In this document: in pieces, positions 1-64,000 of the stretch
How the letters are laid out: the number at the start of each line of letters is the position of its first letter
Position numbering within the stretch: the first letter of the stretch is position 1
DNA from: Candidatus Woesearchaeota archaeon
GTDB lineage: Archaea > Nanobdellota > Nanobdellia > Woesearchaeales > SM23-78
DNA: 64,000 nt
Direction of reading: 5' to 3'
Assembly (NCBI GenBank): GCA_016932315.1
Contig: JAFGDD010000002.1
Location: 62,001 to 126,000, forward strand
Notes under the pieces: model-generated
What the model saw: only the letters and a program-made list of their open reading frames with translations
Databases searched by the model: none
Told to the model about the DNA's origin: nothing
Position numbers and translations under genes: made by a program

Positions 1-1
1 G

Positions 2-388
2 ATGATAAAGCAGTGCAGAAAACTAGCTGCAAGAAAAAAATGGGGTAACATAACATTCATCAAGCAAGACGCTGCAAAGCTCAGGCTGAAAAATAATTAT
101 GCAGACGGAATAATATCAGTGATAGGGCTAAGCGCAATACCAGACCACAAAAAAGCACTTAAGAACTGCCATCATGCACTGAAAAAAGGAAGTAGATTAG
201 TGGTGATTGACGGCAAAGATTTCAGCAGCAAGTACAAATTTCTAAACCCAATATTAAAGCTTCTCAGATGGTCCAAGAGCTACGAGAAAAAAGACCTGAT
301 AAACGACATAAAAAAAATATTTGGCAACATCAAAGTCAATGAGTATTTCCTGGGAAGCACATTCATGGCAGTGGCTGTGAAGAGATAA
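2..388 (+). CDS. SAM-dependent methyltransferase, C-terminal part (5' end cut)
   Basis: The reading frame is open from the window edge, so the N-terminal SAM-binding half is missing. The visible 128 residues have the second half of a class I methyltransferase: a strand-acidic residue region (FIKQDAAKL), the hydrophobic strand expected before the active site (YADGIISVIGLSAIPD), a helix with KALKNCHHALKKGSRLVVIDG, which is the usual 'L+pGG.lvv.D' step of UbiE/Methyltransf_11 proteins, and a C-terminal lid. The substrate cannot be told. An inverted-repeat element starts 18 bp after the stop. The family call is fairly safe; anything more specific would be a guess. Confidence 0.75.
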   Translation: MIKQCRKLAARKKWGNITFIKQDAAKLRLKNNYADGIISVIGLSAIPDHKKALKNCHHALKKGSRLVVIDGKDFSSKYKFLNPILKLLRWSKSYEKKDLINDIKKIFGNIKVNEYFLGSTFMAVAVKR

Positions 389-405
389 GATACTTTCAAA
401 TTTTG

Positions 406-518
406 AAAAAAGTCGCCGCAGCCTGCAGCAGATGCAACGCAGTTTACGCAGTAAACAAGTTGCAGCTTGGCTGCATTGACAGGGGTTGCCCCGTACGGGG
501 TGGCAATGGCGACTTTTT
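406..518. repeat. Intergenic inverted-repeat element 1 (core-positive)
   Basis: The ends form a perfect 11-bp inverted repeat (AAAAAGTCGCC and GGCGACTTTTT). Inside, one arm pairs GCAGCC with GGCTGC and holds GTTTAC/GTAAAC at its tip. A second arm is the core GGGG-TTG-CCCC-GTAC-GGGG at 482-500, where CCCC can pair with either G run. Ten further copies of this core occur in the window. The element sits just after a methyltransferase gene and before a small ORF. It could act as a terminator here, but other copies lie between divergent genes. Confidence 0.8.
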
Positions 519-591
519 GAACATACCTGAAAATAAAAAATAGAAATATTTATATACAATCAATATAAAAGAAATAATCGAGGTGATATTT

Positions 592-723
592 GTGAAATTA
601 AACAAGAAAGCATACTTACACCACCCTGTTGTTGCAATCATTATAGGATTCTTAGTAGGATTGGTCCTGATGTGGCTAGTGTGCAAAGGAATCCTACATA
701 TAGGCTCATTCAAGATTTGTTAA
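592..723 (+). CDS. Small single-pass membrane protein (43 aa)
   Basis: This short ORF starts with GTG. A GAGGTGAT ribosome-binding sequence lies at 580-587 and a TATA-like ATTTATATAC at about 547-556, roughly 36-45 bp before the start. The product has a short basic N-terminus (MKLNKKAYLHH), one hydrophobic segment of about 20 residues (VVAIIIGFLVGLVLMWLV) and a tail with two cysteines (VCKGILHIGSFKIC). The promoter, ribosome-binding site and membrane segment together support a real gene. I do not recognise the family. Confidence 0.6.
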   Translation: MKLNKKAYLHHPVVAIIIGFLVGLVLMWLVCKGILHIGSFKIC

Positions 724-802
724 AAAATATTTTTTATAACTATTTCTGACTGCATTAATTAGTTAAATAAGATGAAAAAATAATAAAAATAAAAAATTTA
801 GT

Positions 803-1744
803 TTACCTTGCACGAATCTCCTCGTAACGGGCGAGACCGTAAATGTCCTTTAAGTGCTGGTAAAGCTCATTAAATAAAGTTTCCTGATGCTTCTTAATCT
901 CTGCCAATTCAGCCTGAGGGAACTTCTCCTCTTCAAGCTTCTTATCAAGCTCAGGCAACTTGTCCTTGATGAAAGAAAGCATCTCGACGTACAAGTAAGT
1001 ATCCTTAGTGATTATGTCATAGACATAATCAGCCTCTATCTTCATGGAATCAAACACTTTCTTATCAATCTTAAAGATTCGCTCCAATTCCTTCTTAGCA
1101 TCATCAAACTTCTTTTCCTTCACCAAGTAAGCAATTTTGTCAAAGAAGCGATAAAGCTTGTCAATGCCGCGCATCTCTGACTTAACATACTTCTTCTCAA
1201 GCCTAGCCTCCCTCCTAATAGTGCGCTCAATACCCCTCTCAGACCTGAACTTCATCAAGAAATCCTGCCTAGTAACACCGGCAACATTATCAGACTTCAA
1301 ATAAGCCAAAACCCTCCTAATCTGGTCAGTCCTGGCGCGAATGTCGCTGCAAACTTGGTGCAAAGGATCATCAATCTTCCTCTTGTACTCATCAAATAAT
1401 TCCTTGTGCGAAGAAGCAAGCTGGTCAAGGAAAGGCTTTAATTGGTTATTCAAATCAACCTCCTTGCCAATAGCCTTCTCCTCCTCGTTAAGCAAGATGA
1501 GCTCGTCCTTCTCAATAATGTAAAGGTAATGCTCCTTCTTCTCAGCCAATCCGAGAATATGCTCAAAAGCATTCTTAACGCCGTCAATATCACCCTTATC
1601 AATAGCCTTCCTAAGCTTATCCTCATGCTCCTTCAAGTGCTTAGCAAACCTCTTCCTCCTCATCCTGCCAGCCAATCTCCTGACCTGCTGAGCCAAGCCA
1701 GCAGTAGTCCTCAAATGCATGAAATCAAGTTGTGTCGTTACCAT
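803..1744 (-). CDS. Helical coiled-coil protein of unknown function (313 aa)
   Basis: I do not recognise a family. The product is almost entirely helical and highly charged, with a basic N-terminus (about residues 20-40, RRLAGRMRRKRFAKHLKEH) and no signal peptide or membrane segment. Two similar helical blocks, about 55-140 and 205-300, each contain a K-D-x-L/Y stretch (IIEKDELIL, IITKDTYLY), which suggests an internal duplication. It is the last of five minus-strand genes with short gaps (4856 to 803), 41 bp after the previous stop, so it is probably co-transcribed with the membrane genes upstream. It resembles in style the helical proteins at 7.3-9.6 kb. Confidence 0.75.
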   Translation of the reverse strand: MVTTQLDFMHLRTTAGLAQQVRRLAGRMRRKRFAKHLKEHEDKLRKAIDKGDIDGVKNAFEHILGLAEKKEHYLYIIEKDELILLNEEEKAIGKEVDLNNQLKPFLDQLASSHKELFDEYKRKIDDPLHQVCSDIRARTDQIRRVLAYLKSDNVAGVTRQDFLMKFRSERGIERTIRREARLEKKYVKSEMRGIDKLYRFFDKIAYLVKEKKFDDAKKELERIFKIDKKVFDSMKIEADYVYDIITKDTYLYVEMLSFIKDKLPELDKKLEEEKFPQAELAEIKKHQETLFNELYQHLKDIYGLARYEEIRAR

Positions 1745-1785
1745 TCTTAATTCACCTGCTTATTTTTCTTCACCTCTTATGATCA

Positions 1786-2457
1786 TTAATTGAGTTTAAG
1801 TAATGATTCACTTTCTTTTTGTTCAATATGCTGAATTATTTTAACAGCCATTTCAATATAATCAGTTATTTGCTTATGGGTGTAAGTTAAATTGCCTATT
1901 TCTTTAAATTGCGTCAAGGCCTCTCCATTATCAGCTTTTAATAATTCATCTTTTATTTTACCAGTGGATTCATTATGGGATTGAACTGCTTTTTGAAGAA
2001 TCAGTTGTATTTGCCCAAGATACGTCAACTCTCTCATAATGTTAGGATCATTCAAATATATGCGTTTACTTTTCCTATTCTTATTGATGATTTCATTTGC
2101 ATCTTGCAATGCTTTGAGAATTTTTTTCAATTTTTTCAATTCATACTTTTCAAACCATTTCACAGAAGCCTCTGTTAATCCTTTTTTATCATCTTCTGCC
2201 TTTAGAGCAGCTTTTTGTTTTTGGATTTCTTCTGCGTCCGTTTCTAATCGTTTCACTTCTTTAACTTCTTCTTTTTGCTCTCTTTGGACATCCGCAACAC
2301 TTTCACCTGCAGGAATAGAAGTGGCTTTTTCTAAAATTTTTTGTATATATCGAATATCACCTGTTTTCATATATTCAATTAATAAAGCATAATTAAGGCT
2401 AGGAGGCATTAATATTCGTGCATAATTCTTTTTTTCAGATTTTTTCTTTGTTGCCAT
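1786..2457 (-). CDS. Charged helical protein of unknown function (223 aa)
   Basis: No known domain is visible. After a lysine-rich start (MATKKKSEKKNYA) comes a short folded-looking part (residues 15-50, ILMPPSLNYALLIEYMKTG) and then a long run of Lys/Glu-rich helix that should form coiled coil (residues 60-120). The C-terminal 100 residues are mixed amphipathic helices. It lies 15 bp after the stop of the 556-residue gene and 41 bp before the 313-residue gene, all on the minus strand, so it is very probably part of one operon with them. It is likely soluble and cytoplasmic. Confidence 0.75.
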   Translation of the reverse strand: MATKKKSEKKNYARILMPPSLNYALLIEYMKTGDIRYIQKILEKATSIPAGESVADVQREQKEEVKEVKRLETDAEEIQKQKAALKAEDDKKGLTEASVKWFEKYELKKLKKILKALQDANEIINKNRKSKRIYLNDPNIMRELTYLGQIQLILQKAVQSHNESTGKIKDELLKADNGEALTQFKEIGNLTYTHKQITDYIEMAVKIIQHIEQKESESLLKLN

Positions 2458-2472
2458 TATTTTTTTCGCCTC

Positions 2473-4143
2473 TTATGGATTCAGTTGAGGTTGTGGTTGA
2501 GTTGGTGAGAGATTATTAATTAGGAATACGGGAGAGTAATTGAAGTCTAAGACTCCGTATTGCCTAAGTGTTGCTGGTTGAACTGCTTCTCCTCGCGCGA
2601 ACTTAAACATCATAATATCAAGTGCTTCTTGGGTTATTCCTTGCGGCGGTGCGTGCTCTTGTACTGAAGCAAACAGGAATATTGCATGCAAGCCAGTTTC
2701 TGGATTCCTGAAATTTAGGGCAACATTAATAGTAACACTTGCAGAAACCTCGAATTGATGGTAAAATTGACCTTGATTTGCTGCCAAGTTAGTAGTATAT
2801 TGTTTGATATGTTGCGGTTTATTCCTGACTTTGAAGGTGATATTTCCTGGCATAATACCATATCTATTTTGAAGTTCATTTAGGTTAATTACTTTTGGTT
2901 TGCCAGTCAAATTTACTTCCATAAAGAAAAGGTGATAAAGAGCTTCACTTTTGCTGTTAGGCTTTTTAATTCTAAAGTCAATTGTGGCCTCGTGAGATGT
3001 GTTTGCTGGTAAAGGAAAGTTTTCGGTTAGTATCTCAGTTGTTCCGAAAGGGTGCTGTAACGAAGCCATATGTTGGGGATCTGGCTCTGGTGAATTTGGT
3101 GCTATAACCACTTCTTGTTCTTTAGGGGGGGAGTGTTCTTTTTTTAATTTTGGGACTATTGCATGACAGAATACTCTGTGCGCATCGTTTAGTGTTATCT
3201 GAGCCGGATCAGTGGGCCAGCCTTCTGGGTGTTGCCCTTCTTGGCGGTCTCCGTCACGAGGTGATACCAGCAGAATTCTTTGGTTGAAATCAGCTCTGTG
3301 AATATTCAGTGCGAATCGTCCGTTTTCATCTGCTACATTTTGGGCAATAATTCGGTTACCAATCATAGCCTTTATAGGGTGTTTGAGTCCTGTCTGCGGC
3401 GGTTGTCTTTCAAATTCTCGTTGGGCCTCTTGTGCATTTTGAAGCGGTAATCTCGTGTGAACATGTTCAATTCTAGAATGACCAGGGTTAGCTGGATCTG
3501 GCTCTGCAGCCAAAATTCTTCCTGTTATTATGCCTTCAATGTTTAATCCTTCAAAGTTGCAAGCAATCCACTTCCATTGGGGTTTTTCCCAATCAAATTG
3601 TAGTCTATCTAATGTTGAGTGTAATACTCCTCCTTTGATTTGGTTTTTTAATTTTTTTATATAATGCTTATCGAAATGAAACGATAAATTAGCTGCTCCT
3701 AAGGCAATAACTGGTCCGTCAGATTTTCTTGGATATAATTGGTCAAGAACAGCAGGGTTTAATACCATGCTTTGCGGGATGTTAAGCTCAAATGGCACCC
3801 TGAAATGAACAATATCACTCCAGCCAAGATATATTCCTCTTACTTCTCCTGCTCCTTCATGCGTCATTAAATTATCCACAAATTGTTGAAAGTTTTCATA
3901 GTAGCCAACAGAAACACTTGGAAGATGCTGATACATTGGCGGAAGCGTTTGCCTGTTTCTTGGATAAAGCCCGCGCTCATTAAGCGTGTTGAGTGTTTGG
4001 ATATTTGGGAAAAGCCAGAGTGTGACAAAATGAGTTCCATAGGCTCTTCGCAAGAATGTTTCTACTTGAGGATTTTCCATTCCAGGAGGTTGACTACTAA
4101 CATTTCTTGAAATCAACCTCATTATAGGGCTAAATAATCCCAT
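2473..4143 (-). CDS. Large protein with carboxypeptidase-regulatory-like segment (556 aa)
   Basis: The family is not recognised. There is no clear signal peptide or membrane helix. Residues about 200-300 look like a carboxypeptidase-regulatory-like beta sandwich: IEGIITGRI starts a strand, and IAQNVADENGRFALNIHRAD matches the 'T/D.nG.y.l.l.pG.Y.l' step. The C-terminal 200 residues are strand-rich (TIDFRIKKPNS, NITFKVRNKP, ATINVALNF), like an Ig-type fold. The stop is 2 bp before the ORF that follows the TM-anchored gene, so translation is probably coupled. Its neighbour at 4146 carries a similar regulatory-like domain, which suggests the two products work together at the membrane. Confidence 0.75.
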   Translation of the reverse strand: MGLFSPIMRLISRNVSSQPPGMENPQVETFLRRAYGTHFVTLWLFPNIQTLNTLNERGLYPRNRQTLPPMYQHLPSVSVGYYENFQQFVDNLMTHEGAGEVRGIYLGWSDIVHFRVPFELNIPQSMVLNPAVLDQLYPRKSDGPVIALGAANLSFHFDKHYIKKLKNQIKGGVLHSTLDRLQFDWEKPQWKWIACNFEGLNIEGIITGRILAAEPDPANPGHSRIEHVHTRLPLQNAQEAQREFERQPPQTGLKHPIKAMIGNRIIAQNVADENGRFALNIHRADFNQRILLVSPRDGDRQEGQHPEGWPTDPAQITLNDAHRVFCHAIVPKLKKEHSPPKEQEVVIAPNSPEPDPQHMASLQHPFGTTEILTENFPLPANTSHEATIDFRIKKPNSKSEALYHLFFMEVNLTGKPKVINLNELQNRYGIMPGNITFKVRNKPQHIKQYTTNLAANQGQFYHQFEVSASVTINVALNFRNPETGLHAIFLFASVQEHAPPQGITQEALDIMMFKFARGEAVQPATLRQYGVLDFNYSPVFLINNLSPTQPQPQLNP

Positions 4144-4145
4144 TC

Positions 4146-4856
4146 TTAGTCAACTCTCCCTGTTATTTGAACTTGTGGCTCTCCATTTTGATTATGCCTA
4201 AATCGAACATTTTCAATTACTGGCTCAAAGCCATGCGCTTCTTCTCCTTCTCTGCCAAATGTGAAAGTAACTAATTCATCCTTTCCTTCCTGAAGGCGCA
4301 TTTGAGACCAGAAATACCTGTTTCTGCCTCGCGTTACAGAAAAGACACGCATTACTCCTGCACGAGCAAAAGTATGCCCTTCCTTGAATAATTCAAATAT
4401 AACATCACCTGCTGGCACACCCTCAAATGTTGTGACACCATTGTTATCAGTCCTTTTTTGATATGGCGCTTTGATAACAGCCAATCTGAATTTTCTTACA
4501 AAAGCATTTGGTCCTCTGTTTAATCTTGGATAAATCTTGACTAGAACACCAGGCAATCCTGTTCTGGATATGTCTTGAACAATAACTTTTATATTTCCAG
4601 CGACTCCATGAGATTCTCCTTCTTTCTTATCAAACTTTTTTTTATCATCTTCTTCCTCTTCTTCAGGTTTCGGTTTCTTCTTTTTCTTTCCATTGCTACC
4701 AGTATCATCGTCGCCTCCTCCGCCTCCTGTATTTCCTAACAAGCTTTTGCCGCTGAAGAACTGGATTATCTTGGCTACTATGAGGATTACTATGAGTATG
4801 TATGTCCAGCTTACAATTGCTGAGTACGCATTGGTTATGAATTGTTCTGCTGCCAT
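4146..4856 (-). CDS. Membrane-anchored protein with carboxypeptidase-regulatory-like domain
   Basis: The start is placed at the ATG whose A overlaps the stop of the upstream gene (TAATG at 4858-4854); the frame is open 26 codons further but that part would lie inside the upstream gene. The product has one N-terminal membrane helix (residues about 10-35, TYILIVILIVAKIIQFF), a Gly/Asp then Lys/Glu-rich linker (GGGGGDDD, KKKKKPKPEEEEEDD), and a beta-rich domain in which GLPGVLVKIYP and TDNNGVTTFEGVPAGDVIFEL are the hallmarks of a carboxypeptidase-regulatory-like fold. Function is unknown; the overlap with the upstream membrane gene makes a shared complex likely. Confidence 0.8.
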   Translation of the reverse strand: MAAEQFITNAYSAIVSWTYILIVILIVAKIIQFFSGKSLLGNTGGGGGDDDTGSNGKKKKKPKPEEEEEDDKKKFDKKEGESHGVAGNIKVIVQDISRTGLPGVLVKIYPRLNRGPNAFVRKFRLAVIKAPYQKRTDNNGVTTFEGVPAGDVIFELFKEGHTFARAGVMRVFSVTRGRNRYFWSQMRLQEGKDELVTFTFGREGEEAHGFEPVIENVRFRHNQNGEPQVQITGRVD

Positions 4857-5425
4857 TATTTTTTGTTTTTTCCCGGCGTCAGCCATTCTTTTCTGATTAT
4901 GAACATCATAGGCAAGCCTGTTACAAGCGCCCATTCATCTATTAGGAATAATAGTAGGAGTAGTATTAGTAGTCCTATCAGGTTTTGTAGCCAGTTCTTG
5001 TTAAACTTGAAGACTGCTAAATATGATAGACCAAGGAAGAAGCCTAGGAATATTGCCGAGCTCATTATCACTGTTATTAAGCCTCCTGTTGCCAGCATCC
5101 ATTCATATGGCATCATGAAGACTCCTATCATGCTAAAGGCAAATGATACTATGCCTGCTGTTTTGTGCTCGAAGAACTTGACTTTCTTCAATGACATGTT
5201 AGCCACTGAGAATAATACGATGAAGAGCATGAATTTCAGGAATCCTATCTGCACGGTTTGATTGTTCTTTAAGACTTCTATGTTGAACAGGTTGCTTATC
5301 ATCTCTATAGCCCTGTTTAGCGGGCTGATTCCTGTGCGTGACGTATAAGCAAAAACTCCGGGCACTGTGATTATCAATAATAGAGAGAAGAATAAGTATT
5401 TCAGAGTGTGCTTATTAATTTTCAT
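4856..5425 (-). CDS. Multi-pass membrane protein of unknown function (189 aa)
   Basis: The N-terminus is a typical signal peptide or first membrane helix (KYLFFSLLLIITVPGVFA). Further hydrophobic segments lie at about residues 60-80 (FLKFMLFIVLFSVANMSL), 90-110 (AGIVSFAFSMIGVFMMP), 112-140 (GGLITVIMSSAIFLGFFLGLSYLAVF) and 145-175 (LIGLLILLLLLFLIDEWALV). It is the first gene of a five-gene minus-strand cluster and its stop overlaps the next start by one base. I know no family for it. By context it could be the membrane platform for the two beta-sandwich proteins encoded after it. Confidence 0.75.
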   Translation of the reverse strand: MKINKHTLKYLFFSLLLIITVPGVFAYTSRTGISPLNRAIEMISNLFNIEVLKNNQTVQIGFLKFMLFIVLFSVANMSLKKVKFFEHKTAGIVSFAFSMIGVFMMPYEWMLATGGLITVIMSSAIFLGFFLGLSYLAVFKFNKNWLQNLIGLLILLLLLFLIDEWALVTGLPMMFIIRKEWLTPGKNKK

Positions 5426-5496
5426 GCTACTCTTATTTCCCTTGTTGTTAATCTTTATAAACTTTTCTACAGAATTGGATATGTTTAAAATCTCTT

Positions 5497-5609
5497 AAAA
5501 AGTCTCCTACGCGGTATCCCGAGGGGGCAATCCCCGCCGCGTCAGCATCGATCCAAGACTTTGCACTAGGCAAAGGTCTTGTCTTTGGTGACTGCTACGG
5601 CGACTTTTT
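5497..5609. repeat. Intergenic inverted-repeat element 2 (core-positive)
   Basis: The ends are AAAAAGTCTCC and GGCGACTTTTT, one mismatch from perfect. An ACGCGG/CCGCGT stem encloses a variant of the core (CCCGAGGGGGCAATCCCC at about 5518-5535), and a second arm pairs AAGACTTTGC with GCAAAGGTCTT. It lies between the end of the PH-domain gene and the start of the 189-residue membrane gene, both on the minus strand. Confidence 0.75.
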
Positions 5610-5630
5610 CTTAACCAACAAAAAAGAATT

Positions 5631-6152
5631 CTACATCTCATCATCAGAAAGTACTGTGGGTGTTAGGTCGCTTATTTTTTTCTTGACGAGGAATGGCTTG
5701 GCTATTTTCTTGAATCTGATCTCGTACTTCTCGCTGCCTGCTGTTTCTATGTAGAGCGTGCCTGTGTTTAGTATCCTGTCAAGCAAGTTTTGTTCCAGGC
5801 TTACGTCTGTTATGCTGTTGTACATCACGCTCTTAAAGGCTTCTGTGAATAATCCTCTGCTGTACATCAGTCTCTGAGTAGTTAATGCGTACCTCCTGAT
5901 GAAGATCTTGTATTCCAGCTTTCCGATCACTACTAATGGTATTATGAGTAGCAGGATGGATATCACAAACAATATTTTCACCCATATGCCTTTGCCTATT
6001 GTGATGGATGATAGTATGAGGAAGAGCACAAAAAGGAATATGATGGTTGCGCCTATGTACTGGAAGATGTAGCTTCTTCTTGAGGGTCTGAAGAAGTAAA
6101 TGATTTTCTCATCGCTGTCAAGGTGTTGGTGTATGTCGATGAAGATAGACAT
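5631..6152 (-). CDS. Membrane-anchored bacterial-type PH domain protein
   Basis: The product (173 aa) has two membrane helices (about 30-50, IGATIIFLFVLFLILSS, and 58-80, ILFVISILLLIIPLVVIG) followed by a bacterial PH domain. The domain signature is the sequence RRYALTTQRLMYSRGLF near residue 90, then SVMYNSITDVSLEQNLLDRIL and TGTLYIETAG, as in YdbS/YdbT and DUF304 proteins. These proteins are membrane associated and mostly of unknown role. The gene has its own AT-rich upstream region and stands apart from the five-gene cluster, separated by an inverted-repeat element. Confidence 0.85.
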   Translation of the reverse strand: MSIFIDIHQHLDSDEKIIYFFRPSRRSYIFQYIGATIIFLFVLFLILSSITIGKGIWVKILFVISILLLIIPLVVIGKLEYKIFIRRYALTTQRLMYSRGLFTEAFKSVMYNSITDVSLEQNLLDRILNTGTLYIETAGSEKYEIRFKKIAKPFLVKKKISDLTPTVLSDDEM

Positions 6153-6793
6153 ACTCCTGCTTATTGATTAGTTGTTTATATAATTTTTGCTGTACTAGTG
6201 GTTTTTCTTGTTTTTTCAAGGCTTTTTGCTTTTGGTGAAGTTTTTTTTGGCTTTCAAGCATTTTTTGCATGTTTTCTTGCTTTTTTCATGGTTTCTTATT
6301 GCTGCCTATCTTTTTTGCGTTATTCCTCTTGTTTTGGGCTTTTCAATTTTTTGGGGCCAGTTTTATCAATTCATTTTTTTGATGTCATGGTTTTTTTCTT
6401 CCTTCTTACTATTGTTAATAAATTTTCAATAATAGGAGTTTTTGCTCTCTCAGATTTTATGGTTGCCATTTTTTCTACTTATGATTAATAGGTTTTCAAA
6501 CCTTGTTTTACCAGCTTTTCTGATGACCTGATGGTTTTTCTCATTTTTTTCAGTCTGCGCCTTTTTTTCTTGCTTAATCACCTTTGCCAGCTTGTCCTGC
6601 TTTGTTTGGCAGGAATTCATGGTTTTTACCTCGTTTTCTGCTGATTTTTCTACCCTGCTTATATTGTTTTTTGAACTCTTGGTTTTATTCTTTTATGCGT
6701 GCTAATCCAGATAATTTTTGAAAATTTATTTTTCATATATTGCTTGTACAATAAATAGCTTGAACAATATATTAGTTAAACAATAGATAGCTA
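6153..6793. other. Gene-poor T-rich stretch
   Basis: This 640-bp stretch is strongly T-rich on the plus strand. The only long frame codes for a Phe-rich sequence without a start context and is not credible. A pattern ATGGTTTTT (or catggtttt) recurs at least five times between about 6295 and 6630. On the minus strand the same stretch encodes short Lys-rich frames, one of which (6450-6620) has a ribosome-binding sequence. The end of the stretch holds three evenly spaced ACAATA repeats and the promoter of the PadR-like gene. Confidence 0.6.
6450..6620 (-). CDS. Possible small basic protein (56 aa)
   Basis: An ATG at 6620 is preceded by GAGGT seven bases upstream. The frame codes for a Lys/Gln-rich, helix-prone peptide (starting MNSCQTKQDKLAKVIKQ) with no membrane segment. 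The composition is what any frame read through this A-rich strand would give, so the ribosome-binding sequence is the only real support. It may instead be a decayed gene remnant. Confidence 0.25.
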   Translation of the reverse strand: MNSCQTKQDKLAKVIKQEKKAQTEKNEKNHQVIRKAGKTRFENLLIISRKNGNHKI

Positions 6794-6841
6794 ATGATAT
6801 ATGTTGTTCTAAATATATATTTCATTACCAATATATTTAAA
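6743..6841 (+). promoter_or_regulatory. Three ACAATA repeats at 16-bp spacing before a TATA box
   Basis: ACAATA occurs at 6748, 6764 and 6780, exactly 16 bp apart, each preceded by TTG or TTA (CTTGTACAATA, CTTGAACAATA, GTTAAACAATA). A TATA-like ATATATTTAAA follows at 6831-6841. Even spacing close to one and a half helical turns, directly before a PadR-like regulator, suggests an operator for autoregulation. That link is inference. A related ATATTGCTT(A/G)TAC(A/G)ATA sequence occurs near 11013. Confidence 0.5.
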
Positions 6842-6844
6842 AAG

Positions 6845-7234
6845 ATGATTTATAATTTTTGTTGTGTGCCAAAGACTACAAATAAAGACAAGGACAAATC
6901 AGAATACATGGAATTGAAGGGTTTTTTATCTTTCTTAATTTTGCATGAATTAAGCCTTAGAAGCCTTTGTGGGGACGAATTATCTAAGGCAATTGGCAAG
7001 CGCAAAAAGGGTCCCCTGACCCCCGGCACCATCTATCCTGCCCTGAAGCGTCTTCGACGTAAAAAGCTTGTTTCTTATAAGCGGCAGGGCAGGAAGAAGG
7101 TGTATTCATTAACAGACACAGGCGGTGTTGAGCTTGAAAATCTTTATATTTTGTTCAGCAATTATTTTTATGGATTAAAGAATAAGATTATTCGTTTGGC
7201 TGATAAAAAACAAGGCCAAAAAAAGAAAAAATGA
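6845..7234 (+). CDS. PadR-family winged-helix transcription regulator
   Basis: The core ELKGFLSFLILHELSLRSLCGDELSKAIGKR, with GPLTPGTIYPALKRLRRKKLV and YSLTDTGGVEL, is the classic PadR winged helix: helix 1, recognition helix with 'T.YpaL.rLe..GLi', then wing and 'Y.lT..G'. A short C-terminal helix should make the dimer. The start is uncertain: ATG 6845, GTG 6866 and ATG 6908 are in frame. The TATA box at 6831-6841 would place the transcript start near 6860-6866, which favours GTG 6866 as a leaderless start. Three spaced ACAATA repeats upstream may be its operator. The ligand is unknown. Confidence 0.85.
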   Translation: MIYNFCCVPKTTNKDKDKSEYMELKGFLSFLILHELSLRSLCGDELSKAIGKRKKGPLTPGTIYPALKRLRRKKLVSYKRQGRKKVYSLTDTGGVELENLYILFSNYFYGLKNKIIRLADKKQGQKKKK

Positions 7235-7286
7235 TATGAAAATTTTGATTTTTGATTAAAACTTTTAGAAGAGGTTTTTGATATAT

Positions 7287-7856
7287 ATGCTGCTGTTAAA
7301 CAAGAAGCAAGAAGAGAAAATAGACGATCACGATCAGTTCGGGTACACATCAAAGTACGTGACTGACGAGCTCGAGCTCATACAAGATCAGCAGGAAAAT
7401 ATCATTCGTGTTACACAAGAGCTTGAGAAGGCTTTTGCCCAATCAGATAAGATAAAAGAATTAATGAAAATAATCAAGGAAATAGACAAGCTAGTTGCAG
7501 AAAAAGAAATAGGGGGAAGGCGCAAGCAAGAGTCCAAGATGATCAACCTCATAGAGGATGTTAAGGGGCTCATCAATCGCCAGCGCTACGAAGACATTGA
7601 TAGGCTCATGCTGCGCGTTCATCAACAAAGCCAGATAAAAGTGAGGCTGTCGCAGGAAGAACTGAACAACCTACGCCGGATGATGGATAAATTAGTCGAG
7701 CTTTATCAGGAGTCAGCAGGACTGTGCAGGCTCTACACCTTGATATATGAGCAGGTAAAACAAATGCACGACAAATGCTCTCAGGAGCTCGGATTGGAGA
7801 CTACAGAAGAAGTTGAGCTGAGCAAGGCAGGCGCATATAAGGAGCAGCTACAATAG
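7287..7856 (+). CDS. Coiled-coil protein of unknown function (189 aa)
   Basis: The product is highly charged helix throughout, with heptad-like stretches (residues about 25-60 and 90-160) and a single conserved-looking cysteine near the C-terminus. The ATG at 7287 follows an AGAGGT ribosome-binding sequence at 7270-7275; a TTG three codons earlier is possible. It is followed after 9 bp by the 385-residue gene and then the 165-residue gene on the same strand, so the three probably form one operon of helical proteins. No family is recognised. It may be a scaffold or DNA-associated protein, but nothing in the sequence shows this. Confidence 0.75.
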   Translation: MLLLNKKQEEKIDDHDQFGYTSKYVTDELELIQDQQENIIRVTQELEKAFAQSDKIKELMKIIKEIDKLVAEKEIGGRRKQESKMINLIEDVKGLINRQRYEDIDRLMLRVHQQSQIKVRLSQEELNNLRRMMDKLVELYQESAGLCRLYTLIYEQVKQMHDKCSQELGLETTEEVELSKAGAYKEQLQ

Positions 7857-7865
7857 ATTTGAAGA

Positions 7866-9023
7866 GTGAAACTAATGGGACTTTTTGGCTCTGCAAGGAA
7901 CAGAATGGCAGATATAGGGGGCTATGGGCGCCAGGCAGGCATACGCTTCAGCAATAATGTTTTTGGATTCTTCTCAGGAGGAGAATCATACAACAGCCTG
8001 CGCAACAGAATCCAATCAATCTATGCAAGGGAGATGCTCGACACAAAGATTACCAAGCGCTCTTTAAGAAAGATGCACAGGATAAGCCTGCACCTGGCTG
8101 CTTTCAGCGAGGACAGGCTTTCAAATATCTATCGTCGATATTCTGATGACCCAAAGAATTTCCAGAAATTCTCAGATAAGATGGTGCAAAAATTCACTTC
8201 TGACTTAAACAATTTTGTGAGTGAATACTCTCTATTCCTAAAGGCAATTAATGATGAGCTTATTAATGAGATGAGGCAAATGTCAGACCAGGAAAAAGCA
8301 TTAGCAGATATGATTAATAGGTTGTATAAGGTTTGTCGTGATAACCGCATTTATCTGCCTGCTGGCATGATAGAACAATTAGAGGCTGAAATGGAGAAGT
8401 TCTCCAGAAAGGCTATGCGTGCGACTAAGGTCAGCATAGAGGATGATTTTCGCGAGGAAAAGCACAGCGTTATAGTTCGTGGGCTTAATAGGATTCCAGG
8501 GTGGCTTGGCCATAAGCTGAAAAAGCTTTATGGGAGAAGAAGGAAAAAGGATTTAAAGGATTTTAAAGAGAACCTGTCGGCCATTAATACTCAGCTTAAC
8601 TCAGGTAATGTTGAACCCGGGATATTGACGAGATTCTTGAAGTATATAAAAAGCTCAGAAAAGGCAGAGCGTCTGCACAAGCTGATTGAGCACGACTTAA
8701 AGATGCTGCTGCAGGATTCTGAGGAGAATGTCAACGCAACTGTTAAATCGATTGAGCTATTCATGGCAATGTTCAAGAAAGCTCCTGGCGTTCAGAGACT
8801 GTTTGAGGTTTACTCTAATCTTAAGAGAGAGCATAACAACCTTTACGTACTCCTTAAAAGCGACGAAGCAAATGAGAATATGTTCTGGAAGCAGATACTT
8901 GACACTGACAAATCATTCCTTGCGTTTTTAGAAGACCTGAAACGCTTTTCGAGGAGCCTAAGAGATACTTTGAATGCAGATGATTTTGGCTTCCAGAGAT
9001 TAAATGCTAAGTTGGCGACATAA
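7866..9023 (+). CDS. Helical protein of unknown function (385 aa)
   Basis: This protein starts with GTG (ATG 7875 is the next choice) 9 bp after the previous stop. It is entirely predicted helix with basic patches (GLNRIPGWLGHKLKKLYGRRRKKD, about residues 205-230) separating an N-terminal block of about 190 residues from a C-terminal block of about 150. There is no signal peptide. The domain style and the operon position, between two other helical proteins, suggest that the three products assemble together. No known family is visible. The basic central loop could bind nucleic acid or a membrane surface, which is inference only. Confidence 0.75.
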   Translation: MKLMGLFGSARNRMADIGGYGRQAGIRFSNNVFGFFSGGESYNSLRNRIQSIYAREMLDTKITKRSLRKMHRISLHLAAFSEDRLSNIYRRYSDDPKNFQKFSDKMVQKFTSDLNNFVSEYSLFLKAINDELINEMRQMSDQEKALADMINRLYKVCRDNRIYLPAGMIEQLEAEMEKFSRKAMRATKVSIEDDFREEKHSVIVRGLNRIPGWLGHKLKKLYGRRRKKDLKDFKENLSAINTQLNSGNVEPGILTRFLKYIKSSEKAERLHKLIEHDLKMLLQDSEENVNATVKSIELFMAMFKKAPGVQRLFEVYSNLKREHNNLYVLLKSDEANENMFWKQILDTDKSFLAFLEDLKRFSRSLRDTLNADDFGFQRLNAKLAT

Positions 9024-9075
9024 ACTAGCTACATAATCAGTTTATGCGGTAATCATGAGTTTTTGAGGTGAAAAA

Positions 9076-9573
9076 ATGGCTTTTTGGGCTAATCTTGATC
9101 CGATAATAAGAAAGGCAGGCAGGCTTGGGCCTGATGCTGACATTGATTTGCAGATAGTGGCTGAGAGAGAAGGAGCTGAGAATGTTAGGATGCTTCTTAA
9201 GGATTCTATTCGCACTGTTAAGACAATGAAGCACTTGGAGAAGGAGATCAAGAAACTTGACAAGCTTATTGCTTGGAGCACAGAGAAAAAGAAAAAGATT
9301 GAGGCTAAGTATGATGCCAAGATTGTTGCTGCCAAGGAGCATTGGAAGTTTAAGAGGGAGAAGCGATTGAAAGCTGCTAAGTACAGGAAGATGGCTAGGA
9401 TTAGCGCTTTGACCTACAAGAAGATGAGAAGGACTTTGCTTAGGATGTCTTATGCTCCTTTGCTGAATGAGCGCTTTAAGCGGCTTAATGCGCAGATTGA
9501 AAGGGAGCTCAAGAATTTGTCATCAGGAGTAAGGCAGGAGTACAGGGCCGAGCTTATCAAGGAAAAGTCATAG
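9076..9573 (+). CDS. Basic coiled-coil protein (165 aa)
   Basis: A strong GAGGTG ribosome-binding sequence lies 6 bp before the ATG. After about 60 residues of mixed helix (MAFWANLDPIIRKAGR, VRMLLKDSIRTVKTMKHLEKEI) comes a long Lys/Arg-rich helix (residues 80-165) without proline, so it should be an extended coiled coil with a pI well above neutral. It is the third gene of the helical trio. A promoter for the next gene follows its stop directly. The function is not recognisable. Confidence 0.75.
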   Translation: MAFWANLDPIIRKAGRLGPDADIDLQIVAEREGAENVRMLLKDSIRTVKTMKHLEKEIKKLDKLIAWSTEKKKKIEAKYDAKIVAAKEHWKFKREKRLKAAKYRKMARISALTYKKMRRTLLRMSYAPLLNERFKRLNAQIERELKNLSSGVRQEYRAELIKEKS

Positions 9574-9598
9574 TTTCATTTAAAGTTAATTTCAAAAG

Positions 9599-9644
9599 GT
9601 TTATATAGAACAAAACAAGCAGTTCGTATAATATACATTATACG
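9599..9644 (+). promoter_or_regulatory. TATA box and 20-bp palindrome
   Basis: A TATA-like GGTTTATATAG lies at about 9598-9608. At 9625-9644, where transcription should start, there is a perfect palindrome: CGTATAAT, spacer ATAC, ATTATACG. A third half-site CGTATAAC follows at about 9664. The position fits an operator for the 84-residue membrane gene. The arm-spacer-arm layout also resembles archaeal Xer recombination sites, and a Xer-like recombinase gene starts 460 bp away. Confidence 0.5.
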
Positions 9645-9786
9645 TATCCAAGCTAGCTCGGGCACGTATAACATACCTGACGCAAATATAAAATGCCTAT
9701 TAAACTGCATAAATGCAACAAAAACCCAAGTAAAAACAAAAAATAAGCAAAAATAAGCTTAGTGAGATAAAGTGAGGTGATTAATG

Positions 9787-10041
9787 ATGGCAACCCCAAT
9801 GCATCATCCAGGAGCTGGTGATAGGAAGAGAAGAGGAGTAGTAACCAAGGAATTTATTGTAGGGTTACTATCCATTGCACTTGGAGGCTATAACTTGGCA
9901 GCTAACTTTGGCTATATCCAAAAGTTTGTTGAAATCCCGCAGATAGTAGGCAACATAATCCTTGTAATTGCAGGCCTTATTCTGTGGGCTACTGCTTACA
10001 AGCTTTGGCGTTATAAATGGCATGCCAGCAGGTTTATCTAA
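9787..10041 (+). CDS. Small two-helix membrane protein (84 aa)
   Basis: The start at the second of two adjacent ATGs gives a 6-bp gap to the GAGGTGA sequence (9774-9780). After a basic N-terminus (RKRRGVVTKEF) come two membrane helices (about 25-45, IVGLLSIALGGYNLAANFG, and 53-72, IVGNIILVIAGLILWATAY) and a short basic tail. A leader of about 150 nt with a palindrome at the predicted transcript start precedes it. Lineage-specific function unknown. The Xer-like gene follows 64 bp later on the same strand. Confidence 0.7.
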   Translation: MATPMHHPGAGDRKRRGVVTKEFIVGLLSIALGGYNLAANFGYIQKFVEIPQIVGNIILVIAGLILWATAYKLWRYKWHASRFI

Positions 10042-10105
10042 ACCAAAAGCTTACACGCTTAGAATTAGGCTCAAAGACCAAGAAAAATAAGAAAATGGTA
10101 ATCAC

Positions 10106-10936
10106 ATGGCTGAATCTGACTCGCTAAAAAAACTAGGTACAGAGCTCAAGATAAGGGGCTTTAGCAATGAAACAGTGAAAGCTTACACACGGCACAACAC
10201 CTGCTTCATTAACTATATCAACAAGGAGCCAGCTGCTGTTTCAGAGGATGAGCTGAAGAACTACCTGGCCTTTCTGATTTCTGACAAGAAAATGTCCTCA
10301 AGCTCAATAGCTCTTATACGCTCATCACTGCTCTTCTTTTACAATCAGGTGCTTGGTAAAGGCTTCTCAACAATTAAGACTCCTAAAATTCAGAGAAACC
10401 AGCCAGCAGTGCTTTCAAAGGAAGAGATAAAGCTGTTGATAGATGCTTGCGCTAATGAGAAGAGTAAACTTCTGATACAATTACTGTACTCTTCTGGCTT
10501 GAGAGTGAGCGAGTGCCTGAAGATGCGCGTTGAAGACATTGATTTCAAGAACAACATTTGCAATGTAAAGCATGGTAAAGGTAAGAAGGACAGGATAACC
10601 TTGTTATCAGTCAACCTCGCAGAGCAACTCAAAACTTATCTTGGGAAGGAGAAGCTTGAATCAGGTTTCATATTTAGGAATCCAAAGGGCAATGCCTTCT
10701 CTGTTAGGAATGCGCAGAAGATAGTATCCAACACTGCAAAACGGGTTGGCATCAGGAAACAGGTGACCCCGCACAAGCTCAGGCACAGCTTTGCAACACA
10801 TTTATTGGACTCTGGCGTCAGCATCAGGGTCATCCAGGAATTATTAGGGCACTCCAACCTTCAGACGACCCAGATTTACACTCAGGTTTCCAGGGAACAC
10901 TTGAAGAACGTCAAGAGTCCTCTCGACGATTTATAA
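10106..10936 (+). CDS. xerA: Tyrosine recombinase, Xer type
   Basis: The 276 residues have the usual two domains: SAM-like N-terminal DNA-binding domain (about 5-85) and catalytic domain (100-276). The catalytic set is complete: Arg133 in SSGLRVSE, Lys in HGKGKKDR (about 158-160), His223-x-x-Arg226 in PHKLRHSFATHLL, His249 in LLGHSN, and the nucleophile Tyr258 in TTQIYTQVS. The length matches archaeal XerA and bacterial XerC/D. Its likely job is resolution of chromosome dimers at a dif-like site; integrases of mobile elements are usually longer and no other phage gene is nearby. The symbol is by family resemblance. Confidence 0.9.
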   Translation: MAESDSLKKLGTELKIRGFSNETVKAYTRHNTCFINYINKEPAAVSEDELKNYLAFLISDKKMSSSSIALIRSSLLFFYNQVLGKGFSTIKTPKIQRNQPAVLSKEEIKLLIDACANEKSKLLIQLLYSSGLRVSECLKMRVEDIDFKNNICNVKHGKGKKDRITLLSVNLAEQLKTYLGKEKLESGFIFRNPKGNAFSVRNAQKIVSNTAKRVGIRKQVTPHKLRHSFATHLLDSGVSIRVIQELLGHSNLQTTQIYTQVSREHLKNVKSPLDDL

Positions 10937-11209
10937 GCCTTTCTTTGTTTTTTATGTTGAGTTAATGTTAAATCTTATTATTCTAAAACTTTTAGTTATT
11001 TATAAAAAATTCTAATATTGCTTATACGATATATTGTTCATACAATACTAAAATATTTAATCAAAAACAATATTCTTTATTATATAATATAAAATATATT
11101 TTATAGATATTCTATAATATTTAAGCAATGCTAATATGAAATAAAAAGAATTTTTTGCCAAAAAAACAAGCAAAAAATGAAAAAATAGTAAGCTGAAAAA
11201 GCCTAAAGC
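10937..11209. other. AT-rich convergent intergenic region
   Basis: No gene is seen between the ends of the recombinase gene and the minus-strand HTH gene. The stretch is about 80 percent A+T. At 11013-11048 it holds ATATTGCTTATACGATA followed by a TTGTTCATACAATA, giving imperfect arms around an 8-bp centre, and the first part matches 15 of 17 bases of ATATTGCTTGTACAATA upstream of the PadR-like gene. Because both neighbours end here, a promoter role is not needed, and a recombination or protein-binding site is possible. Confidence 0.4.
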
Positions 11210-11689
11210 TCAAAAATTAAGCATGCTCATCTGGCGAGCTATTTGCGGGTTAATGGCAAGCACGCCCTCCTTTGCCTGGGCATCCTTAAACTCAGAATCA
11301 AGGCTAAAAACCACGAGATCATCCACCAGCTCTCTTTTGACAGGCACCCCCTTACTCATAAGGTTGAAAATATAAAGGTTCACCATTTCCTCTGTGAAGC
11401 CCAGGCGCCTCGCAACCTCTGAAGCTGTTAAGCCCTTACTCAGATAAATAGTCATGAAAACCTCCTGCTCTCTAGGGGTAAGCTTAACACCTATTGCTCC
11501 TGCCCTGGTAGGATTCATAATCAACTCTAGCTCGTCCAAGCGCTCAGAAAGCTTGTCAATTTTAACCTCAAGCTCTGCCAAAAACCCATGGTTCGCCTGA
11601 ACCTCAGCAGTATTCTGGTTAATAGCATCAAGATGATCGTCAAGCTCGTTCTTTACAGCCCTGAAAGCCTTTCTTATAGCTTCTGCCAT
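11210..11689 (-). CDS. Helix-turn-helix protein with coiled coil
   Basis: The N-terminal 80 residues form a coiled coil (AIRKAFRAVKNELDDHLDAI, KIDKLSERLDELELIM). The middle holds a sigma-70-region-4/LuxR-like helix-turn-helix: LTPREQEVFMTIYLSKGLTASEVARRLGFTEEMVNLYIFNLMSKG. A short tail follows. The start is taken at ATG 11689. The frame is open to TTG 11752, and a strong GAGGGGGTG at about 11750-11742 precedes an out-of-frame GTG that would give a six-codon leader peptide. The TATA-like CTATTTAAATC on the minus strand near 11795-11805 fits either. Probably a DNA- or RNA-binding regulator. Confidence 0.7.
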   Translation of the reverse strand: MAEAIRKAFRAVKNELDDHLDAINQNTAEVQANHGFLAELEVKIDKLSERLDELELIMNPTRAGAIGVKLTPREQEVFMTIYLSKGLTASEVARRLGFTEEMVNLYIFNLMSKGVPVKRELVDDLVVFSLDSEFKDAQAKEGVLAINPQIARQMSMLNF

Positions 11690-11868
11690 AAGCGAAACTT
11701 CTCGACTGGTCTGCCTAGTTAGAAACTTGAAAATTTCACTACACCCCCTCAATCTATACTATCGACGTGAAAATACCTTAGGTAACACGTGATTTAAATA
11801 GTTTGTTGTTTTGCAAAATTAGTTTTGAAGAATAATTTTCTATAGTTAATCCTCTCAAGAACCCAGGC

Positions 11869-12153
11869 AAAAATCCGCCTTGGCCGCTCGCTCAGCAAAT
11901 TTTTAGAAGGCGTTGCCACAAAAAGCGCCAATAATGCGAGCATACTTAAAAGACAGAATCTATCAATGACGGGGGGTTGGGCCCTTCGGGCGTGTCATTA
12001 CTCAAAAAAAATATTCTTAATGCGAGCCGGCGCAAAAGCCGAGCGAATGCGAGGCTTGTGGCAACGCAAAAGAAGAAAATTTGTGCCTTGCTGCCGAGCT
12101 TACGGCTCTACATCAGTCTCGCTGGCCCTTGGCCCAGGCAGCGGATTTTTTTT
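11869..12153. repeat. Nested intergenic inverted-repeat element 3
   Basis: Three inverted repeats are nested. The outer ends (AAAAATCCGCCTTGGCC and GGCCCAGGCAGCGGATTTTT) and the CAAATTTTTAGA / GAAGAAAATTTGTGCC segments match the elements at 21386 and 37635. Where those have a short tip, this copy holds an insert bounded by GCGTTGCCACAA and TTGTGGCAACGC, and inside that lies AATGAC/GTCATT around a core variant (GGGGGG-TTG-GGCCC-TTC-GGGC, about 11971-11991). It lies between divergent genes. Two short frames on the plus strand inside it are not genes. Confidence 0.8.
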
Positions 12154-12209
12154 AATGTGCCTGTAATATTGAATTAACTTTTTAAACACTTAACCTTATC
12201 TTTAATTTT

Positions 12210-12827
12210 ATGACCAAGAAAGAGCTTAGCATATTGTTATCCCGGCTTAGAATATTCGATAAAACAGAGATGATGCTTGAGCAGCATCCTACTGATTCAG
12301 AGATAGCTGGCGAAGTGCTCTGGAACGCTTACATGCAAGGCGATGTTGAGGGCAAAGTGATTGCTGACCTTGGCTGCGGAACAGGCGTGCTAGGCCTTGG
12401 AGCATCATTGCTGGGTGCTCAAAAGGTTTTTCTCGTTGATATTGATGCAGAAGCAGTAGAGCTAGCCATACAGAATAAAACTTTTCTTGAGCAAGAGACC
12501 GGAAATAGGCTTAATGCTATTTTTTCTGCCGGAGACATTGCTGTTTTTGACGAGAAAGTTGATGTTGTCATCATGAACCCTCCTTTTGGCACCAAGAACA
12601 AAAACATTGATACATTATTCCTGCTCAAAGCCATGGACTTGGCTAATGTTATTTACTCATTTCATAAAGCCAGCACCAAGGATTATATTAACCAATTGAT
12701 TAGCGAGAGCAAGTTTGAGACAACGCATTATTTTGAATACGATTTTCCTCTGAAAAAAAGCATGCCTCATCACACCAAGAAGATTGAGAGGATAAAGGTT
12801 GGGTTGTGGAGGACAAGGAAGAAATAA
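12210..12827 (+). CDS. METTL5-like N6-adenine methyltransferase
   Basis: The product (205 aa) has the SAM-binding DLGCGTG at 53-59, an acidic strand end (VFLVDID, about 73-79) and the amino-methyltransferase motif NPPF at 123-126. The opening segment (LRIFDKTEMMLEQHPTDSEIAGEVLWNA) and the overall size match METTL5 and its archaeal relatives, which methylate N6 of an adenine in small-subunit rRNA. Rossmann fold from 45 to 180, then a basic C-terminal tail (HHTKKIERIKVGLWRTRKK) suited to RNA. The start lacks a ribosome-binding sequence and is probably leaderless. RNA rather than DNA as substrate is inferred from the family. Confidence 0.85.
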   Translation: MTKKELSILLSRLRIFDKTEMMLEQHPTDSEIAGEVLWNAYMQGDVEGKVIADLGCGTGVLGLGASLLGAQKVFLVDIDAEAVELAIQNKTFLEQETGNRLNAIFSAGDIAVFDEKVDVVIMNPPFGTKNKNIDTLFLLKAMDLANVIYSFHKASTKDYINQLISESKFETTHYFEYDFPLKKSMPHHTKKIERIKVGLWRTRKK

Positions 12828-12842
12828 CTATTGAAATTTTTT

Positions 12843-12986
12843 GGGCATCTTCACCCATTGCCTTGGAAACTTAATAATGTTTTTTCAAAGGTTCTGCCTC
12901 CCCGTAGGGGGCGACCCCCAGCGACGAACAAGATTCTGTTTTTCGTTGAAGTTTCCACCTTAAGGCAATATTGGGCTTGATGCTCC
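12843..12986. repeat. Intergenic inverted-repeat element 4 (core-positive, B type)
   Basis: The inner ends ATTGCCTTGGAAACTT and AAGTTTCCACCTTAAGGCAAT are inverted repeats, extended outward by GGGCATC/GATGCTCC. The core CTCCCCGTAGGGGGCGACCCCC (12897-12919) has the G run able to pair on both sides. It belongs to the same group as elements at 48604, 54284, 58289 and 62481. It lies between the methylase gene and rpoL. Confidence 0.8.
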
Positions 12987-13041
12987 TGCATCTTATTTTT
13001 CTCCAATAAAAAGCTTTATAAATCCCTTATTAATCTCAATA

Positions 13042-13335
13042 ATGAAAATGGAGATTAAGGTTTTAGAGCATAATAAGAGAAGGCTTGTTTTTGAGCTTAT
13101 TGGCGCAGATCATACTCTCTGCAATTCTTTGAAGAAAGAGCTCTGGACAGATTCTAGCGTGAGAGCAGCGGCTTATGCAATAGCCCACCCGTTAATAGGC
13201 ATTCCCAAGTTTATTGTCGAGACTAACGGCCAGAAAGACGCTGATGAGGTAGTCAAGGCTGCTGTCAAGAGGCTTAAGAAGCACAACAGGGACTTCTTAG
13301 ATGCTTTCAAGGAAGCCAAAAAGAAAGCTAAATAA
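13042..13335 (+). CDS. rpoL: DNA-directed RNA polymerase subunit L
   Basis: The 97 residues match archaeal Rpo11/RpoL, the partner of Rpo3 in the alpha-like assembly platform. The signature is the dimerisation segment HTLCNSLKKELW (about residues 26-37) followed by AAAYAIAHPLIGIPKFIVET and the C-terminal helix VVKAAVKRLKKHNRDFLDAFKEAKKKA. The length is normal for the family. A TATA-like CTTTATAAATC lies about 25-30 bp before the ATG and no ribosome-binding sequence is seen, so the transcript is probably leaderless. It stands alone, with a structured element before it and a convergent gene after it. Confidence 0.93.
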   Translation: MKMEIKVLEHNKRRLVFELIGADHTLCNSLKKELWTDSSVRAAAYAIAHPLIGIPKFIVETNGQKDADEVVKAAVKRLKKHNRDFLDAFKEAKKKAK

Positions 13336-13368
13336 TTTTTTTTCTCTTCATGATTCTTTTTTACAGGC

Positions 13369-14292
13369 TCATTTTTGTTTAAAAAATCCTCTCAAATAAT
13401 TCGCAGTTGGCTTTGGCTTTCTGTCAGCACGGAAAACGCCCCAGTGAGGCTCGACAGGCGCCCAGTCTTTCCAGTTCTGGTCAAATGCTTCGAACACAGA
13501 AAATTCTACGTCTTTGTAAGCTAATAATGCTTTATAATACATCTTCTGGTTGGTTTCATTGCAAACAAAATCCCCTGATGATGGTAAGCCTACTTCTTTG
13601 AAGAGGATGATTTTTTTTGTCAAGCCCATACTATTCTTTAATCTGGTCAGCTTTTGATATTCATTTCGAGTCCATTCAGCAGCGCGCTGAGGCTCTTTAA
13701 TATTGTGCCAGTAAGGATGCGCATTCGGGCAGAGCCAATCCCCAAGCATGATGATATGTTCGTTCGTGTAATAATGGTCAATTTGCTGGGTTGTACTAAC
13801 AGGCTTTTTTACTTTGTTCTTGAAAGAATTAATGGCATTGCTCAGAGTTTTAAAGTCATACCTTACCCATAAGCCTTCATTCCCAATAATATAGCCGTCA
13901 ACATATCTTTTCTGGCTGGCGGCATTATTCTTTTCAGATGAGGAAATAGGATTCCATATTCCCATGATTGCTCCTTTGAAGCCTGCTTCTTTTGCAATTT
14001 TTGGCACATTATAAAGCGTGCCATCGGAAGCATATGTAAGCACGCCATTAAACCCGTATTTCTGCAATAGTCTGAAGTCTTGCCGTAGGCTTGATTCTGT
14101 TGGAAATTTTCCTATATTAGGGTTGAAATTGGTGGGTGCATAAGTGATCCAGTGCAATGTTTTGAGTTTGTCAGAGAAACTCACCGTATCAGGGGTGAGA
14201 GCGCTTAACAAAGAGGCATCAATCAAGGCTCCAGTGAAGATGAATGAGCATTTCTTGATAAATTCTTTCCTGGTCATGCTACCCAGTGTCAT
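13369..14292 (-). CDS. Exported GH17-like glycoside hydrolase
   Basis: The 307 residues have an export signal at the N-terminus: TRKEFIKKC followed by hydrophobic SFIFTGALIDASLLSAL. The Arg-Lys pair resembles a variant twin-arginine motif. The mature part looks like a GH17 (beta-1,3-glucanase) TIM barrel: GYIIGNEGLWV supplies the acid/base Glu, ILFKEVGLPSSG the nucleophile Glu, and FEAFDQNWKDWAPVEPHWGVF the characteristic late strand. Such enzymes cut beta-1,3-glucans. It is transcribed alone from a TATA-like AGATATATAAAC; the ATG at 14292 fits a leaderless start. Finding it in a presumed host-dependent archaeon suggests action on glycans outside the cell. Confidence 0.8.
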   Translation of the reverse strand: MTLGSMTRKEFIKKCSFIFTGALIDASLLSALTPDTVSFSDKLKTLHWITYAPTNFNPNIGKFPTESSLRQDFRLLQKYGFNGVLTYASDGTLYNVPKIAKEAGFKGAIMGIWNPISSSEKNNAASQKRYVDGYIIGNEGLWVRYDFKTLSNAINSFKNKVKKPVSTTQQIDHYYTNEHIIMLGDWLCPNAHPYWHNIKEPQRAAEWTRNEYQKLTRLKNSMGLTKKIILFKEVGLPSSGDFVCNETNQKMYYKALLAYKDVEFSVFEAFDQNWKDWAPVEPHWGVFRADRKPKPTANYLRGFFKQK

Positions 14293-14391
14293 TTTGCTAT
14301 TCGAGAATGGTTACTAGTTTATATATCTTATTAATCAAAAGCCTCAGCCAAACAATAAATTATTAAAACATAATATTATTCACCAATTCAA

Positions 14392-14955
14392 ATGAACAAC
14401 GCTGACAAGAAGATTCTTCTAAAACTAGCAAGAGATTCTATTAAGACTTATTTTAAAGGCAAGAAGCCTGACATGAAGGAAGCCAAGCATCTCTCTGATA
14501 AGCAAGGAGTGTTTGTTACATTGCACGACAAGGACGGAGATTTGCGAGGTTGCATAGGATTTCCAATGCCTGTTTATCCCTTGAACATGGCAGTTGTTGA
14601 GGTTGCTAGGAGCGCTGCTTTTCACGACCCAAGATTCCCTCCATTAGAGGAGAAAGAGCTTGACAAGATTGTTATTGAAATTTCTGTGCTTACGCTGCCT
14701 GAGCCTGTCAAGGTTGAGAGAGCAAGCGAGTACATGGAAAAAATAAAGATTGGCGTTGACGGGCTTATAATCGATGGAGAATACGGTTCTGGGCTCTTAT
14801 TGCCGCAAGTAGCGACTGAGAACAATTTTAACGTTCAAACATTCCTTAATTGCCTGTGCCAAAAGGCAGGCATGGGGTTCAACTGCTGGAAAGACTTGAA
14901 CAACAAGATTTCTAAGTTCCAGGCGATAATTTTTAATGAGAAGGATATCAAGTGA
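14392..14955 (+). CDS. AMMECR1-domain protein
   Basis: The 187 residues carry the invariant LRGCIGF motif at 51-57, preceded by GVFVTLHDKDG and followed by AAFHDPRFPPLEEKEL, which together define the AMMECR1 fold. It ends with QVATENNFNVQTFLNCLCQKAGM, also typical. These proteins are universal in archaea and eukaryotes; the biochemical role is unsettled, with links to MEMO1-like proteins and redox or nucleotide-linked modification proposed. The length is standard. It is divergent from the GH17-like gene, with TATA-like sequences between them. Confidence 0.9.
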   Translation: MNNADKKILLKLARDSIKTYFKGKKPDMKEAKHLSDKQGVFVTLHDKDGDLRGCIGFPMPVYPLNMAVVEVARSAAFHDPRFPPLEEKELDKIVIEISVLTLPEPVKVERASEYMEKIKIGVDGLIIDGEYGSGLLLPQVATENNFNVQTFLNCLCQKAGMGFNCWKDLNNKISKFQAIIFNEKDIK

Positions 14956-14984
14956 GGTTCGCCGCCGACTGAGGCGCCTATAAG

Positions 14985-15371
14985 CTATTTTTTGTTGCCT
15001 ACAATTTTTGAATGCCAATACTCTCTTAGTGATTTTATCTTATTCTTCTCAATTTCCAGAATAGCAACTTCTTTCATATGTAGCTTTGCATTTTCGATGT
15101 TACTGTAAAAAGAAGCTTCCCATTCGGCGATGACTGTGTTACCGTCAATATAATAATTGAGTAGTTGGAATTTTATATTTGATTGCTCCTCAACAACTTT
15201 GCTCTGCCAATATTTCCTGATGCCTTTATGCCCTTTGAAAGGCTTCTCTAACACTCTTTCGTGGTATATTCCATCTTTTGCGAATATGCTTAAGATTTTG
15301 GAGATATCTTGCTCTACCCATGCCTCTTCATACGTTTTGAGAATTTTTGCAACAATTTTTTTCCCAACCAT
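14985..15371 (-). CDS. SnoaL/NTF2-like protein
   Basis: The 129 residues have the cone-shaped alpha+beta pattern of SnoaL-like proteins: helix with YEEAWVEQDISKILSIFAKDGIYHERVL, then FKGHKGIRKYWQSKV, and strands NIKFQLLNYYIDGNTVIAEWEASF and LHMKEVAILEIEKNKIKSLREYW. Such domains bind small hydrophobic ligands or act as isomerase-like enzymes. The ATG at 15371 is 3 bp after the stop of the cis-prenyltransferase gene; a TTG overlapping that stop is the alternative. It is therefore co-transcribed with uppS, which may hint at a lipid-linked role, though that is inference. Confidence 0.8.
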   Translation of the reverse strand: MVGKKIVAKILKTYEEAWVEQDISKILSIFAKDGIYHERVLEKPFKGHKGIRKYWQSKVVEEQSNIKFQLLNYYIDGNTVIAEWEASFYSNIENAKLHMKEVAILEIEKNKIKSLREYWHSKIVGNKK

Positions 15372-15373
15372 TT

Positions 15374-16087
15374 TCAATGCCCGAACCTTCTCTGCCTGGT
15401 AGAATACTCTTCAATGCATTTCTTTAAGTCTTCTTTTGTGAATTCAGGCCAGTGCTTGTCCTTGAGGAATATTATCTCGCTGTAAATGCTTTGCCAGGGC
15501 AGCAATCCGCTAAGTCTCTCCTCGCTCGTCCTTATGATAAGGTCTGGTTCATCCTCAAGCGCAAGGTTTTTTTGAAAGGCTTCAGGAGTGATGTCCTCTA
15601 TTTTCAGCTTGTTTTCTTTCACTTGCTTTGCAATCTTTTTTGCTGCTTCGGTTATATCCCATCTTCCGCCGTAGCCTATGAGCAGGTTGAGCTTGTAATC
15701 CTTGTTGTTCTTTGTTAATCCTGTTACTTGTTCGAACTTTTCTTTAAGCCAGCCAGGAATCTTTTCTCTATCCCCAATGATCATTACGCAGGCTTTATCC
15801 TTTGCTTTCTTGTCCTTCTGCTGTTTTATAATCCTGTCGCACATATCACTGAATAATTTGAATAAGAATTCAACTTCTGCTTTGTCGCGCTCAAGGTTCT
15901 CTGTGCTAGCGCCCCAGAAAGAAAGCTCTTTAACGCCAAGTTCCTTGCACCAAGTCAGTGTTTTTTCAAACACTTTTGCTCCTTGCCTGTGGCCTTCCCA
16001 GGCTGGCAAGCCTTTCTTCTTTGCCCAGCGCCTGTTGCCGTCGGGTATGATTGCTATGTGCCTCGGGATTTTAGTGTCAGCTTTCAT
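15374..16087 (-). CDS. uppS: cis-Prenyltransferase (polyprenyl diphosphate synthase)
   Basis: The 237 residues match the UppS/DHDDS family: HIAIIPDGNRRWAKKKG (catalytic Asp at about 16), GHRQGAKVF, ELGVKELSFWGASTENLERDKAEVEFLF, and the C-terminal RTSEERLSGLLPWQSIYSEI that binds isopentenyl diphosphate. It extends an allylic diphosphate in cis to a long lipid carrier, dolichol-like in archaea, used for glycan transfer at the membrane. The length is standard. The NTF2-like gene follows with overlapping or near-touching translation signals. Confidence 0.93.
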   Translation of the reverse strand: MKADTKIPRHIAIIPDGNRRWAKKKGLPAWEGHRQGAKVFEKTLTWCKELGVKELSFWGASTENLERDKAEVEFLFKLFSDMCDRIIKQQKDKKAKDKACVMIIGDREKIPGWLKEKFEQVTGLTKNNKDYKLNLLIGYGGRWDITEAAKKIAKQVKENKLKIEDITPEAFQKNLALEDEPDLIIRTSEERLSGLLPWQSIYSEIIFLKDKHWPEFTKEDLKKCIEEYSTRQRRFGH

Positions 16088-16131
16088 ATGATTTTTGAGA
16101 TTAGATTATGTTTATAAAAGTTATGAATGAG

Positions 16132-16261
16132 AATGAAAATTTCTGTGCCTGCTCGCGAGGTTGTTTTTAGCAATTAAAATAACCGAGAAAACAACAACTA
16201 CAGCGCTTCTTGCGATGAACACTGGCTCGCTCGCACTTAAGGCACAGGCGAAATTTTCATT
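16132..16261. repeat. Intergenic inverted-repeat element 5 (core-negative)
   Basis: The ends AATGAAAATTTC and GAAATTTTCATT form a perfect 12-bp inverted repeat, followed inward by GTGCCT/AGGCAC and a GTTGTTTT/AAAACAAC stem. No G/C core is present. It lies between the start of uppS and the end of the CBS gene, both on the minus strand, so it could end the CBS transcript. Confidence 0.75.
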
Positions 16262-16275
16262 ATAACGAAAGAACT

Positions 16276-16824
16276 TCACTCGTTTTCCCTGCAAGTCGGG
16301 CAGAGTTTCTGGCCGTCTATTTCCTCGAGGTCTGCTGAGTAGTTTCCGCAGCCGTCGCAGGTGCCTTCATCTTCTTCCCCGCCGAACACTGGCTTTCTTG
16401 ACTCTTCTCTGAGCTCAAACTTTTCAACTATGAGTTCAAATAGCTGCGGCTGTATTTTGAGAATATCCTTTATTGTGAGGAATCCTACAAATTTGCCCTT
16501 GTCCATAACTGGCAGATGCCTTATATTATAGTCACGCATCATCTTCATTGCTTCATATACATCTTTGTCAGGGCTGATAGTCATTAGTTCGGTTTCCATT
16601 ATATTAGAAACATGAGTCTTGGCAGGGTCTAGTAATGCTGCCATGCCTTTCCTTACCATGTCTTGTTCTGTGACTATGCCTGCAATCTTGCCTTTTTCCT
16701 CAACAAGAAGGCTTCCTACGTGTTTGTCCTTCATTAGATTAGCGCATTCCTGTAGCGTGGTTTCTTTCTTTACAGTAACCGGGTGCATAGTCATACAGTC
16801 TGCTACCTTATAGCCTGTCTTCAT
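16276..16824 (-). CDS. CBS-domain pair with C-terminal zinc ribbon
   Basis: Two CBS motifs make one Bateman module: residues 8-62 (CMTMHPVTVKKETTLQECANLM, VGSLLVEEKGKIAGIVTEQDMVRKG) and 74-128 (IMETELMTISPDKDVYEAMKMM, IRHLPVMDKGKFVGFLTIKDIL). A linker leads to a small zinc ribbon with Cys156-x2-Cys159 and Cys175-x2-Cys178. CBS pairs sense adenine nucleotides or SAM; the zinc ribbon suggests a nucleic-acid or protein partner. CBS-zinc-ribbon proteins of this size are common in archaea and have no settled role. It has its own promoter region, divergent from the next gene. Confidence 0.88.
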   Translation of the reverse strand: MKTGYKVADCMTMHPVTVKKETTLQECANLMKDKHVGSLLVEEKGKIAGIVTEQDMVRKGMAALLDPAKTHVSNIMETELMTISPDKDVYEAMKMMRDYNIRHLPVMDKGKFVGFLTIKDILKIQPQLFELIVEKFELREESRKPVFGGEEDEGTCDGCGNYSADLEEIDGQKLCPTCRENE

Positions 16825-16941
16825 ATTATCACCTGTCGAGGAGAAATAAGTTCTAGTTTAAAAAGTTAATTCTCAATTGTTCTTACTTGCGGATAGATTA
16901 TCACAAAAAAGTTTATATATGCTCCCGCTGTTCCTCTCTGC

Positions 16942-18381
16942 ATGGCTTTGGCTTACGATGTAATTGAGATTCCTAATGTCTTTGGCGCTATAAGTGCCAG
17001 CTATAATTACGAGGAAGACATTGATAAAAGAGTTATGACTCAGGTCGCGAACGAGCGCAGGGCAGGCAAGGAGTTTGTCAATCACTTAATTCTTCGAGAT
17101 AATAAAGATAACCGTTATAATTTGAAATTTAATATTCCCATGTTGGTCAGAACCGGCTCTGATGTTGTTGCTTTACCTTTTTGTGCCTTTGTGCTTTGGA
17201 GCATGAATGCGCATCTTAAAAAAATAGGCATGGTTGGGGACAAAAACACTTGCGGGAAGATACATTCAAAAGTTGTCGATTACGCGAACTACTACAGAAA
17301 GCATAAAGGGCTAGAAGAAAGGATTAATTTGTTTGCTCATGAAGGCGAGCCAGAAGAGTGGTCAATGGCTAATACAATGAACAAACTCATTGAAGTTCTT
17401 GATCTAAAAAGCGGTGACAAAACTAACCTGATACCCGCAGACACTTCGTATGCAGACCCCAGACACATAGCAGCAGACCCAGACCTAAAAAAAGTAGATG
17501 CTTTGTTCAGATTAAATACCAAAGAAATTACTGGTATGTATTACTTTCGCAACTATCACTATGCTGCAAAATATTACACTGCCTGGGATATGATGAAACA
17601 CGTGTTTAGCAAGGAAGAAGAGGATTGGAACGGGAAAAGAACATCGAAGTTTAAGCCAAAGCCATCCAAAGAGCCAAACCCCATAGGAATGGATTTGGTG
17701 CGCATAAAGGAAAGCGCGTTCGGGCTAGAACTCTCTGACTTATGGCATGGAGCGAGAAAAAGCTATGATGGCAAGAACAAGCAGGTTGAAGTTGTGAAGA
17801 AAATGCTGTTTTACAAGCCCAACAAGGAAAACAAGGAATATAAGTTTGCTTTGGGCAAAACACTAAGCATAGCTGCGATGATAATGTCTCAACCAGATCT
17901 TATGTATGAAACAGCCAGATACATGCAACGAAAAAAGAAGGAATTGCCAGAAGATGAGAACAAGCTATTAAGCCTGAACGTAGATTTTGCGAGGAAAATC
18001 TTAAAAAAATCCGTAGGACTAGATGTGATTTTTAAGCCAAGCCAGGATCCTGGCGGAGTCATGGACTTTGACTCTTATGAAGACACAATATTTAACCAGG
18101 CAATGATACAACTAATCCAAGACAAGAAGATTTCATTAAATACTATCTTCCCATACTTTGACGACATAACACAAATGGGCTTGGAAATAGGCAAATGGGG
18201 CGTAGAACTAACAGATAACTGGCTTGAGGTTGCTAACAATGCATTTGACAAGTTCGGAATAAAAGCAAGGTATGAAAAGAATGGAATGCTGGAGCAGAAA
18301 ATATTCTCAAATGAAAGACTAGAAGGACAGATAAGGCTGATGCAAGATTATTGGAAGGATAAGAAAATAATAAATGAATGA
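16942..18381 (+). CDS. Lineage-specific protein of unknown function (479 aa)
   Basis: No known domain is recognised. There is no signal peptide or clear membrane segment apart from a short hydrophobic patch (VVALPFCAFVLWSM, about residues 74-90). The protein is mixed alpha/beta at the N-terminus and mainly helical later, with a Lys/Pro-rich loop near 235-250 (KFKPKPSKEPNP). A TATA-like AGTTTATATATG lies at about 16911-16922 and the ATG follows about 25 bp later without a ribosome-binding sequence, so the mRNA should be leaderless. It is monocistronic, with a convergent neighbour. Confidence 0.75.
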   Translation: MALAYDVIEIPNVFGAISASYNYEEDIDKRVMTQVANERRAGKEFVNHLILRDNKDNRYNLKFNIPMLVRTGSDVVALPFCAFVLWSMNAHLKKIGMVGDKNTCGKIHSKVVDYANYYRKHKGLEERINLFAHEGEPEEWSMANTMNKLIEVLDLKSGDKTNLIPADTSYADPRHIAADPDLKKVDALFRLNTKEITGMYYFRNYHYAAKYYTAWDMMKHVFSKEEEDWNGKRTSKFKPKPSKEPNPIGMDLVRIKESAFGLELSDLWHGARKSYDGKNKQVEVVKKMLFYKPNKENKEYKFALGKTLSIAAMIMSQPDLMYETARYMQRKKKELPEDENKLLSLNVDFARKILKKSVGLDVIFKPSQDPGGVMDFDSYEDTIFNQAMIQLIQDKKISLNTIFPYFDDITQMGLEIGKWGVELTDNWLEVANNAFDKFGIKARYEKNGMLEQKIFSNERLEGQIRLMQDYWKDKKIINE

Positions 18382-18450
18382 TCAAGAAATAAATAAAAAA
18401 GCTAAAAACTAAAAATAATTTATAGCGCCTCAAGCGGCGGCGCGCCTTAC

Positions 18451-20331
18451 CTAGTAATTTATCATTATCTCAACATCCTTTCCAAAGATGCTCTTCAAGT
18501 CCTCGAAGATTGGCTCCTTGATGAAAACCCTCTCTGGCATATCAACATTGGTCAAGGCTTTCTCATACTCTTCAAGAGAGCTCTCCTGAATATTCTTAAG
18601 TGAGCCTTCGGGTGTCAAGTCTGCCTTGCTAATATCCTTGTCCTCGTTATCAATGTCGTGGATAATGAAGGCTTTCTTGCCCAGCAATACAACCTCGCCG
18701 AATTTGTTGCCATGCTTCACCCTAAGCCTGGTCTTCTCGAGCTCTATTCCTCTCTTTCTCTGTATATGCTCAACCAAGAATCTAAGAACTTCCCTAGAAT
18801 CCTTTTGTATGTTCTGCACTTCAGCCTTGGTCAGCTTCTTGGCATCATAATCCTTCTTGGCTTTTTCAATGTCCTTAAGCATTCGCAAGAACTTCTCAGG
18901 GATTAAACCCTTATGAACTATTTTCTCCTCGAAGAGCTTTATCATCTCAACATCCTTAACCCTTTCCACTCCTTCAATCCTAAGAATGTCCCTCACTACT
19001 GTGACAATGTTTTCATAGCTGTGAAGCACGCTCTCTTCTTCTTTCTTCTTCTCAATAGCTTTGAACAATTCAGTAAGCCTCTTAAGGAATTTTTCTGCGT
19101 CACTCACAAGCTTGTCAAGCTCTTCCCCTGTCAAGTCCTTCTTGGTGCCGTGCTCCAAATCCTTCCTTACTTTTATGTTTCTCTGCAGGATTTCAATGTA
19201 CTCCTCTTCAAGCAGCTTTTCTTTCTTGACAAAGATATCCTTCATCACTTCAGGAGTCTCCTTTGGCGTTGGGGGAGGAATGCCGTAAAGCATTAATGCT
19301 GCCTGGCTCGGAGTGAGTATTGCGTAGAACGTATCCTCCATACCTATATCTTTTATCTTGTACTTTATCCTCTCAAGCATTTGGTCGCCTGTGCTCATGA
19401 ACATGTCAATAGCTTCAGGGCTAGGCTTAATCCTTCCCATCTGCAATAATAATTTCCAAGGCATGAATATGCCCCTGTCATAGAATGGTATGCCATCCCT
19501 TAGGAAGGTGAAGAATATCGGGTTGGCTTCTTTTATTCCCTCCCAGAAATCAGTCAATATATAGACTTGGATGTTTATCTTGTTCTCAATGCCAGTCATC
19601 TTGCCAGCATCAATGCCCATGCCAATAATGATTGCGCGAAGCTTGTCCTTGAGCTCTGCGCGCGTCATCTTCTTAACATCAGTGTCGTCAATAACAATGA
19701 AGACGTCAATGTCGCTCGTCGGAGTGGCTTTGCCCTGCACCAAACTGCCTGCAAGCACATAAGACACAATGTACTTCTCGAACTTCTTCAGTACCATGTC
19801 CTTGTGAATCTCTGCAATCTTAATGGCAGAAAGCATTCCAGTGTCGTGTACAGGAGCGCTTAAAGCAATCATCTGCAGCACTTCATACTTTGCGTCATAA
19901 CAAGCCTGCCACACCTCTGTTAGCAGCAATAATTGAGGGGATAAGTGTTTGTCAACCTCTACAGCCATCTTCTCTACAATACCGCCCAGCCTGTCCTTAA
20001 GCTCATCCTTGCTCATCTTCTGAGAATCAGAATCATCCACCAGTACGAGGACATTAATCTTTTCCTTCTTCTCATCATCCTTGTCAGGAGGAAGCAAGGC
20101 AATGCCTGTGATGTAGCCCTCGAACTTACTAACTAGCTTCTTCTTGAAATCCTCGAGCTTATCCTTAATCTCCTCGAGCTTCTTCTTAGCATCATCAGGA
20201 ATCTGCTCAGCCATCTTGTCAAGCTCCCTGCTCAGAGCATTATCCTCCTTAACCTCTTCTTTCTTATGAGAATACTTGTCATCCTCTTTTTTGACAGCCT
20301 CAATCTTCTTAGCCTTGAATTTTTTGGTCAA
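18451..20331 (-). CDS. Duplicated nucleotidyltransferase-fold protein (626 aa)
   Basis: Two related domains follow a charged N-terminus. The second (about 180-305) has the full polymerase-beta-type motif AGSLVQGKATPTSDIDVFIV (Gly-Ser at 195-196, Asp at 207 and 209). The first (about 60-165) aligns with it (VLVDDSDSQKMSKDELKDRL against IVIDDTDVKKMTRAELKDKL; LLLTEVW against YILTDFW) but lacks the Gly-Ser and Asp-x-Asp, so it should be inactive. The C-terminal 300 residues are helical and charged, possibly HEPN-like near 360-450. Translation starts at a TTG with a GAGGTGAT sequence, inside an unusual leader (separate entry). The substrate is unknown. Confidence 0.8.
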   Translation of the reverse strand: MTKKFKAKKIEAVKKEDDKYSHKKEEVKEDNALSRELDKMAEQIPDDAKKKLEEIKDKLEDFKKKLVSKFEGYITGIALLPPDKDDEKKEKINVLVLVDDSDSQKMSKDELKDRLGGIVEKMAVEVDKHLSPQLLLLTEVWQACYDAKYEVLQMIALSAPVHDTGMLSAIKIAEIHKDMVLKKFEKYIVSYVLAGSLVQGKATPTSDIDVFIVIDDTDVKKMTRAELKDKLRAIIIGMGIDAGKMTGIENKINIQVYILTDFWEGIKEANPIFFTFLRDGIPFYDRGIFMPWKLLLQMGRIKPSPEAIDMFMSTGDQMLERIKYKIKDIGMEDTFYAILTPSQAALMLYGIPPPTPKETPEVMKDIFVKKEKLLEEEYIEILQRNIKVRKDLEHGTKKDLTGEELDKLVSDAEKFLKRLTELFKAIEKKKEEESVLHSYENIVTVVRDILRIEGVERVKDVEMIKLFEEKIVHKGLIPEKFLRMLKDIEKAKKDYDAKKLTKAEVQNIQKDSREVLRFLVEHIQRKRGIELEKTRLRVKHGNKFGEVVLLGKKAFIIHDIDNEDKDISKADLTPEGSLKNIQESSLEEYEKALTNVDMPERVFIKEPIFEDLKSIFGKDVEIMINY

Positions 20332-20406
20332 AAAAAATCACCTCGTTTGTGGTGATTTTTGAGACAGCAAAAAATAATTTTTTTGTGTCAAAGAAAACCA
20401 CCTCTT
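20332..20406 (-). promoter_or_regulatory. Leader with 17-codon upstream ORF and hairpin over the main ribosome-binding site
   Basis: Reading on the minus strand: AAGAGGTGG (20406-20398) precedes TTG at 20391, which opens a frame of 17 codons ending with TGA at 20340-20338. That TGA lies within the GAGGTGAT of the main gene, whose TTG start is at 20331 in the same frame. The main ribosome-binding sequence is one strand of a perfect 10-bp hairpin (20333-20342 with 20351-20360, 8-nt loop). Both start regions share GAGGTG, T-rich spacer, TTGAC and an A run, so one looks like a copy of the other. A ribosome on the leader would open the hairpin. Confidence 0.65.
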
Positions 20407-20519
20407 AATGTTTATTATTTGATGATTATTTCTAAAACAAGACTAGTAGAGGATTGTTTATAAAGGTTATGATTAAAAAGAGAAAAAAGAATAATGAAAA
20501 AATTTTATTTAGGGCCGGT

Positions 20520-21314
20520 TTACTCTTGTTCTTTTTCCTTTTCTTTCTTTCTCAGACCGTAATGCTCTGGAGTTGCAGATCTGCCTCTTTCATCTTTCCA
20601 ATTTCCTTTCCTGAGAGCGTCTCTTATTCTCAATAGCACATCTGTTTGATGAGAGGAGTAACGCACTCTGTCATCAAGAGTATATCCTGCTTTTTCTGCC
20701 TCTGTCTTTACGTGTGCAGCAATATGTATCCTGTGTTTTCCTGCAAGGCTGGCATTTGTTTTCTGTTCCACTAAATAATCCACTGCCGAGCCGATATGTT
20801 CTGCCTGGATTTGTTTCAATTGTCTCTTGAGATGGCCAACAGTTATTTTTTTATCCTTGGCAAACTGGTCAGCAAGAATTTGATAAAAAGGGGAACGGCT
20901 ATCCAGCCCAAGGAATTCGTCCATAAGCCCAGATAAGATTTTGTATTGCTCATCAACAGAGGCGCTTTTATCAAAGTCTTTCAATGCTCCCGGGTGGACT
21001 TTTTCAAAATAAGCCAAGATTCCTTTAACAAGGGCTTTCTGTATATCTTCTTTTTTATTATGCAGCTTGGCATTATCATCTTTGAAAATATTATTTAATT
21101 CAGCAGTTGTTTTATTATAAAGCTCATCCTGTCCTGGAGTGAATATGTTGTTGTATAAGTGGTTGAGATGTTCGTCCTCCTTAAAATTATCAAGGTCTTT
21201 AAAGGAATCGCTTAGTTCTTTATAGTGCGTTTCAGCCATGTGGTCAAAGAAATCATCGAGGTTCTTGTACTTCTTATCTTTTTTATAATCAATATGTTTT
21301 ACTTCTCCAGCCAT
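20520..21314 (-). CDS. Helical protein of unknown function (264 aa)
   Basis: The ATG at 21314 is chosen because an AAGGTGAT sequence lies 6 bp upstream; the frame opens three codons earlier. The product is helical and charged (YKNLDDFFDHMAETHYKELSD at the start, coiled-coil-like parts at 60-110), with a basic C-terminal region (RYSSHQTDVLLRIRDALRKGNWKDERG) and an Glu/Lys tail. No known domain or membrane segment is seen. It is upstream of the nucleotidyltransferase-fold gene on the same strand, 114 bp before that gene's leader ORF, and a separate TATA-like sequence lies between them. Confidence 0.7.
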   Translation of the reverse strand: MAGEVKHIDYKKDKKYKNLDDFFDHMAETHYKELSDSFKDLDNFKEDEHLNHLYNNIFTPGQDELYNKTTAELNNIFKDDNAKLHNKKEDIQKALVKGILAYFEKVHPGALKDFDKSASVDEQYKILSGLMDEFLGLDSRSPFYQILADQFAKDKKITVGHLKRQLKQIQAEHIGSAVDYLVEQKTNASLAGKHRIHIAAHVKTEAEKAGYTLDDRVRYSSHQTDVLLRIRDALRKGNWKDERGRSATPEHYGLRKKEKEKEQE

Positions 21315-21385
21315 AAATATCACCTTTATGTTTTTATCATTGCTGAATAATTAACTCTTAATATAAATATTTCGTTTATTTAAAC

Positions 21386-21519
21386 AAAAAGTCGCCTTGG
21401 CCGTTCGCTCGGCAAATTTTTAGATTATAAAAAAATTTGAAGAAAATTTGTGCCTAGCTGTAGAGCTTTACCGCTTTATATTGGCTTCGCTCACATCTTG
21501 GCCCAGGCGGCGACTTTTT
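21386..21519. repeat. Intergenic inverted-repeat element 6 (A2 type, core-negative)
   Basis: The ends AAAAAGTCGCC and GGCGACTTTTT form a perfect 11-bp inverted repeat, extended by TTGGCC with GGCCCA. The middle reads CGGCAAATTTTTAGATT then TTTGAAGAAAATTTGTGCC, nearly identical to the element at 37635 and to the outer part of the one at 11869. It lies between two divergent genes, where a terminator would have no use. Confidence 0.8.
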
Positions 21520-21584
21520 CTCTCGTTAATTTTAGTTAAATTTATATAAATCATTTAATAATGCTTTTTATCAGAGGTGAGTGC

Positions 21585-22811
21585 TTGGTAGACGCGCTTC
21601 TTAAGTATGTTGAGGAGCAAATGGCTCGGGGCTACAGTGCTCAGGCTATTAAGGAAGCTTTGGTGAGGCAAGGCTATAGCCCTGCACTTGTTGATGGAGT
21701 TATTGATTCTGTTAATATGAGGAAGAACTCAGCCCAAGCCCCTCTGCCTATGGGAGTTTCTCATGAGAAGAGCTCTTTCCCAAAAATAATAATAATCCTC
21801 TTATTCGTCGGGATTATTGTTGCAGGAGCCATCCTGGTGCCGGGAATGTTCAGGCCAAAAGAGCCTTTGCTTGATGTATCTGTTACTCCTGACAAAATGG
21901 CTTATGCTCCTGGCGAAGACTTAGGCTTTGACTTGGAAATAACTAATATGGGCTCTGCAGAAAGGTTTGACGTAACCATCACCTACCGTATTTTTGACTA
22001 TGATGATAATACTATTAAGAGCCAGGAGGAAACCCTTGCTATAAGCACTAGTATGAGCCATCACAGGGCAATACCATTGCCTTTATCCATGGCGCCAGGA
22101 AGCTATATTCTTAAAGTATTTGCAAACTATGAAGGCAAGATAGCCACTACTGCTTTCTCATTTGAAGTTAAAGAGAAGGTGAATATGCCTGTTGAGAGCT
22201 GCAGTGACGGCATAAGGAATCAGGACGAGACTAATGTTGACTGCGGAGGAACATGCGGAGGCTACTGGTATGATGGCGGATGCCATTCATCGCCAAAGAC
22301 AATAAGCAATAATGGCTCAAATAATACAGTGCCTGTTAACAAGGCAACATGCAGTGACGGCATAAGGAATCAGGATGAGACTAATGTTGATTGCGGCGGC
22401 AAGTGCGGAGGCTACTGGTATGATAACAGTTGTCATTCTTCTCCAAAGAGCGAGGCTCCGATAACTCCGGCAGAAAAACCTAAGACGCCTGCGCAAATCA
22501 TAATGGAAGCCCAAGCAGCAGCCAAGACCAACCCTGACCAGGCAAAAGAAATATGCACAACATTATCAGATGCAAAAGCAAAAGACCAATGCTACAAGAG
22601 GATAGCGCCAGTTGCTAATGATGCAACCATATGCGAACTAATAGTTGATGTTAATGAGAAAGACACCTGCTATTATCCGTTCTTCATGCAAGGAGACTAC
22701 ACTGTGTGCGAGAAGCTGACTGGTGATGAAAGCAAGCAAGCCTGCAACCAGTTAAGAGAATTAAGCCTGATAGCAGCACAGATGCAGAACAATACTGAAA
22801 CGAGCGAATAA
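21585..22811 (+). CDS. Exported single-pass protein with cysteine-rich repeats
   Basis: A TATA-like TTTATATAAA at 21541-21550 predicts a transcript start near 21570, after the first in-frame ATG (21561). The TTG at 21585, 4 bp after AGAGGTGA, is therefore the likely start. Residues 1-40 form a cytoplasmic helical module (LKYVEEQMARGYSAQAIKEAL, then VRQGYSPALVDGVID), followed by a membrane helix (IIIILLFVGIIVAGAILVPG) and an Ig-like domain (PGEDLGFDLEITNMGSAERFDVTI). Next come two nearly identical 33-residue cysteine repeats (CSDGIRNQDETNVDCGG) and a cysteine-bearing helical tail. It is probably a cell-surface protein. Confidence 0.8.
   Translation: MVDALLKYVEEQMARGYSAQAIKEALVRQGYSPALVDGVIDSVNMRKNSAQAPLPMGVSHEKSSFPKIIIILLFVGIIVAGAILVPGMFRPKEPLLDVSVTPDKMAYAPGEDLGFDLEITNMGSAERFDVTITYRIFDYDDNTIKSQEETLAISTSMSHHRAIPLPLSMAPGSYILKVFANYEGKIATTAFSFEVKEKVNMPVESCSDGIRNQDETNVDCGGTCGGYWYDGGCHSSPKTISNNGSNNTVPVNKATCSDGIRNQDETNVDCGGKCGGYWYDNSCHSSPKSEAPITPAEKPKTPAQIIMEAQAAAKTNPDQAKEICTTLSDAKAKDQCYKRIAPVANDATICELIVDVNEKDTCYYPFFMQGDYTVCEKLTGDESKQACNQLRELSLIAAQMQNNTETSE
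22200..22448 (+). repeat. Two nearly identical 99-bp coding repeats
   Basis: Units at 22200-22298 and 22350-22448 encode the same cysteine-rich 33-residue block, with CSDGIRNQDETNVDCGG and CGGYWYD in both. DNA identity is high apart from a few synonymous and tip changes, which points to recent duplication or gene conversion. The block resembles the 'C.DG..N.dEt.vDCGG.C' repeat seen in many secreted prokaryotic proteins. Confidence 0.85.
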
Positions 22812-22862
22812 AGATTTATGATATTCTTCTTTGTATTTTAGGGATTATAATTCTTCCCAGAA

Positions 22863-23429
22863 TCAAGGCACATTTACAAATTCATTCATACTGCCTTTGA
22901 CAAGATAGCCATCAATAACATCACCTAATAAACCTGACTTTATGTTCTTTAGATTGCTCTTGCTGCTGAAGACATGAGCCTGGATTTCCCTGCCTAACTT
23001 CTTCCAAAACCTTGCTGTTTCAAGTCCAGCAGGATTGCCAAATATGAATAAGTCAATGTCGCTGTCTTTGTGCCAGTCAGACCTAACGAAACTTCCGAAT
23101 ATGATTATTGCCTTTGCCCTGCTTAATCCCTGAAGATGAGCGAGAAAGCCAGAATCACTCAATATTTTCAGAGCAAACAACTTCTTATTGTTCTTGTAAT
23201 CAGAATGATTGAAGTTAGCGATGAAAAAAGGCATCTTCCCATTGTTCTTTACATGAATGATGATGTTTTGTTTTACTAAACGCTTAAGCCACTTATTAGC
23301 CTGCTGCCTACTGATATTGGCTGTTTTTATGATATCCTTAAAATGCCATTGCCTAGAAGGCTCATTGAAAAACAACCCTAAAACATTATCTTCCTTGCTA
23401 GGCAAACCCATAATAGTCACGTTAAACAA
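22863..23429 (-). CDS. Nucleotidyltransferase with N-terminal winged helix
   Basis: Residues about 10-70 are a winged helix (VLGLFFNEPSRQWHFKDIIKTANISRQQANKWLKRLVKQNII). The rest is a minimal polymerase-beta-type nucleotidyltransferase with Gly-Ser at 112-113 and Ser-Asp-x-Asp at 123-126 (IFGSFVRSDWHKDSDIDLFIF), then a third acidic-strand region (IQAHVFSS). Fusions of a helix-turn-helix and an MNT-like domain are frequent in archaea and may regulate their own genes; some MNT proteins pair with HEPN toxins, but no HEPN gene is adjacent here. The substrate is unknown. Confidence 0.87.
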   Translation of the reverse strand: MFNVTIMGLPSKEDNVLGLFFNEPSRQWHFKDIIKTANISRQQANKWLKRLVKQNIIIHVKNNGKMPFFIANFNHSDYKNNKKLFALKILSDSGFLAHLQGLSRAKAIIIFGSFVRSDWHKDSDIDLFIFGNPAGLETARFWKKLGREIQAHVFSSKSNLKNIKSGLLGDVIDGYLVKGSMNEFVNVP

Positions 23430-23480
23430 GACTAATATTTAAAGCTTGCGAAAAAGAAAGAATAAAATAAAAAAACACGA

Positions 23481-25766
23481 TCAACTAAGCACAGGCCAAA
23501 TAGAATCCTTGTACTTGGATGAATAATCAGGAATCATGCTCATCTCTTGTAAATGTTCTATGCATCCGCCTGGTGGTGCGCTCTTTGTTAAGTCTGGCAA
23601 TTTTATTACATTAAACTTGATTTGCTTATTATTATCGAGTTCTGTAGCCGTGACTTCGAAATTGCCTGTGCTTCCTTCACTTAAATCTATTCCTCCCCAA
23701 GGAATGGTTGGCACATCGACTGGTTGAGCAGGATAATATTCATAGTCTAGGCACACAATCACATCTGTTTTGCAAATTCTTGAGCAATTCCCAGGGATTT
23801 TTATCCCGTTGTAGTCGATTAGAGTAGCTTTAACTTCGTATTCCCCAGGAACAAGCTTTATCTTATTATCTATAGCATCTTTACCAAATATGAACACATT
23901 GGAAATAGGGTTGTTGAGAGCGTCATCCTCTTTTTGTACCACAGTTAATACTACCTGCTCGTCTGATGCATCAATTTGGCGTGGAGCATCAAGCATTTCA
24001 GAGTCCTCTTTCCATTCCCAGTCTTCTCTATAAATGTTCTTTTGTAAATCAAGGACATTCAAGCTTACATCTAATTCTCTTATCTTATCAAGCTTCTGTG
24101 TTGTGAGCAGAATATCCTTTCCTCCTTCAGCGCTTAACTTGATGGATTTTGAGCCATAGCCGTCCTTGCTGAGCCAGAGATAGCCATTCATGCAAACAGG
24201 AAGCTTGCCTTCCCATTTAGCATAAGGAAGACCTTCTTGTGGCAGTATTTCTGTGCTGCCAGCCCAGCATTCATCATAATCACCGCACCTATAAATAATA
24301 TCCACTCCTTCCAGTGCTTTTCCTGATGTGCTGTCAATTGTTTTTACAACTACGTTGCCTGACATCCAGGTGGTCGGGTCGCAGAATAAGCTAAGGGTTG
24401 GTTTTCTAGGTTTATAAGTAGAGCCGTTTATTGTGTAAGCTTCAATGGCGTCTGTATTTAATTCAATGTTTGAAGGATCCCAGTCAACTGTTCCCATGCC
24501 ATAATACCATTCTAAAGCACGCTTGTTTTCTATGAGGTTGCTTTCAAGGGCGAATAAGAAGCTGTACTCCTGAATTTCAGATTCAGGCTCATACCCCCTT
24601 ATTTCAACGATTACAGGGAACGAGAAATCATAAAAGAAATTATAATTATTATCCCTTGATTTAGGTATAATCATCATTCCTTCAGAAACCTCTATGCTAT
24701 GCCTTATGGTGCTGCCAACAGATGGTTGAACCTTTACATAAGTCGGCTGGCCAGTGTACATAAAGGTTATTGCTAGCCTTGAAAGATTTGTTTCTGTTTC
24801 ATTAAATATCTCTAGCTCAAAGTATTTGTAAAAAATTGATTCAGCGCTTCCATCAAGCATTATCGGAGTGTATCCTTTTGTTCCTTTCACTTGTAGGCTA
24901 GGGATGTAGCTAGCAAGCAGGCTTTCCAAGTCATGCCTGACTTTTTCCTGGTTCCACGTCACAATGTATTCTTGGTTTGATCTTGCATAGAAAGGCGGTA
25001 GTTTTGTGAAATCAACACCTGAATAGTATGATATAAGGTTTATGGAGAAGCTTTCAAGGTATTGCTTGTAAAATTCAGAATCAGTAATGGTTTGGGCGTA
25101 ATCAAAGTATTTCAGGAGGGGGAAATAAACAACAGTTTTGAACTTGCTCATGCTGGTGCTCACATCTTGATAAGAGGAAGTGACGTTGTAAGTAACGAAA
25201 ATCTCTACTGTCTTATCAAATATTCTAACCATTGAACTAACAGCTTGATCCGGGCTTGCAGTGTTAAATCCTTTTTCATTAATTGGCTCAAAATTAGCTA
25301 TGCAGCTCAAAAGATTAGCGTTAATATAACGGCTTATTTGTGCTTCAACTTCTGCAATGGTAGGGGTTTCGGAAGCTGTTAGAAAATTTCTAAAGCTGGC
25401 TTTCCCAGGAACGTGCAGATAATATGGAACAGCATCTTCTTTTTCCCCTGTAAGCGATACCAGTTCAGACGTTGCCGGATTGCTTAAGTCAAAGATGAAA
25501 GACCTTCCTGTTGAGTACGCATCAGCAGGGTCAATATAGCCTCCGTGAGCTCCAACCTTTTTTATGGCTTCAATAGCCACGCTATGAATGCATCCCTCTA
25601 CATAATCAGACACTGGCTTGAATTGCTCAGGAACACTCTCAGTCTTGAATTCGTCTTTCACAACCTTTTTTTTAGATGCAAAAAATATGATTATGAATAG
25701 TATTATGATTACAAGAGCTATGATAACAAATAGGGTAACCTGAGCTTTCTTCGCACCTCTTTTCAT
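23481..25766 (-). CDS. Large exported protein with pilin-like N-terminus (761 aa)
   Basis: The start MKRGAKKAQVTLFVIIALVIIILF is a basic stretch followed at once by a hydrophobic helix, close to the class III (pilin-like) signals typical of DPANN secreted proteins. The long outer part is mixed: a conserved-looking region (residues 40-330) with SVAIEAIKKVGAHGGY and two to four cysteines, then beta-sandwich segments, among them a carboxypeptidase-regulatory-like part (GKALEGVDIIYRCGDYDECWAGSTEILPQEG). Paired cysteines near the C-terminus (CSRICKTDVIVCLDY) may form disulfides. It is the last of four tightly packed minus-strand genes (30728 to 23481). Confidence 0.8.
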   Translation of the reverse strand: MKRGAKKAQVTLFVIIALVIIILFIIIFFASKKKVVKDEFKTESVPEQFKPVSDYVEGCIHSVAIEAIKKVGAHGGYIDPADAYSTGRSFIFDLSNPATSELVSLTGEKEDAVPYYLHVPGKASFRNFLTASETPTIAEVEAQISRYINANLLSCIANFEPINEKGFNTASPDQAVSSMVRIFDKTVEIFVTYNVTSSYQDVSTSMSKFKTVVYFPLLKYFDYAQTITDSEFYKQYLESFSINLISYYSGVDFTKLPPFYARSNQEYIVTWNQEKVRHDLESLLASYIPSLQVKGTKGYTPIMLDGSAESIFYKYFELEIFNETETNLSRLAITFMYTGQPTYVKVQPSVGSTIRHSIEVSEGMMIIPKSRDNNYNFFYDFSFPVIVEIRGYEPESEIQEYSFLFALESNLIENKRALEWYYGMGTVDWDPSNIELNTDAIEAYTINGSTYKPRKPTLSLFCDPTTWMSGNVVVKTIDSTSGKALEGVDIIYRCGDYDECWAGSTEILPQEGLPYAKWEGKLPVCMNGYLWLSKDGYGSKSIKLSAEGGKDILLTTQKLDKIRELDVSLNVLDLQKNIYREDWEWKEDSEMLDAPRQIDASDEQVVLTVVQKEDDALNNPISNVFIFGKDAIDNKIKLVPGEYEVKATLIDYNGIKIPGNCSRICKTDVIVCLDYEYYPAQPVDVPTIPWGGIDLSEGSTGNFEVTATELDNNKQIKFNVIKLPDLTKSAPPGGCIEHLQEMSMIPDYSSKYKDSIWPVLS

Positions 25767-25777
25767 AAAAACCCACC

Positions 25778-26590
25778 TTATTTTATTTTATAACGTGCTT
25801 GAACCTCTTTTGTAAGCATGGAGGCATAGCTTCTCAACCAGCCAACAAAGAGAATCATGATAATTATTGACATCACAAAAAATAATACTTCATGAATTCT
25901 CAAAATTAATGAAAGTATAAGCATGAGAATAATGAACAAAATCAAAGCTAAGATTATAAACGGAATGAACCAGTGAATGAACTTGCCTACTCTAAAAGTC
26001 GAGTTGATATTATTCCAGACAGTCTTTTTATCATCAAATAAAGCGCGCATGACAGGGTCCAGGTAGAATATCAGCACGAGTATTATTAAAGAAACAACAG
26101 CAGCAACCATTGGTTTGAAAGCAGCCATGGTCAAAGCTAAGAGAACTGTGAAAAAGATGAACCAGACTGTGTTCAGTAAGAATAAGTTGATCAGGTGCTT
26201 TGGGCCGGGCTTCTTTTGCAGGAAAACACTCCATGACTTACCATAAAACCAGGATAGCAAAAACATTACTAACAAGAAAGCCACTAACAATGCTATCAGG
26301 AAATGCCATAGAACTCTATTCATTAACGGGGTTAACTCAATAATTTTTTGACTCATCCCTTGGGAATCGCCTGCTACCTGTAAGGAATTAATCTGTGACA
26401 AGCCAACCAGCAGGTCAGCGCTGGTATAGTTAATCAATATGAAAAACAAATTAAGAACTATAACTATTGAGATGAAAGCCATAAAGTCAAAAAAAGCAGC
26501 AGACCAGAAACGCTTATAGCCTAGGCTTTTAAAGCTGCTTACAAAGGACATTATTTGCGCTTTCCAATAAGAAACATTCTTCTTTACCAT
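25778..26590 (-). CDS. Six-helix membrane protein of unknown function
   Basis: About six membrane helices are visible in 270 residues: near 35-58 (FMAFISIVIVLNLFFILIN), 92-115, 130-155, 160-180, 205-232 (FIHWFIPFIILALILFIILM) and 238-258. The start ATG follows the stop of the upstream gene directly (TAA then ATG at 26590), so the two are translationally coupled. The stop is 11 bp from the start of the 761-residue pilin-like gene. By position it may be the membrane partner for export or assembly of the neighbouring surface proteins. No family is recognised. Confidence 0.75.
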   Translation of the reverse strand: MVKKNVSYWKAQIMSFVSSFKSLGYKRFWSAAFFDFMAFISIVIVLNLFFILINYTSADLLVGLSQINSLQVAGDSQGMSQKIIELTPLMNRVLWHFLIALLVAFLLVMFLLSWFYGKSWSVFLQKKPGPKHLINLFLLNTVWFIFFTVLLALTMAAFKPMVAAVVSLIILVLIFYLDPVMRALFDDKKTVWNNINSTFRVGKFIHWFIPFIILALILFIILMLILSLILRIHEVLFFVMSIIIMILFVGWLRSYASMLTKEVQARYKIK

Positions 26591-27223
26591 TTAAACCTTT
26601 TCCTCGCCAATACTCACCTCAAACCTCTTAGTGTCAGTATCATTGTACTCAATTCCAGCCCTGACAAATTTTTTGCTGGAATAAAAAGCTTCATAGCCAG
26701 AATCACCGATACCCATCGTGGCAGTTCTCCAAACCTTATTATCATTCGGAATGAAAAAGTCTTTATCATCATTATCAATGAAATAAACCCTGTAAGGGAA
26801 GTTCATATCATAAGGAAGGATATACCATGATACCTTGTACAATGATTCTGTCGCGTTATAAGGCTGCTTCTTAGCATTAATAGTCATGGTTGTGTCATAA
26901 ACATAATCATCCCCTGTGCCGATGTTGAACGTGCTATCACTCAACTCCCTGACATCAGTTGTGAAATCCAACAAGCAAGCCGCCATCTCCCAAGGCTCCA
27001 AAGTAAAGAAAGTGCCATTATACCAGTTATAAATATCTGCGGGGCCGCCATCATACACTCTGCTTTTATCAAAAGGCCACCAGTTAGAAGCAGAATACCC
27101 CCAAGAATTTCCCAGCCTCTCCAAAAATGAAGGGGCTCTATTAGCGCTTACAAATGAGGATAGCAGTATCACTAATAAAAGCAAGCCTGCTAATATTGTT
27201 TTATTTTTAACTTGTTGCTGCAT
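26591..27223 (-). CDS. Exported protein of unknown function (210 aa)
   Basis: The start at 27223 gives a clear signal peptide (MQQQVKNKTILAGLLLLVILLSSFVSA) and overlaps the 3' end of the 1173-residue gene by 17 bp. The mature part is compact, rich in Trp and Tyr (WGYSASNWWPFDK, YNWYNGTFFTLEPWEMAACLLDFT), with one cysteine. It looks like a small secreted or surface subunit. Its tight packing with the genes on both sides implies that the four products of this operon act together outside the cell membrane. Confidence 0.75.
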   Translation of the reverse strand: MQQQVKNKTILAGLLLLVILLSSFVSANRAPSFLERLGNSWGYSASNWWPFDKSRVYDGGPADIYNWYNGTFFTLEPWEMAACLLDFTTDVRELSDSTFNIGTGDDYVYDTTMTINAKKQPYNATESLYKVSWYILPYDMNFPYRVYFIDNDDKDFFIPNDNKVWRTATMGIGDSGYEAFYSSKKFVRAGIEYNDTDTKRFEVSIGEEKV

Positions 27224-30200
27224 AATTAATTCCCTCGCAATAATCAGTTCCAGGAAGCTTTGTTGGTGAGAAATTAGGCATCCTGAACTTGTTATCAATA
27301 ACTTCTCTTATCTCATTAAAGCTTAATAATGTTCCTAGAGTGCCGCAAGTAATAGAGCACAAGACGTTGGGATGAAATTTAATATCCTTCAAAAAACCGC
27401 CTCCTGGAGGAATTTTTATGACAGGCTCTTGGTAATGTATGCATCCGCCTACTTTTATGCCTAACAATTTAATATTAGCATCCTTGAGTTCTTCGCTGCC
27501 ATCTGCTGTTGTTGGATTGCATACAGGTATGAAGTACATGTAAAGCATTGTAATGACTGCCCCTGCCAAGCTGTTCATCATGGCAGGTATTATGTTCTTA
27601 AAGAAAGTAGTCCAGGCGCTCTTATCATACTTGTACTGGGCACTGTCAACGTACAAGCACATTCCAAGCTCATAGTCAAAGTCGCAAACCTCCAATGGGC
27701 CTCCTGTCTGCTTTAATGTTTCCAAGCAAGTTATGTGCTTGCAGATGATTTGTTTCTCCTTATTATCATTATAAATAGTTGCTGGTATGCAAAGAGAATC
27801 GTAATGAGTGCTCTTGTAAGGGTTAAGTATCCATGTTCCTCCGCTGCTATCAAGATAGCCATTCAAAGCCTGATTCAATAAGAACATATCCTTACTGTTG
27901 CCCATGAGAAGACTGTTTGTTTCTGTCCAAGCAACATATTTTCGTATATTTGAAGCTCCTGCGACAGCTAATGTTCTTGTCCCGGTAGAATCCAAGTTTG
28001 TTATGAATCTGTAATTATTACCATCTCTCACAATGTTTGTTATTTCTTCCCCGGGTTTTAATTTATCATTTCTATTCGAAACAGATTGAGTTGCTTCTTC
28101 AAAAGCAGCTTTTTTGTCATTAGCTCCGAAATTATCTATGTTAGTATTTCCATTATCCTTTAGTATTTTTTTCATTTCTTGCTCATATTGTGCCATCTTT
28201 ACTTGCTCTTCCACATAGTCATTGGCCATGCTCATCAGGATGCTGATGTAAGTGTTGAAGTCGTAGAATTTGCAATTGTAGATTGTGCAGATGGACTTTG
28301 AGATTAATCCTATTTTATTAGTTGAGCCTCCTATAATTTTCTGGATTCCTCCTCCAATTCCTGCTCCAGCCACTTTCTTTTCTGACCAGCCCACAGGCCA
28401 GAACAATAGTTGTACTGTGTTGTCAAAGCCTCCAGCAGCTGTTTGCACTGGCTTCCATAATAATTCTATTGCACCTGCTCCAATACCAGTCCAGCCTATC
28501 AAGACATCAAGAGCAATAAGCGCAGTTCCTATTACTGTCTTAGCTGATTGGACTACGCTGTTGATTTGGCCTGCTGTTTCTGCAATATCACACCATGTTC
28601 CAAGGATTGAGTTGACTGTTTCCCAAGTTTTTTTGTGCTGGTCTAATTCCCTGAGCCTTGCTTTGTGAGTCTCAATCAAATCTTGATATGTTTGGTCCAG
28701 TGTCCCTAGTGCCTGGTTATAAACGCTCAGCTCTGCAGTTATGCTTTCTGTTTCTTCTTGCGTGTATATCTTGTTGCCGTGTTTTATCATGTATTCTTGG
28801 GTGCAGTTAACATGTATCTTGTCATCTTCATCCCAGTCTTTGTCGTATTTTAGTGGAATGATTAGTGTCGGCTTTAGCCCGTCATCGTTTATCATGTAGG
28901 CTGAGCCGCTTATGCCTGGAGTGGCGGAGCAGTCCACATTGCTTCTCTGCATTATCTCAACATTGTCTGCTTTGGTTATTATATTCAATCCTATGGGCAC
29001 TTTTACTGTTATCTTGCTAGCTACTTTCCTGTCAACCTTGGGTAGGGCTCCCCTTGTTTTTATCTTTTCTATTAAGTCTGGTATTTCTGCTAGTTCTACG
29101 CAAATGCTTACAGGAATGTTTTCTACTAATTGGTTGCCTGCCAAGTCTTCTACCATGACTTTGAGGTTGGTGTTTATCTCCTGCTCTTTTATGCCGCTGA
29201 CTGTGAGGGCGCATTTCCAATTAAATGTTCCTTTCACGCAATTAGCAGTTGTCAGGTTATTAGTGCTTATTATTCCTGTGTCTGCCTTGATTGTTAGTGT
29301 CGGGCTTTCTGTTTCGCTAACATTCATTTCTATCTTTAATGATTGCTTGCTCGTCGGGCAGTCAGGAGTTACATTGATTGCTCCAACTTTTTTGGGTGCA
29401 TTGGCGTCAACAGTTATTGCTCCTGTTCCTGTTATTGGGTTGCCGAGGTCGTCTGTTCCTGTTAGTGTCAGTTGGGTTGTTCCTGCGCTTAATTGCGCAT
29501 TAGCTTGGCATTTCCAGCCAGTCTCATATGAGCATGTTGCTTGTGCTCCTTGGATGAAGATGTTGCTGTCATTGAATGATGAGCTGCTGCTTATTGTTGC
29601 AGTAATATTATTTATTCCGGCTTTTACATAGCAATTCCCCCCTGTGCACTTGGATTGCTCTGGCCCTAGCTTCGTAACTGTTCCTGCATTGTTTACTGCT
29701 GTGAAGCTCACTGTAATATTAGCAGTTGCTGCGTTCTGGGCTTGGTCTGTTGCTGTTATCATGATTTTTGGATTAGCAATTGTTGGCAATAATTTTATTC
29801 CTGTGAACCTGCACTTATAAGTAGAGTTCCATGTTTCCTGAGTGCAGCTGGAAGCAATATTGTTCTGGCTTGCCCCATTAACTTTGTCAAAATTAGTGAA
29901 GTCTCCGAATACAGAGCCTGTGGGTGGTAATCCGTTATCATCCACTTCAACAACTACATCAACTTCTCTTTTAAGAGTGGAGTTGGTTGAGACAAGCTTT
30001 ACTTCCTCCTCTGTTCCTGTCTTGTAAATCTTTGCAGCGCTCTTAATCTTCGGCGGTATTGAATCTATGAATACTGTTGTGCCGGTTGCATTGGCTGGTA
30101 GGTCAACATAATCAAGCACTCTGATGCTGGTGTTAACATATCCTATATAATTAGGGAGTGTGCCTGTGATTGCGCTGTTAACATTGCACAAGCCTGCTGT

Positions 30201-30728
30201 GTGAGAAGTAGTATTAACAACCTGGTTGTTAAGAACTAATTCTACTTTCTTGATTCCTGCGCACTTATCCTGGTACTCCAGGCTTGCCTGGTCAACAATG
30301 ATGTAAGTGCCTCTTACTCTTCCGCCCAGGCTTGCTGTTGAGAATGAAGTGATGACTGGCTTGGTATTATCAACATAAGCATATACTTCTGTTGTTTCTC
30401 CTGATGATTGTTCTTGCACGCCCACAGATATTTCTCCGCTCATGTTAGTCATGCTCTTAGTGTAAGAGCAGCTAAGAGGAGTTCCTGAGCCACAAGTCAT
30501 GGCAGTAAATGTGTTGTTGGTGAAGGCAGAGCTTACGCTGCAAGGCAGTGCAGAGCTCGTCCTGACTGTGAGAGTGTCAGAAGGCCTGACTATGCCTGGC
30601 GCATTATCCTTTCCATATACTTCTGCATTGAAAATCGAGGCGAAAACACTAGCGCTGATAAGAGTTAGCGAGAGAACAAGATAAATCATCAGCAGAGCTA
30701 ATATTTTAGGTAATTGCTTAATCCTCAC
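27207..30728 (-). CDS. Giant Ig-like surface protein (1173 aa)
   Basis: The gene starts with GTG after a GAGGGTGG sequence, with a TATA-like ATTTATATATC further upstream. It has a signal peptide (residues 1-30). Residues 35-560 are repeated beta-sandwich units with 'vDs.PP', NTTSH, GTDDLGN and paired cysteines, typical of bacterial Ig-like or big-domain repeats. Residues 650-900 are helical, with a possible membrane-active stretch (VIGTALIALDVLIGWTGIGAGAIELLW). The C-terminal 270 residues are cysteine rich (KQIICKHITCLETL, LCSITCGTLG). It is first in a four-gene operon and probably forms an adhesin or a surface machine. Confidence 0.8.
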   Translation of the reverse strand: MRIKQLPKILALLMIYLVLSLTLISASVFASIFNAEVYGKDNAPGIVRPSDTLTVRTSSALPCSVSSAFTNNTFTAMTCGSGTPLSCSYTKSMTNMSGEISVGVQEQSSGETTEVYAYVDNTKPVITSFSTASLGGRVRGTYIIVDQASLEYQDKCAGIKKVELVLNNQVVNTTSHTAGLCNVNSAITGTLPNYIGYVNTSIRVLDYVDLPANATGTTVFIDSIPPKIKSAAKIYKTGTEEEVKLVSTNSTLKREVDVVVEVDDNGLPPTGSVFGDFTNFDKVNGASQNNIASSCTQETWNSTYKCRFTGIKLLPTIANPKIMITATDQAQNAATANITVSFTAVNNAGTVTKLGPEQSKCTGGNCYVKAGINNITATISSSSSFNDSNIFIQGAQATCSYETGWKCQANAQLSAGTTQLTLTGTDDLGNPITGTGAITVDANAPKKVGAINVTPDCPTSKQSLKIEMNVSETESPTLTIKADTGIISTNNLTTANCVKGTFNWKCALTVSGIKEQEINTNLKVMVEDLAGNQLVENIPVSICVELAEIPDLIEKIKTRGALPKVDRKVASKITVKVPIGLNIITKADNVEIMQRSNVDCSATPGISGSAYMINDDGLKPTLIIPLKYDKDWDEDDKIHVNCTQEYMIKHGNKIYTQEETESITAELSVYNQALGTLDQTYQDLIETHKARLRELDQHKKTWETVNSILGTWCDIAETAGQINSVVQSAKTVIGTALIALDVLIGWTGIGAGAIELLWKPVQTAAGGFDNTVQLLFWPVGWSEKKVAGAGIGGGIQKIIGGSTNKIGLISKSICTIYNCKFYDFNTYISILMSMANDYVEEQVKMAQYEQEMKKILKDNGNTNIDNFGANDKKAAFEEATQSVSNRNDKLKPGEEITNIVRDGNNYRFITNLDSTGTRTLAVAGASNIRKYVAWTETNSLLMGNSKDMFLLNQALNGYLDSSGGTWILNPYKSTHYDSLCIPATIYNDNKEKQIICKHITCLETLKQTGGPLEVCDFDYELGMCLYVDSAQYKYDKSAWTTFFKNIIPAMMNSLAGAVITMLYMYFIPVCNPTTADGSEELKDANIKLLGIKVGGCIHYQEPVIKIPPGGGFLKDIKFHPNVLCSITCGTLGTLLSFNEIREVIDNKFRMPNFSPTKLPGTDYCEGINYAATS

Positions 30729-30815
30729 ATTCCACCCTCTTTTGTTTAATCCTTGAAAATTATGATATATAAATGTTGCGATAAAGTAAGAATAAATTAT
30801 GAGGCAAAATATTTT

Positions 30816-31205
30816 CTATTTGCTCAGATAAAACCCGTAATCGATATATGTAACCCATGGTGTTTGGGCTTGATATTCATGAAACAAATCCATGATGATG
30901 GCTTCAAATTCAAATGGGCCCTTGGAATTGCCTTGCGGTGTCTGTATGCTCCCTGTTGTTATTTCAAATCCCGGCCTTTTGAGTCGATCCCCAAAAAACA
31001 CATGTTCGCTTGGGAGAAGAATATATCCTTGCGGGAGTTTTGGGTTAATTACATTCTCAACGTATTGATTGAAATGCTTAAGTACCATTGGGGCAAGATG
31101 TCTTCCAGCTGCTTGAAGTTGGGTATGATATTCTGTTATCTCGCGCATCTGGGCTTTAATAAATCCTTCCAAGTTATTTTTATTATTTTTGTTAGTGAGT
31201 GGCAT
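30816..31205 (-). CDS. Small protein of unknown function (129 aa)
   Basis: The ATG has a GAGGAT sequence 8 bp upstream. The product is soluble, with an N-terminal helix (FIKAQMREITEYHTQLQAAGRHLAPMVLKHFNQYVEN) and a C-terminal mixed part ending in WVTYIDYGFYLSK. It has no cysteines, signal peptide or membrane helix. It stands alone between MetRS and the giant surface protein gene. I do not recognise it. Confidence 0.6.
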   Translation of the reverse strand: MPLTNKNNKNNLEGFIKAQMREITEYHTQLQAAGRHLAPMVLKHFNQYVENVINPKLPQGYILLPSEHVFFGDRLKRPGFEITTGSIQTPQGNSKGPFEFEAIIMDLFHEYQAQTPWVTYIDYGFYLSK

Positions 31206-31283
31206 CGTGTTTTATCCTCATTTTAATTTCTTTTTTTAATATGCTTTTTTAATGTTAATTGACAGTCGAATTTTTACCTTATT

Positions 31284-33485
31284 TTACCTTATCCTTCCTT
31301 CCATTCCTTTCTCTACTATTACTTCTTCATCGTCTGCCTTGAGAACTTCACCATTGCAATAAGCCTTGCCTTGCTTTGCATTCAAGCTTACTGTCTGGAA
31401 CTCTTCAATGCTTATATTATTAATATTATTATTAGGCTTTGCTCCTTTGATTAATACCTGAGTGCCTGGCATTGCCTTCTTGACTGTTAATAATCCAATA
31501 ATTCCTGTGTCTCCGCCTGCTGCCAAGAGCATGCCGTTGGATTCCTCCCCTCGCAACACTGCTGGCTTAAGATTCGTAACTATGATTAGCTTCTTTCCTT
31601 TCAACTCCTCAATTGAGTAATGGCCTTTAATGCCTGCGACTATCTGTCTCTCCTCGCCATTGCCGAGGTTGAGCTTGATAATGACTAGCTTCTCTGCTTT
31701 TGGGTGCTCGCGAACATTCTTAATCTCAGCAACCTTTAAGTTAAGGATTGAGAAGTTATTAGCAACACTAGCAGTCTTTGCTGCATCTTCTTCTTTTACC
31801 TCTTTGCTTTCTTTCTTGACTGCTCCGCTGAACTGCTCTTTTAATTTCTTCTTGTCCTCTTCAAGCATCTTGCTAAACAAGACTTCTGCAGCTAATACTT
31901 TGTGCCCTTTAGGGATGCTCAGCTTTCCTAGGTCGTCCCATTTCTTCTGCTCATCATTGCTCACATTGAGTTGTTTGAAAATCTTTTCTGCAGTAAAAGG
32001 AAGGTAAGGCTCGCTCACAATAGCTAAGTCCTTGACGAGGTTGGCCAATATATACAGCGCATTAGCTGCCCGTTTCTTATCGTCCTTTACATTCTTCCAT
32101 GGCTCTGCTTCCTGGAAGAACTTGTTGCCTAACGCAGACAATGCAAGTATTTCCTTAAGTGCATCCTTGAGCTTTACTTTATCAAGCAATTCTGTGATTT
32201 TTTTCTCCTGTTCCTGTATCTCATGCCAGAAGCTTTTTTCTTTTTCTCCGAGCTCATGAGGAGGAACATCTGAGTCATAATACTTGTTAAGGAACACAAT
32301 AGCCCTGTTCACCAGGTTTCCAATGTTTCCAATAAGCTCATGGTTGAGTTTGTCCTGGAAGTCGTCCCAGCTAAAAACAGTGTCAGACTTCTCCGGGCGA
32401 TTGATTAGCAGGTAATACCTGAAAGTATCCGGAGGCAATCCTAGCTTTGAAGCATCATCTCCGAAGACGCCAATATTCCTGCTCTTGCTGAACTTGCCAT
32501 CCTCATAATTAAGATACTCTGTAGTGTTGATGTGGTAGAGCATTGTGTACTTGTCCCTGGTGCCTATTAGCGAAGCAGGGAATAGTATTGTGTGGAATGG
32601 AACATTGTCCTTTCCCATGAACTGGTACAAATCAACGTGCTCAGGATTCTTCCACCAATCCTTCCAGTCATTGAACTTATGAGCAGTAATGCTGATGTAG
32701 CCTATTGGCGCGTCAAACCAGACATAAAAAACAAGATCCTCAAATCCTTTAAGAGGGATAGGAATGCCCCATTTTAACTGGCGAGAAATGCACCTCTTCT
32801 TCAATCCTTCCTTAAGCCAGGCATTAGTGTAAAGAATAGTGTTCTCGCTCCAGAATCCTTCCTTGCTTCGCGTCTTAATCCATTTCTCAAGTTCTGGCTG
32901 GATTTTTTCCAAGTCAAGGAAGAGGTGCTTGGTGTTCTTCTTCACAGGAGAATTATTGCAGACCTTGCACTTGGGATTGATGAGCTCGACAGCATTAATC
33001 AGGTGGCCGCACTTGTCGCACTGGTCGCCCCTTGCGTTTTCAAAGCCGCAATAAGGGCAGGTTCCTTCGACAAACCTGTCAGCCAGGCTTCTCTTGCAAT
33101 GATCGCAATAAAGCTCCTCCAGAAAATCCTCTGCAATAAAGCCTTGCTCGTGAAGCTTGAGAAATATTTCCTGAGTTATCTTAGCATGAGTGTCAGTGTG
33201 AGTCCTGCCAAAAATATCAAAGCTTATGCCGAACCAATCATAAATATCCTTGTGAATCTTATAGTACTTGTCGCAGACCTGCTGAGGAGTAAGCCCTTCC
33301 TCGAGAGCCTTGGCTTCTGTGGTTGTTCCGTGCTCATCAGCGCCGCACACATAACGCGTATTCCATCCTCTACTTCGAGAGTACCTTGCGAACACGTCTG
33401 CTGACAACACACAGCCAATAATATTGCCTAGGTGAGGCACATTATTCACATAAGGCAGCGCGCTGGTTATGAGTATTTTCTTCAT
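31284..33485 (-). CDS. metG: Methionyl-tRNA synthetase with C-terminal tRNA-binding domain
   Basis: The class I signature HLGN is at 18-21 (in PYVNNVPHLGN) and the KMSKS-type loop KFSKS at 331-335. The connecting domain holds four CxxC pairs (127/130, 143/146, 156/159, 173/176), so two zinc knuckles. The anticodon-binding helical domain runs from about 380 to 550. Residues 620-733 are an OB-fold tRNA-binding domain (LKVAEIKNVREHPKAEKLVIIKL, GEERQIVAGIKGHY, LKPAVLRGEESNGMLLAA). Many archaea encode that domain separately; here it is fused. It charges initiator and elongator tRNA-Met. Confidence 0.96.
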   Translation of the reverse strand: MKKILITSALPYVNNVPHLGNIIGCVLSADVFARYSRSRGWNTRYVCGADEHGTTTEAKALEEGLTPQQVCDKYYKIHKDIYDWFGISFDIFGRTHTDTHAKITQEIFLKLHEQGFIAEDFLEELYCDHCKRSLADRFVEGTCPYCGFENARGDQCDKCGHLINAVELINPKCKVCNNSPVKKNTKHLFLDLEKIQPELEKWIKTRSKEGFWSENTILYTNAWLKEGLKKRCISRQLKWGIPIPLKGFEDLVFYVWFDAPIGYISITAHKFNDWKDWWKNPEHVDLYQFMGKDNVPFHTILFPASLIGTRDKYTMLYHINTTEYLNYEDGKFSKSRNIGVFGDDASKLGLPPDTFRYYLLINRPEKSDTVFSWDDFQDKLNHELIGNIGNLVNRAIVFLNKYYDSDVPPHELGEKEKSFWHEIQEQEKKITELLDKVKLKDALKEILALSALGNKFFQEAEPWKNVKDDKKRAANALYILANLVKDLAIVSEPYLPFTAEKIFKQLNVSNDEQKKWDDLGKLSIPKGHKVLAAEVLFSKMLEEDKKKLKEQFSGAVKKESKEVKEEDAAKTASVANNFSILNLKVAEIKNVREHPKAEKLVIIKLNLGNGEERQIVAGIKGHYSIEELKGKKLIIVTNLKPAVLRGEESNGMLLAAGGDTGIIGLLTVKKAMPGTQVLIKGAKPNNNINNISIEEFQTVSLNAKQGKAYCNGEVLKADDEEVIVEKGMEGRIR

Positions 33486-33536
33486 GCAGGGTAATAAGAT
33501 AAAGACGGTATTTAAATGTTTTTAGAATTTTTTAGA

Positions 33537-33929
33537 TTAGTGCCTATCGGTGTCGGCAAAGAATTGAAGAATGTACTTATCATTATACTTGCTGAACAAA
33601 TAAACCCTGTGAGAAGCATCCCTGAAAGGAATGTAGTTATGATAGCTGGCATAGCCTTCGCACTGCCTTAAGCCGAGCTTCTCAAGCTGCTCCTTGCTGT
33701 GCTTGCTCATGAAAAGCCTTTCCTCAAGAGTAAGATTTGCAGAGTCAATGGTTGATGCAACAATCCTGCCATCGCCTTCTCCTCCTTTCTGGTACAAGCT
33801 CTCCCTGGCTTGTTTCAAGCGGTTAGAATCCTTATCCCTCTTAAGAGACTCCTCAGTTATCCTGTCAGCGCCATAATCCTCTTCTTTTTCAGGCTCTTGA
33901 AAATTTTCTATCTTACCAATTGCTTCCAC
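33537..33929 (-). CDS. Small charged protein of unknown function (130 aa)
   Basis: The first half is acidic and probably unstructured or helical (EPEKEEDYGADRITEESLKRDKD). The second half looks folded (LEERLFMSKHSKEQLEKLGLRQCEGYASYHNYIPFRDASHRVYLFSKYND, then YILQFFADTDRH). There is no membrane segment. It lies upstream of metG on the same strand, 51 bp away, with its own AT-rich upstream region. No family is recognised. Confidence 0.6.
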   Translation of the reverse strand: MEAIGKIENFQEPEKEEDYGADRITEESLKRDKDSNRLKQARESLYQKGGEGDGRIVASTIDSANLTLEERLFMSKHSKEQLEKLGLRQCEGYASYHNYIPFRDASHRVYLFSKYNDKYILQFFADTDRH

Positions 33930-33980
33930 TTTGCTTTTGCCTTTTATAATTAATTATTTATAATTATTAATCAGAATGAT

Positions 33981-34412
33981 TTATTCAGCATCATCATCTC
34001 CAGCATCATTCTTTCCGCCCTTGCCAGACTTCATCTTCTTGGTCAAGCCAATCTTCTTATGGCAGCCACTGCACTCGAACACATAAGCAGGCACTCCCTC
34101 GAAAATCTTGCGCTTGTAAGGTGTGGTTGCTTCTCCTTTCATGCCGCAATAAGGGCAAGTGTACATTATTTCGACCATCAGACTTTCCTCGTGCTCTTGC
34201 TTAGGCTCTGAAAACCCGCAAGCAGGGCATTCATAAGTGTCTGCTCTTATTTTTGCTTTCTTGGTCTTAGGATCTAATGGCTTTCCCATGGTTGCTTTCC
34301 CGCACTTAGGGCATTTCTTCCTGTAAACCCAGGCAATAGCCTTTCCATTATTATCATAAGCTCTCCTTGTAAAATAAATGCATTCATCCATTGAATTCGG
34401 CATAGTCACCAT
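33981..34412 (-). CDS. Zinc-ribbon protein with four CxxC pairs
   Basis: The ATG at 34412 is preceded by GAGGTG at a 6-bp gap, so the longer frame to 34463 is rejected. The 143 residues hold CxxC pairs at 34/37, 62/65, 86/89 and 114/117, making two zinc ribbons in tandem, and a Lys/Gly/Asp-rich tail. Conserved residues around the pairs (KKCPKCGKATMGKPLDPK, YTCPYCGMKGEATTPYKRK) recur in archaeal proteins of this size. Zinc ribbons of this kind usually bind RNA, ribosomes or the transcription machinery; the exact role here is unknown. Confidence 0.8.
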   Translation of the reverse strand: MVTMPNSMDECIYFTRRAYDNNGKAIAWVYRKKCPKCGKATMGKPLDPKTKKAKIRADTYECPACGFSEPKQEHEESLMVEIMYTCPYCGMKGEATTPYKRKIFEGVPAYVFECSGCHKKIGLTKKMKSGKGGKNDAGDDDAE

Positions 34413-34428
34413 GTTAAACACCTCAAAC

Positions 34429-34552
34429 AAAGAAAATCTGACCGTCGCCGCCTTCTTATGCAACTCAAAAGCCTCAGCTTTTGTTGTGCATGGCGCGATG
34501 GAGGTTTGCGAGCATCAAGAGCGAGCAAACCGGAATAGGGCAGATTTTCTTT
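34429..34552. repeat. Intergenic inverted-repeat element 7 (core-negative)
   Basis: The ends AAAGAAAATCTG and CAGATTTTCTTT form a perfect 12-bp inverted repeat. Inside are CAAAAGC-CTCA-GCTTTTG (34466-34483), a hairpin shared with four other elements, and a GGTTTGC/GCAAACC stem. It lies directly upstream of the zinc-ribbon gene and downstream of the aminotransferase-like gene, and so falls in the zinc-ribbon gene's promoter region or leader. Confidence 0.75.
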
Positions 34553-34575
34553 TCATAGTCTTTATTTTGTTCGTC

Positions 34576-35403
34576 TCATTTTCTCTTAATTTCAAAACTC
34601 ACTGCCTTCACATTCACCCTTATGTCACGAGGGCAAAGCGTGAACTCAAGCTTTTCTTTTTCTGCAAGGTTTATTAATTTTTCTTTTTCAGCATCAGAGT
34701 CGAACCTTACAATAACATTCATGCCCTTGCCATAATCCTTTTTTTCAGAGTGAACTATTTTTTGGACAAACTCAATAGCTTCTAATTCTTTAATGAGTTT
34801 GTTTCTGATACTATTTAAATCAGCAATCCTATTATCAAGGCTCTTTAATTTTTCAAAAAGAACAGTGAAGTCAATATCAATATCAACAGCCTCAGCATTA
34901 TTTTTTTCCAGGAAATCAAAATATTTCTCGTCATTCGTTGCGATAAGCCCTCCATGCCCGCTTGTGTTGACAGGCTTGTCAATTGCAAAGCTTGCCAGCA
35001 CAACATCACCATATTTTGCTTCTTCTGTGCCAATGCTCCCGCTAATATCATTGATTATGAATATTCCCTGCTTATTCCCAATCCTCGCAATCTCCCTCAT
35101 CTTCTGCAAAGCAGCATAGCCAGGCAATGAGTTGATGAGCAAGGCGCAGCCAGAATAATCATTCAATGCTTTAGGGTCAAGAATGCCGTAATCAGTTTTC
35201 AAATCGTGATAATCCAGCTTTTCTCTCTCGCAGAACTGCTTGTAAGTGATCCAGCCGCCCATGTCCTGAAGCAATACAGTCTTGCAGCCAAGACTCTTAG
35301 CCAGTTTTAATGCTAATCTAATAGCAGCGTTGCCTCTCTTGACGAACAAGACATATTTTTTTTCAGTAATCTTCCTTAGTGTTTCCTCGCAATCCTCTTT
35401 CAT
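34576..35403 (-). CDS. PLP-dependent aminotransferase-like protein, DegT type
   Basis: The 275 residues have the large-domain pattern of fold-type I PLP enzymes: VLFVKRGNAAIRLALKLAKSLG at the start, Asp119 in FIINDISGS for the pyridine nitrogen, and Lys143 in ASFAIDKPVNTSGHGGLIATND as the likely Schiff-base lysine. This last segment is typical of the DegT/DnrJ/EryC1 group. The protein is about 100 residues shorter than family members, so the C-terminal small domain is reduced. It might act in amino-sugar or cysteine-type metabolism; the substrate is unknown. Confidence 0.75.
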   Translation of the reverse strand: MKEDCEETLRKITEKKYVLFVKRGNAAIRLALKLAKSLGCKTVLLQDMGGWITYKQFCEREKLDYHDLKTDYGILDPKALNDYSGCALLINSLPGYAALQKMREIARIGNKQGIFIINDISGSIGTEEAKYGDVVLASFAIDKPVNTSGHGGLIATNDEKYFDFLEKNNAEAVDIDIDFTVLFEKLKSLDNRIADLNSIRNKLIKELEAIEFVQKIVHSEKKDYGKGMNVIVRFDSDAEKEKLINLAEKEKLEFTLCPRDIRVNVKAVSFEIKRK

Positions 35404-35469
35404 AACGCTGTATGAATATGCTTAATTTTAAAAAACTATTTAAACCTCTCATAAGTCATTCATGCTTAC

Positions 35470-35580
35470 GCCTCTATAGCTTAGCGGTATAGCGCGTCCT
35501 TGGTACTTTTCGTTCGGATGAAAAGTTCGGAACGAAGTGACAGAAAGGACGAGGTCGCGAGTTCAATTCTCGCTAGAGGC
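35470..35580 (+). tRNA. tRNA-Thr (GGT) with 40-nt intron
   Basis: The acceptor arms GCCTCTA and TAGAGGC pair fully. D arm GCTT...AGC, anticodon stem CGTCC/GGACG (35495-35499, 35547-35551) with loop TT-GGT-A and A38 at 35546, variable loop AGGTC, T arm GCGAG-TTCAATT-CTCGC. The anticodon is GGT at 35502-35504. An intron of 40 nt (35506-35545) sits after position 37, and the junction region can fold on itself (ACTTTTC/GAAAAGT, TTCGTTC/GAACGAA). No CCA is encoded. Confidence 0.93.
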
Positions 35581-35603
35581 TTTTGTTATCTTGAGGGATG
35601 CTA

Positions 35604-36002
35604 ATGAATATATTGTTTGTTTGCAAGTATAATCGCTTCAGAAGCATTGTTGCTGAGTCTTATTTTAACAAGATAATGAAGCAATCAGGACATAAGGCTA
35701 AGAGCGCGGGCATAATATTTAACATTCCAATTGATGAAGGAATAAGAAAGGCTTGTTCTAAATTTGGTCTGGCTATTCATGGAAAGCCAAAGGGCTTGAA
35801 CATGAACCTATTGCGGTGGGCAGATATGATTGTAATAGTTGCTGATGATGTTCCTGCGAGCATTTTTGATTATCCAAAAAGGCTTGGGAAAAAAGTGATT
35901 GTGTGGAACATTAGGGATGCGCACGGGGATATTAAGTTAGAAAGAGAGCGGATAATAAATTCAGTGCAGAGAAAGGTAGATGCTCTTGCTAAATCACTAT
36001 GA
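35604..36002 (+). CDS. Low-molecular-weight phosphatase / arsenate reductase-like protein
   Basis: The N-terminal P-loop is C-x5-R (MNILFVCKYNRFRS, Cys7 to Arg13), as in LMW protein tyrosine phosphatases and related arsenate reductases; the general-acid Asp may be in VWNIRDAHGD (about residue 108). The ATG at 35604 follows GAGGGAT at a 5-bp gap. The length, about 132 residues, is normal. The stop overlaps the DUF362 gene by four bases (ATGA), so both are made together. Substrate, phosphotyrosine or arsenate, is undecided. Confidence 0.85.
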   Translation: MNILFVCKYNRFRSIVAESYFNKIMKQSGHKAKSAGIIFNIPIDEGIRKACSKFGLAIHGKPKGLNMNLLRWADMIVIVADDVPASIFDYPKRLGKKVIVWNIRDAHGDIKLERERIINSVQRKVDALAKSL

Positions 36003-37141
36003 GCAGCGTCGTAGTTCTGAAAACAGGGGAGCGCGAGGTCGAGAAGAACATTAAGAAGATGTTTATTCTTGCAGGAGGCGCGGACAGGTTCATTAAGAAG
36101 GGCGACAAGGTTCTTATTAAGCCTAACTGTTTGAATTCAAAGCCTTCAAGCACTGGCTGCACAACAGATCTGAGAATTATTGAGGCTGTTGTGAAGATTG
36201 TTCTGAAGCAAGGCGCCATTCCAATAATTGCAGAGGCTTCTCCAATCTCTTTTGATACAACACATATTTTCAGGCAGCTGGGAATTAAGAAGCTGGCTGA
36301 GAAGTATAATGCTCGCTTGGTTGACATGAACAAGTATGCTTTCATTAAGGTCAAGGTTGAGAATCCTGTTGTGCTTAAGAAAGTCGCAGTTTCAAAGCTG
36401 GTGTTTGAGACTGACAAGATAATAAATCTTCCTGTGATGAAGACTCATGTGCTGACTACTGTGAGCCTTGGCATGAAGAACTTGATGGGTTGTGTTTCTG
36501 GAGAGCAGAAGCTCAGGCTGCACGAGGTTGGAGTGTGCGAAGGAGTAGTTGATATTTGCCAGATTATAAAGCCAGCATTCACAATTATTGACGGAATAAT
36601 TGCTATGGAAGGAGCAGGCCCTTCTAATGGCAAGCCTAAGAGGATGAACTTGCTTGTTGGCTCTGATGACGTTCTAGCAGCAGACATTGTGGCATGCCAG
36701 ATTATGGGCTTTAATCCTCACTCAATGAAATTCGTGAAATCAGCAGCTAACCATGACATTGGCGAATATGAGCTGGGTAAGATAAAGATAATAGGGGCCT
36801 CCTTGAGTCGTGTGAAGAGCAGGTTTTCTTTTCCAAGACTAAATATTTCCAGGATTGCAGGAACTGTTCTTCTGAAAAGTTTTATTCCGCTAATAAGAGC
36901 TTCAGGAATTGATGTAAATAAGCTTGCCAAAAGGATTTCTGAATCTATGAGGCCGCACCCAGAATTCCTGGATAATTGCAAGCGTTGCAAGAGGTGCGTA
37001 GTTAATTGTCCGGAAAAAGCCTTGGTTCTTGATCAACATCATCATGCCAAGCCAAAGCTTGACAAGAAGAAGTGCATTAAGTGCTATGTCTGCGACGAGG
37101 TTTGCTTGTACGGAGCTGTGAAGATAAAAGGCAGCAGATGA
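35999..37141 (+). CDS. DUF362 protein with two [4Fe-4S] clusters
   Basis: The 380 residues begin with the DUF362 domain (about 1-300: VLIKPNCLNSKPSSTGCTTDLRIIEAVVKI, then MKTHVLTTVSLGMKNLMGCV and IDGIIAMEGAGPSNG, all family landmarks). The C-terminal 60 residues form a 2x[4Fe-4S] ferredoxin: CKRCKRCVVNCPEKA and CIKCYVCDEVCLYGA. DUF362 iron-sulfur proteins are thought to move electrons or take part in cofactor chemistry; none is well defined. It starts inside the stop of the phosphatase gene. Confidence 0.9.
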   Translation: MSSVVVLKTGEREVEKNIKKMFILAGGADRFIKKGDKVLIKPNCLNSKPSSTGCTTDLRIIEAVVKIVLKQGAIPIIAEASPISFDTTHIFRQLGIKKLAEKYNARLVDMNKYAFIKVKVENPVVLKKVAVSKLVFETDKIINLPVMKTHVLTTVSLGMKNLMGCVSGEQKLRLHEVGVCEGVVDICQIIKPAFTIIDGIIAMEGAGPSNGKPKRMNLLVGSDDVLAADIVACQIMGFNPHSMKFVKSAANHDIGEYELGKIKIIGASLSRVKSRFSFPRLNISRIAGTVLLKSFIPLIRASGIDVNKLAKRISESMRPHPEFLDNCKRCKRCVVNCPEKALVLDQHHHAKPKLDKKKCIKCYVCDEVCLYGAVKIKGSR

Positions 37142-37222
37142 TAATATAGGAATATATGACATTTAAATAGTCAAGTACTTTATAATAAGAATAATACTTG
37201 AAGTAAATAGGAGGTGCTTAAA

Positions 37223-37582
37223 ATGCCTGAGAAAAATATTGGTGTGGTTGTTAAGAAGAGTGAGAAGAAAGTCCTGAAGAAAGTAGGAATTATGTCTGTG
37301 GCAAAGCTGTACACAGTATTAATGGCTTTCTTCGGTCTCATAGGCGGGTTTATAATGGGGTTGTTCACAGCTTTAATGCTCTTAGTAGCAGGCCCAGCTG
37401 CTGGAGTTGGCGGCTTAGGCGCCGGCATGGGCGCAATTGCCATCATAGTGCTGCCAATAATCTATGGAATTCTCGGCTTCATAATTTATGGAGTGCTAGG
37501 ATTCATATTCGGTGCCATCGGAGCCTGGCTTTATAATGTAGTGGCTGGCTGGGTTGGTGGCGTAGAACTGGAATTTGAGTGA
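37223..37582 (+). CDS. Small conserved membrane protein, Gly-rich
   Basis: AGGAGGTG at 37209-37216 sets the start at ATG 37223. The 119 residues begin with MPEKNIGVVVKKSEKKVLKKVGIMSVAKLYTVL, then two or three membrane helices rich in Gly and Ala (FFGLIGGFIMGLFTALMLLVAGP, GMGAIAIIVLPIIYGILGFIIYGVLGFIFGAIGAWLYNVVAGWVGGVELE). The pattern matches a small membrane protein family seen in many archaea and some bacteria (DUF3566-like in my judgement). No function is known. A TATA-like TTTAAATAG lies about 45 bp upstream. Confidence 0.75.
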   Translation: MPEKNIGVVVKKSEKKVLKKVGIMSVAKLYTVLMAFFGLIGGFIMGLFTALMLLVAGPAAGVGGLGAGMGAIAIIVLPIIYGILGFIIYGVLGFIFGAIGAWLYNVVAGWVGGVELEFE

Positions 37583-37634
37583 TAAGATTTTTTATTTTTT
37601 TTTTTTCTTCCTTAAAATTATTTTAAATACTGCA

Positions 37635-37761
37635 GAAAGTCGCCTTGGCCGTTCGCTCGGCAAATTTTTAGATTATTAAAATCTGAAGAAAATTTGTCCC
37701 TAACCGTCAAGCTTCGCTTCCTACCAGCCTCGCTCACCTTAAGGCCCTGGCGGCGACTTTC
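37635..37761. repeat. Intergenic inverted-repeat element 8 (A2 type, core-negative)
   Basis: The ends GAAAGTCGCC and GGCGACTTTC are perfect inverted repeats extended by TTGGCC with GGCCCT. The inner CGGCAAATTTTTAGATT and CTGAAGAAAATTTGT match the element at 21386. Imperfect direct repeats (TTAAATACTGCAG on the left, TTAAATTCAG on the right) flank it and may be a worn target duplication. Confidence 0.8.
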
Positions 37762-37821
37762 TTAAATTCAGATAATGCTTTCAGAAAAATTTATAAAACA
37801 CTGCGTTAATTAGTGATTGTC

Positions 37822-38148
37822 ATGGATATATCCAACGAGAAAATATATCTTGAACTCCTGAAGATAAAGAAGCTACTGCACCAAAGCTTAGACCTCCAAA
37901 GGGAGATGACTGCGATAGAGGAGGAGATAAAGCTTTTTGAGGGAAGGCAGGCAGAAGAGGAAGGCCGCATAGCAGAGGCTGTTAAGAAGAAGAAGTTCAG
38001 CACGATATTCGACTGGAAAAGAGCCATCTGGGACAATTGCGAGGCAAAAAAAGAGAACCTTTCATCAACCACGATCACTTTTTACTGCGACATCCTCAAA
38101 GGCCCGTGCAGGTTTGAGACCTGCCCTAAGAACCTAGGCATAGAATAA
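37822..38148 (+). CDS. Small helical protein with C-terminal cysteines (108 aa)
   Basis: A TATA-like ATTTATAAAAC at about 37788-37798 puts the transcript start near the ATG at 37822, so the mRNA is probably leaderless. The product is mostly charged helix (LLKIKKLLHQSLDLQREMTAIEEEIKLFEGRQAEEEGRIAEAV), followed by a region with four cysteines: WDNCEAK, FYCDILKGPCRFETCPKN. The last resembles a short zinc- or disulfide-bonded knot. No family is recognised. Confidence 0.65.
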   Translation: MDISNEKIYLELLKIKKLLHQSLDLQREMTAIEEEIKLFEGRQAEEEGRIAEAVKKKKFSTIFDWKRAIWDNCEAKKENLSSTTITFYCDILKGPCRFETCPKNLGIE

Positions 38149-38238
38149 GCAACCCAAAAGTTCTCTTGCAAAGAAAAACACTTATAAAGAATAGTTGTTT
38201 CTATCATAGTAAACTTTTGTATAAATTTTTTCAATATT

Positions 38239-38252
38239 GCGGGCGTGCCGGA
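38239..38252 (+). repeat. Duplicate of the first 14 nt of tRNA-Leu
   Basis: GCGGGCGTGCCGGA occurs here and again at 38310-38323 as the acceptor/D-arm start of the tRNA-Leu gene, 71 bp downstream. The flanking bases (TCAATATT and TCAGGAT) differ. The rest of a tRNA is not present. It may be a remnant of a tRNA duplication or of integration at the tRNA. Confidence 0.7.
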
Positions 38253-38309
38253 AACAAAATCCTTGATGATTTTGAACCGTCAGCCCAAAAAAATAAATTA
38301 TTTCAGGAT

Positions 38310-38414
38310 GCGGGCGTGCCGGAGTGGAAAACGGGCAGGACTTAAGATCAAGAAAAAAGCGATAAGTCATCCTGTGGCTTAGTGCCTACGAGGGTTCGAA
38401 CCCCTTCGCCCGCA
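38310..38414 (+). tRNA. tRNA-Leu (TAA) with 22-nt intron
   Basis: Acceptor GCGGGCG/CGCCCGC with discriminator A (38414), anticodon stem CAGGA/TCCTG (38336-38340, 38370-38374), loop CT-TAA-G plus A38 at 38369. The long variable arm (TGGC...GCCTA) and class II layout confirm leucine. T arm GAGGG-TTCGAAC-CCCTT. An intron of 22 nt (38347-38368) sits after position 37. No CCA is encoded. Confidence 0.95.
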
Positions 38415-38461
38415 GATTTTTGTTTTTTTCAACAATATTTAAAAATAAGCCTGAAGTTCTT

Positions 38462-38839
38462 ATGCTTATGATACACGAAATAAAGGATCCTAAGGAGAAG
38501 TTCATTAAGATTCCAACTGTCAGTGTACTTATCAGCCAGGATGAGTCTGAAAAAGATGATAATACGTATAAGACTGTGGTTCTGAGGCTTTTCAAGATTA
38601 ATAATCCTCATAAAAGGCATAATGTTTTTCCTACGCACGTCTTCAGGTTCACCAATACCGAGAAGGTCAGGATTAGGAGGCTTAATGTTTCTTATTATTT
38701 AGAGGGCGAGGATATTGTGATTAATGACCTGGAAGAGTTATACATTATTCACGAGGATAATAAAATTGTGCTTAAAGGGTATCAGATAGAGGTTGAGCAC
38801 AGGCTTCCTGAGGAAGAGAAGAAGTACAAGAGAAGATAA
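38462..38839 (+). CDS. Protein of unknown function (125 aa)
   Basis: A TATA-like AATATTTAAAA at about 38437-38446 predicts a transcript start at about 38465, so ATG 38462 or 38468 is the start; the frame open to 38420 lies in the promoter. The product is strand-rich (VSVLISQDES, TYKTVVLRLFKIN, HVFRFTNTEKVRIRRLNVSYYL, IVINDLEELYIIHEDNKIVLKGYQIEVEHRL), like a beta sandwich or barrel, with a basic C-terminus. There is no signal peptide. I do not recognise it. Confidence 0.65.
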   Translation: MLMIHEIKDPKEKFIKIPTVSVLISQDESEKDDNTYKTVVLRLFKINNPHKRHNVFPTHVFRFTNTEKVRIRRLNVSYYLEGEDIVINDLEELYIIHEDNKIVLKGYQIEVEHRLPEEEKKYKRR

Positions 38840-38865
38840 CTCTGGATGATTCTGATTATTATTTT

Positions 38866-39093
38866 TTATGTTGTTTCTTTTTTCTTTTTTGCTTGCGAAT
38901 TAGCTGCTTCTACTATCTTGTTGCCTTCGCTAGAGTATTTTTCAAGGAGTTTTTTCATGGCAGCATCAAACTTTGCTCTATGCTTTGGGATGTTGTTCTT
39001 GTCCTTATCAATCTTGTTCATGAATTCATCGCTCAATCTTTCCTTTTCATTGGCGAACCACATGTCAAGCTCTTCTTCTGTTTTTAAGCCCAT
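38866..39093 (-). CDS. Small charged helical protein (75 aa)
   Basis: A minus-strand TATA-like ATATTTAAAAACC at about 39130-39118 places the transcript start near ATG 39093, which I take instead of TTG 39141. The product (MGLKTEEELDMWFANEKERLSDEF...) is charged helix with a Lys-rich tail (AKKKKE). It is convergent with the upstream gene. No family is recognised. Confidence 0.55.
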   Translation of the reverse strand: MGLKTEEELDMWFANEKERLSDEFMNKIDKDKNNIPKHRAKFDAAMKKLLEKYSSEGNKIVEAANSQAKKKKETT

Positions 39094-39235
39094 TATTCTA
39101 TTTTTGAGTTTCTGGTTTTTAAATATTCTTGCATTTACCAATTCATTGAACTTATTTAACTATTCTTTAGTGGGTATTAAAACAAAGTTTTATAAATCAA
39201 AAATCGTTTTTTAATTGTTCTTAACGAGGCTTTTA

Positions 39236-40288
39236 ATGGATAACCACAATAAGATATCAGTCATAGGAAGCACTGGCTCAGGTGGTAGGCGGAACTACAG
39301 CAGGCGCACTGTGAAATTGCTCGGAACAAATAACTTCAGGTATAGTTTTACACGCTCCCCAAATGATATTATGAGATACGCAGATGAGATAATAAGAGAA
39401 AATCCTGGCTTCTTTGTAACTCACAGCGGAGACTCTGGTGTGGACGAAATTCTGGAGGTGATTATGAAGCTGATGCAAGAGTTTGGTCCTGGTTACAAGT
39501 TACCTGCAATATTCCTATTAAAGGGAGGCACTGCCAACAACCTTGCTGAGATTCTCGGATTATCAGACTTGCATTATTCTGCAAGGCTAGCCAGGGACTT
39601 AGCCAGCGGCAAAAAAAAACTTGAAGATCATGTAAAGCCAACAGACATCTTGAAAGTTACATATGACAATAATAAAACTGTGTACACAGCCACATCATTT
39701 AACCTTGGTATGATAAGCCAAGCATGCTACGGCGCAGAAAAAGGCAGTTTAAGCGTACTCAGCAACTATTTCAAAAGGAACGGGATGAAGAAATTAACTT
39801 ATTCTATAGAATCACTTAAAGGAGCATTCAACTATTGCCCAATAACTGCCAATATAACTTATGATTTTGGTGATGAGAAAAAAAGCTTTGTCTTCCAAAA
39901 ACTCTTGGATATGAATGTAATTAATGGCTGCAAGCACGCAGCAATAAAGGAATGGAATTACAAGGGCAGCCCTTGCGACGGCCAGTTGGAAGTGATGTGC
40001 TTCAAGGATATGGGTGTCATGAAAATGATCAGGATAATAACAGGCATGATGTTTGACAAGGCGCACTCCTTCCTCTCGCCATACAAGGAAGCAGACCAAT
40101 ATAATCCTTACGGAATCAACTATACAGAGAATGTTAAAGGCTTAGAGATACTAATCCTTGATAAGAGCAAGAACAAACACCTCTTCATTGAGCTAGGAGG
40201 CAATGCCTGGCCAATAGAGAAACCAGATTCTCCAATAAAAGCAGAACTCATCCCAGGAGCAGTAAATTTTGTTTACGGGGATAAATGA
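39236..40288 (+). CDS. Diacylglycerol/lipid kinase-like protein
   Basis: The 350 residues have the NAD-kinase/DAG-kinase nucleotide motif in variant form: FVTHSGDSGVDEILEVIMKL (the usual GGDGT is SGDSG at 64-68) and the family element FLLKGGTANNLAEILGL (GGTANN at 97-102). The N-terminal strand ISVIGSTGSGGRRNYSR aligns with the 'NP.sG' start. The C-terminal beta sandwich follows (SFNLGMISQACYGAEKG, LEVMCFKDMGVMKM). Phosphorylation of a lipid or sugar alcohol is expected, but the changed GGDGT makes activity uncertain. A TATA-like TTTTATAAATC lies about 45 bp upstream. Confidence 0.75.
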   Translation: MDNHNKISVIGSTGSGGRRNYSRRTVKLLGTNNFRYSFTRSPNDIMRYADEIIRENPGFFVTHSGDSGVDEILEVIMKLMQEFGPGYKLPAIFLLKGGTANNLAEILGLSDLHYSARLARDLASGKKKLEDHVKPTDILKVTYDNNKTVYTATSFNLGMISQACYGAEKGSLSVLSNYFKRNGMKKLTYSIESLKGAFNYCPITANITYDFGDEKKSFVFQKLLDMNVINGCKHAAIKEWNYKGSPCDGQLEVMCFKDMGVMKMIRIITGMMFDKAHSFLSPYKEADQYNPYGINYTENVKGLEILILDKSKNKHLFIELGGNAWPIEKPDSPIKAELIPGAVNFVYGDK

Positions 40289-40310
40289 TTAATTTTTTTT
40301 CTTATGAATT

Positions 40311-40591
40311 AAAAAATCGCCTCAGCCTTCAGCTAGTGCAACGTCCGTAACGAAAGTGAAGGACTTGCACGATGGCTGAAATGACAGGGGTTGCCCCTAA
40401 CCTTTAGCCGCAAAGGTTAACGAAAGGAGGCGACATTCGCCTGCGGGCGAAGTCCCCTTCAAGTGCTACCGAACGAAGTGAGTGTCGCACCCCTTTCAAA
40501 CGAAGCAGAGCTTCGTTGTCCTAAAAGCCGTAGCTTTTGTGATACCAGATTTTGTTATGAAAATCTGACGGGGTGGCGTTGGCGATTTTTT
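40311..40591. repeat. Large intergenic hairpin array (element 9, core-positive)
   Basis: The outer inverted repeat is AAAAAATCGCC/GGCGATTTTTT. One arm pairs TCAGCC...GGCTGA with inner GTGCAA/TTGCAC and GTCC/GGAC. The core GGGG-TTG-CCCC (40387-40397) meets its partner GGGG only at 40570-40573. Between them are five perfect hairpins: AACCTTT/AAAGGTT (40399-40418), TTCGCC/GGCGAA (40436-40451), AACGAAG/CTTCGTT (40499-40517), AAAAGC/GCTTTT (40523-40538) and CAGATTTT/AAAATCTG (40546-40567). No gene is seen in it. Confidence 0.85.
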
Positions 40592-40635
40592 CCTATAATA
40601 ACATTTAAATATTCTCCTCACATTATTATCTAATC

Positions 40636-40980
40636 ATGAACTATAAACAAGCTATATTAGTCAGAAGCGACCTTAAGCTTCCAAAGGGCAAGATGGCAGC
40701 CCAGGCTAGCCATGCTGCTGTAGAATCTGCATTACGCGCAGAAAAAGACTTGATGGTGGCTTGGAGAGGTGAGGGCATGGGCAAGATAGTAGTCAAGGTT
40801 GCTGACGAGAAAGAGCTTTACAAATATGTTCAGGAAGCCAAGGACATCGGAATATCCACTGCAGTCATAACAGACGCAGGACACACAGTAGTAGAGCCAG
40901 GCACAGTAACCTGCGCAGGAATCGGGCCTGACACTGTAGAAAAGATTGACAGGGTTATTGGAAAACTTAAGCTTGTGTAG
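40636..40980 (+). CDS. pth2: Peptidyl-tRNA hydrolase, archaeal/eukaryotic type
   Basis: The 114 residues match Pth2 throughout: KQAILVRSDLKLPKGKMAAQASHAAV at the start with the catalytic-site Lys and His, then KIVVKVADEKELYKYVQEAKDIGISTAVITDAGHTVVEPGTVTCAGIGP. It frees peptides from prematurely dropped peptidyl-tRNA. The length is standard. A TATA-like ATTTAAATATTC lies about 25-30 bp before the ATG, and no ribosome-binding sequence is visible, so the transcript is probably leaderless. Confidence 0.96.
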   Translation: MNYKQAILVRSDLKLPKGKMAAQASHAAVESALRAEKDLMVAWRGEGMGKIVVKVADEKELYKYVQEAKDIGISTAVITDAGHTVVEPGTVTCAGIGPDTVEKIDRVIGKLKLV

Positions 40981-40995
40981 AATTCTTGTTCTTTT

Positions 40996-41736
40996 TTATT
41001 CGGATATTAGGCTTAATGGAAGTTTTCTTCCAAATTTCTTTTGAAATTCTTCTTCCATGCTTTCCTTTTGCTCTTCAAATGCAAGGGCTTTTACGCAACC
41101 CCTTACATATGTTCCTTTGATGATGCGTCCTTTTTTTTCTTCCTCTTCAAAGAAGTAATTGTTTATTATTAGCAAGTCATTGCTTCTCCAATAGTTTACA
41201 ATCTGTTTTGCCAGCGCACTGTTCTCTTCTGCTAATGGACCTCCTCTTATGCTTGCTTTTGCATAGAAGCTGCGGAAATCGCTGCCATCCACGCTCCATC
41301 TGAGAATTATGTTGACATCAGATAATCTTGCATCGCCTGTTTTTTGCATGACATGTAATTTTTTTATCTCAGAGTATTGGTAAGTTAGGGTTTGGCAAGA
41401 TGCTTGTTGTCCTGTTTCGAATCGAATATCATAGCCTTCTTCTTTGAATGAAAAGTTTGAGTGTAAAATATTATATTCTGATTGTATGATGAAATCCAGT
41501 TTGTTCTGCTTTGCTGTCAGCTCCTGTAGCGTTCCCAAGTTAATATTTTTTTCTTTTAGTTGTGAGCTCACAAAGAAGGGGGTTAGGTGTTTGACAAATG
41601 TGGCTAGAAGTCTTGATTCATCCGGGCTTGCTGCTCCTATGCATACTAGTGGCTCTTCGAAAAGTTTTTTTTCTAGCTCTCTCTTACTCTTGTAGGCCAA
41701 TGCTTCAATTATTCTCTCTGTTACACCTACATTCAT
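40996..41736 (-). CDS. Protein of unknown function (246 aa)
   Basis: No domain is recognised. The protein is soluble mixed alpha/beta: MNVGVTERIIEALAYKSKRELEKKLFEEPLVCIGAASPDESRLLATFVKHL at the start, strands in the middle (YDIRFETGQQASCQTLTYQY, DVNIILRWSVDG), and a charged C-terminal helix (EQKESMEEEFQKKFGRKLPL). A minus-strand TATA-like TTATTTAAATC is about 25 bp before the start. It is convergent with pth2 and divergent from lysS. Confidence 0.65.
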   Translation of the reverse strand: MNVGVTERIIEALAYKSKRELEKKLFEEPLVCIGAASPDESRLLATFVKHLTPFFVSSQLKEKNINLGTLQELTAKQNKLDFIIQSEYNILHSNFSFKEEGYDIRFETGQQASCQTLTYQYSEIKKLHVMQKTGDARLSDVNIILRWSVDGSDFRSFYAKASIRGGPLAEENSALAKQIVNYWRSNDLLIINNYFFEEEEKKGRIIKGTYVRGCVKALAFEEQKESMEEEFQKKFGRKLPLSLISE

Positions 41737-41837
41737 AGATGTAGTTACTGTTGAGTGATTTAAATAATTTGCGTTATTCTAATGACTTAAGGATTCTGCC
41801 TTAATTCAGAATCAGCGTGGAAATATTAGATATTTTG

Positions 41838-41992
41838 GAGTTTGTCGCATTATTCGCTCCGTGCACAGCCGCCTGCTCTCAGCGCTGATTTTCCGCTCTT
41901 AATATTTGAAGAAAATTAGTTCCTTATGGCCTGCCTTTGCAGGCATTGCGCCGCGCTGCTCGCCTAAATGGCGGCTTTTATGCGACAAACTC
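41838..41992. mobile_element. MITE-like element with 13-bp inverted repeats and 9-bp direct repeats
   Basis: The ends GAGTTTGTCGCAT (41838-41850) and ATGCGACAAACTC (41980-41992) are a perfect inverted repeat. GATATTTTG stands directly outside on both sides (41829-41837 and 41993-42001), a perfect 9-bp direct repeat of the kind left by transposition. The inside has no ORF; TTTGAAGAAAATT and ...GTTCC near 41900 resemble the A2 elements at 21386 and 37635. It is inserted between divergent genes, just before lysS, and must have been moved by a transposase encoded elsewhere. Confidence 0.8.
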
Positions 41993-42039
41993 GATATTTT
42001 GATAAACTTTAAAAACATGCCGACGTTATTCAGGAGAAT

Positions 42040-43524
42040 ATGGATACAGAAACCAGAATATTGAATGAAAGGAAGCAAAAAGTAGATGATTTAAGGAAGG
42101 CAGGCATTAATCCTTATGCTTACAGGTTTGAGAAGACTGCTCTTGCCAGCGAGATAAAAAAGGTTTATGCAGGGCTAAGGCCAGAAGAGCATGATACTAT
42201 GCGCAACAAGGTGCGAGTGGCTGGCAGGCTTGTGGCTATTAGGATGATGGGCAAGGCTGCTTTCTGCCAGTTAGCAGATGATTCTGGCGAGATTCAGCTT
42301 TATTTCAGGCATGATGATGTTGGCAAGGAATCTTATGACTTGTTCAGGAAGCTTGATATCGGCGACATTATCGGAGTTGAAGGAAGCGTTTTCAAGACCA
42401 AGACAGGCGAGATTACAATTCATGTCAAGAGTTTTGAGCTTCTCACAAAATCAGTCAGGCCTCTGCCAGAGAAGTATCATGGATTAAAGGATTCTGAGCT
42501 TAGGTACAGGCAGCGCTACGTTGACTTGATTGTTAATCCTAATGTTAAGAACACTTTTTTGGTGCGCTCAAAGATAATCCAGGCAATAAGAGAGTTCCTT
42601 ACTAACCAAGGATTTGTTGAAGTTCAGACTCCTGTGTTGCAGCCTGTTTATGGAGGAGCAAGCGCAAAGCCTTTTGTAACTCATCATAATGCTCTTAATA
42701 TGCCGCTCTACATGAGAATATCTGATGAGCTCTACCTGAAGAGATTGATTGTCGGCGGATTTGAGAAAGTTTTTGAGTTCTGCACTGATTTTAGGAATGA
42801 AGGCATTGACACCAGGCATAATCCTGAGTTTACTCAGATGGAGACCATGGCTGCTTATGATGATTATACTGACAGCATGAAGCGGACAGAGGAGATGCTT
42901 GAGTACGTGGCCAGGAAGGTTCACGGGACAACAGAGATAGAGTTTGACGGAAAAAAGATAAGCATGAAAGCTCCTTTCAAGAGGCTTACCATGATTAATG
43001 CTGTCAAGGAAGCGACTGGCGTTGACTTTTCAAAAATAAAAGACATTGACGAGGCAAGAGAAGTGGCAAGAAAGCACAGAGTGGAGATCGATGATGATAT
43101 GAGCATAGGATTCATACTTGCAGAGCTATGCGGCGAGCTTGTCGAGCCAAAGATTGTTCAGCCAACATTCATAATGGATTACCCAAAAGACGTGAGCCCA
43201 TTAGCTAAGGAAATGAAAACCAACCCTGGCTTTACAGAAAGGTTTGAGCTAATAATTGCTGGCATGGAGCTAGGCAACATGTACTCTGAGCTTAATGATC
43301 CTGAGGAGCTGAGGAAGAACTGGCAGGCTCAGGAGAAAAGATTAAGCACAGGAGATGATACTGCGCAGAGGACTGATGAGGATTTCATAAAAGCAATGGA
43401 GTACGGCATGCCTCCGACTAGCGGGATAGGAATAGGAGTTGATAGATTGGCCATGCTATTAACGAATAATACTTCCATAAGGGAGGTTATATTCTTCCCT
43501 ACCATGAGGCCTGAGACCAAATGA
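42040..43524 (+). CDS. lysS: Lysyl-tRNA synthetase, class II
   Basis: The 494 residues have the N-terminal OB-fold (about 60-150: VRVAGRLVAIRMMGKAAFCQLADDSGEIQLYF) and the class II core. Motif 1 region: FLTNQGFVEVQTPVLQPVYGGASAKPF; motif 2: FEFCTDFRNEGIDTRHNPEFTQME; motif 3: GIGIGVDRLAMLLTN. Length and order are those of bacterial/eukaryotic-type LysRS. Many archaea use the unrelated class I enzyme, so this is a lineage marker. A TATA-like AACTTTAAAAAC lies about 30 bp before the ATG. It overlaps the next gene by four bases. Confidence 0.97.
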   Translation: MDTETRILNERKQKVDDLRKAGINPYAYRFEKTALASEIKKVYAGLRPEEHDTMRNKVRVAGRLVAIRMMGKAAFCQLADDSGEIQLYFRHDDVGKESYDLFRKLDIGDIIGVEGSVFKTKTGEITIHVKSFELLTKSVRPLPEKYHGLKDSELRYRQRYVDLIVNPNVKNTFLVRSKIIQAIREFLTNQGFVEVQTPVLQPVYGGASAKPFVTHHNALNMPLYMRISDELYLKRLIVGGFEKVFEFCTDFRNEGIDTRHNPEFTQMETMAAYDDYTDSMKRTEEMLEYVARKVHGTTEIEFDGKKISMKAPFKRLTMINAVKEATGVDFSKIKDIDEAREVARKHRVEIDDDMSIGFILAELCGELVEPKIVQPTFIMDYPKDVSPLAKEMKTNPGFTERFELIIAGMELGNMYSELNDPEELRKNWQAQEKRLSTGDDTAQRTDEDFIKAMEYGMPPTSGIGIGVDRLAMLLTNNTSIREVIFFPTMRPETK

Positions 43525-43934
43525 GTAATGATTCACAGAACCATTCTGACAACCATGAGGATATAAAATCCAAGACTATAGTCGGGTTAACAGAAAAGGT
43601 TGTGATTAAAGGCAATAATTCCAAGAGCAAGGAATTAATAGCAAGGGTTGACAGCGGAGCTACTAAGAGCAGCATTGACATCACGCTTGCGTCAGAGCTC
43701 GAACTAGGACCTGTTATTGATTCAAAGCTGATAAGGAGTGCTCACGGAACCAAGCTAAGGCCAGTAGTTGAGGTTAATGTTGTTATTAAGGGCAAGAGAT
43801 TTCAGGCAAGATTCACAATTGCAGACAGGAACCACATGAGATATCCTGTGCTGATCGGCCAGAACATTTTAAAGCAAGGCTTCCTTATCGACCCTACCAG
43901 AAGGGCAGACAAGCCAATGCCATTGAAGAAGTAA
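43521..43934 (+). CDS. Retropepsin-like protein, RimB/DUF785 type
   Basis: The start overlaps the lysS stop (ATGA). After a polar N-terminus the protein has the family pattern TIVGLTEKVVIKG, the catalytic-type VDSGATKSSID (Asp44-Ser-Gly-Ala), SAHGTKLRPVVEVNVVIKGKRFQARFTIADR and the late YPVLIGQNILKQGFLIDP. This is the single-domain aspartic-protease fold often called 'ATP-dependent zinc protease', whose members sit next to rimK and act on glutamate tails. A rimK-like gene follows, with a structured element in between, which supports that pairing. Confidence 0.87.
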   Translation: MSNDSQNHSDNHEDIKSKTIVGLTEKVVIKGNNSKSKELIARVDSGATKSSIDITLASELELGPVIDSKLIRSAHGTKLRPVVEVNVVIKGKRFQARFTIADRNHMRYPVLIGQNILKQGFLIDPTRRADKPMPLKK

Positions 43935-43937
43935 AAA

Positions 43938-44131
43938 TTCATTTTCAAAAGCAAGGTTCGCACCAATTTTGCGGAGGCACATTCAAAATAAATAATCGGG
44001 CGGAGTAGGGGGTTGTCCCAATCAAAAGCTTTGCTTTTGGTGTTCCAAAACGGAGTTTTGCAACTTACGGGGTGCACGGAGCCTTCGATTAAAGAAGCGC
44101 GCCGGAGCCAGGTGCGAACTGAAAATAAAAT
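43938..44131. repeat. Intergenic inverted-repeat element 11 (core-positive, expanded)
   Basis: The ends are TTCATTTTCA...GTTCGCACC and GGTGCGAACTGAAAATAAAA; the left side has 8 extra bases between the two halves. The core is split: GGGGG-TTG-TCCC (44008-44019), then hairpins CAAAAGC-TTT-GCTTTTG (44023-44039) and CAAAAC/GTTTTG (44046-44060), then GGGG at 44069-44072. It sits between the RimB-like and RimK-like genes, directly after the former's stop, and so inside a likely operon. Confidence 0.8.
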
Positions 44132-44141
44132 CGTGATTAAC

Positions 44142-45242
44142 ATGAAACTTAAAGCAGCTATCATAAGCCTGGGAAGCGAGAGCTCAGAATGGACAGGCGA
44201 AGCCATGAAGAAATACTTTGGCGATGTTGATGAGATCGACATAAGGAAGATAGACATTAACATATCAGGAAAGGCTGCTGAGATTCTTTATGACGGCAAA
44301 CCAATAATTGATTATGACTGCGTTTATGTTAAAGGCTCATTCAGGTATGCCCAACTATTGCAGACTTTGACTTCTATTCTTGAAAGAAAATGTTATATGC
44401 CATTATCAGCAGACTCATTCACCATAGCTCACGATAAATTATTGACGCACCTTGAATTGCAGAAGCACAACATTCCAATGCCTAAGACTTATGTGAGCGC
44501 AACCATACCTGCTGCCAAGAAAATTCTTGAGAAGATAAAATATCCTATTATGATGAAGTTCCCTCACGGCACAGGAGGCAAGGGAGTGATGTTCGCGGAT
44601 TCTTATGCAACAGCATCATCATTGCTCGATGCATTATCTGCGCTTAAGCAGCCTTTCATATTGCAAGAGTACGTTGAGACTGGAGGAACAGACATAAGGG
44701 CTATTGTTGCTGGCAACAAAGTAGTTGCAAGCATGAGAAGGAAAGCCAGCTCAATGGAGGCAAGAGCTAACTTTCACTCTGGAGGCACAGGAGAGCCTGT
44801 TGAGCTTGACGGAGTTACAAAGAAGCTTGCAGTCGATGTTGCCAAAGCCATAAGGGCTGACATATGCGCAGTAGACATACTTGAAAGTGCAAGAGGACCG
44901 CTAGTGATAGAAGCCAACATCAGTCCTGGGCTTCAGCTTGTTTCAGTCACGACCAACATTAATGTTGCTGATGTTATTGCAAAATTCCTTTACGAGAAGA
45001 CTATTGAAATGAAATCACAGAAGCATGATGTTGAAGCTATCAAGATGATGAAGGATATTGAGCAGAAGATGAATGGCAGCTCAAAGAAGCAGATAATAAC
45101 CAACCTTAACCTTAGGGGTAATAGCATATTATTGCCAGAGATAATCACCAGAGCCTCGCAGTACGAAGCAGAGGATGATTATGAGATCACAGCAGAGCCA
45201 GGCAGGATAGAGATAAAGAAGCTTAAGATAAACCGGGAATAA
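44142..45242 (+). CDS. RimK-like ATP-grasp ligase with AbrB-like tail
   Basis: The frame is open upstream through the intergenic element, but ATG 44142 gives the proper N-terminus (MKLKAAIISLGSESSEWTGE). The ATP-grasp core is clear: IAHDKLLTHLELQKHNIPMPKTY, YPIMMKFPHGTGGKGVMFAD, FILQEYVETGGTDIRAIVAGNKVVASMRR, ARANFHSGG, and the metal site VIEANISPG. RimK proteins add glutamates to ribosomal protein S6 or other acceptors. The last 50 residues (LNLRGNSILLPEIITRA, EDDYEITAEPGRIEIKKL) look like an AbrB/MazE swapped-hairpin domain, an unusual addition. It overlaps the next gene at TAATG. Confidence 0.87.
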   Translation: MKLKAAIISLGSESSEWTGEAMKKYFGDVDEIDIRKIDINISGKAAEILYDGKPIIDYDCVYVKGSFRYAQLLQTLTSILERKCYMPLSADSFTIAHDKLLTHLELQKHNIPMPKTYVSATIPAAKKILEKIKYPIMMKFPHGTGGKGVMFADSYATASSLLDALSALKQPFILQEYVETGGTDIRAIVAGNKVVASMRRKASSMEARANFHSGGTGEPVELDGVTKKLAVDVAKAIRADICAVDILESARGPLVIEANISPGLQLVSVTTNINVADVIAKFLYEKTIEMKSQKHDVEAIKMMKDIEQKMNGSSKKQIITNLNLRGNSILLPEIITRASQYEAEDDYEITAEPGRIEIKKLKINRE

Positions 45243-45715
45243 TGCTTTCGGTTAGTAGATTTAGGAATATTCAAGGGGTTGTCATGCTAAGGAAATTATC
45301 TTTAGAAAAAATAGCCAATGATGAAAACACAAAGATTCTTGAGGTCGCTACTCCAAACAAGGCATATCCTGAAGAGCTTATCAGCTTTTTTGTCCAGAAT
45401 TTTAAGCAAAGGTCGAATGATCAAAAGATGATTAATGACGTTAGGATAGCTAGTGGCGAGCTAATAGCCAATGCAATTGACTATGGAAACAAGAAAGACT
45501 CCTGGAAAAAATTAAGGCTTTATTGCCTGTGGGTTAGGAGAAAATTCTATTTTGTCATCCAAGACCAAGGAGCAGGGTTTGACATTGACGAGCCTGTGTT
45601 TAAAGGCTTTCCTCCTCCGGAAGGGAGTGCGGGTTTGGCAATTTCTCGGCAGCGCGTTGATTTGCTTTATAATTTCAGGGATTGTGCCTCTTACTGCTGC
45701 AAGAAAACTGATTGA
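45242..45715 (+). CDS. Anti-sigma-factor-type histidine-kinase-like ATPase
   Basis: The start overlaps the stop of the RimK-like gene by one base (TAATG); ATG 45284 after AAGGGG is an alternative that fits the domain better. The GHKL fold is visible: the N box DVRIASGELIANAIDYGNKKD, the G1 box VIQDQGAGFDIDE, and the G2-like GSAGLAISRQRVDLLYNF. This is the RsbW/SpoIIAB-like group of small ATPases, which in bacteria phosphorylate anti-anti-sigma proteins. Archaea lack sigma factors, so the partner must differ. The C-terminus is short (CASYCCKKTD). Confidence 0.8.
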   Translation: MLSVSRFRNIQGVVMLRKLSLEKIANDENTKILEVATPNKAYPEELISFFVQNFKQRSNDQKMINDVRIASGELIANAIDYGNKKDSWKKLRLYCLWVRRKFYFVIQDQGAGFDIDEPVFKGFPPPEGSAGLAISRQRVDLLYNFRDCASYCCKKTD

Positions 45716-45773
45716 TGATAGGAATTTACTAATGATAGAAGAGATAGAAATTCACTATTTGGCTAAAAGAGGT

Positions 45774-46076
45774 TTATAGAATATTATTTATCTTGTCAAT
45801 GTAGCCTGCGACTTCTGCTCCTTTCTTGGTGAGCGCCAGAACTTTTAATCTACCCTGCTTCTTGAACTCTACAAGCCCTGATTTTTCCATTTCCTGCAGT
45901 ATTTTGACGACGTGGCTGTAAGTGCAGTCCACAACTTTTGCAAGGTTGGATGCATAGATGTTATTGTTCTTGTTGAGGAGAGTGACGAGCATCATCGCGG
46001 GTTTTTCCCTGAAGAAGACATTAAATATCTTTTTTTGCTTCATGTATTCAGCCACCCCTCTGATGCTTTTTTTCAT
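45774..46076 (-). CDS. Winged-helix transcription regulator (100 aa)
   Basis: The protein is one winged helix: PAMMLVTLLNKNNNIYASNLAKVVDCTYSHVVKILQEMEKSGLVEFKKQGRLKVLALTKKGAEVAGYI, with the recognition helix in CTYSHVVKILQEME and the wing in KKQGRLKVLALT. This is the ArsR/MarR-like small type common in archaea. It lies convergent to the ATPase gene, and its start region faces the beta-CASP gene divergently; TATA-like sequences for both are between 46090 and 46245. It may regulate either or both. Confidence 0.85.
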   Translation of the reverse strand: MKKSIRGVAEYMKQKKIFNVFFREKPAMMLVTLLNKNNNIYASNLAKVVDCTYSHVVKILQEMEKSGLVEFKKQGRLKVLALTKKGAEVAGYIDKINNIL

Positions 46077-46266
46077 TAATTTTTGAGCTTATAAATATTT
46101 ATCCTTTCTGTTATAACCATTCTGAAGATTATTTCTATTTATATATCTTTCGATTTATATACCGCAGAAGAATAAGAGATTTAATTGTTTTGCAAAATTT
46201 TCGGTTTTCTTCTTATTCAACGCAAATACCAAATATTTAAATAGTTTTCCATTTAAGGAAATATTC

Positions 46267-47544
46267 ATGAAATTAATTTTTCACGGCGCAGCCAGAGAGG
46301 TTGGCAGGAGCTGTATTGAAATCCAGACGCAAGGTGACCGTTATCTTCTTGATGCAGGAATAAAATTCAAGGAAGGAGGTTTTGAGTATCCTGAAAAGGT
46401 TATTAACGTTCCCGACATTGACGGATTAATCATCAGCCACGCTCACCTGGACCATAGCGGAGCTTTGCCGCTCTTCGAGCATTACAATATTATCTGCCCT
46501 GTGTTCTGCACAAGATTAACTTACGAATTAACCAAGATTCTTCTTAAGGATTCTTACAAGATTGAGAGAATCAGGAATTTGCACCCTGCTTATGGCAAGG
46601 TTGACTTGAAAAAGGTTGATAAGAGCATGCGCCTGGTTAAGTATGATACTGAGTATAATCACAGGAAGATGAAGTTCATGCTGAGGAATGCAGGCCATGT
46701 TCCTGGCAGTTCAATGATATTGTTGGAGGCTGAAGGCAAAAAAATATTGTATACTGGGGATATCAAGCTGAAAACTACTGAAGTGGTTAAGGGAGCTTTC
46801 ACAGATTATTCTGATATTGATGTATTAATAATTGAGAGCACTTATGGCAATAGGGATTTGCCTGACAGGCAGGAAACCAGGAAGAGGTTTCTTGACAAGG
46901 TTGAGGAGACTGTGAAGAAAGGAGGCTCTGCTCTTATTCCTGTGTTCAGCCTTGGAAGAGCTCAGGACGTACTGGTGATGTTGCACGAGAAAAAATTCAA
47001 TGTTCCAATATACATGGATGGCATGTGCAAGAAAATAACCAATAAGCTTATTGGCAGCAATGATCCTTATGTTAATAACAAGGAAATACTTGAGGAAATG
47101 TATGATAAGCGCGTTGAAAGAATAGGCAGCGAGCGCCACAGAAAAAGGGCTATGCAAAGGCAAGGCATATTTGTTGTGACCAGCGGCATGCTTCAAGGCG
47201 GGCCAGTGCTAGCTTATCTCAAGTATATGTGGCATGAGTCTAAAAACGCAATCCTGCTAACAGGCTACCAGTGCAAGAGGACTAATGGCAGGCACTTGTT
47301 AGAGGAAGGATTCATTTACATTGATGGCTGGAGGACTGAGGTAAAGTGCTTTGTTGACAAGTTTGACTTCTCAGGCCACGCAGACAAGAATGATTTGATG
47401 GAGATAATAAGGAGGGTCAATCCCAAAAAAATTATTTTCCAGCATGGAGATGAAGAAGCAGTAGATGAGATGAAGAAATGGGCAGAGCAGCAAGGCAAAT
47501 GGATTGTTTATGCTCCTGCTATTGGCGATGAGATTGAGATTTAA
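46267..47544 (+). CDS. Beta-CASP metallo-beta-lactamase ribonuclease
   Basis: The 425 residues have the metallo-beta-lactamase motif HAHLDHSG (His58, His60, Asp62, His63), GHVPGSSMILLE (His), the Asp in LYTGDIKL and the beta-CASP part: IPVFSLGRAQDVL, FVVTSGMLQGGPV and the last motifs DFSGHADKNDL and IIFQHGDEEAV. It lacks N-terminal KH domains, so it is like archaeal aCPSF2 or short RNase J/CPSF relatives that trim or cut RNA. A TATA-like AAATATTTAAATAG at 46231-46244 puts the start about 25 bp later, at a leaderless ATG. The exact subfamily is uncertain. Confidence 0.92.
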   Translation: MKLIFHGAAREVGRSCIEIQTQGDRYLLDAGIKFKEGGFEYPEKVINVPDIDGLIISHAHLDHSGALPLFEHYNIICPVFCTRLTYELTKILLKDSYKIERIRNLHPAYGKVDLKKVDKSMRLVKYDTEYNHRKMKFMLRNAGHVPGSSMILLEAEGKKILYTGDIKLKTTEVVKGAFTDYSDIDVLIIESTYGNRDLPDRQETRKRFLDKVEETVKKGGSALIPVFSLGRAQDVLVMLHEKKFNVPIYMDGMCKKITNKLIGSNDPYVNNKEILEEMYDKRVERIGSERHRKRAMQRQGIFVVTSGMLQGGPVLAYLKYMWHESKNAILLTGYQCKRTNGRHLLEEGFIYIDGWRTEVKCFVDKFDFSGHADKNDLMEIIRRVNPKKIIFQHGDEEAVDEMKKWAEQQGKWIVYAPAIGDEIEI

Positions 47545-47559
47545 GAGGAGAAGATTAAG

Positions 47560-47868
47560 ATGAGCAAGGAAGATAAGGATTCTGAAGTTGAGGAAGGAGA
47601 AGGCGAAGTAATGGCTTTCATGGAAGACTTGGAAGAAGACAGCAAGTCAATGATGCAGGACCTGATGGATATTGATGGCATGTTATTGAACCTGCAGGAA
47701 AGAGTGGAGCTGAAAAACCCTGGCAAGGAAGAAATACTTAAAGACATTGAGTCCATAAGGTTTAGGATTGGTGTTCTTGAAAAGAAGGACAGGATTGAGC
47801 TTAGCGAGGAAGAAGAAGTAGAGACTCTGCTTGACAAGCTCAAGAAATGGGTCGATAGGGTAATGTAG
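47560..47868 (+). CDS. Small acidic helical protein (102 aa)
   Basis: AGAGGAG lies 9 bp before the ATG and 15 bp after the nuclease stop, so the two are co-transcribed. The product is very acidic (SKEDKDSEVEEGEGEVMAFMEDLEEDSKSMMQDL) and helical, with Leu/Ile spacing of a coiled coil. It could be an accessory to the nuclease, but no family is recognised. Confidence 0.65.
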   Translation: MSKEDKDSEVEEGEGEVMAFMEDLEEDSKSMMQDLMDIDGMLLNLQERVELKNPGKEEILKDIESIRFRIGVLEKKDRIELSEEEEVETLLDKLKKWVDRVM

Positions 47869-47922
47869 TTTTTAGGCTAACATATTTTTTTAGCACATTT
47901 AATTAAGATGTTCTAATAGAAA

Positions 47923-48540
47923 TTATCCTGCAGTCAGGAAGCCAACAATGCCTGCGTAGATGTAATCAACTGCTAATGCTGCAAGCAATAAGCCAAGGAC
48001 TTTGGAGATGACTTCTAGGATCTGGTTGCCTACAAATTTGTGGATGAAAAAAGCACCTTTAAGAATTGCGTAAGAGATTATGATAACCACAATGGTTGCA
48101 ATTGCTGGTATGATGTAGCCGTAGTCCTTTGATAATGCAATGGCCGTGGCTAGTGCACCAGGACCTGACAATAATGGCGTACCGATAAGGATAGCAGCAG
48201 ATTTAATGTTGCCGCTCTTCTGGGTGTTGCCAATGTCAATGCCCAAGACAATAGTTGCTCCGAGGGCAAAAAGGATTAACCCGCCTGCAATCTTGAAGCC
48301 GTTAAAGCTGATGCCTAATATTTTTAACAAGAATAAACCTGAGAATATGAAGAGTAACAATAAGCCTCCCGCCACGGTGATGGCAGTCCAAATAGCCTTG
48401 CTCCTCTGCTTAGGAGTAGAGCTCCTTGCAAAGCTTACAAAGAAGGCAGCGCTCACAAAAGGATCAACAACAACTAATAAGACAATGATTGACTTCAACA
48501 ATGCGCTGAACCAGCTGATGTCCATGATATTCACACTCAT
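47923..48540 (-). CDS. MarC-family membrane protein
   Basis: About six membrane helices fill 205 residues. MarC landmarks: VVDPFVSAAFFVSFARSSTPKQRSKAI after helix 1, GGLILFALGATIVLGI in helix 3, GTPLLSGPGALATAIAL in the middle loop, and a C-terminal GLLLAALAVDYIYAGIVGFL. The family was once linked to antibiotic resistance and some members move small neutral amino acids; the substrate is not settled. The ATG at 48528 is an alternative start. The gene is single and convergent with its neighbour. Confidence 0.9.
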   Translation of the reverse strand: MSVNIMDISWFSALLKSIIVLLVVVDPFVSAAFFVSFARSSTPKQRSKAIWTAITVAGGLLLLFIFSGLFLLKILGISFNGFKIAGGLILFALGATIVLGIDIGNTQKSGNIKSAAILIGTPLLSGPGALATAIALSKDYGYIIPAIATIVVIIISYAILKGAFFIHKFVGNQILEVISKVLGLLLAALAVDYIYAGIVGFLTAG

Positions 48541-48603
48541 TATTTACGGGCTAACCACAGGAGAGGTTATTTATTAAGTTTATGGTTTTGAAAATGTAAA
48601 ATA

Positions 48604-48752
48604 CGCGAGCAACAAGTCCACCAATGCCTTAAGGTGCAAACTTCTGCTAAAAAAATATATTGCGCGTCGCTGGGGGTCGCCCCATCCGGGGAGGCAGCGC
48701 CTTCAAAAATCAGAATCAAAAGTTTGCAAGGCATGTGGACGAAGTTGCGAGC
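48604..48752. repeat. Intergenic inverted-repeat element 12 (core-positive, B type, reversed)
   Basis: On the minus strand this copy reads like the other B elements: ATGCCTTGCAAACTT at one end and AAGTTTGCACCTTAAGGCAT at the other, with outer GTCCAC/GTGGAC and GCTCGC ends. The core on the plus strand is GGGGG-TCG-CCCC-ATCC-GGGG (48672-48692). It lies between the divergent marC and a plus-strand gene. A 70-codon frame inside is not a gene. Confidence 0.8.
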
Positions 48753-48798
48753 CAGATGCGAATAAGCAAGAGCAGGCACAGAACTTTTTTAAGGCAAA

Positions 48799-48884
48799 AG
48801 CTTATAAATCATTTTGAGTTCCTTTTGCATTGAGGTGAGTAAATATAGTAATCACCTCAAGATTTCTTGAGGATTAATTGGAGG
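48799..48884 (+). promoter_or_regulatory. Promoter and leader with mutually exclusive hairpins
   Basis: A TATA-like CTTATAAATC at about 48801-48810 predicts transcription from about 48830. There TTGAGGTGA (48830-48838) can pair fully with TCACCTCAA (48852-48860), while CCTCAAG (48855-48861) can pair with CTTGAGG (48866-48872, ATTT loop). The two stems share bases, so only one can form. GGAGG at 48880-48884 serves the gene at 48892. A GTG frame of 11 codons (48835-48870) also ends inside the second stem. Confidence 0.5.
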
Positions 48885-48891
48885 ATTGAAC

Positions 48892-49341
48892 ATGGCAACA
48901 CTAAAACTACCAGAATATTTATTTTACAGAGAGGAGCCAATACAAACAATAAGGCATCGTAGTGAGAAATATCAATTTAAAACTATGCACGTAGGAGCTG
49001 TTAATAATAAATTAGATAATTTAAGAGAAGTTTTAGCATCCTGTTTTGATCCAGTTCCAGGATTCAGAAAAATTAGGTTTCTTAATAGCGGAGAAGTTAT
49101 TTCTGCATATAAGAGGCAGCCATTCCAGCCTCTGAACACAGAATATGAACTAAAAGGGAAAGTAAATGGAGTTGAACACATAGTCTCTTTGGAGTTTATT
49201 GAAATGTCTGCTACAATAGATGGATGTTATATACATCACGCAGCTGTTGGAGTGCATCCTGGAAAACAGGATTATTTGAGCGCTATTATAAAAAAAGAAT
49301 TCAAAAAATATCAAAGAGAATTCAAAAAAACTTTGAAGTAA
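48892..49341 (+). CDS. Protein of unknown function (149 aa)
   Basis: GGAGG lies 7 bp before the ATG. The product begins MATLKLPEYLFYREEPIQT and alternates helices and strands (NKLDNLREVLASCFDPV, VISAYKRQPFQP, NGVEHIVSLEFIEMSATIDGCYIHHAAVGVHPG), ending in a basic helix (KKEFKKYQREFKKTLK). No signal or membrane segment is present. The family is not known. The leader with alternative hairpins suggests regulated expression. Confidence 0.65.
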   Translation: MATLKLPEYLFYREEPIQTIRHRSEKYQFKTMHVGAVNNKLDNLREVLASCFDPVPGFRKIRFLNSGEVISAYKRQPFQPLNTEYELKGKVNGVEHIVSLEFIEMSATIDGCYIHHAAVGVHPGKQDYLSAIIKKEFKKYQREFKKTLK

Positions 49342-49356
49342 TGCCCAAAATTTTTT

Positions 49357-49692
49357 TTATTGCTTATAATCCTTAAGAAATTCCATTGCTTTTGTGTATG
49401 GCTCGTTAATCTTGTATACTGCGTTATTGGCTGCGCAGAGCTTTTCTATAGGCAATTTTTCTAATTCTACGCCTTGAAAAGTTTTTATTTCAATATTATG
49501 GTGCTCTTTGAAATATTTATACCTGTTAGTCTGCATGTTATTGTAAAGAGCAACCCCAAGAGCCAGCCTGTCAGCTTCACTCATGCGATTGGGATAATTT
49601 TCTTTGACCACAGCTTCAAACTTGTCTTCCAGCACGCTCTTACCAACAGATTTAGTTATCTCATCCAGAGTATTGCCTTCAAATGCTTTCAT
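49357..49692 (-). CDS. Protein of unknown function (111 aa)
   Basis: The small protein is helical (DEITKSVGKSVLEDKFEAVVKENYPNRMSEADRLALGVALYNNMQTNRYKYFKEHHN) and soluble. Its minus-strand promoter has CTATATATAC at about 49744-49735, and this TATA box is flanked by an inverted pair GCAGAAG (49728-49734) and CTTCTGC (49759-49765), which could be an operator. It is convergent with the upstream gene. No family is recognised. Confidence 0.6.
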   Translation of the reverse strand: MKAFEGNTLDEITKSVGKSVLEDKFEAVVKENYPNRMSEADRLALGVALYNNMQTNRYKYFKEHHNIEIKTFQGVELEKLPIEKLCAANNAVYKINEPYTKAMEFLKDYKQ

Positions 49693-49885
49693 AATATCCC
49701 CCGCAGTATTCTTTGAGAATAGAGATGGCAGAAGTGTATATATAGTTTGTGAAAAAGGCTTCTGCTAACAAAAAACAAGTGTTTTAAGGATAAAAGCAGA
49801 AATATTTCGGATTTTATGTAATTCTTACGAAAAAAAAGCACATAGTTATTTTAAACACCTATGATTAATGATTACTGAAGTAAAA

Positions 49886-50224
49886 ATGAGTTCAGATGAA
49901 CAAAATAAAGAAGCAGAGCTTGAAGATAAGACTAAAGAGCAAGAAATACATAATGAGATCTGCAGGAGAATTGGTACTAAAAGATCATATCTTCTGGATG
50001 ATTTAGAAATATATAGGATGACCAATACACCAGTGCCAGTTCACATGTTGCTTAGTATTAGCATTTATAGTGATTGGAAAAAAGCATATTCCTTTGAGAG
50101 AGCAGTTTACGAACAGGAGAGATACTACTATGAAATGGTAAAAAAAGGAAATATTTATAAATTCCAAATCCCGTATATGGTGTATGAAACAAAAAAGGCT
50201 ATATCTAATAGGCACCAACCATAA
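49886..50224 (+). CDS. Protein of unknown function (112 aa)
   Basis: A TATA-like TTATTTTAAAC at about 49848-49858 predicts a transcript start near 49877-49885, so ATG 49886 is preferred to ATG 49868. The product has a charged start (MSSDEQNKEAELEDKTKEQEIHNEICRRIGTKRSYLLDDLEIYRM) and an aromatic-rich second half (SFERAVYEQERYYYEMVKKGNIYKFQIPYMVYETKK). It overlaps the TraB-like gene by 41 bp, so the two are surely made together. No family is recognised. Confidence 0.6.
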   Translation: MSSDEQNKEAELEDKTKEQEIHNEICRRIGTKRSYLLDDLEIYRMTNTPVPVHMLLSISIYSDWKKAYSFERAVYEQERYYYEMVKKGNIYKFQIPYMVYETKKAISNRHQP

Positions 50225-51005
50225 GGATATAAATGGCCCCAAAAGATTAGAATCCATTCTCAATAAATTGTCGCCAAATATTGTAGCAGTTGAAATATCG
50301 CCTGAAAGAATAGATGCTTCTAAAGAGACCGAGCAATCCATTCTAAGTGAAGGCATTGATTTAATAGGGGTTACGAGAGAAAAAATATATGAAGCCTTTC
50401 CTTTTTTGGATGAAGAGCAAAAAGAGAAAATGCTTATTCTTAGTTTAAAAGCAATGGTGGAAGGCTATGAAGCATGCGTTTCAGAAGAATACGCGCAGAG
50501 CAATCCACAAGCAAGAATGGTTTGCATAGACATTGCTTTTAAAATGGGCGATAGGCAGAAATTTATTGAAGGGTTCTATGAACCTCACCTGACCTCAACT
50601 CAAAACTTAGTTGACAAAACACAAACTGATGAGGAAGCTCAAAACGAGCTAAAAAAATTTCTCAGCCAAGATATTGAAACCCTTCTTGAAATAGCAAGCA
50701 AAGGAATTGACGAGCAGTATTCAAAAGCTCAAGAAGAAGGTGAAGAATATAAAAGACTTAAAGACTCACAAGCATTAGAATTAGAAATACAACACTTATC
50801 AGAGGCGCGCAAAGAAGTAAGAAGAAAAATACATGATAAAGCAAGAGACGAAACCATGGCTGAAAAAATAACACAATTATACTCTGAAAAAGATTGCGAG
50901 TGCCTAGTTGCAGTTGTAGGTTTAGCTCATCTATACCCGCTGAAAGAAAAAATTGAAGAATTAAGCCCCATTTTAATGACTTTAGCAGATTACGATAAGA
51001 TATGA
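50184..51005 (+). CDS. TraB/PrgY/TIKI-like protein
   Basis: The 273 residues have the two conserved ends of this family: KRLYLIGTNHKDINGPKRLESILNKLSPNIVAVEISPER at the N-terminus (the usual GT.H, then VavEl...R) and RDETMAEKITQLY with LVAVVGLAHLYPLKEKI at the C-terminus. The middle is helical and charged. The family includes TIKI metalloproteases and PrgY; the conserved His and Glu suggest a metal-dependent peptidase-like activity. Unlike many members, this one has no membrane helices, so it should be soluble. Confidence 0.8.
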   Translation: MKQKRLYLIGTNHKDINGPKRLESILNKLSPNIVAVEISPERIDASKETEQSILSEGIDLIGVTREKIYEAFPFLDEEQKEKMLILSLKAMVEGYEACVSEEYAQSNPQARMVCIDIAFKMGDRQKFIEGFYEPHLTSTQNLVDKTQTDEEAQNELKKFLSQDIETLLEIASKGIDEQYSKAQEEGEEYKRLKDSQALELEIQHLSEARKEVRRKIHDKARDETMAEKITQLYSEKDCECLVAVVGLAHLYPLKEKIEELSPILMTLADYDKI

Positions 51006-51021
51006 TGTGGTTCTTTTCTCT

Positions 51022-51381
51022 CTAAGCATAAGCCAGTGCCGGACTTGATTCTTCAATCCTAGGAACAGAAAAAACAGGGCTTAACTCATTTTTCAAGCCA
51101 ATCAAGGTAAGCCTTATTATTACAAGATTATTCTTAGCCTTAACATCCAATTTGCAGCTTTCCAGATGAGCTAAAACAGATTCCACCTCTTCATGGCTCT
51201 TGTTGACAAAATCCCTGATAATCTTTGAAGCATTCCTTAACTGTAAGCCAACAAGCTCTTTCTTTGAATCGTAGTCAAGAATGATATCACCTAATGCAAC
51301 GCTTCCGCTGGACTTAGCGCCTGCCTTGTAAACAAGCAAGTCATCATTATCCGGATCATAGCTGAACTTATCTTTTTGCAT
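51022..51381 (-). CDS. DUF2283 protein, possible antitoxin
   Basis: The start ATG 51381 lies 14 bp inside the end of the upstream DUF4258-like gene. The beginning is typical DUF2283: FSYDPDNDDLLVYKAGAKSSGSVALGDIILDYDSKKELVGLQLRNASKIIRDF. The protein is longer than most (119 residues), with an extra C-terminal half that contains a strand region (LVIIRLTLIGLKNELSPV). DUF2283 genes very often follow DUF4258 genes and the pair is treated as a toxin-antitoxin candidate. That role is inference. Confidence 0.8.
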   Translation of the reverse strand: MQKDKFSYDPDNDDLLVYKAGAKSSGSVALGDIILDYDSKKELVGLQLRNASKIIRDFVNKSHEEVESVLAHLESCKLDVKAKNNLVIIRLTLIGLKNELSPVFSVPRIEESSPALAYA

Positions 51382-51700
51382 ACTTCTCCACCTTTCTTTG
51401 CCAGCGCCTATTAATTTTGATAACAGTGCAAACCAGGCATTTCTGGTTGATAACCAAAACATAGCAATGGCATTGCGTGTTGCTATAGGCAAAATAACAA
51501 GCAAACTTTTCCTCACTCTGTGACTTTGCCTCTTCCTTGCCAGCAAACACTAACCTTTCAGGGTTTATAATGTTTTCCATGACTTCGCTCAGAGCAATAC
51601 CTCGGAAAACAGCCTGCTCCTGCGCATGATTCGTAATGATAATATCTTCCTTGCTGAATTTTTTAAGCTTTAACTTCAAATAGTCCTTGTAATTCATCAC
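51368..51700 (-). CDS. DUF4258-like protein, possible toxin
   Basis: The 110 residues have the DUF4258/BrnT-like plan: a helix ending in DIIITNHAQEQAVFRGIALSEVMENIINPERLVF (the 'it.HA..r...Rgi....v...i..p' signature) and strands EEKFACYFAYSNTQCHCYVLVINQKCLVCTVIKINR, then a basic helix. It is small, basic and translated together with a DUF2283 gene, as RelE-like toxins are with their antitoxins. A TATA-like TTATTTAAACC is upstream on the minus strand. Confidence 0.8.
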   Translation of the reverse strand: MMNYKDYLKLKLKKFSKEDIIITNHAQEQAVFRGIALSEVMENIINPERLVFAGKEEAKSQSEEKFACYFAYSNTQCHCYVLVINQKCLVCTVIKINRRWQRKVEKYAKR

Positions 51701-51777
51701 CCGAACAAGCTCTGAACTGGTTTAAATAATGCTATCAGGAAAAAGCGAAGAAAATTGGAAGAAAACGGAAAAAAGAC

Positions 51778-51877
51778 GCTCCCGCGGGGATTCGAACCCC
51801 GGTCTAAAGCTGTTTGCACACGGAGAAATTCCGTGATTCCGCAAGCTCTCATTCTATCCAAACTATACTACGGGAGC
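51778..51877 (-). tRNA. tRNA-Arg (GCG) with 27-nt intron
   Basis: On the minus strand the acceptor GCTCCCG/CGGGAGC and T arm CGGGG-TTCGAAT-CCCCG are perfect. The anticodon stem AGAGC/GCTTT encloses TT-GCG-G, an intron of 27 nt, then A. The intron holds a CACGGA/TCCGTG hairpin, and TTGC pairs with GCAA next to two three-base bulges (GGA, ACA), a proper bulge-helix-bulge. The first 15 bases also encode the last codons and stop of the MnmC-like gene. Confidence 0.88.
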
Positions 51878-52537
51878 AATGGTTGCTATCGTGCTCGGAC
51901 TTCTTCTTCCCACGCAAGGCCCATCTTTGATTTCAAAGCCTGCTGCTTTCAGGTTTCTGCGAACATTTCCTGCGCACGAGTATGTTGTGAGTATGCCGTC
52001 TTCTTTTATATGTTTTCTTAATTCCTTGAAAAAGCTTTCTGTCCAGAGTTCAGGATTCTTTTTCGGGCTGAACGGGTCGAGAAATATTATGTCAAATTTT
52101 CCTTTTATTTTTTTTATTGTTTTCAAAGCATCGCCTATAATCAGCTCAATGATTATCCCGTTACGCTCATACTTATAGTTCTGCTCAACCATTTCTTTTA
52201 TTACAGGATAGCTTATGATTGCAGGCTCAACATTTTTTATCTGCTCAAGTATTTTCTTATCTTTCTCCAAGCCAATGATTTCTATGTTGCAGCTTATGTT
52301 CTGCTTTAGAATCTCGTCAATTGCAGCGGCAGAATTGTAGCCAAGGCCAAAGCAGACGTCAAGGATTCTTACTTCATTCTTGTTCTTCACTGCTTCCAGC
52401 GCGGGCTCTGCGAACTTCCTGAAAGCCTCTTCTACTGCGCCGGTTACTGAGTGGTAAGTCTCAGAATATTCATCGTTGTAGAAGGTGGTGCTGCCGTCTT
52501 TTGTAGTTACCTCTTTCATTGCTGTTCGTGAGTGCAT
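51863..52537 (-). CDS. MnmC-like tRNA-modifying methyltransferase
   Basis: The 224 residues match the methyltransferase half of MnmC (DUF752): FYNDEYSETYHSVTGAVEEAFRKF, the SAM loop LDVCFGLGYNSAAAIDEI, IIFLDPFSPKKNPELWTESFFKEL, TTYSCAGNVRRNLKAAGFEIKDGPCVGRRSPSTIA. In bacteria it methylates the aminomethyl group on wobble U34; archaeal stand-alone forms are less studied. ATG 52519 is an alternative start. The last four codons and the TAG lie in the tRNA-Arg gene on the same strand, so tRNA processing would cut the mRNA there. Confidence 0.9.
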   Translation of the reverse strand: MHSRTAMKEVTTKDGSTTFYNDEYSETYHSVTGAVEEAFRKFAEPALEAVKNKNEVRILDVCFGLGYNSAAAIDEILKQNISCNIEIIGLEKDKKILEQIKNVEPAIISYPVIKEMVEQNYKYERNGIIIELIIGDALKTIKKIKGKFDIIFLDPFSPKKNPELWTESFFKELRKHIKEDGILTTYSCAGNVRRNLKAAGFEIKDGPCVGRRSPSTIATIAPVV

Positions 52538-52570
52538 CCCATCTTATAAAATAAACGATTTTACTAAAAA

Positions 52571-52713
52571 GTCCCAAAAATCCATCGAAAGCGCCCTACC
52601 CAAACCTAAAGGTCTGAGCTTGAACGGGCGCTTTCAAATATGGACGAATTTTTGGGACATCAAAACCAGAAGCCATTCATCCTTGCATTAAAATACGAGG
52701 CCTTCTGGTTTTG
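52571..52713. repeat. Two adjacent inverted repeats (element 13, core-negative)
   Basis: The first pairs GTCCCAAAAAT (52571-52581) with ATTTTTGGGAC (52648-52658), and inside it GAAAGCGCCC (52587-52596) with GGGCGCTTTC (52625-52634). The second pairs CAAAACCAGAAG (52661) with CTTCTGGTTTTG (ending 52713). Both lie between divergent genes, so neither should be a terminator. Confidence 0.75.
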
Positions 52714-52754
52714 TTTGTAATTAAGTTTTTATATGCCTCTGCTCTCCCAAATCT

Positions 52755-53768
52755 ATGCGCAAGCTAATAAAAGGATTGGCAGGACTTTTAGCAGGAACAG
52801 CTATATTCTTAACAAGCAACCAAGCATTAAGCGCAGCCAATCCCAACAAGAATGCTGCCATAAACAGCCCCAAGATGACTGCAGAATACGCCCAGAAATA
52901 CACTATAAAAGATTCTGACATTGAAAGAGAAATAAGGAAATGGGATGATGGAATGCTTGGGTTCATCCAGAATACTGCTTTCGTCAAGACCAACCTATTG
53001 CAAATGCTGGCAGCTTACCAGCGCTCCAGCCAGACTGTTTTCGTCCAGCTCTTCCATAACGGTCACAAAGATTTAGAACAACAGATAATAGGCGGGATAG
53101 ACCACGAGCTCTCACACGCACTGTTTGATTCTCCAAATGGGATTCTGTCATCAAGCCACTACCGCGGGCCAAGGCAGAGCGAAATCAAGGCGTACGTACT
53201 AAAGCTTTACAAATCGCCAAAATACAGAGCACTAATAAGCCGGATATGGGACAGCTGCATGACTCAGACGCCTGAAGAAAAAGAATTCCTGGCATTCATC
53301 GGCGGCTATACCAACCTGTTAGGCTATGACGATGAAGAGTTCAAGCGTTACGAAGACGCATTCAACCAATTCAGCAATTGCGACGCACAATGGTTCAGGC
53401 AAAGAAGTGTAGGAGAAATCATAGCCAGGGACATTGACAGCCTGATGAGCACATACCTAGGGCCAACCACCACCAACATGTGGCGGTTAGACTGGGAAAG
53501 GATTGCATTCTACACCAGGTTCAAACTAAATGGCAAGCAGGTTTTTGGCAAAGCAATTGAAAAATACGACCTTGCAAGGCAGCTAGAGAAGAAAGGAATG
53601 CCGTGGCAGAACATACAAGAAAAGCTTCAATATGCTACTAGCTACACAGAAGATGGTTGCGGTTATTCCTGGCCAGAGAATGATTTCAGGTTCAAGCAGC
53701 CATTAAAGACAGAGATAAACCTTGAAGTGCTTTTGGCACCAATGATGTTGATGAAGAGATTAAACTAA
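52755..53768 (+). CDS. Exported HExxH metallopeptidase-like protein
   Basis: The 337 residues start with a signal peptide (MRKLIKGLAGLLAGTAIFLTSNQALSAA). A zinc-site motif His117-Glu-Leu-Ser-His121 lies in QIIGGIDHELSHALFDSPNG. A third ligand could be in the Asp/Glu-rich stretch near 190-215. The middle and end are helical with several Trp and three cysteines (WDSCMTQT, FSNCDAQW, EDGCGYSW). The motif and export signal support a secreted zinc peptidase, though I cannot place it in a family. A TATA-like TTTTTATATGC is about 30 bp upstream. Confidence 0.75.
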   Translation: MRKLIKGLAGLLAGTAIFLTSNQALSAANPNKNAAINSPKMTAEYAQKYTIKDSDIEREIRKWDDGMLGFIQNTAFVKTNLLQMLAAYQRSSQTVFVQLFHNGHKDLEQQIIGGIDHELSHALFDSPNGILSSSHYRGPRQSEIKAYVLKLYKSPKYRALISRIWDSCMTQTPEEKEFLAFIGGYTNLLGYDDEEFKRYEDAFNQFSNCDAQWFRQRSVGEIIARDIDSLMSTYLGPTTTNMWRLDWERIAFYTRFKLNGKQVFGKAIEKYDLARQLEKKGMPWQNIQEKLQYATSYTEDGCGYSWPENDFRFKQPLKTEINLEVLLAPMMLMKRLN

Positions 53769-54229
53769 AAGAATAATCCCAGCAATCCAAGAATTATTCC
53801 GTTGATGAGAAAACCTGCATAGGAGTAGAGAGCTCTTAAAACAACATTTTTTTTCTTTTCCTTCAATTGCCTGTAAAGGTAAATGCTTCCCAATGGCAAG
53901 CCGTAGAGGAATATCAGCGGAGCAATCATTGCAAAGCCATTGTACTTCCATGATAAGAAGAAAATAATAGGCAATGAATAATAAAAAAGGGTTTCCCTGT
54001 ACTTGCTAAGGCTGAAGAATATGAGTATAATAGCTATAAGCAGCACAAAAAGTATTGACCAGTTCTTGACAAAGAAAATAATGATTATAGCCACAAATAT
54101 GACATGCCTTAAGATGTCAAGGAATATCATCCCTGGCTTCAGCTCTTCCTTTGCAAGCCAGCCAATGAGCAAGCCTACAAATAACCCTAGGAAAGCTATT
54201 AGCAGCAGGATTAGGTAAGTGATTAGCAT
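53765..54229 (-). CDS. Membrane protein of unknown function (154 aa)
   Basis: The product is almost wholly hydrophobic: segments at about 2-28 (LITYLILLLIAFLGLFVGLLIGWLA), 35-57, 60-78, 85-110 and 130-153 (ALYSYAGFLINGIILGLLGLFF). It overlaps the convergent peptidase-like gene by four bases at the stop. A TATA-like AATTTATAAACTC lies before the start on the minus strand. No family is recognised. Confidence 0.7.
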   Translation of the reverse strand: MLITYLILLLIAFLGLFVGLLIGWLAKEELKPGMIFLDILRHVIFVAIIIIFFVKNWSILFVLLIAIILIFFSLSKYRETLFYYSLPIIFFLSWKYNGFAMIAPLIFLYGLPLGSIYLYRQLKEKKKNVVLRALYSYAGFLINGIILGLLGLFF

Positions 54230-54283
54230 GATAAAAAAACTAATGTTAAGAGTTTATAAATTTTCTTAATATTTACTGAGCTC

Positions 54284-54478
54284 GCATTAGCGTCCTATTG
54301 CCCTTCGAAATTTTATATTATTTTATTAGCAGATGCTGCTTCCCCGTATGGGGCAACCCCCGGCGACGCATTAGATTATCTTCTTCTAAGAAATTTCGAC
54401 CTTAAGGGCATCAAGACTTGGTCTTGAGGCACCAAAAGCAAAGCTTTTGTTTGCAATAACGGACTTAATGCTCGCATT
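54284..54478. repeat. Intergenic inverted-repeat element 14 (core-positive, B type)
   Basis: ATTGCCCTTCGAAATTT and AAATTTCGACCTTAAGGGCAT form the inverted ends around the core CCCCGTATGGGGCAACCCC (54343-54361). To the right are CAAGAC/GTCTTG and CAAAAGC-AAA-GCTTTTG (54433-54449), then GGACTTAATGC. GCTCGCATT stands at 54280-54288 and again at 54470-54478, a perfect 9-bp direct repeat that may be a target duplication, although GCTCGC also ends another B copy. Confidence 0.8.
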
Positions 54479-54494
54479 GTTGATATTCTAGAAC

Positions 54495-54953
54495 TTAATC
54501 GCATGGTATGTTGGTGCCGCACTTGTAGCCGCCAACGCAGAGGTCAGGGCTGCCTATGCCTGTGAGGTTCATCCTGGAGATGTTAGTGCTCTGATTATTC
54601 CTTATAAGCACGATGAAGCCGTCAGAGTCCTCGTAGAACATACAAAAATCTCCTTTGATTCCGAGCTTCTCCTTTAGCGAGTCATAATCCTCTGTGGCGT
54701 TGCTGATGAACATCTGAAACTTAGTATCATTAACCTGGTTGTTCTGCAAGAACCCAATATCCTGGTTCTTCTCAAGTTCAATCTTAAGGTTGCTTGACTC
54801 TATCTCCAAGTCCTTGAGCTGAGGCTTCTGCCTGGAAGTCATGGTGACGTAGAATATGAGGATTATTGAGACAAATATTACGACTGCAAGCAAAACATCA
54901 ATGCTCCACACCTGTCCGCGTCTCATTTCTTCCTCTGCCTCCTTAGAACTCAT
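54495..54953 (-). CDS. Pilin-like exported protein (152 aa)
   Basis: The N-terminus MSSKEAEEEMRRGQVWSIDVLLAVVIFVSIILIFYV is a class III (pilin-like) signal: charged part, RRGQV, then one hydrophobic helix with an acidic residue at about +5. The outer part is helical (LKDLEIESSNLKIELEKNQ) then folded with three to four cysteines (GDFCMFYEDSDGFIVLI, PDLCVGGYKCGTNIPCD), probably two disulfides, and N-glycosylation-type NQS/NLT sequences. Such proteins are widespread in DPANN archaea. It is single, with an element after its stop. Confidence 0.82.
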   Translation of the reverse strand: MSSKEAEEEMRRGQVWSIDVLLAVVIFVSIILIFYVTMTSRQKPQLKDLEIESSNLKIELEKNQDIGFLQNNQVNDTKFQMFISNATEDYDSLKEKLGIKGDFCMFYEDSDGFIVLIRNNQSTNISRMNLTGIGSPDLCVGGYKCGTNIPCD

Positions 54954-55099
54954 TATTACTTAAGCTTTTCCTCTTTTTTTTTAAACCTTATAAGATACAT
55001 TTCTTCTATCTTTTAATATTTTTTGATTTATCACAGGTGTTTTAATACTTTTTTATTAGAGCGTGCAGAAAACTTATTTCAGACGACACCCACCGAAAG

Positions 55100-55184
55100 T
55101 TTTATAAAGCTTTCTTTTTTCCAATTTTTAAAGTTATCGTAAGGCTGTATTTTAATTATTCAGCTTACCATTGCAACGGGGGGA
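55100..55184 (+). promoter_or_regulatory. TATA box, leader and ribosome-binding site of the TFB gene
   Basis: A TATA-like TTTTATAAAGC is at about 55100-55110. The ATG is 80 bp later, so unlike most genes here the TFB transcript should carry a leader of about 55-60 nt, ending in GGGGGGAG (about 55178-55184). Confidence 0.6.
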
Positions 55185-55189
55185 GCATT

Positions 55190-56110
55190 ATGAGCACTTT
55201 TGTAAAGAAATGCCCTGAATGCGGCGGCATCAACTTATTCTGGAACAAGGAGAAAGGAGAAATCATCTGCAGGGACTGTGGCCTTGTCGTAGAGGACAAG
55301 ATGGTCGACTTTGACCAGGAATGGAGGGAGTTCAACGGAGAAGACGCAGAGAAGATGAGAAGGACTGGAGCTCCCATGAGCTACACCCAGTTCGACCAGG
55401 GATTAGGAACTGATGTTGGTAAGAAATCAGACTTGTACCAGCTCGGCGGTAAAGCCAAGAGCAAGTTCTTCAGATTGAGGAAATGGCAGCAGAGAATAAG
55501 CACAGCAATTGAAAGAAACCTCAAGCTCGCATTATCAGAATTAAAAAGAGTCAGCTCATTCCTTAAATTGCCTGGCAGCGTAGAGGAAGAGGCTGCAAGA
55601 ATCTACACCCTTGCTGTCCAGAAAGGATTAGTCAGGGGAAGAAGCATGGAGTCAGTAGTTGCTGGAGCATTGTACGCAGCGTGCAGAAGGCATGATGTTC
55701 CAAGAACACTTGACGAGCTCGGAGAAGCTTCTAACATTGAGAAGAAAGAAATCGGAAGAACATACCGTTTCATTACAAGAGAGCTCGGAATAAAGATATT
55801 GCCTAGCAATCCTGCTGATTACATACCAAGATTTGCCTCAAGCCTTAAATTAAATGCAGAGACACAGAGCAAAGCAGTCGAGATTATAGAGTCTGCGCAG
55901 AACGTTGAGCTAACAAGCGGAAGAGGACCAACTGGAATTGCAGCAGCAGCGCTTTATGTTGCGGCCCTGATTAACGGCGAGAAGAGAACCCAGAGAGAAG
56001 TAGCAGACGTAGCCGGCGTCACAGAAGTTACTATAAGGAACAGGTACAAAGAACTACTTGACGAATTAAAGCTTGAGAAGGAAATCAAGAAAGTCAAGAA
56101 GAGGAAGTGA
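55190..56110 (+). CDS. tfb: Transcription initiation factor TFB
   Basis: The 306 residues have the N-terminal zinc ribbon (Cys8, Cys11, Cys27, Cys30 in KKCPECGG and ICRDCGLV), the B-finger/linker (EWREFNGEDAEKMRRTGAPMSYTQFDQGLGT) and two cyclin repeats (about 110-205 and 210-300: VSSFLKLPGSVEEEAARIYTLAVQKGLVRGRSMESVVAGALYAACRR; FASSLKLNAETQSKAVEIIESA, GPTGIAAAALYVAALINGEKRTQREVADVAGVTEVTIRNRYKEL). It bridges TBP on the TATA box and RNA polymerase. The last helix-turn-helix reads the BRE. Length and features are all standard. Confidence 0.98.
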   Translation: MSTFVKKCPECGGINLFWNKEKGEIICRDCGLVVEDKMVDFDQEWREFNGEDAEKMRRTGAPMSYTQFDQGLGTDVGKKSDLYQLGGKAKSKFFRLRKWQQRISTAIERNLKLALSELKRVSSFLKLPGSVEEEAARIYTLAVQKGLVRGRSMESVVAGALYAACRRHDVPRTLDELGEASNIEKKEIGRTYRFITRELGIKILPSNPADYIPRFASSLKLNAETQSKAVEIIESAQNVELTSGRGPTGIAAAALYVAALINGEKRTQREVADVAGVTEVTIRNRYKELLDELKLEKEIKKVKKRK

Positions 56111-56150
56111 ATTCTAAAATTTTTTATTTATAATTAGTTTTCCACTTAAC

Positions 56151-57125
56151 ATGAAAATCCTATTAACAGGCTCAGGCGGATTTATTGGCAAGAATTTGAA
56201 GAAAGCACTAGAAGACAGATTTCAAGGGGTAGAGATAGTGAGCTTGAAGAGAGCAGGAGTTCCTGCACCAGGCGAGCACCTCGTTAATTATTCTGATGCT
56301 AAGACGCTTATTGATTGCAAAGCTTGCAAGGATGTTAATTATGCCTTTCATCTTGCAGGAATAACCAAGGCAGTAAGATTCAAGGATTTCTACAATGCAA
56401 ATGTAATACCGACAGAAAACTTGCTCAATGCTTTGAAGCAGAAAAGCCCTGATCTTGAAAGATTTATTTTTGCATCGTCACAGGCAGCAGCAGGACCTTC
56501 AAGGAACAGGCAGCATTACAAGACAGAGCAGGAAGAGGCTAACCCTGTTGAATATTATGGCGAAACCAACCTGATGGCAGAGGAGATTGTGCAAGGCTAT
56601 GCATCCTTTCTTCCCTGCACCACCCTGAGAATAGCCAGTGTTTATGGCCCAGGAGACGAGGATTTCAAGAAAATATTCAAAATGGCAAAGTCAGGAATTA
56701 ATATTTATGCTGGCAACAAGAAAAAAATTTTCTCATACATCTACGTCGAGGACTTGGTTGAAGGCATGATAAGCTCAGCGCTTTCAAAAAATACTGTTGC
56801 AAATACTTATTTCATATGCAACGATGAACCGATTACATGGCAGCAGATGCACGAGACAGTTTTTAGCGTGATGAACAAGAAGCCAATAAGCATTAGCATA
56901 CCATTCCCTATCATTAAAGCACTTTCATATCTAGGAGATGCTCATGCAAGAATTTCAGGCAACGTCTCAATACTCAATGTCCAGAAAATAAAATTAGCAG
57001 AGCCTGATTACTGGATTGCGAGCAACCAGAAAGCAAAAAAAGACTTTGGCTTTAACCCTCACGTTAGCCTGGAACAAGGAGTCCAAAGGACTTATGAATA
57101 TTATTTGAGGAATAAGCATCTGTGA
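56151..57125 (+). CDS. NAD-dependent epimerase/dehydratase
   Basis: The 324 residues are an extended SDR: the Rossmann start LLTGSGGFIGKNLKKAL, FHLAGITKAVRF, FASSQAAAGPS, and the active-site Tyr-x3-Lys in modified form: PVEYYGETNLMAE, where the usual Lys is Asn or shifted (YYGETN), so the catalytic lysine seems absent. Then LRIASVYGPGD and YIYVEDLVEGMISAL follow, as in UDP-glucose 4-epimerase relatives. A sugar-nucleotide or related role is expected. The possible loss of the lysine makes an altered activity likely. Confidence 0.85.
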   Translation: MKILLTGSGGFIGKNLKKALEDRFQGVEIVSLKRAGVPAPGEHLVNYSDAKTLIDCKACKDVNYAFHLAGITKAVRFKDFYNANVIPTENLLNALKQKSPDLERFIFASSQAAAGPSRNRQHYKTEQEEANPVEYYGETNLMAEEIVQGYASFLPCTTLRIASVYGPGDEDFKKIFKMAKSGINIYAGNKKKIFSYIYVEDLVEGMISSALSKNTVANTYFICNDEPITWQQMHETVFSVMNKKPISISIPFPIIKALSYLGDAHARISGNVSILNVQKIKLAEPDYWIASNQKAKKDFGFNPHVSLEQGVQRTYEYYLRNKHL

Positions 57126-57152
57126 GCTGCTTTATTTGATTAGAGTTCTTCC

Positions 57153-57413
57153 TTATTTGTAGCATATTAGCCTGTAAACATGTACGTAATTGTTAGGCTC
57201 TTTTATTTGAAATCTGATATATTTGTGCTCTTCAACAACAGCAACTTGTCCGCCCACTTTCTTTGCGACTTGAGAAATCATTTCAATAGCTTTGTCTAGG
57301 CTCATGCTTTTCCTGTTTAGCTTGTCAGCTATATCTTTCATTGGCTTTGGCAAAGGAAGAAGGGCTCCTCCTATTCCTGGATGCGGGTTGTATAGCTTGA
57401 CTTTTTGTGCCAT
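57153..57413 (-). CDS. Small protein of unknown function (86 aa)
   Basis: The product starts MAQKVKLYNPHPGIGGALLPLPKPMKDIADKLNRKSMSLDKAIEMISQVAKKVGG and ends in two strands (QVAVVEEHKYIRFQIKEPNNYVHVYRLICYK). It is soluble and could be a small alpha+beta domain. It sits between convergent epimerase and the helical gene upstream. No family is recognised. Confidence 0.6.
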   Translation of the reverse strand: MAQKVKLYNPHPGIGGALLPLPKPMKDIADKLNRKSMSLDKAIEMISQVAKKVGGQVAVVEEHKYIRFQIKEPNNYVHVYRLICYK

Positions 57414-57464
57414 GTGTGCAGAGAGATTAGAATTTGCTTATATAATTTTCGAGGTTTGACTAAA

Positions 57465-57932
57465 TCACCTTCTATTATACAATTCCAAAAGCGCAGCAAA
57501 TCCAGAGTGCATCCTATTTGGAGGTGAGGAGGGCTTGCTGTATTTCTTGCCGTACTTCACAGCCATCTCTAAAAAATACTTTGCATGGAAGAATGCTTCG
57601 AGGAATGGCCTGCAGGTTTTTTCCCATTCCTGGTTATGCTCTAGCTTAAATTTTTCTCCTGCAGCGCCTTGCTTCATGATGTTGTTGAACCATTCATTAG
57701 GAACCTCTTTAGGCTCATGAGGAGATATTTTTTCAAGGGCAGCATAGATTTTCTGCGTGGCTTCTTGTATGTAAAAAACCTTGAATGATTGGTGGTAATA
57801 CCTGTAAACAGCATCCTCATATTGCCAGTGAGAAGAAACCTCTTCTAATAATTTTTCAAGCTCAGGAAGATTGTCTTTGATATTTTTTAACAGCGATTCG
57901 CCCTTTGCAAGAATTTCATCCATGCTGCTCAT
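57465..57932 (-). CDS. Helical protein of unknown function (155 aa)
   Basis: The start at ATG 57932 follows an AAAGGA-like sequence; ATG 57923 is also possible, and the frame is open into the alkyltransferase gene. The protein is all-helical with conserved-looking aromatic residues (SHWQYEDAVYRYYHQSFKVFYIQEATQKIYAALEKI, HNQEWEKTCRPFLEAFFHAKYFLEMAVKYGKKYS). The same pattern occurs in uncharacterised bacterial and archaeal proteins of this size, but I cannot name the family. It follows the alkyltransferase gene after 19 bp. Confidence 0.65.
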   Translation of the reverse strand: MSSMDEILAKGESLLKNIKDNLPELEKLLEEVSSHWQYEDAVYRYYHQSFKVFYIQEATQKIYAALEKISPHEPKEVPNEWFNNIMKQGAAGEKFKLEHNQEWEKTCRPFLEAFFHAKYFLEMAVKYGKKYSKPSSPPNRMHSGFAALLELYNRR

Positions 57933-57951
57933 ACAATGCAAGAATTCCTTT

Positions 57952-58254
57952 CTATATAAAAAACTTTTTCTCAATCTTATAATCTTTTACTTCAACTCCT
58001 TCTCTCTTGAGCAATGCAATCTTTTTTTGGATTTTTTCACCAGAAACTTCTCCGCCAAAACCTCCTATACTGCCGTCAGCTTTCACAACTCTGTGGCAGG
58101 GAACTATTGGAGCAAAAGGATTGACTCTTAATGCCTGGCCAACAGCCCGCGGGCTGCTCTTTAATCTCTTTGCAATTGAAGAATAGCTTGTGACTTTGCC
58201 GCGAGGAATCTTTTTGCACAATTCGTAAACTTTTGCTTGGAATGATGTAACCAT
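57952..58254 (-). CDS. O6-alkylguanine alkyltransferase domain protein
   Basis: The 100 residues are the C-terminal DNA-binding/active domain of O6-methylguanine-DNA methyltransferase: FQAKVYELCKKIPRGKVTSYSSIAKRLKSSPRAVGQAL (helix-turn-helix with the Arg finger) and the active site PCHRVV with Cys53, then GGFGG. The N-terminal domain of full-length Ogt is missing, as in short archaeal and ATL-like proteins; the cysteine is kept, so repair by alkyl transfer is possible. An element lies directly upstream. Confidence 0.92.
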   Translation of the reverse strand: MVTSFQAKVYELCKKIPRGKVTSYSSIAKRLKSSPRAVGQALRVNPFAPIVPCHRVVKADGSIGGFGGEVSGEKIQKKIALLKREGVEVKDYKIEKKFFI

Positions 58255-58288
58255 TTTTCTGTTCAGGTTTTGTGTCGCTCTAACTTTC

Positions 58289-58414
58289 GCCCTGCTGCCT
58301 TGAAAATTTTTGATTCTTTATTTTGAAGATGCTGCCTCCCCGTATGGGGCAACCCCCGGCGACGCATTAGATTACTTACTTCTAAGAAATTTTCACCTTA
58401 GGGCAGCGTCGGGC
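58289..58414. repeat. Intergenic inverted-repeat element 15 (core-positive, B type)
   Basis: GCCCTGCTGCCTTGAAAATTT pairs imperfectly with AAATTTTCACCTTAGGGCAGCGTCGGGC. The core CTCCCCGTATGGGGCAACCCCC (58337-58357) and the following GGCGACGCATTAGATTA are almost the same as in the copy at 54284. It lies between the alkyltransferase start and the end of the RHH-nucleotidyltransferase gene, both on the minus strand. Confidence 0.82.
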
Positions 58415-58425
58415 TCAATACTGAC

Positions 58426-59259
58426 TTACTCGTTCTGCCATTCTCTTTCTGCTTTTGAGAATCTTTCTGGCGTGCCTGTGTCAAACCATTGGCCTGCGAA
58501 GATGTAGCCGAGCAATTTGTCGTTGCTTGCAAGCTTTGGGAATACGTCGTTCTCCATCATTGAGAATCCTTCTGGCACTGACTTGATTACTTCTGGCTCT
58601 AATATATAAAGTCCTGCGCTTATTAGTTTGCTTGGGGCATTCTCCTTGCTTGGCTTCTCTACAAAAGTCATTACTTTGTTGCCGTTCATCACTGCTACTC
58701 CATAGCTTGAAGGGTCTTCAACTGTTGTTAGTGCAATGGTGGCTGTGCTCTTGTTTTTTCTGTGGAACATGAACATGTCTTCCAAGTCTATTTCTTTGAG
58801 TTCGTCGCCGTTCATTAAAATAAATGTGTCGTTAATCTTGCCTTTCAAAAGATTAAGAGGCCCTGCTGTTCCCATGGGTTCTTCTTCTTCAATGTATGAA
58901 ATGTTTACTCCAAACTGGCTGCCGTCGCCAAAGTGCTCTTTTATTTGTTCTCCCCTGTAACCGATGCTGACTATGACATCTTTTATTCCGTGTTTTTTTA
59001 GAAGCTCGATATTATGTTCGAGTATTGGCTTGTCCTGTATTCTTAGCATTGGTTTGGGCAGGAAGTTGGTCATGGGCTTCATTCTTGTGCCTTTTCCTCC
59101 TGCTAATATTATTGCTTTGGATGGCTTGTTCTCTCCGAATGCCTTGGTTAGTAATAGCTCAACTGCATGGCTTCTGTTCTTCACGTCTGCCCCATTAACG
59201 CTTTGGTCTACTCTTCCAAGGATTTCCTTGTCAATTGTTAATGTGATGCGCTCTTTCAT
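58426..59259 (-). CDS. Ribbon-helix-helix / sugar-phosphate nucleotidyltransferase fusion
   Basis: ATG 59259, after GGGGGCTGAT, is the start. Residues 1-42 form a ribbon-helix-helix DNA-binding domain (KERITLTIDKEILGRVDQSV, then SHAVELLLTKAF). Residues 48-277 are a mannose-1-phosphate guanylyltransferase-like nucleotidyltransferase: AIILAGGKGTRMKPMT, LPKPMLRIQDKPILEHNIELL, FILMNGDEL, VEKP and AGLYILEPEVI. It should make an NDP-sugar and may bind DNA as well. Two tandem GTATGATGAA sequences in its promoter region could be the operator. The fusion is unusual. Confidence 0.88.
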   Translation of the reverse strand: MKERITLTIDKEILGRVDQSVNGADVKNRSHAVELLLTKAFGENKPSKAIILAGGKGTRMKPMTNFLPKPMLRIQDKPILEHNIELLKKHGIKDVIVSIGYRGEQIKEHFGDGSQFGVNISYIEEEEPMGTAGPLNLLKGKINDTFILMNGDELKEIDLEDMFMFHRKNKSTATIALTTVEDPSSYGVAVMNGNKVMTFVEKPSKENAPSKLISAGLYILEPEVIKSVPEGFSMMENDVFPKLASNDKLLGYIFAGQWFDTGTPERFSKAEREWQNE

Positions 59260-59304
59260 ACTATCAGCCCCCAAATTAGAATTATTGTATGAAATAGTAT
59301 TATC

Positions 59305-59355
59305 TATTTAAATATTGTGATTTGTATGATGAAGTATGATGAAATTCATAATATT
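59305..59355. promoter_or_regulatory. Divergent promoter with tandem GTATGATGAA
   Basis: GTATGATGAA occurs twice without a gap (59324-59343), and a related TTGTATGAAAT lies near 59285. A minus-strand TATA-like ATATTTAAATAG (about 59315-59304) serves the RHH fusion gene and a plus-strand AATATTTAAATAC (about 59350-59362) serves the small ORF. Tandem direct repeats fit binding by ribbon-helix-helix dimers. Confidence 0.5.
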
Positions 59356-59447
59356 TAAATACTAAAAGCTTTACCACATAAGATAGCATCGAAAAATCAG
59401 CGCTTTTATTGAAAAATTTTCAACTGGTTTTTTAGGGGGTGAATGAT

Positions 59448-59561
59448 GTGGGAGAATATGAGGAAGACCCCCAAGGCATCGACCTTGACGACATAGAGGG
59501 CAAAGACCCCGCAAGGGCAAGGTTCATAAGGGGGTATCTGAGAGAATCAATCAACATATAA
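59448..59561 (+). CDS. Small acidic protein (37 aa)
   Basis: This GTG-started ORF follows AGGGGGTGA at a 7-bp gap and a plus-strand TATA-like sequence about 90 bp upstream. The product is acidic at the start (GEYEEDPQGIDLDDIEGKD) and has a short amphipathic helix (ARARFIRGYLRESI) at the end. It is transcribed divergently from the RHH fusion gene and could be a peptide partner of it. The composition is unlike random sequence, but at this length the call is modest. Confidence 0.5.
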   Translation: MGEYEEDPQGIDLDDIEGKDPARARFIRGYLRESINI

Positions 59562-59604
59562 GAAGGTGAGTGAGAGAGTGAGCCCAACAAGGGGGATGGC
59601 GCAC

Positions 59605-60876
59605 TCATACAAGCGTTCCCTCTAGATAATCCTGTAAACCCCTGATAATTCTTACATTAACAACATCGCCAAGCTTGATATTAGTATTATTCTTGACTAC
59701 CACAGGCCTGTAATAATCATTTCTTCCAACCACAGAATTATTCTTTCCAACCTCATCAATAATAATATTCCCAGCCCAGCCGAGCCATTCAGAGTTGGTA
59801 ATGGTTTCTTTTCTTAGCTCCACAATCTTTTTTGACCTTGCCTTAACAATTTTGGTGCTTATCTTCTTCATCCTCATTGCAGGAGTGCCTGGTCTTGGAC
59901 AGAACTTGGTAAGGTTAACCACCGGAATCCTGAGATTAGCCAGCAATTCAAAAGTCTTTTCAAAATCCTCTTCTGCCTCGCCAGGAAATCCGACAATAAT
60001 ATCAGTAGCTATGGTAATGTTAGGAATTTCTTTTCTTAATCTTTCAACAATCATTACAAAATCCTCAATAGAATACTTTCGGTTCATTGCCTTTAGCACA
60101 TCATTGCTTCCGCTCTGCACAGGCAGATGAGCAAACCTGAACATGTTAGGATGCTTGAGAGCCTTAACATAATCATCAAGGAATTCCAATGCGTGATTAG
60201 GATTAAGCATGCCTAAGCGAATCCTGACATTAGAATTCATCTTGACACTTAAGAGGTCATCTAATAATTTGATAATACTGGAACCAACATCCTTGCCATA
60301 AGCTCCGCAATCCTGGCTTGTAAGCCAGACTTCCTTCACACCATCATGAATTGCATTCTCAAACTGCTTTTTTATTGCGCAAGCATCATAGCTGAATAAT
60401 CTGCCGCGCGCAAACCTAGTCTTGCAATAACTGCACTCACCAAGGCAGCCGTTGGCAATAGGAATAATCTCAACAACAGAGTTCTTTCTGGTCTTAGGAA
60501 GGTTTAACCTTGGGTTAGGGCTGAAGTCCAAGAACTTGACAACCTTTCCTTTCTTAACATTATCAACAACATCAGCGATTTTGTGAATGTTCCTGACACC
60601 AACAAGAGAAACCTTCTTCAGCAAAGCATTGTAAGCATCAGACTGGGCAATGCAGCCAGCAACCACAACCTTCTTTTTCTGATTAACAACTTTCTGTAGC
60701 TCTGAAAAGAATCTTTTTTCAGGCTTATCCTTCACAGTGCAGGTGTTGAAAAGCACCAGCTCAGCATCTTCAATATTATTAGCGAGTTTGTGCCCTGCTT
60801 TTACAAGCAATCCAGCCATTACCTCACTATCTGATTGGTTCAATGTGCAGCCAAAAGTACGAATGAAGATGTTCAT
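59605..60876 (-). CDS. tRNA-t6A methylthiotransferase (MtaB/CDKAL1 family)
   Basis: The 423 residues have the three domains of methylthiotransferases. UPF0004 (1-120) has Cys10, Cys46 and Cys75 for the auxiliary cluster (FIRTFGCTLNQSDSE, FNTCTVKD, VAGCIAQ). The radical-SAM domain (about 135-360) has Cys144-x3-Cys148-x2-Cys151 in NGCLGECSYCKTRFARG. The C-terminal TRAM domain ends in VVNVRIIRGLQDYLEGTL. Length and motif order match archaeal/eukaryotic MtaB enzymes that turn t6A37 into ms2t6A37 in some tRNAs. Confidence 0.95.
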   Translation of the reverse strand: MNIFIRTFGCTLNQSDSEVMAGLLVKAGHKLANNIEDAELVLFNTCTVKDKPEKRFFSELQKVVNQKKKVVVAGCIAQSDAYNALLKKVSLVGVRNIHKIADVVDNVKKGKVVKFLDFSPNPRLNLPKTRKNSVVEIIPIANGCLGECSYCKTRFARGRLFSYDACAIKKQFENAIHDGVKEVWLTSQDCGAYGKDVGSSIIKLLDDLLSVKMNSNVRIRLGMLNPNHALEFLDDYVKALKHPNMFRFAHLPVQSGSNDVLKAMNRKYSIEDFVMIVERLRKEIPNITIATDIIVGFPGEAEEDFEKTFELLANLRIPVVNLTKFCPRPGTPAMRMKKISTKIVKARSKKIVELRKETITNSEWLGWAGNIIIDEVGKNNSVVGRNDYYRPVVVKNNTNIKLGDVVNVRIIRGLQDYLEGTLV

Positions 60877-60927
60877 GAATAAAAGAATAAAGTGAGAATT
60901 AATAAATTTTATTAGATTAGAGAAGCC

Positions 60928-62286
60928 TTACTTAAAGTCATCCAATGCCAGGTCAACAACGTCTTCTCTCCATCCTACGTTCATAAGTGTCGTCTTTATC
61001 TCGTCCAGGGTCATGCCTTTGTCTATGCAAACCTTGATGAAATTATCGAGCTTGTCAATGTTCTTGTCCACTGTGTGCACATCATGCATTATTACATCAA
61101 CAGCGTGGTCATGCCATCCTGAGTTCAGAAGCTCCTGCCTGATTTCAGAATCACCCTTGCCCTGCCTTATCTGAGCTTCAATGAATTTTTCAACTCCGCG
61201 AACCTTGTCGTACGGGATAACAATATCTGATCTTATCACCAAGTCTTTTGGTGCAAGCTTTTGCTTGAGCAATAATGCCTGCTTAGCATCAGCCTGCTTC
61301 TTGTAAACAACATAGCCGCCGATGAGAGCTCCTAAAATTATGATTATAATTATAGGCCAGATTATTTGGAAATTGCCAGGCTTTTCAAATTCTTCTTCTT
61401 CTAATGGATATTCTTCTTCTGGTTGGGGTTCAGGCTCTGTAATAACTCCTCCCGTGGGTTCAGATGGCTTTTGCTTTTCATAGCTGACTATTGTCTTGAA
61501 ATCATCCTTTGTCGTGGCGCCTTTGATATAGTATATGATGGCCTTGGTCTCGCCTTGTCTTATTGATGGGATGGTCCACTCAATCAAAGGGTCTTTCTCG
61601 AGCACAACAGGGTTATCTGATAAGTCTGTGAACACAATCATGGAGTCGCTGCTGGCAATGCTCTTAGGTATGAATTCCAGCACTCTAACATTGGTGATGT
61701 CCTGAGTTGGTATTATTGTAATAGTCACCCTTGTCCTGTTAGTGTAGTTGGCAACGTTGGAGTAAGTGCTTCTTATCTTGAAGACCTCTGATTTGTGCTC
61801 CACGCTAACAGTGTCCATTAAACCTGTTTTTAATTCATTAACAATACTGTTAATCTCTTCCTTTGAGCCAGAATCCTTTACATAAGCAGTCCAGAGGCTT
61901 AATGCGCTGTAATCCAGCTTGCTGGTTGTCAGGAAATTATTAGTTTGCTCTGCCTTCATCTTGTCAGTGCTTAGAGTGCTGAACCCAAGGTCAGAAGGCT
62001 TTACTGTGCTTAACAAGTCATCAAGGTACTCAATAACAGGAGCAACTGGCTTTGTAAAATTATAAGGGTCAATAAAACCTCCACCTCCACCTCCCCCACC
62101 GCTGCTAGAAGTTGTCGGAAGATTGAATATGACTGTTAAAACATTGCTCATGCTAGCATTAATCTCTCCATTATCATTGCTTATGCTCATGGTTCCATTA
62201 GCATCAGCAACCTTTTCTGCTGAGGATAAAGAAAAAACTAATGAGAACATTGCAAGTAACGCGATGCTGAAAAATATCTTTCTCAA
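60928..62286 (-). CDS. Exported membrane protein with repeated cytoplasmic helical module
   Basis: The signal peptide (MRKIFFSIALLAMFSLVFSLSSA) is followed by a Ser/Gly-rich stretch with nine Gly and by a domain of about 230 residues (TTSKLDYSALSLWTAYVKDSGSKEEINSIV; TRVTITIIPTQDITNVRVLEFIPKS), which resembles an Ig-like or PGF-pre-PGF-type surface domain. Pro/Glu-rich linker, one membrane helix (FQIIWPIIIIIILGALIGGYVVY) and then, inside the cell, two copies of a helical hairpin (VEKFIEAQIRQGKGDSEIRQELLNSGWHDHAV; LDNFIKVCIDKGMTLDEIKTTLMNVGWREDVV). The same module starts the protein at 21585. Confidence 0.8.
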   Translation of the reverse strand: MRKIFFSIALLAMFSLVFSLSSAEKVADANGTMSISNDNGEINASMSNVLTVIFNLPTTSSSGGGGGGGGFIDPYNFTKPVAPVIEYLDDLLSTVKPSDLGFSTLSTDKMKAEQTNNFLTTSKLDYSALSLWTAYVKDSGSKEEINSIVNELKTGLMDTVSVEHKSEVFKIRSTYSNVANYTNRTRVTITIIPTQDITNVRVLEFIPKSIASSDSMIVFTDLSDNPVVLEKDPLIEWTIPSIRQGETKAIIYYIKGATTKDDFKTIVSYEKQKPSEPTGGVITEPEPQPEEEYPLEEEEFEKPGNFQIIWPIIIIIILGALIGGYVVYKKQADAKQALLLKQKLAPKDLVIRSDIVIPYDKVRGVEKFIEAQIRQGKGDSEIRQELLNSGWHDHAVDVIMHDVHTVDKNIDKLDNFIKVCIDKGMTLDEIKTTLMNVGWREDVVDLALDDFK

Positions 62287-62311
62287 AGTTAAACCCTCAA
62301 ATATTATTGAT

Positions 62312-62474
62312 AAAAAAGTCGCCGCAGCCTGCTGCTAGTGCAAGGACACAGACAAATTATTTGTCGAGGACTTGCACGCTGGCTGCTTGGACTGGGGTTG
62401 GGCCCCACGGGCTGTTGCTAGATCAAGCCTAGCAACTCCAAAAGTTTACTTTTGGCTGTCCAAGGCAACTTTTT
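62312..62474. repeat. Intergenic inverted-repeat element 16 (core-positive, A1 type)
   Basis: The ends are AAAAAAGTCGCCGCAGCC and GGCAACTTTTT. GTGCAAG/CTTGCAC and GCAGCC/GGCTGC form one arm. A core variant GGGG-TTG-GGCCCC-AC-GGGC is at about 62395-62412. GTTGCTAG/CTAGCAAC (62414-62436) and CCAAAAG-TTTA-CTTTTGG (62438-62455) follow. It lies only 6 bp from the next element. Confidence 0.8.
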
Positions 62475-62480
62475 CTTTTA

Positions 62481-62612
62481 CGCCCAATTGCCTTCGAAAT
62501 TTAATATTCTAATTCCGAGGATGCTGCGCGCCCGTAGGGCGCGACCCCGCGCAACGCATAAGATTCTCTTATCTGTGGAAATTTCGACTTTAAGGCAATA
62601 CTGGGCTTAAGG
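62481..62612. repeat. Intergenic inverted-repeat element 17 (core-positive, B type)
   Basis: CGCCCAATTGCCTTCGAAATTT pairs with AAATTTCGACTTTAAGGCAATACTGGGC. The core differs in sequence but keeps pairing: CGCGCCC-GTA-GGGCGCG followed by ACCCCGCGC (62527-62552). Base changes on both sides of the stem relative to the other B copies keep it intact, which supports a structured RNA or cruciform. Confidence 0.82.
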
Positions 62613-62615
62613 CTC

Positions 62616-63998
62616 CTAGCTGTTAAATAATCCCCAGCCGTAATTGCCTGTGAAGGTTCCTGCGCTTAAGCCTTCGTATGGGCTGATGTAAAGCGTGAGG
62701 TTCTCGCTATAAATTCCTGGATAAACGAGTGCGTATGAAGGCACAGAGCCTGCAACTATTGCAGTAAGGTTGTAAGTCTCTGCGTAGCTGTAATCAATGT
62801 TGCCGCTGATGTTCTTCAAATTGTTGGTATCATTGCCGATGTGAGCAAAGGCTGTGTCATAGCTTATTGCTCCGTTGGACAAGTTCATGAAGAACTTGGT
62901 GTGGTTGTATCCCTTGGTTATAAGGTTGAACTCGAATGTTATTGAGCTTCCCCCTATTGTTCCGCTCTTTGTGCTTTCGCCATTAATGGTTGGCTGTATT
63001 GCATAGATTGAAGTTATCTGGCTTATGTTGGAGTAGTTGTTGCCGAACAAGTCTGTTCCGTTAACAGTAACATTCCATGTGCCAACAGGCAGGTAAATTC
63101 CGTCATAATTAACTCCGAACTGGCCTGCTGTGTCAAGGCTTCCGCTAGCCCATATTACGCTTGCATCGCTGGCATTGAATATTTGGTAAGTGCCGCTGCT
63201 GAAGTAAAGGTCGATTGCAGTGGCGTTAACCCTGAAGTTCTGGGCAGCCAGAGTGGTCTGGTTGATGTCAATATCAATGGTTGGGTAGACGCAGTCAGTG
63301 CTTGTTCCTCCTGATGCAAAGCTTGCATTTAGTAATGGGCAGAAGTCAACTGCTCCTATTGATGAGTCCTCATTATCATCATAAGTCCTGTTGTCGACGT
63401 AATAAGCCCATGTGCTGTTGAACCAGTTATTCTCTGCAGTCACAGCAGTTCCTACCTGCAAGTTCTCAACATCATAACTTGTGCTGTTGGTAATGTCGTT
63501 GTAAGAAATGTTGTCGCCTGTGCAGGTTGATGTTCCTACGTCATCAATGCTTAAGCCAATGTAGTTGTAATGCATGTAGTTGAAGGTGATGTTGCTTGTG
63601 CTCACGTTCTGTAACTCTAAGCCGTTGTCGCTATTATAATTGATAGTGTTGTTCTTGATTTGTGTTGTATTAACAGATGTAGCTTTGAGGCCGTTAAGGG
63701 TGTTGTTAATCAGGGTGTTCAGTGTTATGTTGTTAAGGTTTGAAGCGCTTATGATTACTCCGCTGGTGGTGCTGCGGCTTATGGTGTTGCTCTCAACTGC
63801 GTTGCTGTCGCTGCCGCTAGTCAATGCTAGTCCTGCAGTGGTTGAGCGGTTGATTAGGTTTGAGATGATATAGTTATTGTCAGAGCCTGTGAGAGTCACA
63901 TTCTTTACATCCCAGAAATTGTTGCTGGTGATGTTTGCATACTTGCTTGATTCAAGCTTTAGTCCTTCCTGGTTGTAATTGCTGAAGTTGTTGTTGTA
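62616..63998 (-). CDS. Right-handed beta-helix surface protein (N-terminus cut)
   Basis: The frame stays open to the window edge. The visible part of 460 residues starts with a parallel beta-helix of the NosD/PbH1 type: repeated 'N.i..N.i....gi.l..s..n.i..N.i' turns (LINRSTTAGLALTSGSDSNAVESNTISRSTTSGVIIS). It continues with an Ig-like region (TWNVTVNGTDLFGNNYSN) and a strand-rich end (YNLTAIVAGSVPSYALVYPGIYSENLTLYISPYEG). Many NxS/T sites suggest N-glycosylation. It is surely exported and probably binds or processes glycans, or forms part of the surface layer. The true start lies beyond the window. Confidence 0.85.
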   Translation of the reverse strand, partial: YNNNFSNYNQEGLKLESSKYANITSNNFWDVKNVTLTGSDNNYIISNLINRSTTAGLALTSGSDSNAVESNTISRSTTSGVIISASNLNNITLNTLINNTLNGLKATSVNTTQIKNNTINYNSDNGLELQNVSTSNITFNYMHYNYIGLSIDDVGTSTCTGDNISYNDITNSTSYDVENLQVGTAVTAENNWFNSTWAYYVDNRTYDDNEDSSIGAVDFCPLLNASFASGGTSTDCVYPTIDIDINQTTLAAQNFRVNATAIDLYFSSGTYQIFNASDASVIWASGSLDTAGQFGVNYDGIYLPVGTWNVTVNGTDLFGNNYSNISQITSIYAIQPTINGESTKSGTIGGSSITFEFNLITKGYNHTKFFMNLSNGAISYDTAFAHIGNDTNNLKNISGNIDYSYAETYNLTAIVAGSVPSYALVYPGIYSENLTLYISPYEGLSAGTFTGNYGWGLFNS

Positions 63999-64000
63999 CA

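Follow-up and report, generated by a model that had tools for sequence, protein, structure and literature searches.

A MITE of an IS5-like family upstream of lysS in a Woesearchaeota genome and its landing register at predicted core promoters

The element located immediately upstream of the lysyl-tRNA synthetase gene lysS in this Candidatus Woesearchaeota genome is a MITE, an ordinary kind of object whose landing rule is unusual and can be tested. It was studied in a 64,000-nucleotide stretch of the genome (referred to here as the window), and statistical analysis of 20 insertions with the same ends indicated that such elements insert just upstream of pre-existing core promoters, as predicted from sequence, the lysS promoter included. 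The explanation that best accounts for all of the observations, and that we regard as very probable, is a MITE of an IS5-like family that was mobilized by a transposase acting in trans, was directed to its landing site by a promoter, and carries a captured A2-like module.

The MITE is 155 bp long (41838-41992, forward strand), or 173 bp when both target-site duplications are included. Its termini are perfect 13-bp inverted repeats, GAGTTTGTCGCAT at 41838-41850 and the exact complement ATGCGACAAACTC at 41980-41992, and it is enclosed by perfect 9-bp direct repeats, GATATTTTG, at 41829-41837 and 41993-42001. The repeats claimed in a preliminary description of this DNA were thus exact to the base. 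A rough count with uniform bases, based on 64,000 starts, some 200 spacings, and 22 fixed bases, suggests that this perfect arrangement would arise by chance about once in a million. No open reading frame of at least 60 amino acids was found inside the 155-bp element.

As originally described, the element is intergenic, lying between divergent genes and next to the lysS promoter. The upstream gene, on the reverse strand (40996-41736), encodes 246 amino acids and has an orthologue (29% identity, E 1e-27) in the same place in a genome of the same genus, G005. The downstream gene (42040-43524, forward strand) is presumably lysS, coding for a class II lysyl-tRNA synthetase, a name given by recognition of the product rather than by a family search. 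The predicted lysS core promoter (42002-42015, forward strand) abuts the right duplication and comprises a BRE-like ATAAAC followed by the TATA box TTTAAAAA (42008-42015).

Intact copies of the element number only one in the window genome. The two exact copies of GAGTTTGTCGCAT in the whole assembly are the two ends of the lysS element, and there are three further matches with one mismatch; within the 64-kb window, no other GAGTTTGTCGCAT was found within two mismatches. A possible decayed right end, GGTGGCTTTTTATGCGATAAACTC, was seen elsewhere in the assembly (contig C14, 249023-249035), where the left end is absent.

A search of 144 relatives recovered a full-length homologue in G005, with 74% identity over 154 bp and boundaries that coincide with the inverted repeats. 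This homologue, the one intact copy in that genome, is located on a contig that matches JAFGRK010000032.1 (Candidatus Woesearchaeota), 61 bp upstream of a gene that we take to be purB-like rather than at lysS, and its flanks, CCTGAAAGC and TCTGAAAGC, form a duplication with eight of nine bases in agreement. The lysS locus of G005 has the same gene order as the window but lacks the element, which is also absent upstream of lysS in the genomes G001 to G004. The preliminary description had proposed transposition and had named presence of the element at the orthologous loci of relatives as the finding that would count against it. Instead, five relatives from the same genus have no element at lysS, the G005 homologue is at another locus, and 9-bp duplications accompany insertions at many loci. 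A clean single GATATTTTG was not apparent at the relatives' lysS loci, where the flanks are too diverged.

MITEs with the same ends were also found in genomes G053 and G186. The latter has three copies, one with the perfect duplication ATAAGAAAC, one (G186b) with a duplication matching at only six of nine positions, and one (G186c) that shows no clear duplication and no promoter. A scan of 84,980 genomes for MITEs with exact ends, which demanded exact 11-mers and may not have covered close relatives, returned the G005 copy and one match in a bacterial hydrolase-like gene that was attributed to chance. Single GAGTTTGTCGCA matches in other genomes were mostly in long open frames and were likewise set aside as chance. 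No element with these ends was found in viral contigs.

Terminal repeats that agree at 13 of 13 bp, a duplication that agrees at 9 of 9 bp, no transposase gene, the ends of an autonomous element, and homologues at other loci together identify the lysS element, on sequence grounds, as a genuine non-autonomous transposon, a MITE of an IS5-like family. A conserved intergenic hairpin, either an A2-type RNA or a terminator, with a 9-bp repeat on either side by coincidence would also have the strong fold and the A2-related core that were observed. However, such a hairpin would not explain why the perfect inverted repeats are common to the MITE and an insertion sequence, why 9-bp duplications are found at many different loci, or why the relatives' lysS loci lack the element, and we consider this alternative scarcely credible.

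The movement in trans that had been proposed for an element with no gene inside it was borne out by a transposase with the same ends in a related genome. The transposase that the preliminary description suggested looking for was found in G069, a genome of the same order, but none was detected in the window genome. G069 contains a complete autonomous element on one contig, 967 bp from end to end, with the ends GAGTTTGTCGCA. These 12-bp ends are identical in the MITE, in the G069 element, and in a collapsed element in G113, another genome of the same order. The single 298-codon reading frame of the G069 element codes for an IS5-like DDE transposase, which matched PF01609 with 36.9 bits (cut-off, 23) and in which D119, D193, and E248 are invariant among four relatives. 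Models for IS5 ranked best, with 41.9 and 24.4 bits, but these scores were below the cut-offs of 140. Because the score with the NCBIfam IS5 model NF033579 (41.9 bits versus 140) was below its cut-off, the transposase was assigned to a divergent IS5 branch, and its sequence suggests that the parent is IS5-like but not a named IS5 member. Like IS5-family insertion sequences, the parent has a PF01609 match, one open reading frame in about 970 bp, and a 9-bp duplication, the last of which presumably fits the IS903 group of IS5. We know of no promoter-register targeting among IS5 elements.

In G113, the 12-bp ends were found at 12 contig ends, as expected for a multi-copy element that collapsed in assembly, and the assembly lacks the body of the element. 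Pairing of the flanks gave five perfect 9-bp duplications in G113 (GCGAAAATC, CATTTTTCC, GTTTTTTCA, GACTATAGC, and GTGATGAGG), and with three insertions in G069 that have perfect 9-bp duplications the total was eight. No PF01609 transposase was found in the assemblies of the window genome, G005, G186, or G113, which are 91 to 99% complete; collapsed multi-copy elements are often lost from such assemblies. The parent was therefore inferred from other genomes. Since no transposase gene of the IS5-like parent family was found in its assembly, the window copy is probably immobile now unless the parent element is re-supplied. No relatives of the transposase were found in viral contigs or plasmids.

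The lysS element resembles other prokaryotic MITEs in being short, gene-free, and intergenic, with terminal inverted repeats and a target duplication, and in having nothing but its ends in common with an autonomous element. It differs from them in having one intact copy each in the window genome and G005 rather than many, in its fixed placement at promoters, and in its A2-like structured core. The accessible part of a review of MITEs describes insertions upstream of genes and MITEs that carry promoters, and mentions no register to the host TATA box (PMC10969869).

When the 20 insertions, which come from six genomes, were aligned, the common layout was the 9-bp duplication, nnAA, and a TATA box at positions 7 to 14. 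This register is the principal finding and had not been noticed in the preliminary description. The TATA box started 7 to 9 bp beyond the duplication in 14 insertions, against a background of 0.0028 per offset per flank. The BRE-like AA before the TATA box was evident as A at offset 3 in 16/20 and at offset 4 in 17/20. At lysS, the predicted TATA box starts at 42008, which is offset 7. The register was scored as TTTAWA or TATAWA at offsets 7 to 9, a motif and a window that were chosen after the sites had been viewed, so that an exact P value should not be relied upon, although the peak itself is large. In the null model each site was moved at random within its own flanks, by 5 to 100 bp in the first version and, in a stricter version restricted to nearby DNA, by 3 to 30 bp (or 3 to 9 bp the other way). 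Both versions gave the same answer, with means of 0.26 to 0.40 and a maximum of 4 in 200,000 trials, compared to the 14 observed. A canonical TATA box was absent from the 7-to-9 window in the remaining six insertions, of which four (G113g, G053, G069d, and G069f) had a weaker or slightly shifted box.

The distance to the gene was also constrained. Among the 15 promoter sides with an ATG-started open reading frame of at least 60 amino acids, the ATG was 46 to 51 nt from the edge of the element in 10, and 46 nt was the commonest distance. The lysS TATA box is kept in all five genus mates that lack the element, which indicates that the promoter came before the insertion. Of six elements whose transposases are related but whose ends differ, three had the same register, or one that was one base off, with TATA offsets of 7 (L111, G346), 9 (L119, contig C103 of G069), and 6 (L115, G166). 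The more distantly related elements L109, L110, and L113 were outside the register, and two G234 copies (L112 and L118) were excluded for having no recognizable ends.

One way to account for the register is survivorship, in which insertion is nearly random and copies persist only upstream of promoters because those within genes or between a promoter and its start codon are harmful. The insertions that were inspected lie either at the edge of a gene or between genes, which is the pattern expected under selection. However, selection against damage permits the whole upstream intergenic region, yet the TATA box starts pile up at 7 to 9, and shifted sites averaged 0.4 and never exceeded 4 where 14 were observed. 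Survivorship therefore appears quite improbable. We infer that the register results from insertion directed by the promoter and could not arise through selection by itself.

A second possibility is that the transposase simply favors an AT-rich or palindromic target that archaeal promoters happen to offer. A palindromic target preference has been reported for IS903, a member of the IS5 family. The A at offsets 3 and 4 and the T at offsets 7 to 9 might represent bases that are contacted, C or G tends to occur at the ends of the duplications, and at five sites between divergent genes both sides of the insertion have a TATA box in or close to register. Nevertheless, the pattern is absent from the sides of insertions that have no TATA box, so that the signal is confined to one side and oriented toward a gene, and the distances to the ATG are concentrated around 46 nt. 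A target preference of this type is unlikely, if distinctly easier to entertain than survivorship. Direct reading of asymmetric BRE/TATA DNA by the transposase is possible and is counted here as part of promoter-directed insertion.

In this explanation, a transposase supplied in trans cuts and joins at the GAGTTTGTCGCA ends and staggers its target cut by 9 bp, as the sequences of the family show. By the statistics, the staggered cut falls immediately beyond the predicted BRE, the TATA box beginning 7 to 9 bp past the duplication, which puts the element some 46 nt ahead of the start codon and leaves the core promoter intact. The promoter could direct the transposase through contact with TBP/TFB or through the transposase's own reading of BRE/TATA DNA. 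The A2-like hairpin module may have been acquired between the transposon ends, as its similarity to A2 elements suggests.

The yeast element Ty3 is targeted by way of TFIIIB, a complex that contains TBP and a factor related to TFB. It may be that an archaeal clade of IS5-like transposases docks on TBP/TFB at the promoter and inserts a set distance upstream of this complex, as a prokaryotic counterpart of Ty3 and TFIIIB that arose independently in a DDE insertion sequence, an idea based on analogy to which we give a little less than an even chance. Ty3 insertions fall within a narrow interval upstream of genes transcribed by Pol III (PMC8632968). The feature that the present family has in common with Ty3, by analogy only, is insertion at a fixed distance upstream of predicted core promoters. 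In contrast to the element described here, Ty3 is an unrelated eukaryotic retrotransposon with an integrase that is targeted to Pol III genes, and the role of TBP/TFB in the archaeal case is hypothetical.

No report of an archaeal insertion sequence with promoter-register targeting was found in the literature searched, which misses most subscription journals, and as far as could be found the fixed landing rule is new for archaeal insertion sequences. Landing just outside the core promoter would let a transposon avoid gene breakage in compact archaeal genomes. Each insertion would also pinpoint a promoter to the base, an advantage in Woesearchaeota, whose promoters are difficult to map. With a fixed register, the way in which promoters are found can be tested directly with purified components (transposase, TBP, and TFB).

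The middle of the element had been noted to resemble the A2 intergenic elements, and this resemblance held. The A2-like core (41867-41976, forward strand) lies between the inverted repeats and has its own outer stem, AGCCGCC/GGCGGCT, in both the window and G005 copies. Folding, the A2 profile, and the G005 homologue all delineate an inner hairpin, CTGATTTTC...GAAAATTAG, followed by TTCC (41884-41920, forward strand). With the A2 profile, a hidden Markov model of five A2 copies (model R1), the core scored 20.8 bits versus no more than 6.4 in 500 shuffles, and the G005 homologue scored 16.1 bits versus a maximum of 7.7 in 500 shuffles. The A2 covariance model gave 17.4 bits for the window MITE (E 0.03, a weak match) and 23.2 bits for the G005 homologue (E 0.0011). 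The fold of the MITE strand surpassed 200 of 200 shuffles (z of -3.5 as DNA and -3.9 as RNA), and no Rfam family was identified for the MITE, the best match being far below threshold.

Matches to the A2 model numbered 16 in the window genome, 8 in G005, 2 in G003, and 1 in G069, the weakest of which are uncertain. The MITEs of G186 and G053 had no match, and A2-like content is therefore claimed only for the copies in the window and in G005; nested stems in the remaining MITEs with these ends were predicted by folding alone. The A2 elements resemble the MITE in core profile and, more weakly by the covariance model, in nested hairpins, but differ from it in having stems such as AAGTCGCC/GGCGACTT at their ends, no GAGTTTGTCGCA ends, and no duplications on inspection. 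The suggested link between A2 elements and transposition thus stood insofar as a transposon carries an A2-like module, but did not extend to the A2 copies themselves, around which no duplications were seen by eye. Because of this, the simplest interpretation is that an A2-like module was captured by transposon ends, which would not show that A2 elements in general transpose.

The A2 consensus fold was derived from six copies. Among the A2 copies L124 to L150, outer stems and inner hairpins appeared by eye to vary between copies and genomes with complementarity kept, as in AAGTCGCC/GGCGACTT and AAATCATC/GATGATTT, and in GCAAATTTT/AAAATTTGT and GCCAGCTTTT/AAAAGCTGAGCC. At 11869-12151 in the window, the hairpin loop of an A2 copy is broken by an inverted-repeat segment, GCGTTGCCACAA/TTGTGGCAACGC (11910-12067), that has no clear duplication, and the A2 copy L149, on contig C28 of the same genome, is split at a comparable position by a distinct inverted-repeat segment. 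Another intergenic element, with GTACGTAATAAGT inverted-repeat ends, adjoins two of the MITEs in G186 (L182, 1405-1726; L180, 1330-1620), and its inner hairpin resembles that of the MITE.
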